A program made the position numbers and the translations under genes. Under the pieces are notes generated by a model. That model worked only from the letters and a program-made list of their open reading frames with translations. It was not told the origin of the DNA and ran no database searches. Positions 1 through 34,580 of a DNA stretch of 34,580 nt are shown here, piece after piece. The DNA comes from Cyanobacteria bacterium M5B4 (GTDB lineage: Bacteria > Cyanobacteriota > Cyanobacteriia > Pseudanabaenales > Pseudanabaenaceae): contig PHFO01000009.1 of assembly GCA_002861535.1 (NCBI GenBank), forward strand, positions 1 to 34,580, read 5' to 3'. How positions within the stretch are numbered: position 1 is the stretch's first letter; every line of letters starts with the position of its first letter.

Positions 1-703
1 TGCCTTCAGCAATCCCTTGAGCTATGCCTTCTGTAAGCCCCTGTCTTCTTCCCTCTGCTAAACCCTCCTCCATGGCTTGTCTCCGCAAAAAACGATAGGT
101 AGACGATTCTTCCATGATGTCGCTCCTGAGTATTTCTTTTATTATATTACCTCGTAATCGCAAACCTGCAAGGATGTAGGTGTGAATTGACAAACTACTT
201 TTTAAGTTTCTGTCTTCGATACTGGAGATGGTTTGGGCTACATTCCTTAGAGTTGCAGTTGGATTATTTGTATTAGTTAAGATCGCTAGGGGTAGAAGTC
301 CTAGCGTTTTTTGAAAGGGTAGTGTTGGTTGTTCCCAGAGCCTAACTACTTGGAAACTATGGCTAGTGTTTTGCTCTTGAAATTGGGTTTGTTGCACTAA
401 ACTTGACTTGGTTTCACACAAATAAATGACAATTTGGCGGATGGTTTTATTGGGATACTTCCTATAAAGTCTGCTCCAATAGTTCAGCATCCGAAATGGT
501 ATAGTTGCATCTGGTCTAGTCTGAAATTCTAGGTGTAGAATTTCAGACTCTGACTGCAAGAATATAACAGAATCAGCCCTAATTGGCTCTGCAGTTAGTT
601 CTGATGCTTCTAGGGTAGATAGGGAAATTGGTTTATTCAGCAGCCAGGTAGCAAAATCGTGGGAAAATTGCTCTACTAAGTACTTACAGGTGTTGTCATA
701 CAT
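1..703 (-). CDS. Rpn-family (PD-(D/E)XK) nuclease / putative transposase, C-terminus cut by window edge
   Basis: The minus-strand reading frame opens at an ATG (703) and runs without a stop off the left edge, so only about 234 residues are seen. It starts MYDNTCKYLVEQFSHDFATW and has the core PIRADSVIFL followed by ILHLEFQT, which places D and E-x-Q as in the PD-(D/E)XK fold of the Rpn/DUF4351 families. The right end becomes rich in EEGLAEG/EGIAQG repeats, typical of the C-terminal tail of these cyanobacterial proteins. Family members are thought to nick DNA and promote recombination; they are multi-copy and lineage-variable. The gene lies 36 bp downstream of pebA on the same strand. A decayed relative lies at 29519-29670. 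Family assignment is by recall of motifs; the function in this organism is inferred. Confidence 0.85.
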   Translation of the reverse strand, partial: MYDNTCKYLVEQFSHDFATWLLNKPISLSTLEASELTAEPIRADSVIFLQSESEILHLEFQTRPDATIPFRMLNYWSRLYRKYPNKTIRQIVIYLCETKSSLVQQTQFQEQNTSHSFQVVRLWEQPTLPFQKTLGLLPLAILTNTNNPTATLRNVAQTISSIEDRNLKSSLSIHTYILAGLRLRGNIIKEILRSDIMEESSTYRFLRRQAMEEGLAEGRRQGLTEGIAQGIAEG

Positions 704-739
704 CGATTTTGTTGAGTAATTTCTCTACCAGTCCGACCT

Positions 740-1459
740 CTATGGTTTGGCAAAAGCTAGAGATTTGGCATCTTCAAATAGAAATTCATAGAGGAAACGC
801 TCTGCCCATTCATGCCCGAAGTAACTACTAAATAAACCGGAGGCTGGATCCCGATCGGCGCTGTATTGATCGTAGTTTTGTTGGGCTTGAATAATGACTT
901 GGGGATCGGCAACTACTGTAGCCCGATCGAGTAAATCCCAGTAGAGGGATAAATAATCTTGAAATGCTTGAAATACTCTGGTAGATATGGTCTCCCGATC
1001 GGTTTTAGCAAATAACAAATACTTGGAAAAATACTGATTGGCATCGTAGAATTTCATCTCTAGGTTTTGGCATAAGTCGGGATAACGATCGTGTAAACTC
1101 TTGAGGGGGTAGATATACTTGTCCAAGTATTCCTGACTTTGAAATAGGGGCTGAAAATCCATCACGATTAAGTTTTTGACCTGCCCAAAGGAAAGAAAAT
1201 CAATACCTAATAGGGGCAATTCATAGCGGGGATGGGGATAAATTACACTGTTGAAAATCTGGGCACTAGTTCCCGCATCGATATAGGTGTAGCGAATTTT
1301 ACGCAACTGGTCGCATTCGTAGCACCAACTTCTAATCGTGGCAGGATGCTTGCCCCGATTGCTGGTCTTGGCTTCTAGTCCGGGGGGGATAGGACGACTA
1401 CGCAGTTCAAAACGGGCAAATAGAGATTGTTCTAAATAGGCTAAAAAAGGCTGATACAT
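740..1459 (-). CDS. pebA: 15,16-dihydrobiliverdin:ferredoxin oxidoreductase PebA
   Basis: Ferredoxin-dependent bilin reductase of 239 residues, the usual size for PebA. The enzyme reduces biliverdin IXalpha to 15,16-dihydrobiliverdin, which PebB then converts to phycoerythrobilin for phycobiliproteins. Visible family blocks are DAGTSAQIFNSV (61-72), GIDFLSFG (85-92), VMDFQPLFQ (99-107), NQYFSKYLLF (141-150) and ADRDPASGLFSSYFGHEW near the C-terminus. Asp87 and Asp204 sit where PebA proteins have their two catalytic aspartates. The pattern is closer to PebA than to PcyA or PebB as I recall them. In many cyanobacteria pebB follows directly, but here the next gene is an Rpn-type nuclease, so the second-step enzyme must be elsewhere or absent. 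A PebS-like four-electron activity cannot be excluded from sequence alone. Confidence 0.9.
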   Translation of the reverse strand: MYQPFLAYLEQSLFARFELRSRPIPPGLEAKTSNRGKHPATIRSWCYECDQLRKIRYTYIDAGTSAQIFNSVIYPHPRYELPLLGIDFLSFGQVKNLIVMDFQPLFQSQEYLDKYIYPLKSLHDRYPDLCQNLEMKFYDANQYFSKYLLFAKTDRETISTRVFQAFQDYLSLYWDLLDRATVVADPQVIIQAQQNYDQYSADRDPASGLFSSYFGHEWAERFLYEFLFEDAKSLAFAKP

Positions 1460-1705
1460 ACTAAAATTACTTACTATTTAGTTCAGCTTAAGGGAACTAG
1501 AGTGAGATTGTCCGATCGTTAAGATATGTGAAATAATCCCAGGGCTTACCCCAGCAGTGAGAAGCTAGGCGGGTCAATGAGGGTCTGAGTTCTAAACTTT
1601 CTAAAAACTTCTCGATGGGAGACGGCTACCCAAGGCTCGATTTCTGCGATCCTTAAAGGGGTAGGAAAGACAACTGATGAATTTGTTTACGCAAAGGTCG
1701 TAATT

Positions 1706-3385
1706 ATGAAGAAAATTATTGGGCTAATTTGGGGCTTTTCCTTGCTGGGGCACAGTGTGTACGCAAATACCACGATCGAGTTAAATGGCAGGGCTTACAG
1801 TGCGCCATGGAAAAAAGACGAGAAGGGACAGATATTTGTGCAAGACCATTGGGTGAGACGACACTTAGGCGCTACTTTTTTAAGCTCCGATCGCCCCGAT
1901 CGACAACGCTATCAGTGGTATGGTAGTCCCGCCTTTGCCTCCGCCGTGCTGGAGTCAACCAGTCGCCTGCTACAGATCGATGCTTTTAAGCAGGACTGGC
2001 GCACTGAAACCAGTGGCAATACCCTCAAAATTTTTACTCCCGATACCGCGATGACGGAGATGCGGCGCAATAGTACGGTAACAGGAGAGAGAATCACCCT
2101 TGCCCTCAGTCGTCCCACGCCCTGGCAACAGACCCTCAGTGGCAATCAATTAACTATCACTGTCGATGCCATCGGCATACCCCCCAATTTAGACAAACTG
2201 ACCCAGCCCACCGATCGGATTCCTAGCCTTAAACTGCAAAGTAAGGGCAAAGAGTTGACCCTAGCCCTGCAATTCAATCCCCAACTGATTCCCCAAGTGC
2301 GCACCTTAAGTAATCCCCCCCGCTTGGTGATCGATTTGGAAGAAGGTTATCTGCCGCCTGCGCAAAAGATCAGTTGGCAGCCGGGCATCACCTGGCGCGA
2401 AGAATGGGTAAGCCTCAAGGACAAACGCTTCCAGCTATATGCCCTGGAAATTAACCCCCAAGTCAAAGGCATTGGGTTTAAGCCCCTCTGGGCAAATGCA
2501 GGTATGACAGGAAATGCCTCCCTTGCCACGATCGCTACCAATGCTAAAGCGGTAGCTGCCATCAATGGAGGCTTTTTTAACCGCGATCGGCAATTACCCG
2601 TTGGTCCCCTCAAGCGGGATGGGGTTTGGTACGCTGGGGCTGTATTTAAGCGGGGAGCCTTTGCCTGGAACGATCGTGGCGAATTTGTCTTCGATCGGTT
2701 AGACTACAGCGAAACAATTACAACCGGCAACGGCGAAAAAATTAAGCTCACCAATCTCAACAGTGGCTTTGTGCAACAGGGCATCGCCCGCTATCTGCCT
2801 AGTTGGGGAGAATATACCAATCTTACAGACAACGAAACGATCGTTGCTATTCAAAACAATCAAGTGATGCAAAGCGCTACAGCGGGAGAAAGTTTAACCC
2901 AAAAATTCCCTATCCCCAAGGATGGTTATCTTTTGGTAGCCCGCCAGGTAGCAGACATCTCCAAATTATTACCCCTGCAAACTAATGTCAAAGGGGAAGT
3001 GGTCGTCCGTCCCCAGGCATTTAATCAGTTGCCCCATCTGTTGGGGGCGGGTCCCCTCCTCATCAAAGACGGTAAACCCGTGACAGATGCCCTTAAGGAG
3101 GGCTTTTCTAAAACCTTTAGTAGTCAGTCTGCCCCGCGCAGTGTAGTAGCTAAGCTTAAGGGAGGAAATCTGTCCCTGATGACAATTTATGGTAGTCCTA
3201 CCCTAGAACAGACGACTAAAATCCTACAGCAACTGGGGGCGATCGATGCCCTTAATTTGGACGGCGGCGGCTCTAGTGGACTGTGGTTAGGCGGCGCTAC
3301 CCTCGATCGCCAAGGCGAAACCCGATCGATTCACAACGCTTTGGGAGTCTTTATCGAATCATCTAGCGCCAAGGCAGATTTTTAA
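1706..3385 (+). CDS. Secreted phosphodiester glycosidase family protein (NAGPA/DUF2233 domain)
   Basis: A 559-residue protein with an N-terminal signal peptide (MKKIIGLIWGFSLLGHSVYA). Residues about 25-110 look like a stalk-type domain (copper amine oxidase N-terminal-like) and about 120-215 like an AMIN-type beta domain. The C-terminal half (from about 240) is a phosphodiester glycosidase/DUF2233 domain, with AAINGGFFNRDRQLP near residue 285, LLGAGPLLIKDGKPV near 450 and LNLDGGGSSGLWLGG near 515. The Gly-rich GG-FFN and DGGGSS blocks are the family hallmarks. The family cleaves phosphodiester-linked sugars; cyanobacterial members are exported and probably act on cell-wall or envelope polymers, but the substrate here is unknown. 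It is monocistronic, with the divergent pebA 246 bp upstream. Confidence 0.85.
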   Translation: MKKIIGLIWGFSLLGHSVYANTTIELNGRAYSAPWKKDEKGQIFVQDHWVRRHLGATFLSSDRPDRQRYQWYGSPAFASAVLESTSRLLQIDAFKQDWRTETSGNTLKIFTPDTAMTEMRRNSTVTGERITLALSRPTPWQQTLSGNQLTITVDAIGIPPNLDKLTQPTDRIPSLKLQSKGKELTLALQFNPQLIPQVRTLSNPPRLVIDLEEGYLPPAQKISWQPGITWREEWVSLKDKRFQLYALEINPQVKGIGFKPLWANAGMTGNASLATIATNAKAVAAINGGFFNRDRQLPVGPLKRDGVWYAGAVFKRGAFAWNDRGEFVFDRLDYSETITTGNGEKIKLTNLNSGFVQQGIARYLPSWGEYTNLTDNETIVAIQNNQVMQSATAGESLTQKFPIPKDGYLLVARQVADISKLLPLQTNVKGEVVVRPQAFNQLPHLLGAGPLLIKDGKPVTDALKEGFSKTFSSQSAPRSVVAKLKGGNLSLMTIYGSPTLEQTTKILQQLGAIDALNLDGGGSSGLWLGGATLDRQGETRSIHNALGVFIESSSAKADF

Positions 3386-3463
3386 TGGTCTCAAGACCTC
3401 TTCCACCGCGGGAGAGGGCAAAGCTAAAACCGATCGGCAGTGTTATTCGCAAACCCTCCCCAA

Positions 3464-3482
3464 AAAGGAGAGGAAAGTCCTC
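3464..3482. repeat. CT-rich stem-loop repeat, imperfect copy
   Basis: The gap between the glycosidase and the ChaB-fusion gene holds CCTCCCC-AAAAA-GGAGAGG, a short imperfect hairpin. The same CT-rich stem with a 5-base loop appears at 5075-5097 and 29683-29707. It looks like a dispersed intergenic palindrome and lacks the T-run of a standard terminator. Confidence 0.45.
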
Positions 3483-3563
3483 CCGCAAGGATGAGGGGAA
3501 ATTTGGACTTGGCACAAGTCCTATTTGAGCTTAAGATTGACCTATTGAGTTTCAGGGACTGAT

Positions 3564-4337
3564 ATGGCTGATACGTCCGTAGCCACAGATCAACCTTTAG
3601 AGAAGTGTGTTTCTGCCACCTTCAAAAGTGAGTCTAAATTGCAAGAGGCGGTAAAGAGACTACTCGATCGGGGCATCTCCCAGGACAACATTTCTATTAT
3701 GGGGCGTAATTTCCAAACAGAAACCAGGATTACCGGTTTTATTACCAAGCAAGACGTAATTTTAGATAGCTTTGCCAGTGGTGCCCTCTATGGGTCTTTA
3801 TTTGGTTCAGTACTGAGTTTAGTAAGTGGGGTAGGAGTTCTCTTCATTCCTTTTATAGGGTCAGTAGTGGCAGCAGGTCCTTTGGCAGCGGCTTTACTAG
3901 GGGCTACCAGCGGTGCTTTGTACGGCGCTCTGGGAGCGGGCTTAGGTTCAGTGCTAATGTCCTTTGGTATGCCCCAGGAACGGGCAGCCATCTATCAAAC
4001 TAGGGTACAAGCGGGAGAGTTTTTACTGGTGGTAGAAGTGCCTGCTGCCAAATCAGGGGAGATTTTTCTACTCCTGCAAGGTGTTGGCGGTGAGGAAGTA
4101 GCTACTTCGGATATGCAAATTCCCAAAGGCACGGAAGGTAAGCTGGTGAGTACAGATTCCATTTCGCCGGAAATGAGGGTTGACATGTCGGAAGAAGCCC
4201 AGCAGACTTTTGTGGAAGTCTACAATCAGGCTCTGGAGCAATCCGCAGAACCTAACAATGCTCTTAAAAAAGCATGGGAAAAAATCCGCCAACTCTTCAA
4301 TCGGGATGACAAAGGTATATTTTCTAAACGCAAGTAA
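3564..4337 (+). CDS. Glycine-rich membrane stress protein with C-terminal ChaB-like domain
   Basis: A 257-residue fusion. Residues about 15-60 (SATFKSESKLQEAVKRLLDRG then NISIMGR) match the alpha/beta domain of general-stress proteins such as YflT. A hydrophobic Gly/Ala-rich stretch (about 70-140) with ASGALYGSLFGSVL and GATSGALYGALGAGLGS looks like glycine-zipper membrane helices. After a second alpha/beta strand (GEFLLVVEVPA), the last 60 residues (SEEAQQTFVEVYNQALEQ, then ALKKAWEKIRQLF and DDKGIF) resemble ChaB, named for a cation-transport-associated protein in enterobacteria. The function is unknown; membrane-linked stress response is an inference. It ends at the A of the next gene's start codon (TAATG), so it is probably cotranscribed with the DUF1614 gene. 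Confidence 0.75.
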   Translation: MADTSVATDQPLEKCVSATFKSESKLQEAVKRLLDRGISQDNISIMGRNFQTETRITGFITKQDVILDSFASGALYGSLFGSVLSLVSGVGVLFIPFIGSVVAAGPLAAALLGATSGALYGALGAGLGSVLMSFGMPQERAAIYQTRVQAGEFLLVVEVPAAKSGEIFLLLQGVGGEEVATSDMQIPKGTEGKLVSTDSISPEMRVDMSEEAQQTFVEVYNQALEQSAEPNNALKKAWEKIRQLFNRDDKGIFSKRK

Positions 4338-5007
4338 TGATCTATCTGCCAGTCAGTCTTTTGTTATTTCTGGTCTTGATTCTGACTCTACCATTTCTAT
4401 GGTTGATCATCACGATCGATGTCCTGCGGATTGCTGTTGCTAAATTGGGCTTTCCCCCAGAAGTGTCTCTGCTTATTCTCCTCGCTATTGTGGTGGGTAG
4501 TACTATCAATATTCCTCTCTATGAAAAGGTATCTCGAATTGCGGTGGTGCCAGATTCCCTGGAATTATGGACTACTCGGTTTTTTGGGGTATTCCTTTGC
4601 GGCAGATTGAACAGAAAACGATCGTGGCTTTGAATGTGGGGGGAGGAGTTATACCCGCTTTATTGGCAATTTATCAGTTCAGCCGCGCTAATCCTGTTTT
4701 GATTTTATTGGTGACAGTAGTAGTAACGATCGTGAGTTACTATTCTGCCCAGGTTGTGCCTGGGATTGGCATCCAAATGAATGCCCTAGTAGCGCCCCTC
4801 ACCGCAGCAATGACTGCCCTATTGTTAGCAGGAGGAAATGCTGCCCCGATCGCTTTTGCCGGTGGAGTTTTAGGTACGTTAATCGGTGCTGACTTACTGC
4901 ACTTACCAGAAATTGAACGTATGAGTCCTGGTATTTTAAGCATTGGCGGCGCTGGCGTTTTCGATGGCATTGCTCTGTGTGGTCTGTTAGCTCTACTGCT
5001 GATTTAA
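4337..5007 (+). CDS. DUF1614 multi-pass membrane protein, frameshifted
   Basis: Two overlapping frames make one DUF1614 protein. The first part (MIYLPVSLLLFLVLILTLPF, then STINIPLYEKVS) fits the N-terminal half, and the second (ALNVGGGVIPALLAIYQF, GADLLHLPEIERMSPGILS, GGAGVFDGIALCGLLALLL) fits the C-terminal half. The frame changes by one missing base in the T6G4 run at 4580-4589. With it restored the product is about 223 residues and unbroken. The family is an uncharacterised, cyanobacterial and archaeal membrane protein with a conserved GGAGxFDGI block. The start ATG overlaps the stop of the upstream ChaB-fusion gene (TAATG), suggesting an operon. The break is probably a base-calling error, since the downstream half keeps family motifs. 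Confidence 0.8.
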
Positions 5008-5074
5008 GCCAAGACTTAGACAACATAAAAATTCTCCTCATCCCTCAATCCCTTCTCCTACAGGGGGGAGAATA

Positions 5075-5097
5075 CCCTCTCCCTTTTTGGGAGAGGG
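5075..5097. repeat. Perfect CT-rich palindrome (9-bp stem, T5 loop)
   Basis: CCCTCTCCC-TTTTT-GGGAGAGGG forms a perfect 9-bp stem with a 5-base loop in the 224-bp gap before the aminotransferase. It resembles the copies at 3464-3482 and 29683-29707. No T-run follows on either strand, so a plain intrinsic terminator is not supported. Confidence 0.65.
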
Positions 5098-5231
5098 CTA
5101 GGGTGAGGGTTCCAGAAAAAGCAACGTTTCCTGTTAAGAAAATCAAGCCCCATTTTCCCCTGACAGTATGAAAGATAACAATTCTTTGAGTACAGTTTGC
5201 TACAATTTTGCCTTAGTTTTTTAGATGTTTT

Positions 5232-6407
5232 ATGGAACTCTCTCACCGTCTTGACCAGGTTGCGCCTTCCCTTACTTTATCAATTTCTAGTCGGGCGATG
5301 GCACTAAGACAGGGGGGTATTAGAGTTTGGGATTTTAGCGCGGGGGAGCCGGACTTTGACACCCCCGCACCAATTAAAGAGGCTGCGATTAGGGCGCTCC
5401 AAGCAGGTAAGACAAAGTATGGTCCAGTCACTGGTATTGGCGAACTCAAACAAGCAATTACCGATCGGTTGTACCAAGACCAACAGTTACGCTATCAGCC
5501 CGATCAAGTCATTGTTACTAACGGGGGCAAGCAATCTCTCTACAACTTATTCATGGCTCTGCTTAATCCAGGGGATGAAGTTTTGATCCCTAGTCCCTAT
5601 TGGGTCAGTTACCCGGAAATGGCGAAATTAGCAGGAGCAGAGCCTATTTTTCTGCCTAGTTCCTGGAAGCAGGACTATAAAATTACTGCCCCCCAGTTGG
5701 CAGCTAAACTCAGTGCCAAGACTAAATTATTTGTATTCAATTCCCCTGCTAATCCCACAGGCAGTGTCTATAGCCCCCAGGAGGTGGAAGCGATCGCCCG
5801 GGTGTTGACGGAGTATCCCCAGGTGTGGATTGTAGCTGACGAAATTTATAGCAAAATTGTCTATGCTCCTGCGGTGCATTGCAGTATTGCCCACTATCTC
5901 CCCGATCGGACTTTAATTAGTAGTGGGTTCGCTAAAGCCTATGCGATGACGGGCTGGCGGGTTGGCTATCTGGTGGGGGATCGGGAGATTATTCAAGCGA
6001 CAGCTAAACTGCAAAGCCATAGTACCTCTAATGTATGTACCTTTGCCCAGTACGGCGCTCTTCATGCTCTTAATGATTCCCAAGACTGCGTCGAGCGGAT
6101 GCGGCAATCCTTTGAGCAACGGCGGCAATTGACCTATAGTTTACTTTCTGCTATCCCCCATCTGCAGTGTCCTTTCCCCCAGGGAGCGTTTTATGTATTT
6201 CCCAACATCGCCGAAACCGGCTTAAATTCTTTACAATTTTGTCAACAGTTGCTTGACCAGTACCAGGTGGCGCTTGTGCCCGGCATTGCCTTTGGTGCCG
6301 ATGACTGCGTCAGATTCTCCTATGCTACAGACCCCCTCACGATCGAGGAGGGTTGCGGGCGCATTCGCGAATTTATGCTCAACCTATTCGCCCTGCAGAC
6401 GCAATAA
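5232..6407 (+). CDS. aspC: Pyridoxal-phosphate aspartate/prephenate-type aminotransferase
   Basis: A 391-residue class I aminotransferase, full length for subgroup I-gamma. Motifs run in order: AGEPDFDTP (substrate loop), TNGGKQSLYNLF, PSPYWVSYPEM, NSPANPTGSVY, VADEIYSKIVY and GFAKAYAMTGWRVGY. Lys235 within the last motif is the expected Schiff-base lysine for PLP. The layout matches thermophile and cyanobacterial aspartate aminotransferases that can also act on prephenate, so it moves amino groups between glutamate, oxaloacetate and possibly prephenate. The exact substrate range cannot be read from sequence. Its last 24 bp overlap the 3' end of petM on the other strand. Confidence 0.9.
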   Translation: MELSHRLDQVAPSLTLSISSRAMALRQGGIRVWDFSAGEPDFDTPAPIKEAAIRALQAGKTKYGPVTGIGELKQAITDRLYQDQQLRYQPDQVIVTNGGKQSLYNLFMALLNPGDEVLIPSPYWVSYPEMAKLAGAEPIFLPSSWKQDYKITAPQLAAKLSAKTKLFVFNSPANPTGSVYSPQEVEAIARVLTEYPQVWIVADEIYSKIVYAPAVHCSIAHYLPDRTLISSGFAKAYAMTGWRVGYLVGDREIIQATAKLQSHSTSNVCTFAQYGALHALNDSQDCVERMRQSFEQRRQLTYSLLSAIPHLQCPFPQGAFYVFPNIAETGLNSLQFCQQLLDQYQVALVPGIAFGADDCVRFSYATDPLTIEEGCGRIREFMLNLFALQTQ

Positions 6408-6479
6408 TAGATAGCCCAAACCGATCGCTACCATGACCAGCACCATCGATAACACCACTGCGTTTGTAAATTCACCCAT
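6384..6479 (-). CDS. petM: Cytochrome b6f complex subunit PetM (subunit VII)
   Basis: A 31-residue minus-strand gene starting ATG at 6479 and ending TAG at 6384. The peptide begins MGEFTNAVVLSMVLV and ends GLGYLLLRLQGE. A single hydrophobic helix followed by a short LLLR/K-LQG-E tail is the signature of PetM, one of four tiny subunits on the rim of the b6f dimer that carries electrons between the photosystems. The 3' end overlaps the aminotransferase gene tail-to-tail by 24 bp, and its start region lies just upstream of the NTF2-like gene on the opposite strand. Identification rests on length, hydropathy and the tail motif; no search was possible. Confidence 0.78.
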   Translation of the reverse strand: MGEFTNAVVLSMVLVMVAIGLGYLLLRLQGE

Positions 6480-6579
6480 GACTTTAACCTCCGTTACAAT
6501 TGAGCCCCATTCTACCAAAAGAAGTAGACAGATGCCCCTATTGATTTGCGCTAAGATGCAGAAAATGTTGGAAATTGCT

Positions 6580-7413
6580 ATGATTCGTCCCCTTGTGATT
6601 GCCCTGTTGGTTTTAGTTTGTCCTGGTGTAGGGGCAGCGGAGCTATTACCGGAACTAAAAGCTACGATCGCTGCCCTTGATCAGAGTGCCAGTGAACGAA
6701 ACCTCGATCGTCTGACCGGTTATTTCGCGCCCCAATTCAAGAACGGTGACGGCATCACCTTAGACCAGCTAAAAACAAACTTGACTAGCCTGTGGAGTCG
6801 TTACGACCGCATAGAATATCAAACCACGATCGATGGTTGGGAGCAAAAGGATAGTGACTACATCGTCAAAACTACCACCAAGATTAAGGGTCTAAAGCCG
6901 AAGGATAAGACCGATTTTGTCCTAGAAGCCCAAATTAGTGCCGAGCAGACCTACCGCAAAAATAACAGCCGTTGGCAGATCGTCAGCCAAAATATCCTCG
7001 CTGAGCAGAGTACCCTGCGATCGGGGGAAGACCCCCCCCAGGTAGAACTAAGACTGCCCCAGCAAATTGGCGTAGGGCGCAACTATGCCTTCGATGCCAT
7101 CATTACCAAGCCCCTGGGCAACAGTCTTGTCCTGGGCGCTACCTTCGATGAAGCCGTAAATGCTAATAATTATTTCCGCGAACGATCGGTAGACCTGGTA
7201 CCCCTGAGAGCGGGGGGAATTTTTAAGATTGGCAGTGCCCCCTTCCAACCAGGCAATCGCTGGATTTCCGCAGTCCTGGTACAGGAAGGAGGCATCACGA
7301 TCGTCAGTCAGAGGCTCAGGGTCAGCACCAATTTCACCGGCAATCAATATACCCCCCTTCCCGACCTCCCCAACACTCGCCGTCTCCAACCCAAAGCCCC
7401 CAAAAATCTATGA
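6580..7413 (+). CDS. Secreted NTF2/SnoaL-like protein (IMS-type), function unknown
   Basis: The ATG at 6580 gives a 277-residue protein with a clear signal peptide ([20 protein letters not shown]). Frames opening farther upstream (6433) would run antisense through petM and push the signal peptide inside, so I reject them. Residues about 25-140 ([20 protein letters not shown], then [13 protein letters not shown] and [10 protein letters not shown]) look like the cone-shaped NTF2/SnoaL fold. The C-terminal part ([18 protein letters not shown] on) is a beta-rich domain I do not recognise. Its stop overlaps the argB start (ATGA), so the two are probably translated together. A role in the periplasm or lumen is only inferred from the signal peptide. 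Confidence 0.75.
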
Positions 7414-8260
7414 TCACTAACCTCGATCGCGTCCAAGTCCTCAGCGAAGCCCTGCCCTACATCCAACAATTTGCCGGCAGAGTCATGGTAATCAAGTACG
7501 GCGGTGCTGCCATGAAAGACCCCAGCCTCTCCCAAAAAGTGATGCGGGACATAGTCCTTTTGGCATCCATGGGAGTAAACCCCGTCGTAGTCCACGGCGG
7601 CGGGCCCGAAATCAACATCTGGCTGGAAAAATTAGGCATCGAACCCCAATTCCTCGACGGCTTGCGGGTAACAGATAGTGCCACTATGGAAGTAGTGGAG
7701 ATGGTATTAGTGGGCAGAGTCAACAAAAAATTGTCGAACTGATCAACCTAGAAGGCGGCTCAGCAGTGGGACTATGCGGCAAAGACGGCAACATCATCAA
7801 AGCCCGTTCCCAGGGCAGAGAAGAAATCGGCTTTGTGGGCGAAGTCAGCACGATCAACACCCAACTCCTCGAAGCCCTAATTCAAGGCGGGCACATCCCC
7901 GTCATTTCTAGCGTTGCCTCCGACGAAACTGGTCAGGTCTACAACATCAACGCCGATACTGTAGCAGGGGAAATTGCTGCTGCCATGGGAGCTGAAAAAC
8001 TCCTCCTCCTCACCGATATTGCTGGCATCCTGGAGGACTACCACAACCCAGACAGCCTCATTCGCAGTTTGACTATTTCCCAAGCGCGGGAGTTAATTCA
8101 CCGCGGTATTGTCAGCGGCGGCATGATTCCCAAAGTGCAGTGTTGCGTGCGTTCCCTAGCCCAGGGAGTCCGCGCTGCCCATATTTTAGATGGCAGGGTG
8201 CCCCATTCCATTTTGTTGGAAGTATTTACTAACACCGGTATCGGCACTATGATTTACTGA
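7410..8260 (+). CDS. argB: Acetylglutamate kinase ArgB, frameshifted
   Basis: Arginine biosynthesis kinase that phosphorylates N-acetylglutamate; in cyanobacteria it is controlled by PII (GlnB). The first frame ([56 protein letters not shown]) ends early at 7742. The second frame continues with [45 protein letters not shown] and the C-terminal GTMIY. Restoring one A to the run at 7725-7730 ([13 protein letters not shown]) yields an unbroken protein of about 283 residues. All substrate and nucleotide blocks are then present. The gene is needed for arginine synthesis, which argues for an error in the read rather than a dead gene. It overlaps the NTF2-like gene by 4 bp. Confidence 0.93.
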
Positions 8261-8303
8261 TGGGATTTAAGCTAAAGTAGCAACATAATCCATCAATAGC
8301 TCT

Positions 8304-9143
8304 ATGCGAAACGCTCAAGAAATCAATCAAAACCTTATCATCGCGCTAGGCTTTGCTGCCGCCATCCTGTTCCTCCTGTTTTCGGCAGGTCCCCTTGTGG
8401 TAGTGGGGGCGGGCTACCGCGGTGTGGTAATGAATTTCGGCAAAGTCCAAGACACCATCCTCGATGAAGGATTACACTTCCGCATCCCCGTGATGACCGA
8501 CATCAAGCAACTCAGTGTGCGGGTGCAAAAAACCGACATTCTCGCCCAAGTAGGGTCAAAGGATTTACAGGATGTAAAACTAGATGTGGCAGTGAACTGG
8601 CATATCGACCCCCTCAAAGTCAATAAGCTCTATCAAAACGTGGGCGATGAAAATCAAGTAATTAACCGTATTCTCATTCCCGCTGTAGGGGAAGTAGTCA
8701 AAGCGGCGGCGGCGAAGAAAAATGCCGAAGAAATTCTTACCAAGCGCCCGGAACTTAAAACGGAGATCGACGATAGCCTCGATGAAAGGTTAGGCAACTA
8801 CGGCATAATTTTAGACAGTGTGTCCCTATTAGATGTAGACTTTTCTACGGAATTTGCCAACGCGATCGAGCAAAAACAAATCGCTGAGCAGGAAGCCCAA
8901 CGGGCAGCCTATATCGCTCAAAAGGCGGAGCGGGAAGCCGAAGCCGAAGTCAACCGCGCCAGGGGTAGGGCAGAGGCACAGCGATTGCTGCAATTGACCC
9001 TCACCCCTGAAGTGCTACAAAATAAAGCGATAGAAGCCTGGGACGGCAAGTTGCCCACTGTTTACGGCGGTGAACCCCTCCCCTTCCTCAACATTGATCT
9101 AATGGGACTGCAAAAACCACAAAATGGGCAAGTGGCGCCATAA
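8304..9143 (+). CDS. Prohibitin / SPFH-domain membrane protein
   Basis: A 279-residue SPFH (band 7) protein. Residues about 12-38 form one membrane anchor (LIIALGFAAAILFLLFSAGP), followed by the prohibitin-type SPFH domain (AGYRGVVMNFGKVQDTILDE, then GLHFRIPVMTDIKQLSVRVQ) and a helical coiled coil rich in Ala, Glu and Gln (IEQKQIAEQEAQRAAYIAQK). The C-terminal YGGEPLPFLNIDL is also typical of prohibitins. Prohibitins form ring-shaped membrane scaffolds that guard or regulate membrane proteases such as FtsH; that role is known for relatives and inferred here. The last 20 bp overlap the start of a DppC-type permease. Confidence 0.93.
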   Translation: MRNAQEINQNLIIALGFAAAILFLLFSAGPLVVVGAGYRGVVMNFGKVQDTILDEGLHFRIPVMTDIKQLSVRVQKTDILAQVGSKDLQDVKLDVAVNWHIDPLKVNKLYQNVGDENQVINRILIPAVGEVVKAAAAKKNAEEILTKRPELKTEIDDSLDERLGNYGIILDSVSLLDVDFSTEFANAIEQKQIAEQEAQRAAYIAQKAEREAEAEVNRARGRAEAQRLLQLTLTPEVLQNKAIEAWDGKLPTVYGGEPLPFLNIDLMGLQKPQNGQVAP

Positions 9144-10139
9144 TTTTCCTGCCCTCTGCGGAGTCCTTACCCTGGGGATGCTCTACACCCTGGTGATTTT
9201 TGCCGGCTTTTTTGCCCCTATGGCTTTAATGAAACTGACCCCAATGGTTCCCTGTTGCCCCCTACCCCCATCTACTGGCTCAATGTCAACAACCGATCGG
9301 GTTTTTATGTCTATCCCGCTACCCAGGGGGCAGTGGATTTGACCACGGGGGAGCGCACCATTACGATCGATCGCAGTCAACCCACCCCGATCGAGTTTTG
9401 GCGCAGGGGCAAGCTATTTACCACTACAGGAGTCGGCAAAGTCCATCTTCTGGGCACCGATGAACAGGGCAGAGACCAACTGAGTCGCCTACTCTACGGC
9501 GGTAGGATCAGTTTATTTATTGGTATCGTGGCTACGGCAATTTCCTTCACGATCGGTACCCTTGTCGGCACGATCGCCGGCTATTTTGGCGGCTGGGTAG
9601 ACCTAGTGCTGATGCGTCTAGCCGAAGTATTGATGTCCGTACCCAAAATTTACCTTCTGGTGGGGCTAGCGGCAATTTTGCCCCCCCAGTTAACCAGCAC
9701 CCAGCGCTTTTTATTAGTGATCTGCGTCCTCTCTAGTGTGGGCTGGGCGGGACTATCCCGTTTAATTAGGGGCAAGGTGCTATCTCTGCGGGAGCGCCCC
9801 TATGTTTTGGCCAGTAGGGTGATGGGAGCCAGTGCCCTCCGCACTATGATTCGCCATATTATGCCCCAGTTGAGTACAGACATTATTATTTTGGCAACCC
9901 TAGAAATCCCGGGGCTGATTGAGGCAGAATCGGTACTGAGTTTAATTGGCTTAGGAATTCAACCACCAGACCCATCTTGGGGTAACATGTTATCTATTGC
10001 CACTAATCCCGCCGTGATTGTGTTCCAGCCCTGGTTAATTTGGTCGCCGGTAATGCTCATTATTGCCACTACTTTAGCCTTTAACGTGGTAGGAGACACC
10101 TTAAGGGATATATTTGACAGTAAGTCTGTTTCTAGTTGA
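9124..10139 (+). CDS. ABC transporter permease, DppC/OppC family, frameshifted
   Basis: Inner-membrane subunit of a peptide/nickel-type importer. The first frame gives an N-terminal helix (LGMLYTLVIFAGFFAP); the second resumes as YGFNETDPNGSLLPPTP, then HLLGTDEQGRDQLSRLLYGG, the binding-protein-dependent permease core and the LSLIGLGIQPPDPSWGNML block that is diagnostic of DppC/OppC. One missing base in the C-run at 9215-9218 (GFFAPYGF) explains the break; the restored length is about 338 residues. No DppB, ATPase or binding protein lies beside it, so its partners are encoded elsewhere, which is common in cyanobacteria. The substrate is unknown. It overlaps the prohibitin gene by 20 bp. Confidence 0.88.
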
Positions 10140-10149
10140 GTGAATAACC

Positions 10150-11826
10150 ATGCAGTATTTGACCGAAGTTAGAAAAACCAAGGCTTTTGTGGGCGAGAAA
10201 GCGGAGTTAAAACTCCTTGCCAAAAACACTTCTGAGAATAACTGGATCGCTATCAACGTGGAACAGATTGTTCCTGTCCCTGATAGCAACCTTGCCAAAG
10301 ACCTCAAGGACGGACAACTTGCCATCGCTGATTTAGTCGGCACCAATAATGACATAAAATCCCTGCAAGATGCCTCTCGCCGGTTAGTGCAGATTCTGCA
10401 AAACTTCGGCAAATTACAGGAAAAATTCAAAGCCGGTGAGCAGGAAATTGAACAGTGGAAACAGTCCCTCACCTTTCAGACCCAGGAGGTGCAAAGGCGC
10501 GAAATTGAAGTAGAAGAACGGGAGCGGGAACTAGAGCAACTAGAGGCACGCAAAGAAGAAATTGAATCCCAACTAGAAAAATTCGATCGGGAACGGGAAG
10601 AAGTCCTGCGGTTACGGGAAGAAATCCGAGCCAAGGAGCAGGAATTTGCTCAGCGCGCCACAGCCCTGAGTGCAGAACAAGCCCAGGAGTTGCGGGACTT
10701 AGTCAGACAACTGTCTAGTACTAACTTTAGTTTCCCTGCGATCGAGGAGAAGATCAACACCTGTTTAGAGACGATCTATAAGCGTCAGGAGGTTCTAAAC
10801 GAATTTTGGCGGGAGTTGGAAGGACAACGAGAGCGGGTGACCCAGGCGCAGCAGGAGGTAGAAGCGGCAAAGCGCCACCTAGATAGTTTTTTGGTGGAAT
10901 GGAAACAAGTACAGAGCCTATTGATTGAAACCCAAGTGGAATTAAAGTTACGCAAGGAGCAGTTGCAACCCAAGGAAAATATTGCCCAAATCTTGCGGAC
11001 AGCGCACCAAGCCCAGATGGAACTATTCCAAAATTCTAGCGAAGCCATTGTGCTTTTAAGCGGCTCTGCGGGTTTGTTGTCGGCGGAGGAAGTAAAGCGC
11101 TTACAAGAAATCCCGATCGAGGAGTTAGAAGAAATCATTACTGCCTCCCAGGCGGAACTGGAAAAAGCCCTCAACTTTGTCAATTTACAAGAGGATGAAT
11201 TGGCTGCTATTGAGGGGGACATTGCCGAAATTTCTAATAAAATTGCCTTGGCGAATGAGTTTGAAAAACTAGAACTAGAAGCAGAGAAGGAATCTCTAGA
11301 AGAAGAGTACCGCGCCCAGGAGAACTCCCTCCAGGGTCAACGGCGTGGTTTGCAAGAACGGGAGTCGATTTTAGAACAACAACGGCGTATTTTAGAAAAA
11401 CGTATGGGTTCTGATACGGTTGATCCTTTAGAACTACTTCGCCCGATCGTGTTGGAACTGGAGACAATGCAACAACAGACTGATGATTCCCTGGCTTCTT
11501 TACAGAAGCAGATTGAATCCGATCGGGCTGTGATTAAGCAACAAGAAAACCTGGTCGGGGAGCAAAAACAACTACAACAAAAGAAGCAATTAGAACTAAA
11601 GCAGGCAGAGGAACAATTAGCGGAAAAAATCAGACTCCACGCGGAAGCGCAGGGCAAATTAAATTCCTTGGAACGCATTTTACGCCCCGTCCAGGACATT
11701 ATTGACGCGGTGCGTCCCATGCTGGAACAGGTCAAAGGGGAGTTAGCCCAGGGCAATCCAGAGGTGTTAAAACAGTTGGAACAAAAGATTAACGCTCTAA
11801 TTGACGATGATGCTCCTAAGTGGTAA
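10150..11826 (+). CDS. hmpF: Pilus motility taxis protein HmpF
   Basis: A 558-residue protein with a small N-terminal globular domain (MQYLTEVRKTKAFVGEKAEL, KLLAKNTSENNW, LVQILQNFGKLQEKFKAGEQ) and then an almost continuous coiled coil from about residue 85 to 540, rich in Glu, Gln, Arg and Leu. The N-terminal block and the EEIEQWKQSL-like junction are the pattern I recall for HmpF. In filamentous cyanobacteria HmpF is required for hormogonium gliding and associates with the type IV pilus at cell poles; unicellular motile species have it too. The role here follows from the family. It lies 10 bp after the permease gene, and its 3' end overlaps the start of glcD by about 20 bp. Confidence 0.87.
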   Translation: MQYLTEVRKTKAFVGEKAELKLLAKNTSENNWIAINVEQIVPVPDSNLAKDLKDGQLAIADLVGTNNDIKSLQDASRRLVQILQNFGKLQEKFKAGEQEIEQWKQSLTFQTQEVQRREIEVEERERELEQLEARKEEIESQLEKFDREREEVLRLREEIRAKEQEFAQRATALSAEQAQELRDLVRQLSSTNFSFPAIEEKINTCLETIYKRQEVLNEFWRELEGQRERVTQAQQEVEAAKRHLDSFLVEWKQVQSLLIETQVELKLRKEQLQPKENIAQILRTAHQAQMELFQNSSEAIVLLSGSAGLLSAEEVKRLQEIPIEELEEIITASQAELEKALNFVNLQEDELAAIEGDIAEISNKIALANEFEKLELEAEKESLEEEYRAQENSLQGQRRGLQERESILEQQRRILEKRMGSDTVDPLELLRPIVLELETMQQQTDDSLASLQKQIESDRAVIKQQENLVGEQKQLQQKKQLELKQAEEQLAEKIRLHAEAQGKLNSLERILRPVQDIIDAVRPMLEQVKGELAQGNPEVLKQLEQKINALIDDDAPKW

Positions 11827-13277
11827 GAAAAAGCCCCTCGATCGGTTACAGGATCGGTTCTTAGCGATTCTGGGGAAACAGAGGGTATTGCGTACCTTTT
11901 CTGACCTCCTGCCCTACGAGTGCGACGGACTGACCAGCTACAAACAAAAGCCAGGAATAGTAGTGTTACCCCGATCGACGGAGGAAGTAGCGCAAATTTT
12001 ACGGCTGTGTTACCAGGAAGGAGTACCCTACGTAGCGCGGGGAGCGGGCACTGGACTGTCGGGGGGAGCTTTACCCCTAGAGGATTGCGTCCTGATCGTC
12101 ACTGCCCTAATGAAACAGATTTTAACGATCGATGGGGATAACCAGCGCATTGTAGTGCAACCAGGTGTGGTAAATAACTGGGTGACCCAGGCGGTAAGCG
12201 GGGCGGGATTTTATTATGCTCCCGATCCCTCCAGTCAGAGTGTATGCACGATCGGGGGCAACATTGCCGAAAATTCCGGGGGTGTCCATTGCCTCAAGTA
12301 CGGCGTGACCACCAATCACGTATTAGGGATGAAGTGGGTTTTACCCGACGGCACCATTACCGAAGTAGGGGGAATTGTGCCAGAGATGCCGGGCTTCGAC
12401 TTTTGCGGCTTGATGGTAGGCTCCGAGGGCACCTTAGGCATTGCCACAGAAATTACCCTGCGCTTACTCAAAACCCCAGAAGCAGTGCGGGTACTGTTAG
12501 CGGACTTCGATCGGGTAGAAGCGGCAGGGGCGACAGTTTCCGACATCATTGGCGCTGGCATCATTCCCTCTGGCATGGAAATTATGGACAGGATGAGCCT
12601 AGAAGCGGTGCAGAGTACGGGTGCCAGTTGCTGTTATCCCGCCAACGCCGAAGCAATTTTGCTAATTGAAGTAGACGGCATCGCCCCAGAAGTAGAAGCT
12701 TACAGCGAAGCAGTCGCCCGCCTGTGCTACAAGAACGGAGCCAGACAGGTAACCACCGCCGCCACCCCAGAAGAACGCCTGCAACTGTGGAAAGGGCGCA
12801 AAGCCGCCTTTGCTGCCATGGGTAAACTCAGCCCCAACTACTATGTGCAAGATGGGGTGATCCCGCGCACCCAGTTGTCCCATGTGTTAGCCGAAATTAG
12901 CCAGTTGGGTGATAAGTTTGGCTTCAAGGTAGCGAACGTGTTTCATGCCGGGGATGGCAACTTGCATCCTCTGATTTTGTATGACCAATCCATCCCAGGG
13001 CAGTTAGAGCAGGTAGAACACCTGGGAGGGGAAATTCTCAAACTCTGTGTGCGGGTAGGGGGTAGCATTTCGGGGGAACATGGCATTGGTGCAGACAAAC
13101 GTTGTTACATGTCCGAGATGTTTTCTCCCCAAGACCTAGAGACAATGCAATGGATTAGAAAAGTATTTGACCCAAAATTTAGCTAATCCCACCAAAATTT
13201 TCCCCAGTCCCCGCACCTGTGGCGAAAGTGCTAGGGTGCCCCTCACCGATCGGTTGTCTGCCCTGGAGTTATTTTAG
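11807..13277 (+). CDS. glcD: Glycolate oxidase/dehydrogenase subunit GlcD, frameshifted near the 3' end
   Basis: FAD enzyme that oxidises photorespiratory glycolate to glyoxylate. I see the FAD-binding PCMH-type blocks (VARGAGTGLSGGALP, VVQPGVVNNWVTQAV, GNIAENSGGVHCLKYGVT, VGSEGTLGIATEITLRLL) and the C-terminal HAGDGNLHPLI and GSISGEHGIG. The first frame stops at 13186 after FDPKFS, but the adjacent frame reads LANPTKIFPSPRTCGES, the normal GlcD C-terminus, to 13277. A small indel in the A4T3 run at 13174-13180 (two bases missing, or one extra) joins them to about 490 residues. I chose ATG 11807 over the upstream TTG because the extra codons lie inside hmpF and add no family sequence. Even the short form keeps all cofactor motifs. 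Confidence 0.9.
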
Positions 13278-13286
13278 GCATCGTTT

Positions 13287-13329
13287 CCTCAGACCCTCTC
13301 CCTCAAAAAATCGAGGACTTACGCTGAGG
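13287..13329. repeat. Nested inverted repeat between convergent genes
   Basis: CCTCAG at 13287-13292 pairs with CTGAGG at 13324-13329, and an inner CCTC/GAGG pair sits within, around an AAAAAATC loop. It contains the string AGGACTTACGCT, and a similar AGGACTTACGTT occurs at 20349, so the unit may be dispersed. It lies between glcD (plus) and the ABC transporter gene (minus). No strong T-run follows, so terminator use is uncertain. Confidence 0.5.
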
Positions 13330-13343
13330 AAAAATTCCCCTCA

Positions 13344-13362
13344 AGCCCTGAGCTTGTCGAAG
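13344..13362. repeat. REP-like AGCCCTGAGCTTGTCGAAG motif
   Basis: This 19-base string contains the GAGCTTGTCGAA core of a very common dispersed intergenic element of bacterial genomes. One copy is seen here, just downstream of the ABC transporter stop. The element's role is unknown. Confidence 0.4.
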
Positions 13363-13366
13363 CAGG

Positions 13367-15118
13367 TTAAACGCCTTCCACAGTTTGTTCTAGTTGATAC
13401 TCTTGCCAGAGCTTGTTGTAAAGTTCCGAACTAGCCAACAATTCTTGATGGGTTCCTATTGCTTGCATGTGCCCCCGATCGAGTAACAAAATGCGGTCGC
13501 AATTCATTGCGGCAGAGAGTTTATGGGTGATAAAAATGACAGTTTTATGGCGGGGCAAATTCACTAAAATATTAGTCGCCGTTTGATTATCCACACTAGA
13601 AAGAGCATCATCTAGCACCAAAATCGGTGCATCCATCAACAGCGCGCGGGCAAGGGCGGTGCGTTGCCGCTGTCCCCCCGACAGAGTAATACCTCGTTCC
13701 CCTACCAAGGTGTCATACTTCTTGGGAAAGTAGAGAATCTCCGATTGGATGTGTGCCTGCTCGGCGTAGTATTCCACCTGGGACAGAGGGGCATCCGGTT
13801 TGCCGTAACGGATGTTTTCCACGATCGGCAGACTAAACAGAAAACTCTCCTGGGGCACATAGGTCACGATCGTGCGCAGGTCTTGCACCCGCATTGTCGT
13901 TATATCAACGTCATCGATAAAAATAGTACCTGGTTTTACTTCTTGCAGACGGGGAATCAAATTAGCCAGGGTCGATTTACCGGAACCGATCGCGCCAATG
14001 ATTGCCAGAGTTTCCCCCGGTTCTACAGTAAAACTGAGGTCTTGCAAAGCCGGTTCCTTTGCTCCAGGATAAGTGAAAGACAAATGACGAAACTCAATTT
14101 TTCCTTTTATGTCTGACAGATTGATCGGTCGGGCATCAGGAGGATCAACAATAGCAGGAGGGACAGTTAAAATACCTTCCACCCGATCGATGCTGACTTG
14201 ACCCCGTTGAATAATCGTGATCGTAAAACCCAACAAAGCCGTAGGAAAAGTAAGATAACCAACATAACGCACCAGACGAATCAAACCATCTAATTCAAAA
14301 CCCGGCGTTTTGTTAATTAACATCCAGCCCCCCACACCCAAAATCACCAACAGACTCAAGCCCACAATCCCACCTAGCAGGGGAAACAGCAAGTTACGAG
14401 TCCGCGCCATTTGCAAATTAGCTTCTAACAGTAATTCGTTTTGTCTTTGAAATGCCCGTCTTTCATTTTCTTCTTGGGCATAGGTTTTAATTAACGCCAT
14501 ACTGTTGAGGTCTTCTTGTAAAAGTGTGCTCACATCTGACAAACGCTCTTGCACTTCCTGTTGTTCATCCCTCATTTTGCCGCCAAAAGACTGTACCAAC
14601 AGCATCATAAAGGGATAGGGAGCCAGAGCTAAAAGTGTCAGTCTCCCATCGATCGCCACCATTGCCGGCAGAGTCAGACCGTAGGCAAACAGCGTATTTG
14701 CCAAACTAAGCAAAGCAAAACCCAACAAACGCCTGATATTTTCCACATCACTGGTGACAATACTGATAATGTCCCCCGCCGACTGTTGATTAAAATAACT
14801 GGGGGGCAAAACCAACAGATGATTAAAAATTTTGCACCGGAGGTCATACTCCACACTGCGCCCAATGCCGAAAATCCACATCCGCGATGCCATGCGAATC
14901 ACCCACATCAGGGAAGCCAGCCCCGCAATTAAACCGACGTAAAAAAATAACTGCCCCGGGGAAATATTTTTTTCTAAGCCCTGGATCACTAAGCCTAAGA
15001 TTTCCGTAATTCCTACCGCTAAGCCATTGACTACCAGTAAAGCCCCTACCCCCAGTGCCAGGGGGATGTAGTGGGGACGGAGATATTCATTTAGTTGCGT
15101 TAGAGATAGACGAGACAT
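13367..15118 (-). CDS. ABC exporter half-transporter, MdlA/YheI-like (permease-ATPase fusion)
   Basis: A 583-residue half-transporter: six membrane helices in the first 310 residues (for example YIPLALGVGALLVVNGLAVG and FPLLGGIVGLSLLVILGVGG), then a nucleotide-binding domain. Walker A is GAIGSGKST, the Q-loop is YVPQESFLFS, the signature is LSGGQRQR, Walker B is ILVLDD and the switch is THK. After Walker B the catalytic glutamate of standard exporters is aspartate (LVLDDALSS), as in one half of asymmetric heterodimers such as BmrCD or MdlAB. This suggests that it pairs with a different, canonical half encoded elsewhere. The substrate (drug or lipid) is unknown. Minus strand, divergent from glgA with a 106-bp spacer. 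Confidence 0.9.
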   Translation of the reverse strand: MSRLSLTQLNEYLRPHYIPLALGVGALLVVNGLAVGITEILGLVIQGLEKNISPGQLFFYVGLIAGLASLMWVIRMASRMWIFGIGRSVEYDLRCKIFNHLLVLPPSYFNQQSAGDIISIVTSDVENIRRLLGFALLSLANTLFAYGLTLPAMVAIDGRLTLLALAPYPFMMLLVQSFGGKMRDEQQEVQERLSDVSTLLQEDLNSMALIKTYAQEENERRAFQRQNELLLEANLQMARTRNLLFPLLGGIVGLSLLVILGVGGWMLINKTPGFELDGLIRLVRYVGYLTFPTALLGFTITIIQRGQVSIDRVEGILTVPPAIVDPPDARPINLSDIKGKIEFRHLSFTYPGAKEPALQDLSFTVEPGETLAIIGAIGSGKSTLANLIPRLQEVKPGTIFIDDVDITTMRVQDLRTIVTYVPQESFLFSLPIVENIRYGKPDAPLSQVEYYAEQAHIQSEILYFPKKYDTLVGERGITLSGGQRQRTALARALLMDAPILVLDDALSSVDNQTATNILVNLPRHKTVIFITHKLSAAMNCDRILLLDRGHMQAIGTHQELLASSELYNKLWQEYQLEQTVEGV

Positions 15119-15224
15119 TACAGCCCTTTGCAGTTGTGAGCTTATCTTAGCCCAGCCGATCGGGGAATTATTCCCCCAAAATCCATAAATTGATATGATT
15201 GCTACAGGTTCTAACTGAGTAAGT

Positions 15225-16702
15225 ATGTATATTGTGCAAGTTGCCTCAGAGTGTGCCCCAGTAATTAAGGCGGGGGGACTAGGGGATGTGGTCTATGGGC
15301 TAAGCCGTGAGTTGGGCAATCGGGGTCACTGTGTAGAGGTGATTTTGCCTAAATATGACTGTATGCGATTCGATCACATCTGGGGTCTCCACGATGCCTA
15401 TCAAGATATGTGGGTGCCCTGGTACGGCGGCGCAATTCACTGCACAGTATTGTGTGGCTGGGTGCATGGGCAGTTATGTTTTTTATTGACCCCCACTCCG
15501 GCGATAATTTCTTCCAACGGGGGCATTACTACGGCGCGATCGATGACCATATGCGCTTTGCTTTTTTTAGTAAGGCGGCTTTAGAGTTTTTACTGATCAC
15601 TAACAAACGTCCTGATGTCATCCACTGCCACGATTGGCAGACTGGTCTATTACCGGTCATGCTCTACGAGATGTACAAGTTCCATGGTATGGAGAACCAA
15701 CGGGTATGCTATACCATCCACAACTTCCGCCATCAGGGGGTATGTGGACCAGAACCCCTCTGGGGGACGGGCTTAAACCGCGAAGACTACTACTTCCACT
15801 GGGATCGGCTCCAGGATAATCGCCATCCTACGGCAATTAACTTTATGAAAGGGGGCATTGTCTACTCCAATTATGTGAATACGGTGTCGCCCCACCATGC
15901 CTGGGAGGCTCGCTTTAGCGATGTCGGTTGTGGTTTGCAACCTACCTTGGAAGTACACCATGTCAAATTTGGTGGTATTTTGAATGGGATCGACTACAGT
16001 GTTTGGAATCCGGAAATCGATCGTTATATCCCCTACCACTACACGATCGAGACCTTGGCAGACAAGGAGTTAAACAAAAAAGCTCTGCGGGAAAGACTTC
16101 TACTCCGTGACGATCCAGAAAAACCGATCGTTTGTTATATCGGTCGTTTAGATGACCAGAAGGGCGTGCATCTGGTGCACCATGCCATTTATTACAGCTT
16201 GGGCAAGGGGGCGCAGTTTGTCTTATTAGGGTCAGCGACAGAACACCACATTGGTACTTGGTTCTGGCACGAAAAACAGTACTTGAATAATAATCCCGAT
16301 TGTCATTTGGAGATTGGCTTTAATGAGGAGTTGTCCCACTTAATCTATGCGGGGGCAGATATAATTGTCGTGCCTAGTAACTATGAACCCTGCGGCTTGA
16401 CCCAAATGATCGGCTTAAAGTATGGCAATGTACCCGTAGTGCGGGGTGTGGGCGGCTTAGTAAATACGGTGTTTGATTGGGATTACGATGCTTACCATCC
16501 CCAATCGGAGCGCAATGGTTTTGTCTTCTTTCAGACTGATAGGCAGGCGTTGGAGTCCGCCCTCGATCGCGCCCTTAAACTATGGAAGACAGACCCAGAG
16601 GCTTTCCAAAGACTCAGAATGCAGGGTATGACCTACGACAATTCCTGGCGCATTCCGGGGGAAAAATACCAGGGTGTATACGACTATATCCGCGTTCATT
16701 AG
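15225..16702 (+). CDS. glgA: Glycogen synthase GlgA, frameshifted
   Basis: ADP-glucose:alpha-1,4-glucan glucosyltransferase for glycogen storage (GT5). The N-terminal frame has KAGGLGDVVYGLSRELGNRG with the ADP-glucose-binding KxGGL. The frame then breaks after GWVHGQLCF, and the next frame continues FFIDPHSGDNFFQRGHYYG, VIHCHDWQTGLLP, NGIDYSVWNPEID, IGRLDDQKGVHLV and SNYEPCGLTQM. Adding one T to the T6 run at 15479-15484 gives about 492 residues, the normal length. The WGLHDAYQDMWVPWYGGAIH segment points to the cyanobacterial GlgA subtype with this distinctive N-terminal region; cyanobacteria often carry two synthase genes. All catalytic motifs are kept, so a read error is likely. The lycopene-cyclase-like gene follows 15 bp later. 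Confidence 0.94.
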
Positions 16703-16717
16703 GATTGCGTATATTAA

Positions 16718-18675
16718 ATGCAACAACTACTTTATCGTGAGATTCCTACTCCTGAAATTGAGACTGTGCTGGATTGGCTCTGGCATAGCTACATTCCCCT
16801 AGTGGGCAAAAAGACGAAGACTCCCTCTGGTTGTCTGTTGGAAACAGGGGATGCTCAGGTGTCTATATTTGTCTGGACTGTACAACGCACTTGCTATATG
16901 AAGGCGTTTCGCTGGAGTGCTAAGCCCTTCAAGCAAGAACGGCGGGTAATGCAAGATTTGGCAGGGCAAGTTATGGGGGCATTTCCCCATCGCTATCCTG
17001 TCTTGCCAGAGCGATCGGGGGGGGGATTTTTCAGGATTTGCAGTCCTGCTATCCCCGCACTGTGGAGTATTTTCAGCGGTTTCCCCAGGGGGAATTTGAC
17101 TTAGAACGGGTCTATTGGTGGGAGCAAAAATGGCGGGCTAGTTGCTTGCAACCGACCCAACCGCCTACCGTCGTGACTACCGTACCCGATCGGTCTGTGA
17201 CCCCAGCCTACGACATCATCTATCTAGGGGGCGCTCTGGGGGCGATCCATGCCGCCATGATGGCAAAGTTGGGCTATCGCGTATGCCTAATTGAACGGTT
17301 GCCCTTTGCCAAGATGAATCGGGAGTGGAATATCTCTCGCCAAGAGTTTCAGAGCTTGATTGACCTGGGCTTATTTACGGCGGCGGAGTTTGAATCGATC
17401 ATTGCAAAGGAATATCAAGACGGCTTCCACAAGTTTTTTGATGGCAATAACCCCGACCATCTGCGGGCGGCAGTGCTCCATACGCCTACGGTTTTGAACG
17501 TTGCTTTAGATTCTCAACAACTCCTCAAGCTCTGCGGCGAAAAATTACAGCACTACGGAGCCGTAATTCTCGATCGGACGGAATTCGCTCGGCTAGAGGT
17601 GGCAGCAAATGGCGTGGTGGTTTACGCCCATCGCGGCGCAGAAAATTTTGCCCTAGAGGGTAGAATGATTGTTGATGCGATGGGTTCAGCTTCGCCGATC
17701 GCTCTGCAGATCAACAATGGCAGACCCTTTGATAGTGTTTGTCCTACGGTAGGAGCAGTAGTCAAAGGCATAGATTTGCCCGTGTGGGATAGTAATTATG
17801 GCGATGTTCTCGCTAGTCATGGCGATATTTCCCGCGGCAGACAACTAATCTGGGAGCTTTTCCCCGGCAAAGATGGGGAAGTGACGATTTATCTGTTTCA
17901 TTATCATCAAATCCATCCCCAAAACCCTGGGTCACTGTTAGAAATGTATGAGGACTTTTTCACGATTTTGCCGGAGTATCGCCGTTGTGACCCCGATCGG
18001 TTAACCTGGCTCAAACCTACTTTTGGTTACATTCCTGGCTATTTTAGTTTGAGTAGCCAATCGCGGTTGGTGTCCTTCGATCGGGTATTGGCGATCGGGG
18101 ATGCGGCGGCTCTGCAATCACCCTTGGTATTTACGGGGTTTGGTTCGTTAGTGAGAAATTTACCCCGTCTCACAGCTCTGCTCGATCGGGCGTTGCAATA
18201 CAACTGGCTCAAACCAGAAATGCTGCAACAGATCAACGCTTTTCAAAGTAATGTGGCGGTGACTTGGTTATTTTCTAAGGGGATGATGGTGCCAACGGGA
18301 GTTACTCTACCGCCGGAAAGAATTAACGCTATTCTCAACACCTTCTTTGGTGTTTTAGCCGAAACTGAGAATCAAGTGGCGGAGAAGTTCATTAAAGACC
18401 GCGTTAACTGGCTCACCTTTAATCGCTTAGCTCTCATTGCCGCTATCAAAAATCCCCAATTAATAGCATGGATTTGGCAGATGGCTGGTTCAAGGGACAT
18501 TTTCCGGTGGCTGGTCAGCTATGCCCAATTTACTTTTAGTGCTATTTGTAACTTTTTATTGGCAGGCTGGTTGCCCCATCTAGTAGAAAATTTACCCCAT
18601 GGCATCAGGCAAAAATTCCCCCGATCGTGGTGGCGGTTACTATGCTGGAGCTACGAGCTTAAAAATTCCCAATAG
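16718..18675 (+). CDS. CruA/CruP-type lycopene cyclase family flavoprotein, frameshifted
   Basis: About 652 residues once one base is restored in the G9/T5 region at 17017-17031. The first frame covers about 100 residues (ETVLDWLWHSYIPLVGKK, RRVMQDLAGQVMGAFPHRYP); the second starts QDLQSCYPRTVEYFQRFP. A Rossmann-type FAD site (YDIIYLGGALGAIHAAMMA) is followed by RLPFAKMNREWNISRQEFQ, and later RVLAIGDAAALQSPLVFTGF, the second FAD contact. The MNREWNIS block is what I recall from the CruA/CruP carotenoid cyclases. CruA makes gamma- or beta-carotene from lycopene; CruP is a paralog with a disputed role. I cannot separate the two with certainty, so no symbol is given. It follows glgA by 15 bp. 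Confidence 0.72.
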
Positions 18676-18738
18676 CTTTTTTCTGAACCCGGAGAGAAAA
18701 CCAGAAAAAATTGATCTACTTCCTTCTCCCCGTAACTT

Positions 18739-20309
18739 CTAGCCTTGTTTTTTCATCAAGCCATACTCTAGGGCATCTACAAGGGCAAGACTGGAGGCGG
18801 CGATGATGTTACTGGAAACCCCTACCGTTGTCCACCGATCGGTGCCGTTACTCGATTCAATTAAGACCCTAGTCTGGGCATTCGTCCCGGCATTACTGTT
18901 CAGTATGCGCACTTTGTAGTCAGTCAAATGAAACCGATCGATGGCAGGATAGAAGGTCACTAGAGCTTTGCGCAAGGCTTGATCGAGAGCAGATACAGGT
19001 CCATTTCCTTCTGCCGCTGTCAATTTTTCTTCATTGAGCACCACCACTTTAACCGTGGCAAGGGCAGTCAGATTACCGTTGTGCTCCCCCTGACAATGTA
19101 CCTGAAAGTCTTGCAACCGGAAGAAAGAGGGACGCTGTCCCAAAGCCTCTCGCATCAGCAATTCAAAGCTAGCTTCAGCAGCTTCAAATTGATAACCAAT
19201 CTGCTCCAACTCTTTCATTTTTTGTAGGATGGTTCGGCAAGCCTGGTCTTCCTTCTTTAACTCCACCCCAAATGCCCTCGCCTTCGCTAACACATTACTT
19301 AAACCAGACTGCTCGGAAATAACAATGCGGCGCTCATTGCCTACTAATTCGGGCGCAATATGTTCGTAGGTCTGGGGATTGCGCTCGACGGCGCTGACAT
19401 GAACTCCCCCCTTGTGGGCAAAGGCAGACAATCCCACAAAAGGAGCGTGTTCATCAGGGGCAAGATTGACGATTTCGCTGATTTCCCGCGCGGTACTGGT
19501 CAAAAGTGATAACCGATCGTTGCCAACACATTCATAGCCCATTTTCAACTGCAAAACTGGCAGCAAAGAGCAAAGATTGGCATTGCCACAGCGCTCCCCA
19601 TAGCCATTGATCGTCCCTTGAATCATGGTGCAACCCGCTGTTACCGCCCCGATCGTGTTTGCTACTGCCAAGCCGCAATCATTATGAGTATGAATACCTA
19701 AAGGCGTGGTAATACCGTTCCTAGCTAAAAAATGTTTCACCTCCCCCACGATCGTGCTAATTTCCTGGGGCAGAGTACCACCGTTAGTATCACACAACAC
19801 TAGCCATTGCGCCCCGCTAGTCGCCGCTGTCTGCAGAGTAGAGAGGGCATAATCAGGATTTTGTTTATAGCCATCAAACCAATGTTCGGCATCGTAAATT
19901 ACCTGACGCGATCGGGACTGCAAAAAACGATCGTGTCTGCAATCATCGCCAAATTTTCCTCCAGGGTAGTGCGCAACCCTTCCGTCACCTGTAAATCCCA
20001 GGATTTGCCAAAAATTGTCACCCATTTGGTATTAGCCGCTAAAATCGGCACCAGCATTGGATCAGAACTAGCCTGCAATCCAGCTTTGCGGGTAGAACAG
20101 AACGCCACCAGTTGGCTATGGGAGAGGGGAGGAAGTCGGCGAAAAAACTCCCCATCCTTAGGATTAGCACCGGGCCAACCCCCTTCAATAAAATCTACGC
20201 CCAACCGATCGAGGAGGTAGGCAATTCTCAGTTTATCTTCAATGGAAAGAGCCAGCCCCTCCGTCTGGGAACCATCCCTGAGGGTTGTGTCATAGATTGT
20301 GAGATTCAT
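18739..20309 (-). CDS. cimA: (R)-citramalate synthase CimA, frameshifted
   Basis: Condenses pyruvate and acetyl-CoA to citramalate, opening the threonine-independent route to isoleucine. The N-terminal frame (from ATG 20309) has IYDTTLRDGSQTEGLALSIE and DFIEGGWPGANPKDGEFF; the second frame resumes LQSRSRQVIYDAEHWFDGYK, with CDTNGGTLPQEI, GIHTHNDCGLAVANT (metal-binding HxH) and GTINGYGERCGNANL. The C-terminal LeuA-type regulatory domain follows (about residues 390-523), including TDYKVRILNSNAGTNAQTRV. One T missing from the minus-strand run at 19922-19927 splits the frame; the restored length is about 523 residues, near the family norm. The DxR and HxH motifs are intact. The EGGWPGANPKD block favours citramalate synthase over 2-isopropylmalate synthase. 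Confidence 0.93.
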
Positions 20310-20348
20310 AGTCTATCTAGCAATAATGCCTATTTTATCTCCTCTTAC

Positions 20349-20373
20349 AGGACTTACGTTAAGGGATTGAGGG
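20349..20373. repeat. Copy of the AGGACTTACG-containing element
   Basis: AGGACTTACGTTAAGGGATTGAGGG in the gap between cimA and the porin terminator resembles AGGACTTACGCTGAGG at 13314-13329. The two copies share the first 11 bases apart from one change. I see no ORF or hairpin here. Confidence 0.35.
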
Positions 20374-20400
20374 ATGTGCTTGGCAGAGTGGAATAATAAC

Positions 20401-20422
20401 AAAAAAGCCCCCCGCAGGAGGC
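20401..20422 (-). terminator. Rho-independent terminator of the porin gene
   Basis: On the minus strand, GCCTCC-TGC-GGGGGGC followed by TTTTTT forms a GC-rich stem with one G-U pair and an ideal U-tract. It lies 26 bp downstream of the porin stop codon. Confidence 0.8.
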
Positions 20423-20447
20423 ATTTCAACTGAATTTGTCCTAGTTC

Positions 20448-22073
20448 CTAGAAGGAGAAGGTGGTACGCAAAGCACCAACAACGATCGTGTCGTTACTGC
20501 TATTGTTGTTAGGATTGAACACAAAGAACACACCAGGCTGGATATTGATGTTGCGAGATACGCGATAGCGATAGAACACTTCCAGGTTATAGGAAGTAGC
20601 GTTAGAGTCAGGGTTAGTAGCCAGGCTGGTGCTCGTTACGCGGGGAGGCTGACCAAAGGCGATCGCACCCAAGTTACCAGAACCAAACAAATCGGGGAAG
20701 GTCAAGTTAACTGCCCAGCTTAGGAGGTCAGCAGTAGCACCACGGTTAGGACCAGCTTCAGAGCGGGCATTGACAAAGCTGACGTTACCACCTAGAGCAA
20801 AGCTCTTAGCAATTCCCCAGTCAAAGGCAAAGCCATACCGATCGGAAGAAGTATCTTGGTTGAAGGGGTTGGCCGCAAAACTGGAACTAGTGGAAGAAGT
20901 CAGGTTGACACCGCGAGCATCAAAGGCACGAGCATAAACTGCACTCAGCTTCAAATCCTTAGTCGGTTTGAACAACAGCTGCACTGCAGCAGTGTAGTCG
21001 CCGTTAGTTAAACCAGCCTGTCCTACAGGATTTGATGCCGTAGAACCAGGAGCTAGGTAGGCAAGATTGATGTTAAACTGCTCGCTTGCCTTGAATTGCA
21101 AACCTACCCCTGCACCTTCCGCACCACGGAAAACTAGAGGGTCGTAGCGATGGAACCGAGATAGGAAACCAGTATCTGAACTAGCAGCACGGTTGATAGG
21201 ATCAAACACATCGTCAAAGTCCAGACCGTTCACCCCAACAAAAGCAGTGATATTGTTACCGATGGGGAAGCGGTAGAACAGGTCATCAATAACAAAGTTG
21301 CCAGAAGTATCACCATCAAAACCTAAGCGGGCCATGTTGGTACCCACGGTGGTGCTGTTAAACCCAGTCACATTATTAAATTGCAGACGGGTTCTCAACA
21401 AATCCTTGCCAGTAAAGCTGGTGTTAAAGTTAAGCCGTACCCGTGCCCCAATCACAAAGTTGGAACTCTTACCCTTGCCTACAGTTCCGCCTGCGGCGCT
21501 AGTAGCAAAGGCAGGGACAAATTGAACGGTAGCGGCTAACTTAGTGGTGGTAGAAAACTGTTGCTTCTCCAGAGTTGCTACTTTGTTTTCCAGGGCATCT
21601 ACCCTACCCTTAATGGCAGCTAATTCTGCCGCAAATTCTTCTTGCAGGCGTTGCAGGGTAGCCAAATCTTCCTTGCTTACCTTGTCTGCCAAACCAGCGG
21701 AAATTACTTCGTTGATCTTGTCTAAACAGGCGTTCAAACCAGCGGCAAATTCAAAACGGGTGGTAGCTCTCTGTCCGCGGAAAGTCCGATCGGGGTAACC
21801 TTCAATACAACCGTAGCGCTCTACCAGGGATTGCAACGCTCCAAAAGCCCAGTCTGTAGGCTGTACGTCGCTTAATTCAGATACGGAAGTTACTTGGGAT
21901 ACATTGCCAGCCTTGGGGCGGCTCAGGGGATCGCTGCCGATGCTGCGAATCAAAATCGAGTCATTGTTTTGGGCAACATTGTTAGTCTTAGGCTCTGCCC
22001 CTGCTTGGGACGCTGCCATCGCAGTGTAAGCCATTACCAAAGATGTTGCGGTTAAAAGTGTTAGTCTTGCCAT
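20448..22073 (-). CDS. Iron uptake porin (SLH domain plus OprB-type beta-barrel)
   Basis: Cyanobacterial outer-membrane porin of 541 residues with the ATG at 22073. A signal peptide (MARLTLLTATSLVMAYTAMA) leads to an S-layer-homology domain (VTSVSELSDVQPTDWAFGAL, then YPDRTFRGQRATTRFEFAAG), a short coiled coil (LQRLQEEFAAELAAIKGRVD, NKVATLEKQ) and a long beta-barrel of alternating hydrophobic strands ending in ALRTTFSF. The terminal Phe is typical of outer-membrane proteins. SLH domains tether such porins to the peptidoglycan. Homologs are linked to iron and inorganic ion uptake; the substrate here is inferred. A strong GGAGG 7 bases upstream sets this start rather than an upstream ATG at 22094. 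Confidence 0.93.
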   Translation of the reverse strand: MARLTLLTATSLVMAYTAMAASQAGAEPKTNNVAQNNDSILIRSIGSDPLSRPKAGNVSQVTSVSELSDVQPTDWAFGALQSLVERYGCIEGYPDRTFRGQRATTRFEFAAGLNACLDKINEVISAGLADKVSKEDLATLQRLQEEFAAELAAIKGRVDALENKVATLEKQQFSTTTKLAATVQFVPAFATSAAGGTVGKGKSSNFVIGARVRLNFNTSFTGKDLLRTRLQFNNVTGFNSTTVGTNMARLGFDGDTSGNFVIDDLFYRFPIGNNITAFVGVNGLDFDDVFDPINRAASSDTGFLSRFHRYDPLVFRGAEGAGVGLQFKASEQFNINLAYLAPGSTASNPVGQAGLTNGDYTAAVQLLFKPTKDLKLSAVYARAFDARGVNLTSSTSSSFAANPFNQDTSSDRYGFAFDWGIAKSFALGGNVSFVNARSEAGPNRGATADLLSWAVNLTFPDLFGSGNLGAIAFGQPPRVTSTSLATNPDSNATSYNLEVFYRYRVSRNINIQPGVFFVFNPNNNSSNDTIVVGALRTTFSF

Positions 22074-22080
22074 CTTTACT

Positions 22081-22085
22081 CCTCC
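22081..22085 (-). promoter_or_regulatory. Ribosome binding site GGAGG of the porin
   Basis: GGAGG lies 7 bases before ATG 22073 on the minus strand. It falls inside the codons that an upstream start at 22094 would use, so it decides the start site. Confidence 0.75.
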
Positions 22086-22298
22086 ATTCCTCACACCGTA
22101 TTAGTCTATCTAAAAACCAGATACTTTGCAAGGTTAACCATTTACCAGTCTTAGTGTAGCAGAACGATCGGCATATGCTCAAATATTCTGATACGTCTAT
22201 CCATTAACTGGGTTGTTGACTATATTATTAGGTATCCACAGTGCCGATCGCGGGAGTATGGTTTGTGGTATCTGTAATTATTTAGCTTGGATGGTTGC

Positions 22299-24446
22299 AT
22301 GGAGTTTTCAATTACTCATTTATTAGAGGCTTGTTCGGAGGATAAGTTAGTCGCCCCAAAATTCCTAGAAAAAAAGTTGGGCATTGAGTCGGAGGATGGG
22401 GTTAGTGATTTACAAATTGTCCTAGATGCCCTGGAGAAGTCCGGTATTTTGGAGAAGGACAAGGGCAAGTACCGCCGTGTATCGGAAGATGGTTTGATTG
22501 AGGGCAGGTTGCGTTGTTCCAGTAAGGGCTATTGTTTTGCCATCCAGGAGGGGGAAGGGGCAGAGGTAATTTACATCCGCGAAAATAAGCTCAGCTCCGC
22601 CTGGAATGGGGATAAGGTGCTGGTTAAGGTGACTAAGGACGGAATGCGCCGCCGGAATCCTGAGGGAGAGGTGAGGTTGGTGGTGGAGCGGGCTAATAAC
22701 CGCATTTTGGCGCGGGTAAAGGCAACGCCCCAGGGTTATCGGGCAGTTCCCCTCGATAATCGCTTGAATGTGGAATTGGAATTGCTGCCCACGGAGGGGC
22801 TGGCGATCGCCCCCGATCGGTTGGTGCATTTAGAAATTGTCCGCTATGCCCTAGGTAATCTTGCGCCCTTAGCGAGAGTGACGCGGATTTTGGGGATGGA
22901 TGACTCTACAAGCGAAGAGCAGGAACTGGTGCGGTGTAAGCATAATTTACCCGATCGGTTTAGCCCGGAGGTTTTGACTCTAGCAAGGGATTTGACCCCT
23001 ACCCCCCTCGGCATAGATCGCGTCGATTGCCGCAGTCAGCGGGTAGTACAAATTGGCAAAGCCCTGATTTCTTTGGAGCAGGAACCCCTGGGGTGGGTGA
23101 TTGGGGTGCATATTCCCGATGTAGCTTCCTATATTGCCCCCGACTCGCCTCTGGATCAGTTGGCAAGGGCGCGGGGGCGCTCCTACTGGCTGGGAGAACA
23201 AGTGGTGCCGATGTTGCCTCCCCTGGCTTGCTGGCAACAACCCGATCGGCTTTGTATTTCGGTATTTATGCACCTGACGGAGGCGGGAGAGTTACATTCC
23301 TTTACCATTCAACCCACGATCGTGGAAGTGTCCCTGCCCAGAGAAGATGACCCTACCATCAAGCGCATCTATGATTCCGCCCGATCGGTGGAGGCTTACT
23401 TGGCACCGGTGATAGTGGATTTAGACATTACTTGGGGGGATGAGGGGGATGACGGGGTTCTGGGTGTAATCATTACCAAGTCTCCCCTGCGGGCGATGGT
23501 ATCCCGACTGCTGATCATGGCAAATCGGGCTGTTGCTCTGCACTTTAAGGCGCTGAGCCTGCCTGGTATTTTTTACTACCAACCAGAACCAGACCCCGAT
23601 CGGATGACAGACTGGCAAAATTTATTGGCAGAGTTGAAAGTCTCCCCTCCGGAAATCCGCCGTTACCTCGGCAACTTTGACCAGGTTGATACCCCCGCCC
23701 GTCAAGACATTTTGAAGCAGTTATTCTTGAGCCTCCTGCGCCAAGGAGAACACAGCCTCCAGCCCCTCTCCCACTTTGCCCTGATGCTTGCTGGCAGAGA
23801 TACCCCCTACTGCCACAGCGTTCTGCCCAACCATCGTTACAGCGACCTACTCAACCAGCGTCTCCTCCTCCTGTTATTCCAGGAAGGCAGGGACCGCCGT
23901 AGCAGCCGATCGAAGGAAGGAGTCGATCTGTGTAGTTCCAAATGCCATGGACAGATCAGTTGGAGCGTTTTACCGCCAGAAACAGAACGCCAATTCCGCA
24001 ATCTCGTGGAGGCATTATTACCCAATCTCAATCACCAAGAGCATTTAGCCTACCGCAGTGCCCTAGACCTGGAAGGGCTGAGGAAAATTGCCCTCGTCCA
24101 GCCCCATCTGGGCAAAAATCTCTACGGCATGATTACCGCTGTGCAGAAATACCGATTTTTTGTCACCCTGGAAGACTCCCTGGCAGAGGGTCTAGTCCAT
24201 GTCAGCTCCCTTAAGGATGACTGGTATGAATTTCATCAAAACCCCAATAATAAGCGGGGGCGGGCATTGATCGGCAAACGATCGGGTAAGCAATATGCCA
24301 TCGGCGATCGGATTGAGGTGCAGGTGCGGGGAGTAGACTACTACCGACAACAAATCGACCTGGGGATCGTGCGTAACGGCATAGTCACCGAGCCTAGTGA
24401 GAGCGAAGAAGAAGATTACGACCCCGAAGAAATATTAGATGAGTAG
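22299..24446 (+). CDS. RNB-family (RNase II/R-like) protein with degenerate active site
   Basis: A 715-residue protein with an N-terminal winged-helix/cold-shock region (about 1-200), an RNB domain (about 225-600) and a C-terminal S1 domain (about 610-700, NLYGMITAVQKYRFFVTLED, then GLVHVSSL), ending in an acidic tail. The RNB catalytic block, normally ID-P-D-A-x-D-x-DD, reads GIDRVDCRSQRVVQIGKALI (from about residue 238): the first two Asp remain, but the other two or three metal ligands are Ser, Arg and Val. The usual FTSPIRRYxDL block reads HSVLPNHRYSDL. The fold is kept (LGWVIGVHIPDVASYI, LIMANRAVA, DTPYCHS) while catalysis is probably lost. ATG 22299 is chosen because the TTG upstream adds only four codons. 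RNA binding is inferred. Confidence 0.85.
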   Translation: MEFSITHLLEACSEDKLVAPKFLEKKLGIESEDGVSDLQIVLDALEKSGILEKDKGKYRRVSEDGLIEGRLRCSSKGYCFAIQEGEGAEVIYIRENKLSSAWNGDKVLVKVTKDGMRRRNPEGEVRLVVERANNRILARVKATPQGYRAVPLDNRLNVELELLPTEGLAIAPDRLVHLEIVRYALGNLAPLARVTRILGMDDSTSEEQELVRCKHNLPDRFSPEVLTLARDLTPTPLGIDRVDCRSQRVVQIGKALISLEQEPLGWVIGVHIPDVASYIAPDSPLDQLARARGRSYWLGEQVVPMLPPLACWQQPDRLCISVFMHLTEAGELHSFTIQPTIVEVSLPREDDPTIKRIYDSARSVEAYLAPVIVDLDITWGDEGDDGVLGVIITKSPLRAMVSRLLIMANRAVALHFKALSLPGIFYYQPEPDPDRMTDWQNLLAELKVSPPEIRRYLGNFDQVDTPARQDILKQLFLSLLRQGEHSLQPLSHFALMLAGRDTPYCHSVLPNHRYSDLLNQRLLLLLFQEGRDRRSSRSKEGVDLCSSKCHGQISWSVLPPETERQFRNLVEALLPNLNHQEHLAYRSALDLEGLRKIALVQPHLGKNLYGMITAVQKYRFFVTLEDSLAEGLVHVSSLKDDWYEFHQNPNNKRGRALIGKRSGKQYAIGDRIEVQVRGVDYYRQQIDLGIVRNGIVTEPSESEEEDYDPEEILDE

Positions 24447-24503
24447 CAACAAAGACTGATACAATGCTTGCAACCAACAGTGCATCACTTTTACCCTTCT
24501 GCT

Positions 24504-25013
24504 ATGAATAACCCGGACCTGTTAGTGGAAATTAGTGCGGATGCTGAGCCAATTCCTGTATCTACGTCAGTGATTGCTGAGGAAATCCAAAAACTAACCC
24601 TAGTTGCCCAGCAAGCGGGGCAGGAGCTAGATGAAATTACCTTTGCCACCAAATTTAACAGGGAGGGAAGGCTGATTTTATCGCCCCAAGCAATTAGCCT
24701 CAAATTTCGCCGCCCTGGTATGGTTGCCCTTCCTGCTACTACTAATGCTGTTGCCCCTGCTAGCCCCCCGATCGCTACAGATATTTACGCTAACCTCCGA
24801 TCGGCGCTAGGACAGTCTGACTGGAAACAAGCAAATCAAGAAACCTGGAATTTATTATGTCTAGGTCTGAAAAAGGCTCCGGGTAGTAAAATTTCGCGGG
24901 ATGAAATCACCAAACTGCCCTGCGAAATGTTGCAAAAAATCGATCGTCTCTGGCAAGACCACAGTCAAGGTAAGTTCGGCTTTAGTATCCAGCAACAACT
25001 GTACAGACGTTAG
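24504..25013 (+). CDS. GUN4-domain protein, short
   Basis: From ATG 24504 the protein is 169 residues (a TTG at 24468 would add 12). Residues 1-70 (LLVEISADAEPIPVSTSVIA, IQKLTLVAQQAGQELDEITF) are unassigned. Residues about 90-169 resemble the GUN4 core: YANLRSALGQSDWKQANQET, LPCEMLQKIDRLW and SQGKFGFSIQQQLY. Canonical GUN4 continues after FGFS with another 40-50 residues including a conserved W and the end of the tetrapyrrole pocket; here the stop follows QQQLYRR. GUN4 binds protoporphyrin or Mg-protoporphyrin and stimulates Mg-chelatase; short paralogs are of unknown role. The Hpt gene starts 11 bp after its stop, so the two are probably cotranscribed. Confidence 0.72.
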   Translation: MNNPDLLVEISADAEPIPVSTSVIAEEIQKLTLVAQQAGQELDEITFATKFNREGRLILSPQAISLKFRRPGMVALPATTNAVAPASPPIATDIYANLRSALGQSDWKQANQETWNLLCLGLKKAPGSKISRDEITKLPCEMLQKIDRLWQDHSQGKFGFSIQQQLYRR

Positions 25014-25024
25014 GGGAAAATCTT

Positions 25025-26113
25025 ATGAGTAATGACCAGATTTTAGTTTACTTCATCGATGAAGCGAAGGAACACCTGCAAACGATCGAACGCGGCTTAA
25101 TGGACATTGAAGGGATGCTGGCGGATGAAGAATCTATCAACGAGGTCTTTCGGGCAGCCCACTCCATCAAGGGGGGAGCCGCTATGCTTACCCTCAAAGG
25201 CATTCAACACATCTCCCACAAACTAGAAGATTACTTCAAAGTCCTCAAAGAACACCGCGACTTACCAATTGATAAGGAGTTACAAAGTTTGTTTCTCCAG
25301 GGGTTCGACAAATTACAAGACCTCTTAATCGAATTACAAAGCCCAACGGGATTGACTGAAGCCAAAGAACAGGAAGTTTTGCGGGATGCTGAACCCATCT
25401 TCGACCTCCTCAAGCAACACCTGGATGCCGTTTTAAGCGGCAGTGCCGCCCCTGTTGCTCAGGAAACTACTCAAACCAAGGCAGTAGAAACCAAGAATAA
25501 GCTGGCAGTGTTCCAGCGGGAAGTAACAGAAAAATTACGGGCAATGTTGCAGTGCTTCAAACAACCCGATCGTCCCAATAGTCGCAATGAACTGCAAAAA
25601 CTCTGTGACCAGCTCCTGCACTACGGCGAAGAATTTGACCTGCCTCAATGGAACGAGTTGATCCGAGCAGCGCGTTTGGCAGTAACAAATCTTAACAACC
25701 AGTATCGAGATTTAGCCCCAATTGTGATTCGGGAGATCAAGCAGGCTCAGGATATGGTAGTAGCAAATCGCACCTTAGAGATCAAAGTTTCGCCGCAAAT
25801 GCGGAGTTTAGCTCCCAACGACTTCTTTAATCCGATGGCACGCTCCCAAGACGAGGACATCAGCACCTTCTTTAACATTGTGGAAGACCCGCCAGAAGTG
25901 GAAAAATGGAAGGAATTTGCCAAAACGATCGGGTGGTTGAGAGGTCCAGAATGGATTACAGATGAGAAGATCGACTATTCTCTCAATGCGCCTGCGGGAC
26001 ACTTGCCTGCCCCCCTGTGGCTAGAGCAATGGCATAAGCCCAAGGATAAGAAGGCAGAACTTCTGCGTAAGGAGTACGATGCTTTTATAAATCGTATTCA
26101 GGAATGTAACTAG
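25025..26113 (+). CDS. Hpt-domain phosphotransfer protein (CheA N-terminus-like)
   Basis: A 362-residue protein with an N-terminal Hpt domain: FIDEAKEHLQTIERGLMDIE, then VFRAAHSIKGGAAMLTLKGI, where His46 in AAHSIKGG is the phosphoacceptor of CheA/PilL-type Hpt domains. HISHKLEDYFKVLKE completes the bundle. The rest (residues about 150-362) has no histidine kinase or receiver domain; it is helical (LQKLCDQLLHYGEEFDLPQW) with an unrecognised C-terminus containing WLRGPEWITDEKIDYSLNAP. Some cyanobacteria split CheA-like PilL into an Hpt part and a kinase part, so this could be the Hpt half of such a system, or a phosphorelay intermediate. The gene starts 11 bp after the GUN4-domain gene and ends 4 bp into the opposed DUF1830 gene. 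Confidence 0.8.
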   Translation: MSNDQILVYFIDEAKEHLQTIERGLMDIEGMLADEESINEVFRAAHSIKGGAAMLTLKGIQHISHKLEDYFKVLKEHRDLPIDKELQSLFLQGFDKLQDLLIELQSPTGLTEAKEQEVLRDAEPIFDLLKQHLDAVLSGSAAPVAQETTQTKAVETKNKLAVFQREVTEKLRAMLQCFKQPDRPNSRNELQKLCDQLLHYGEEFDLPQWNELIRAARLAVTNLNNQYRDLAPIVIREIKQAQDMVVANRTLEIKVSPQMRSLAPNDFFNPMARSQDEDISTFFNIVEDPPEVEKWKEFAKTIGWLRGPEWITDEKIDYSLNAPAGHLPAPLWLEQWHKPKDKKAELLRKEYDAFINRIQECN

Positions 26114-26412
26114 GCAGAGATAGGGATAAGAGGAACCCATTCTGGTGTGTCTGGGATTTCCTCTTTAACTTCCAACTCACTACAGGGAATTGTATCGGAG
26201 AGGATGGAACTAGCGATCGTGCCGGTATGAACTTCTAAAAGACTACCTATCACAGCCTTAAAAATCAGGCGTTGCCCAGGGAAAATGACCCGTTCAAAGT
26301 ACCAGTTGGGGATATTAGTAATGCGGATAATTTGCACTTTACTGGTAGCATTAACGTAGAGACAGGTAATTTCTGCCTCATTCTTGGGCACGGGATCAAA
26401 AATCTGTGTCAT
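26110..26412 (-). CDS. DUF1830 family protein
   Basis: A 100-residue soluble protein recognised by ITCLYVNATSKVQIIRITNI, then NWYFERVIFPGQRLIFKA and IASSILSDTIPCSELEV, the hallmark of cyanobacterial DUF1830. No function is known. Its stop overlaps the Hpt gene stop tail-to-tail. Confidence 0.85.
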   Translation of the reverse strand: MTQIFDPVPKNEAEITCLYVNATSKVQIIRITNIPNWYFERVIFPGQRLIFKAVIGSLLEVHTGTIASSILSDTIPCSELEVKEEIPDTPEWVPLIPISA

Positions 26413-26495
26413 AAATAAACATTGCTATCTCTACAAGTTGTGACCCAAACTTAGCAAAAACTCTGGCAATCGTCTGTAACGACTTTTACCGATAC

Positions 26496-26840
26496 TCAGT
26501 CAAATTTTGCCCCTTCTAAATGGGCATGGTCTAGTTTAGCCAAAGTGAGGTCGGCATGACGGAGATCGGCATCCCGTAAATTAGCGCGGCTGAGGTCTGC
26601 CCTGGTCAGGATTGCTCCCCTTAAATCCGCCCCTTCCAAGTTGGCGTTAGATAGGTCTGTCCAACCCAAATCTGCCCCCCTCAGATCGGCATGGGAAAAG
26701 TCAGCATGACAGAGGATCGATTCACTCAAATCGATGCCATGCAAACAACAATGGGCAAAATTGCCGCGATGAAATTTACTCTGTTCAAAGTTGCGCTCGC
26801 CCCGATTATACCGATCGATTAAATTTTGGATACTCAGCAT
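26496..26840 (-). CDS. Pentapeptide repeat protein
   Basis: A 114-residue protein whose body is tandem A(D/N)LxX pentapeptides (ADFSHADLRGADLGWTDLSN, then ANLEGADLRGAILTRADLSR), predicted to fold as a right-handed beta-helix. A short N-terminal helix (MLSIQNLIDRYNRGERNFEQ) precedes about 15 repeats. Such proteins are abundant in cyanobacteria and mostly of unknown role; there is no sign of membrane segments or a partner domain. It lies 139 bp upstream of rpmJ, divergently. Confidence 0.92.
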   Translation of the reverse strand: MLSIQNLIDRYNRGERNFEQSKFHRGNFAHCCLHGIDLSESILCHADFSHADLRGADLGWTDLSNANLEGADLRGAILTRADLSRANLRDADLRHADLTLAKLDHAHLEGAKFD

Positions 26841-26979
26841 AAGTTCATCTCGATTGGATTGCCACCTATAATAGCGTCTGGCTTTTACCGTCGTTCCCCG
26901 AACAAAATGATTTTACTCGGCAATATCTATTTCATGAATTCTATGATAGTGTAATTAATTGTGTCTAAAGCCTAGTAGT

Positions 26980-27105
26980 ATGAAAGTTGTTAGTTCTCTC
27001 AAGTCTGTAAAGAAGCGCCACCCGGACTGCAAGGTAGTGCGTCGGCGGGGGAAGGTTTATGTAATTTGTAAGACTAACCCCAAATTTAAGGCAAGACAGG
27101 GGTAG
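26980..27105 (+). CDS. rpmJ: Ribosomal protein bL36, type B (RpmJ)
   Basis: A 41-residue ribosomal protein: [20 protein letters not shown] followed by a basic [20 protein letters not shown] segment. This is the B-type L36 (YkgO-like) of the large subunit, with two cysteines instead of the full zinc-binding set. In many bacteria it is the zinc-sparing paralog of the rpmJ in the main ribosomal operon. The HerA-like ATPase gene begins 3 bp after its stop, so the two are probably cotranscribed. Confidence 0.96.
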
Positions 27106-27108
27106 GTT

Positions 27109-29076
27109 ATGCCCAAGCTAGTGGGGAGGGTTTTTGCTACAGAGCAGCACCCTAGTACCCCTGATACGTTTCATTTTTGGACAGAGTGGGACTCCCCTGT
27201 CGGCATTGGCACGATCGTGCGGGTAACAATTCCCCAACCTTCCCAACGCAACTTCTACAAGGTAGCGACAGAATGGCACATCTACGGCATTGTCATTGAA
27301 GCCCAGGGCTATACTGACCTGCTATCTCCCCTCTATGACTACATTGGCTCCGATCAAAGCCCCCTCTTAGCCGACTCTGCTCCCACTAAACGCCCCGAAA
27401 TGCGTACTTTCAAGGCAGCTGTACTGCGCATGGAGCCGGAAGAGCCGATGCAACCTGTACCGATCGGACCTGTTTATTTAGCCGAAGACGAGGATGTCTT
27501 AGTTTCTCTGCGGATGGATGAGTATGTGGAAAAAGGCAGAGGCATACCGATCGGGGTTTACGTCAAAGGGGGAATGCAATCGCCCGTTTATTTGGATGCA
27601 GACTTTTTACTTGGTCCCGAAGCAGCTCACTTAAATATTACAGGAGTATCTGGTTTAGCGACTAAGACTTCTTTAGTAGAGTTTTTATTGCAAAGTATCT
27701 TCGCTCACTATTATCCCGATCGGGCAGATAAGGGCGTAGCTGCCGTTTTTTTTAATGTCAAAGGACCAGACCTATTATATTTAGACCTTCCTCCTTCAGA
27801 ATCTCTCAGCCCAGAAGAGTTAGACATCTACGCTAAGTTAAACATCCCGCCTACTCCCTTTGCCCATGTTTCTTATTATGCTACTTACAAACCTGATGGA
27901 GTGAACTTAAATACTCTGCGCACCCATCCCGATTTATTGCATAACGTCTTTCCTTTGCGTTGGGGATTGCAAGAGATTTTTGAATTTACAGCGGTCTTAT
28001 TGAATAAAGATGATGTCGATGCTAAAGCGGATGCGTTGTTATCTTTGATCGATGAAAAAGTGATCCGTCGTCCTGACATTTTTTATACAGAGGGAGTAAA
28101 GGTAACAAACTTTGCCACTCTAGAAGAGTGGTTTCAACGGGTAATTGGTTCTTTACAGGAAGCTAATCAAAAAGAATGGCATAGTCACCATTTAGCGACT
28201 ATTTACAAAGTACGCAACCGCTTAATGAACATCACTAATAGATGTAAGGGTTTAGTAGGAAATGACGATCGGGTGAGTGATTTACCCTGGGGCAAGTTTC
28301 AAAAGAATCATATTTATGTGATTGATGTAGCTAATTTAGAACCTACAGCCCAGGATTTGATCTTTACCCGCACGGTGAGCAAGATTCGGGAATTATTAGA
28401 AATGAATGCCCTGGGCGTAGAACGGGTGATCATTTTTGTCGATGAGTTAAACAAATATGCGGGTACTGATACAGGGGATACCTATTTAAGACGCACTTTG
28501 CTAGATATTTCCGAGCGGGGGCGTTATTTAGGAGAAGTACTATTTTCAGCGCAACAATTTCGTTCCCAAGTGCACAAACGCATTGTAGGCAATTGCGGTA
28601 CGGCGCTCTACGGCAGAATGGATATGGATGAGATTTCTACCCCTGGTTACAGCAATTTATCGGCGGCAGTAAAAACTAAGTTAGCTACTCTGCCCAAGGG
28701 GGAATTGATGGTGCGTCATCCCCATTTCACGCAGCCGATATTTTTGAAGTTTCCCCGTCCTACAGTGATGCGCGGTCAGGATGGCAGAAAGCAATACCCC
28801 CCTCAACAGGAATTGTCTTTTGAGGAAACGGTAGTGTGGCGATTAAAAAAAATCGATCGTTCTCTTTCTCCCAGCAAAATTAAAGACGCGATCGCAAGTT
28901 TTACACCAGATTTAGTGCTTAAAGTTGTTAATGAAATTGAACAAAAACAGACGCCAGATGTATTAGCCTATTTACAAAATAATTTAAGAAGTGTACCGGT
29001 GCGACCTAGTGCTAGTCAGTCTAAGGTAAAAGTCTCACCGATCGTGCCTTTAGACGACCCCTATGGGATTAACTAA
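27109..29076 (+). CDS. HerA/DUF87-like ATPase
   Basis: A 655-residue P-loop ATPase. The N-terminal part (residues 1-60, LVGRVFATEQHPSTPDTFHF, VRVTIPQPSQRNFYKVA) resembles the HAS-barrel of HerA/FtsK-type translocases. The P-loop is unusual: ITGVSGLATKTSLVEFLL, with Thr instead of Gly before the Lys. Walker B is RVIIFVDELNKYA, and an ERGRYLGEVLFSAQQFRS block fits the sensor and arginine-finger region. HerA-type ATPases pump DNA or remodel complexes, often with a NurA nuclease, but no nuclease lies here. It starts 3 bp after rpmJ, is opposed by a rhodanese gene and overlaps its stop. The ATPase class is seen; its role is unknown. Confidence 0.8.
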   Translation: MPKLVGRVFATEQHPSTPDTFHFWTEWDSPVGIGTIVRVTIPQPSQRNFYKVATEWHIYGIVIEAQGYTDLLSPLYDYIGSDQSPLLADSAPTKRPEMRTFKAAVLRMEPEEPMQPVPIGPVYLAEDEDVLVSLRMDEYVEKGRGIPIGVYVKGGMQSPVYLDADFLLGPEAAHLNITGVSGLATKTSLVEFLLQSIFAHYYPDRADKGVAAVFFNVKGPDLLYLDLPPSESLSPEELDIYAKLNIPPTPFAHVSYYATYKPDGVNLNTLRTHPDLLHNVFPLRWGLQEIFEFTAVLLNKDDVDAKADALLSLIDEKVIRRPDIFYTEGVKVTNFATLEEWFQRVIGSLQEANQKEWHSHHLATIYKVRNRLMNITNRCKGLVGNDDRVSDLPWGKFQKNHIYVIDVANLEPTAQDLIFTRTVSKIRELLEMNALGVERVIIFVDELNKYAGTDTGDTYLRRTLLDISERGRYLGEVLFSAQQFRSQVHKRIVGNCGTALYGRMDMDEISTPGYSNLSAAVKTKLATLPKGELMVRHPHFTQPIFLKFPRPTVMRGQDGRKQYPPQQELSFEETVVWRLKKIDRSLSPSKIKDAIASFTPDLVLKVVNEIEQKQTPDVLAYLQNNLRSVPVRPSASQSKVKVSPIVPLDDPYGIN

Positions 29077-29414
29077 TATTTACCTACAGAAGGGTCGATT
29101 TCCAGGGCGTAGGCATGAATGCCGCCTTGGATGTTTTTCACATTAGTAAAGCCCAAATGAACTAGGACCTCGCATACCTGCGCCGATCGGATACCGTGAT
29201 GACAGAGGACGAGGGTTTCTTGATGCCGATCGAGGGTCTGGGCGATCGTGGGGTACCATGTCGCAAATTGGCTAGTGGGGAAATTTTGAAAGCCTGGCAG
29301 TCTAGCTAATTCTAATTCTTCTGGCTCTCTGACATCAATTAGTTGACAATGGGGGACTCTGAGTTTTTGCGATAACTCTTGGACAGAGATAATACCGATC
29401 GGGGAAACATTCAT
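29073..29414 (-). CDS. Single-domain rhodanese-like sulfurtransferase
   Basis: A 113-residue protein with a rhodanese fold: QLIDVREPEELELARLPG (CH2A motif), then the active-site loop LVLCHHGIRSAQ with the catalytic Cys, and NVKNIQGGIHAYALEIDP near the end. Single-domain rhodaneses pass persulfide sulfur to acceptors; the acceptor here is unknown. It overlaps the stop of the HerA-like gene by 4 bp. Confidence 0.93.
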   Translation of the reverse strand: MNVSPIGIISVQELSQKLRVPHCQLIDVREPEELELARLPGFQNFPTSQFATWYPTIAQTLDRHQETLVLCHHGIRSAQVCEVLVHLGFTNVKNIQGGIHAYALEIDPSVGKY

Positions 29415-29518
29415 TACTTTGTGTTGCCTAATTTACATATTAGGAAATTATAGTCAATAATCCGGAGGTTTTGTTGACAAATTGCCTAACTCTTGCCTTC
29501 TTTTAAGGGAGCTTAGTT

Positions 29519-29670
29519 ATGACAAAACTCAAACCATCAGAATTATCCTTAGAACTAATCAGAGCAGACTCCATTATCTTTCTGAAAAGAGAAGAGAGCA
29601 TCTTGCAAGACTAAATCAAGACATCTTTTGTAGACTGCTAGATTACTTACAGCTTTTTCCTAAATTGTTA
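29519..29670 (+). pseudogene. Decayed Rpn-family nuclease fragment
   Basis: Between the rhodanese and the DUF2256 gene, one frame reads LKPSELSLELIRADSIIFLK, matching the PIRADSVIFL core of the intact Rpn-type gene at 1-703. The next frame continues HLARLNQDIFCRLLDYLQLF, matching the expected HLEFQTxPDxxFRxLNYWxRLY segment. One frameshift and a premature stop break it, and its 3' side ends near a CT-rich palindrome at 29683-29707. The E-x-Q catalytic strand is altered (ARL), so it would not be active. It is a paralogous remnant, not a gene I expect to be expressed. Confidence 0.65.
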
Positions 29671-29682
29671 GTTATGCCCTCA

Positions 29683-29707
29683 CCCCTCTCCCAAAACGGG
29701 CGAGGGG
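29683..29707. repeat. CT-rich palindrome with one mismatch
   Basis: CCCCTCTCCC-AAAAC-GGGCGAGGGG forms a 10-position stem with one mismatch, of the same design as 5075-5097. It sits at the end of the Rpn-gene remnant, as if inserted or recombined there. Confidence 0.6.
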
Positions 29708-29710
29708 AGC

Positions 29711-30039
29711 TAGTTTTTAAGGTAAAAGCTGTATGATAACGATCGGTTTACCGAGTAGCCAGGTAGAACAATCAATAGAGTAAATTTCAATCAGATACTT
29801 GATGTTTCCTGATGGAATTGTACAGGACTTTTGCATAACAGAGAACCTATATTTTAAGGATATGACAAGGCAATAGAGAAAATTCTTATGATCGAAATAG
29901 GTAATTGGGCTAGAATAGCTTTTGGGAATTGGAGGCAGTTCGATCAGAATTACAAACTTTATCTAAACCATACGAAAGAATGAGGGTTCTTTTCCCTTGT
30001 TAAGTCTATTTGTTGTTTTTAGCAATGAGGAAATTAAGT
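29711..30039. other. Intergenic stretch without recognised features
   Basis: This 329-bp, AT-rich stretch between the Rpn-gene remnant and the DUF2256 gene shows no ORF, RNA or hairpin that I can support. Short frames are interrupted by stops. Confidence 0.5.
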
Positions 30040-30189
30040 ATGTCATTTAAGGGGAATAAGTCATCTCTGCCGCAAAAAATCTGTGTCACCTGCGGCAAAC
30101 CCTTCACCTGGCGCAAAAAGTGGCAACGTTGCTGGGATGAGGTTAAGTATTGTAGCGATCGGTGTCGTCGTCACAAACCATCAGTGTAA
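30040..30189 (+). CDS. DUF2256 zinc-ribbon-like protein
   Basis: A 49-residue protein: KICVTCGKPFTWRKKWQRCW, then DEVKYCSDRCRRHK. Four cysteines in CxxC...CxxxC spacing around an FTWRKKW core are the DUF2256 hallmark and suggest one zinc site. The function is unknown. The start ATG at 30040 is preferred over an in-frame ATG at 30025 because a GAGG motif sits about 9 bases upstream. petG follows 74 bp later on the same strand. Confidence 0.9.
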   Translation: MSFKGNKSSLPQKICVTCGKPFTWRKKWQRCWDEVKYCSDRCRRHKPSV

Positions 30190-30263
30190 AGAAATTTTAA
30201 TATGGGCTCCTGGTAACTTGGGCGTAGATTAAACTAAATTCTGGTTATTAAAATACTATTTTT

Positions 30264-30374
30264 ATGATTGAACCTATTTTGCTGGGAATTGTGATCGGTT
30301 TGATTTTCATCACCTTGGGAGGTCTATTCTTTGCGGCTTACCAACAGTATCAACGGCAGCCTATTTCTAAGTAA
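30264..30374 (+). CDS. petG: Cytochrome b6f complex subunit PetG (subunit V)
   Basis: A 36-residue membrane peptide, [20 protein letters not shown] then [16 protein letters not shown]. The MIEPxLLGIV start and the AAY-QY turn are diagnostic for PetG, required for assembly and stability of the b6f complex. The usual GLIPVTL stretch reads GLIFITL here. rpsF follows 78 bp later. Confidence 0.93.
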
Positions 30375-30442
30375 TCTTGCCATCGCTCCCTATTGGGTGT
30401 AACATAGTGAATCCTTGCTTTGTCGAAAGCCATTAGTCCATA

Positions 30443-30447
30443 AGGAG
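30443..30447 (+). promoter_or_regulatory. Ribosome binding site AGGAG of rpsF
   Basis: AGGAG lies 5 bases before the rpsF ATG (30453), within TAAGGAGAAG. Confidence 0.6.
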
Positions 30448-30452
30448 AAGCT

Positions 30453-30827
30453 ATGAATCGTCTGTATGAAACCATGTATATCATTCGTCCCGATGTGGCA
30501 GAGCCAGATTTGGAGATGGTGATCAATAAATATCAAGCCCTCTTACAGGAAAATCAACAGGAGGGCGATTATATCATTGTGCAAAATCGCGGTAAGCGGC
30601 GCATGGAATACAAGATCAACAAACATCGTGAAGGTATCTATGTGCAAATGAACTACAGTGGTGCGCCCACGATCGTGGCAAATTTGGAAAAAATGATGCG
30701 TTTGGATGAAATGGTATTGCGTTTTCTTACCCTCAGTCGGGATTTGAGTGACTTAGCCGATAATGAAAAACCGCCGAGTTTAGAAGTGCCCACGATCGAG
30801 CAAAATGATATTGCTGAAGTTGCCTAG
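30453..30827 (+). CDS. rpsF: Ribosomal protein bS6 (RpsF)
   Basis: A 124-residue small-subunit protein: [40 protein letters not shown] and [16 protein letters not shown] are the conserved S6 blocks. It packs with S18 on the platform of the 30S subunit. The C-terminal tail after residue 105 is acidic and variable, as usual in S6. The stop overlaps the start of mnmE by one base, so the two are translated from one message. Confidence 0.97.
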
Positions 30828-32170
30828 TGAATGACACGATCGTTGCTATTGTCACTGCTCTGGGGAGTGTAGGCATAGTACGGTTATCTGGTGCCCGATC
30901 GTTAGCAATTGCCCAGAAGTTATTTCGCACCAAGTCTTCCTGGGAGAGTCATCGCGTGTTGTACGGTCGGGTAGTTGAACCCCAATCCGATCGGGTAGTG
31001 GATGAAGCGCTTGTTTTATTTATGGCTAGTCCCAGGTCCTACACAACGGAAGATGTGGTGGAATTTCAATGCCACGGCGGCATGGTGGTTGGGCAACAGA
31101 TTTTGCAGTTATGTATTAAGGAGGGAGCGCGGTTAGCTAACCCAGGGGAATTTACCCTGCGAGCTTTTTTGCATGGCAGGATTGATCTGGCGCAGGCGGA
31201 GAGTATCAAGGATTTAGTGGGAGCCCAGTCTGCCCATGGGGTACAGTTGGCATTGGCAGGTCTACAAGGCAAGTTGTCCCATTCCTTAAGGGAATTGCGG
31301 GCAGATTGTTTAGACATTTTGACGGAAATCGAGGCAAGGATTGATTTTGAAGATGATCTTCCGCCCTTATCTGTAGAACAAATTCGTGGGAAGTTGACCA
31401 CCCTTAGACAAAAAGCCCTCGTTTATCTGGCAACGAAAGAGAGAGGGGAACTGATTCGATCGGGTTTGAAAGTAGCGATCGTTGGTCGTCCTAACGTAGG
31501 CAAGTCCAGTTTGTTAAACGCCTGGAGCCGCACCGATCGGGCGATCGTGACAGATTTACCAGGCACAACTAGAGATATTGTTGATTCTCATTTAGTAGTA
31601 GAAGGTATTCCAATCACGGTGTTAGATACAGCTGGTATTAGGGAAACAGAAGATCGAATTGAGCAAATGGGCATGGAACGATCGCGCCGAGTTGCTCAGC
31701 AGGCAGATTTGGTCTTGTTGGTGATCGACAGTAACCAGGGTTGGACAGAAGCAGACCAACAAATATACGAATTAGTCAAAGATAGACCGATCGTTTTAGT
31801 TTTGAATAAAGTTGACTTGGGCATGACAGACAATCTACCACAACTAAACATCATAGCCAAAGTGCAGACCGCTGCTTCTTTACAAGAGGGTATTTTAGCT
31901 CTGGAAGAGACGATATTACGGGCAATTAACGCCAATAAAATAACAGAACAAAACCTAGATTTTGCTATCAATCAAAGACAAGCCGAGTGTTTACAGCGAG
32001 TAGTAGATAGTTTGGAGCGGGTACAAGAAGCAATAAATGCTAATCTCCCTTTAGACTTTTGGACGATCGATCTCAGAGATGCTATCCGATCGGTGGGAGA
32101 AATAACCGGAGAAGAAGTAACAGAGTCTTTACTTGATCAAATCTTTAGTCGTTTTTGTATCGGTAAATAG
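30827..32170 (+). CDS. mnmE: tRNA modification GTPase MnmE (TrmE)
   Basis: A 447-residue protein starting with GTG at 30827, whose G is shared with the rpsF stop. The N-terminal tetrahydrofolate-binding domain begins [20 protein letters not shown]; the GTPase domain has [12 protein letters not shown] (G1), PGTTRDIV (G2), DTAGIRE (G3) and NKVD (G4); the protein ends with FCIGK, the C-terminal Cys needed for catalysis. With MnmG it forms the 5-carboxymethylaminomethyl group on wobble uridine of certain tRNAs. Confidence 0.98.
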
Positions 32171-32210
32171 ACAAATCAACTTGTGCTCTCTCATATTTAG
32201 GAGAGAAAGG

Positions 32211-32831
32211 CTAGGTAAGTCCTGTTGTCAATTGTCCACGAAATCCCGTAAAAATCCTGGTGCCGTCTTTAAGAATATGAATTTCTAACTGATCGCTCGC
32301 CCAATCCAACCGATCGCGATAGAGAGGATTAAAGACATGAACTTGTTGATTTTTAGAAGACACGAGAGAAGAAGAATCGTTAATAGCTAAGGAGGCGACA
32401 TAGGGACCATCTACTAAAATATCTAGTTGTTCTAACAACTGTCTTGCCCCCTTTGGTGCCTGAGAAGACTGCAATTCTGCCAGAGTAAAACCGCTAAAGG
32501 ACATCACCCCCAATCCCGCAGAATGCAACCGCTGAGCTAGTTCTGCCAATTCCGGCGCTTGCCAAAATGGTTCCCCGCCAGAAAAAGTTACACCTTCATT
32601 TTCTGGTTCTGCCACAATTCGGTTATAGATTTCATCGATAGAAATTAACTGATTGATCGCAAAAGACCAAGATTGAGGATTAAAACACTGGGGGCAGGCA
32701 CGACGGCAACCCTGTAACCAAACTACTGCCCTCACCCCTGGTCCATTCACCTGAGAACGATCGACATAGCCCATAATGTTAAGAAAACCAGGAGGTATCT
32801 CCATCTCATGTTGTTTTTCGTCCTTGACCAT
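32211..32831 (-). CDS. Radical SAM 4Fe-4S protein, NrdG/PFL-activase-like
   Basis: A 206-residue protein with the radical SAM cluster CRRACPQC (CxxxCxxC) near residue 42, preceded by PGVRAVVWLQGC. The GGEPFWQAPELAELAQRL block contacts SAM. It resembles activating enzymes of glycyl-radical enzymes such as anaerobic ribonucleotide reductase (NrdG); cyanobacteria have several such proteins of unknown partner. No glycyl-radical enzyme lies beside it, so the substrate is unknown. AGGAG at 32838-32842 supports the ATG at 32831. Confidence 0.85.
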   Translation of the reverse strand: MVKDEKQHEMEIPPGFLNIMGYVDRSQVNGPGVRAVVWLQGCRRACPQCFNPQSWSFAINQLISIDEIYNRIVAEPENEGVTFSGGEPFWQAPELAELAQRLHSAGLGVMSFSGFTLAELQSSQAPKGARQLLEQLDILVDGPYVASLAINDSSSLVSSKNQQVHVFNPLYRDRLDWASDQLEIHILKDGTRIFTGFRGQLTTGLT

Positions 32832-32837
32832 TATGCT

Positions 32838-32842
32838 CTCCT
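32838..32842 (-). promoter_or_regulatory. Ribosome binding site AGGAG of the radical SAM gene
   Basis: AGGAG lies 6 bases before the ATG at 32831 on the minus strand and supports that start over a later ATG. Confidence 0.6.
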
Positions 32843-32964
32843 AAACTATCTTTCTTTTTATGTTAACCAAGACTCAATTGGCGCCAAGAAAAAAACAAAA
32901 AACTTAACCTAAGTTCCTAGTGAACATAGCTTGAGAGAATGCCATACTATCCCCCCAGTCCTGA

Positions 32965-33151
32965 CTACATTCCAAGGTAACAGTAGTCCCTAAACTATGA
33001 GCTAGACAGAGTTCAGCCATAAAAGTTTTCAATAAAATTAGTTGTTCGATAGTACATCCACCATCCTTGTTGCTTTGATCGGATTAAGTCGGCATCTTTA
33101 AGAACTTTGAAATGGAAAGACAACCTAGATTGACTGGTGTGCAACCGATCG
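32965..33151 (-). pseudogene. Truncated copy of the arsR-type regulator gene
   Basis: Nucleotides 32965-33151 closely match 34348-34545 (the ArsR gene at the right edge), for example through AGTCGGCATCTTTAAGAACT and the CAACCTAGATTGACTGG stretch. Relative to that copy a stretch of about 11 bases near TTAGTTGTTCGATAGTAC is deleted, and homology stops after CAACCGATCG, so the N-terminal part with the CVC site is missing. No intact frame remains. It is in the same orientation as the intact copy and lies upstream of the frameshifted membrane-protein gene. Confidence 0.8.
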
Positions 33152-33271
33152 ATGGTGTTTAAGAATACACATTATTTTATATTACTATATCATTTATTTC
33201 TTGGTCAATTGATTTACAGATGATGACCATTTATGTTAACGTAAAATACAAGTATCAGATAGGTAGTAAGT

Positions 33272-34183
33272 ATGGCAAATCTAACGATCGAGCAATCTTC
33301 TGAGTATATCCTTGTTATGTCTACCTGCAGACTTAAGACATTAGTTATCATGGGCATATTGTCAGCATTTCTAACACACCTAATTCCTGCAGCTTTTTTG
33401 CCTGGGTGGGTTTCAATGTATATTACCAATACCTAAGTGAACAATCTAATCAGGGTTATTTATATGAGATGAGCTGTGAAAGACTAGAAAAGAACTTTGT
33501 TAACTGCAAGCTAGAGCAAACAGACATAGAAGGCAAAAAATAACTGTTTTTTCGGCACCAATTAAAAGTGCTACCTATGCAGTTGTAACTACTGACGTCT
33601 ATACTTGTAGTGTTTCCCTAGTCAAAAGAGATGGAAATCGGCTCAACAACCTTGAGCTTTTTACAAATGTAGAGGTCTCCGATAAATGTCCTCAAGCTAA
33701 AGCAGTAGTCGATCAAATTAACCGATATATTTTGGGAGACGGCAATAAGCCCCTCTCTTGGCGGAGAGATCAAAGAGTAGGAGATTTGACTAAAGACTTT
33801 ATTAAAGACCCTGAAGTAAGACTATATGCTACTATTATTGGGGGCTTTTACGGTTTATTTTCCATCCCTGGGGTGATTGGGACTATTTTTGCAAGTAAAG
33901 AGGAGTTTTGGAAGTTCAACACCCGATCGGGCAGGTTTACCATCAAGCAATTTCTCTTTTAGGTCGATCGGAACATAACTTCTCCTTGAATTTGATACAA
34001 GAGATTGTAATTAAGCTCCAATATGCTAACAACCCTGTGAGTATTACGGTGAAAGATTTAACCAAGGATAGGAATAAGAATTATGAAATGCAGTTTAGAA
34101 CTAGTGAAGAGCAAAGAAAAGTAGCTAATTTCTTGGAAAATGCTACAGGATTAGAAGCAAGAGAGATTGTGAATGATGATTAG
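33272..34183 (+). pseudogene. Conserved-looking membrane protein of unknown function, three frame breaks
   Basis: Four consecutive frames make one protein of about 304 residues. Frame A starts MANLTIEQSSEYILVMSTCR with a membrane helix to about residue 50; after a T6 run (33394-33399) frame B reads GFNVYYQYLSEQ and YEMSCERLEKNFVNCKLEQT; after an A6 run (33535-33540) frame C reads ITVFSAPIKSATYAVV through SWRRDQRVGDLTKDFIKDPE and a second helix (IIGGFYGLFSIPGVIGTIFA); after GGG at 33930-33932 frame D reads QVYHQAISLLG to the end. Each break fits one missing base. I do not recognise the family; the layout (two membrane helices flanking a soluble domain) is visible. It lies between the two arsR-related sequences. 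Confidence 0.6.
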
Positions 34184-34337
34184 CATCTCCTGTAAAACAT
34201 CAGGATGTTAGACATAATTGCCCTTCTCCCGTTCCCTCGTCAAACTGGGGGGTAAAGGGTTACGCGATAGGAGAGAATAGGGATTAGAAAGAAGTTTTAG
34301 CATTTCCAATTGAGAAGCAACGCCGGAATGACTCTTA

Positions 34338-34580
34338 TCAATCTTGTCTACATTCCGATGCAGCAGTAGTTGTTAAACTGTGAGTCAAACGGAGATCAGC
34401 TATAAAAGTTTCTAGTAAAATTAGTTGCTGGGGATGGAGGCGATAGTACATCCAGCGTCCTTGTTGCCTCGATCGGATTAAGTCGGCATCTTTAAGAACT
34501 TTGAGATGGAAAGACAACCTAGATTGACTGGTGTGCAACCGATCGCAGAGATCACAGACACACAACTCGTGAGACTGCAA
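34338..34580 (-). CDS. ArsR/SmtB-family transcriptional regulator, N-terminus beyond window
   Basis: The C-terminal 80 residues of an ArsR-type winged-helix repressor: ELCVCDLCDRL is the alpha-3 As(III)/metal site (CxC), followed by the recognition helix SQSRLSFHLKVLKDADLIRS and wing RQQGRWMYYRLHP. The upstream portion lies outside the window, so the start is unknown. These proteins leave DNA when arsenite or other thiophilic metals bind. The CVCDLC arrangement fits ArsR better than SmtB. The regulated genes are outside the window. Confidence 0.85.
   Translation of the reverse strand: MQSHELCVCDLCDRLHTSQSRLSFHLKVLKDADLIRSRQQGRWMYYRLHPQQLILLETFIADLRLTHSLTTTAASECRQD

Follow-up and report, generated by a model that had tools for sequence, protein, structure and literature searches.

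The metal-binding loop is deleted in the zam-type RNB-family protein of Cyanobacteria bacterium M5B4

We analysed a stretch of 34,580 nucleotides from the genome of Cyanobacteria bacterium M5B4 (the window) and find that its RNB-family gene is an ortholog of Zam, an already described cyanobacterial RNB-family protein, in which the metal-binding loop has been deleted. The product is very probably an RNase R-derived pseudo-exoribonuclease that acts as a redox-gated regulator. Zam has been described as an RNB clade of cyanobacteria in which the active site is degenerate and two redox cysteines of the first cold-shock domain (CSD1), C73 and C79, are invariant (Thomas et al. 2022, PMC9145284); the M5B4 protein has Cys at exactly residues 73 and 79. 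Because Zam is already known as a dismantled nuclease, this sighting of one is ordinary in kind. What we add is modest: a graded loss of the active site across Zam, with near-intact members, and a loop excision specific to one family.

The open reading frame runs on the forward strand from ATG 22299 to the stop codon at 24444-24446. Starting from a TTG at 22287 would lengthen the protein by four residues, but nearly all homologs begin with MEFSI, and 22299 is therefore the preferred start. The features of the gene are as follows.

22299..24446, + strand, zam-type RNB-family gene, 715 aa, uninterrupted frame
22299..22499, + strand, N-terminal helical region, residues 1-67, with helices at 5-11, 20-27 and 32-47 (alignment and model)
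22503..22676, + strand, CSD1 (OB_RNB), residues 69-126, Pfam PF08206, E 1.1e-17
22509..22535, + strand, LRCSSKGYC, the L12 loop, which carries the redox cysteines C73 and C79, with a role known from orthologs (PMC9145284)
23010..23048, + strand, GIDRVDCRSQRVV, a conserved R-x-D-L-R stretch that precedes the catalytic block (alignment)
23049..23072, + strand, QIGKALIS, all that is left of the metal-binding block (TIDxxxxxDxDDA), with a shortened loop
23067..23867, + strand, RNB domain in two matched stretches, Pfam PF00773, E 3.8e-41
23814..23840, + strand, HSVLPNHRY, counterpart of HFTSPIRRY, with His512 as the R500 equivalent
23886..23900, + strand, GRDRR, start of the RNB-to-S1 block, conserved in Zam and weakly like E. 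coli RNase R
24111..24368, + strand, S1 domain with LVHVSSLKDDWYEF and VDYYRQQID, Pfam PF00575, E 8.6e-9

OB_RNB, CSD2, RNB and S1 all exceed their Pfam cut-offs in the product. Against the NCBIfam RNase R model TIGR02063 it scores 280.8 bits, below the equivalog cut-off of 597.85, and it is therefore related to RNase R but not a typical member. An AlphaFold2 model (mean pLDDT 79.8, pTM 0.78) has the RNB fold, and its top Foldseek matches are the RNase R structures 8cdu, 5xgu and 7did, with a query TM-score of at most 0.67; yeast Ssd1, a pseudonuclease, is also among the matches. Pfam, the model and the RNase R structures thus agree with what had been proposed from the letters alone, namely that the RNB fold and the C-terminal S1 domain are retained in an uninterrupted frame. 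The M5B4 genome has two RNB genes, zam and a separate Rnb (C18), and the latter carries TIDDISTTEIDD and TSPIRRY, its catalytic motifs being intact.

Much of what can be said about function comes from orthologs. Mutants of zam are affected in phycocyanin synthesis and in the ratio of the photosystems, and each Cys-to-Ser mutant phenocopies the deletion, redox-dependent function in vivo having been shown for PCC 7002 only (PMC9145284). With purified PCC 7002 Zam, in a preparation prone to aggregation, no nuclease activity was seen, and the protein bound none of the RNA substrates tested (PMC9145284). A review describes Anabaena Alr1240 as degrading unstructured RNA and stimulating RNase E (PMC10989914), and the Anabaena RNase E partner was identified as Zam by Thomas et al. 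(PMC9145284).

Extrapolating from these experiments, we propose that M5B4 Zam would not degrade RNA and would act through CSD1 and S1, which may bind RNA, RNase E or both. The C73-C79 disulfide would be the redox switch by which RNA turnover is adjusted and, through it, the levels of phycobilisomes and photosystems. Judging from the motifs of Rnb, the 3'-5' hydrolytic activity of the family would be left in this cell to that intact enzyme. In a narrower version of the same explanation, Zam has lost RNA binding and serves RNase E purely as a protein scaffold. We regard it as unlikely, though not negligible: the Anabaena protein does bind and enhance RNase E (PMC9145284, PMC10989914) and RNA binding was not seen with purified PCC 7002 Zam (PMC9145284), but CSD1 is one of the best-conserved parts of the protein, and this includes the L12 loop, which has basic and aromatic residues (PMC9145284). 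The broader reading, a redox-gated regulator that may use RNA as well as RNase E, is the one that we prefer.

The RNase II active site consists of four Asp residues and R500, and the D209N substitution alone kills activity (PMC3293843). According to the sequence-only reading, the M5B4 catalytic centre is dismantled, with metal-binding Asp residues absent and FTSPIRRY altered. Both of these points stand, but the first block had been read in the wrong register. It had been assigned to GIDRVDCRSQRVV, which phmmer and MAFFT, in agreement with a comparison to RNase R of E. coli, place just before the active site; RVDCRSQRVVQIGKALIS aligns with the RNase R stretch immediately upstream of the metal-binding block. 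Since GIDRVDCRSQRVV lies upstream of the catalytic block, the Asp residues within GIDRVD are not metal ligands. Over the stretch where E. coli RNase R has 17 residues, the M5B4 protein has 10, VVQIGKALIS, none of them Asp, and no equivalent of D201, D207, D209 or D210 was found on alignment with RNase R and Zam sequences. The idea that the ligands might be displaced yet present, which had been named as a possible refutation, was checked by the same means and does not hold for M5B4 Zam. The change of FTSPIRRY to HSVLPNHRY was confirmed at 23814-23840, where His512 is the counterpart of E. coli RNase II R500 while Arg513 and Tyr514 are retained, and the equivalents of F358, E390 and E542 are I, S and A. 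As the four Asp residues and R500 are needed in RNase II and are lost here, the conclusion of a dismantled centre survives the error of register. Sequencing error was ruled out as a source of these changes, since two same-genus genomes, whose Zams are 71% identical to that of M5B4, carry VVQLGEALIS and VAQLGEALIS, and LPQYRYPD.

It is very improbable that M5B4 Zam is still a nuclease, with a metal site that has moved or with other residues doing the work. In favour of this, Anabaena Alr1240, which has been assigned to Zam, is reported to be active (PMC10989914) although the Nostocaceae-type Zams that we read have no Asp pair. Against this stand the loss of all four Asp equivalents and of the catalytic Arg, the I, S and A at the F358, E390 and E542 positions, the lack of activity in PCC 7002 Zam (PMC9145284) and the inactivity of RNase II with D209N as its only change (PMC3293843).

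The deletion is a property of the family Pseudanabaenaceae, to which M5B4 belongs, and not of one genome. A match to the M5B4 protein was present in 38 of the 38 Pseudanabaenaceae genomes searched, every full-length Pseudanabaenaceae Zam that we read has the short loop, and in the trees the family's loop-deleted sequences group together as one clade (SH-aLRT 100). In our comparison set of 142 Zam sequences the loop-deleted class has 21 members, all from Pseudanabaenaceae except the long-branch L132 and the fragment L133. The interval from position 199 to position 212 holds 7-8 residues in 20 of the 21, as compared with at least 12 in the other classes, the remaining one being a fragment with no sequence in the loop region. 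L132 (G085) and L133 (G241) are both Zam-like, divergent and from outside Pseudanabaenaceae; L132 has a short loop of its own and, where the two redox cysteines align, has neither of them, and L133 is a fragment as read.

Selection on the gene was estimated against the same two same-genus genomes, giving dN/dS values of 0.083 and 0.114, which are approximate since dS (1.9-2.5) is near saturation; closer Pseudanabaenaceae pairs gave 0.04-0.08. Resolved by domain against the same-genus orthologs, dN was lowest in CSD1 (0.04-0.06), the most conserved domain, followed by S1 (0.10-0.11) and the block after RNB (0.14-0.16), and was highest in RNB itself (0.30-0.33), the least constrained. With CSD1 and S1 held tightly and RNB loosely, constraint is distributed as in a protein whose work is done by its OB-fold domains. 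The view that zam is a pseudogene decaying towards loss could draw on this fast-evolving RNB region (dN 0.30-0.33) and on the M5B4 protein being the shortest Zam of the first set gathered, but it is hardly credible given an intact frame in the full-length sequences read from the family, a dN/dS of about 0.1 or below, the strong conservation of CSD1, S1 and the post-RNB block, and a loop whose length hardly varies within the deleted class (7-8 residues). The family-wide deletion, the purifying selection, the near-invariant cysteines and the ortholog genetics instead support the earlier suggestion of a retained regulatory or RNA-binding pseudo-nuclease over random decay.

Across the 142 Zams the cysteines are far more constant than the active site: C73 is found in 140 and C79 in 138. 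D201, D209 and D210 are kept together in 16 sequences, all of which also retain R500 and E542; a further 13 have the D209-D210 pair without D201, bringing those with the Asp pair to 29. The site is substituted in 92. Asp at the D207 position was found in none of the 142, and the 29 sequences with the pair have A, S, T, V or G there. R500 is retained in 26 of these 29, as against 33 of the 113 without the pair, and its loss tracks that of the pair (Fisher p 3e-9), an association that is descriptive, since the rows are related and p is not a true probability; loss of E542 does so weakly (Fisher p 0.04, likewise not a true probability, as the rows are related). Taken together, the aligned residues indicate that active-site loss across Zam is graded and that some Zams are short of an RNase II-type site by one ligand only. 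The Zams L056, L062, L071, L086, L109, L112, L135, L136 and L137 keep D201, D209, D210, R500 and E542 and do not keep D207; from their residues these proteins are possibly partly active. That some Zams of Leptolyngbya, Elainella and Nodosilinea type, which are short only of D207, retain activity while Pseudanabaenaceae excised the loop is a tentative proposal, and we hold it to be possible if somewhat doubtful.

The history of the Asp pair was followed on trees built without the active-site columns. Three to four changes of its state are required on the Zam trees, a count that by itself would point to repeated loss; a single loss was not rejected by the AU test (p 0.47 and 0.58). As a single loss comes at little cost and several branches are long, we do not claim several independent losses. 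In the fungal Ssd1/Dis3L2 lineage repeated loss of the active site has been inferred (PMC8097288). The RNB proteins of non-photosynthetic Cyanobacteriota are mostly Rnb-like, with TIDD motifs, and for this reason they were left out as an outgroup. A mobile-element origin was also considered and rejected, the plasmid and phage records listed carrying only RNase R-like genes of about 25% identity.

Downstream of zam, a GUN4 domain is apparently split across two adjacent forward-strand genes. The first (24513-25013) matches GUN4 positions 7-83. In the second (25025-26113) the N-terminus is an Hpt domain, and the C-terminal part matches positions 88-133 weakly. The two genes also come after zam in two genomes of the same genus, and about 20 Pseudanabaenaceae loci have similar sequences downstream of it. 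On the other side, 20448-22094 on the reverse strand encodes an OprB-type porin with an SLH domain, divergent from zam; many Pseudanabaenaceae loci have a similar porin upstream of zam.

Zam would represent an RNA-decay enzyme turned into a redox-linked regulator of photosynthesis. Within it, the Pseudanabaenaceae deletion is a natural and unambiguous catalytic null, a cleaner case of a known kind, and the near-intact Zams stand at the opposite end of the active-site series. A loop-deleted Zam could thus help to settle the report of a dead Zam against the activity reported for Anabaena Alr1240.

In comparison with known systems, the M5B4 protein is closest in kind to Zam of Synechocystis PCC 6803 (sll1910) and Synechococcus PCC 7002 (A1543), with which it shares the domain order, the degenerate RNB site, the identically numbered C73 and C79 and the status of a second RNB gene in a genome that also has an intact Rnb. 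It differs from these two in having His at the R500 equivalent, and from most Zams read in that its metal-binding loop is deleted where theirs is only substituted. Cyanobacterial Rnb, represented by the C18 copy of M5B4 itself and by Synechocystis sll1290, belongs to the same RNB family and, unlike M5B4 Zam, retains TIDxxxxxExDD and SPIRRY; sll1290 is active and essential (PMC3293843). RNase R of E. coli and B. subtilis has the same fold and domain order and is the top PDB match by sequence and by structure, but M5B4 Zam has neither the catalytic Asp nor the catalytic Arg residues and has the Zam CSD1 cysteines. The likeness to fungal pseudonucleases of RNase II type, yeast Ssd1 among them, lies in a lost active site alongside conserved cold-shock domains (PMC8934651, PMC8097288); the fungal proteins, however, have a separate, eukaryotic descent from Dis3L2, and in Ssd1 remnants of regulatory sequences block the path of the RNA, whereas M5B4 Zam has instead lost a loop.
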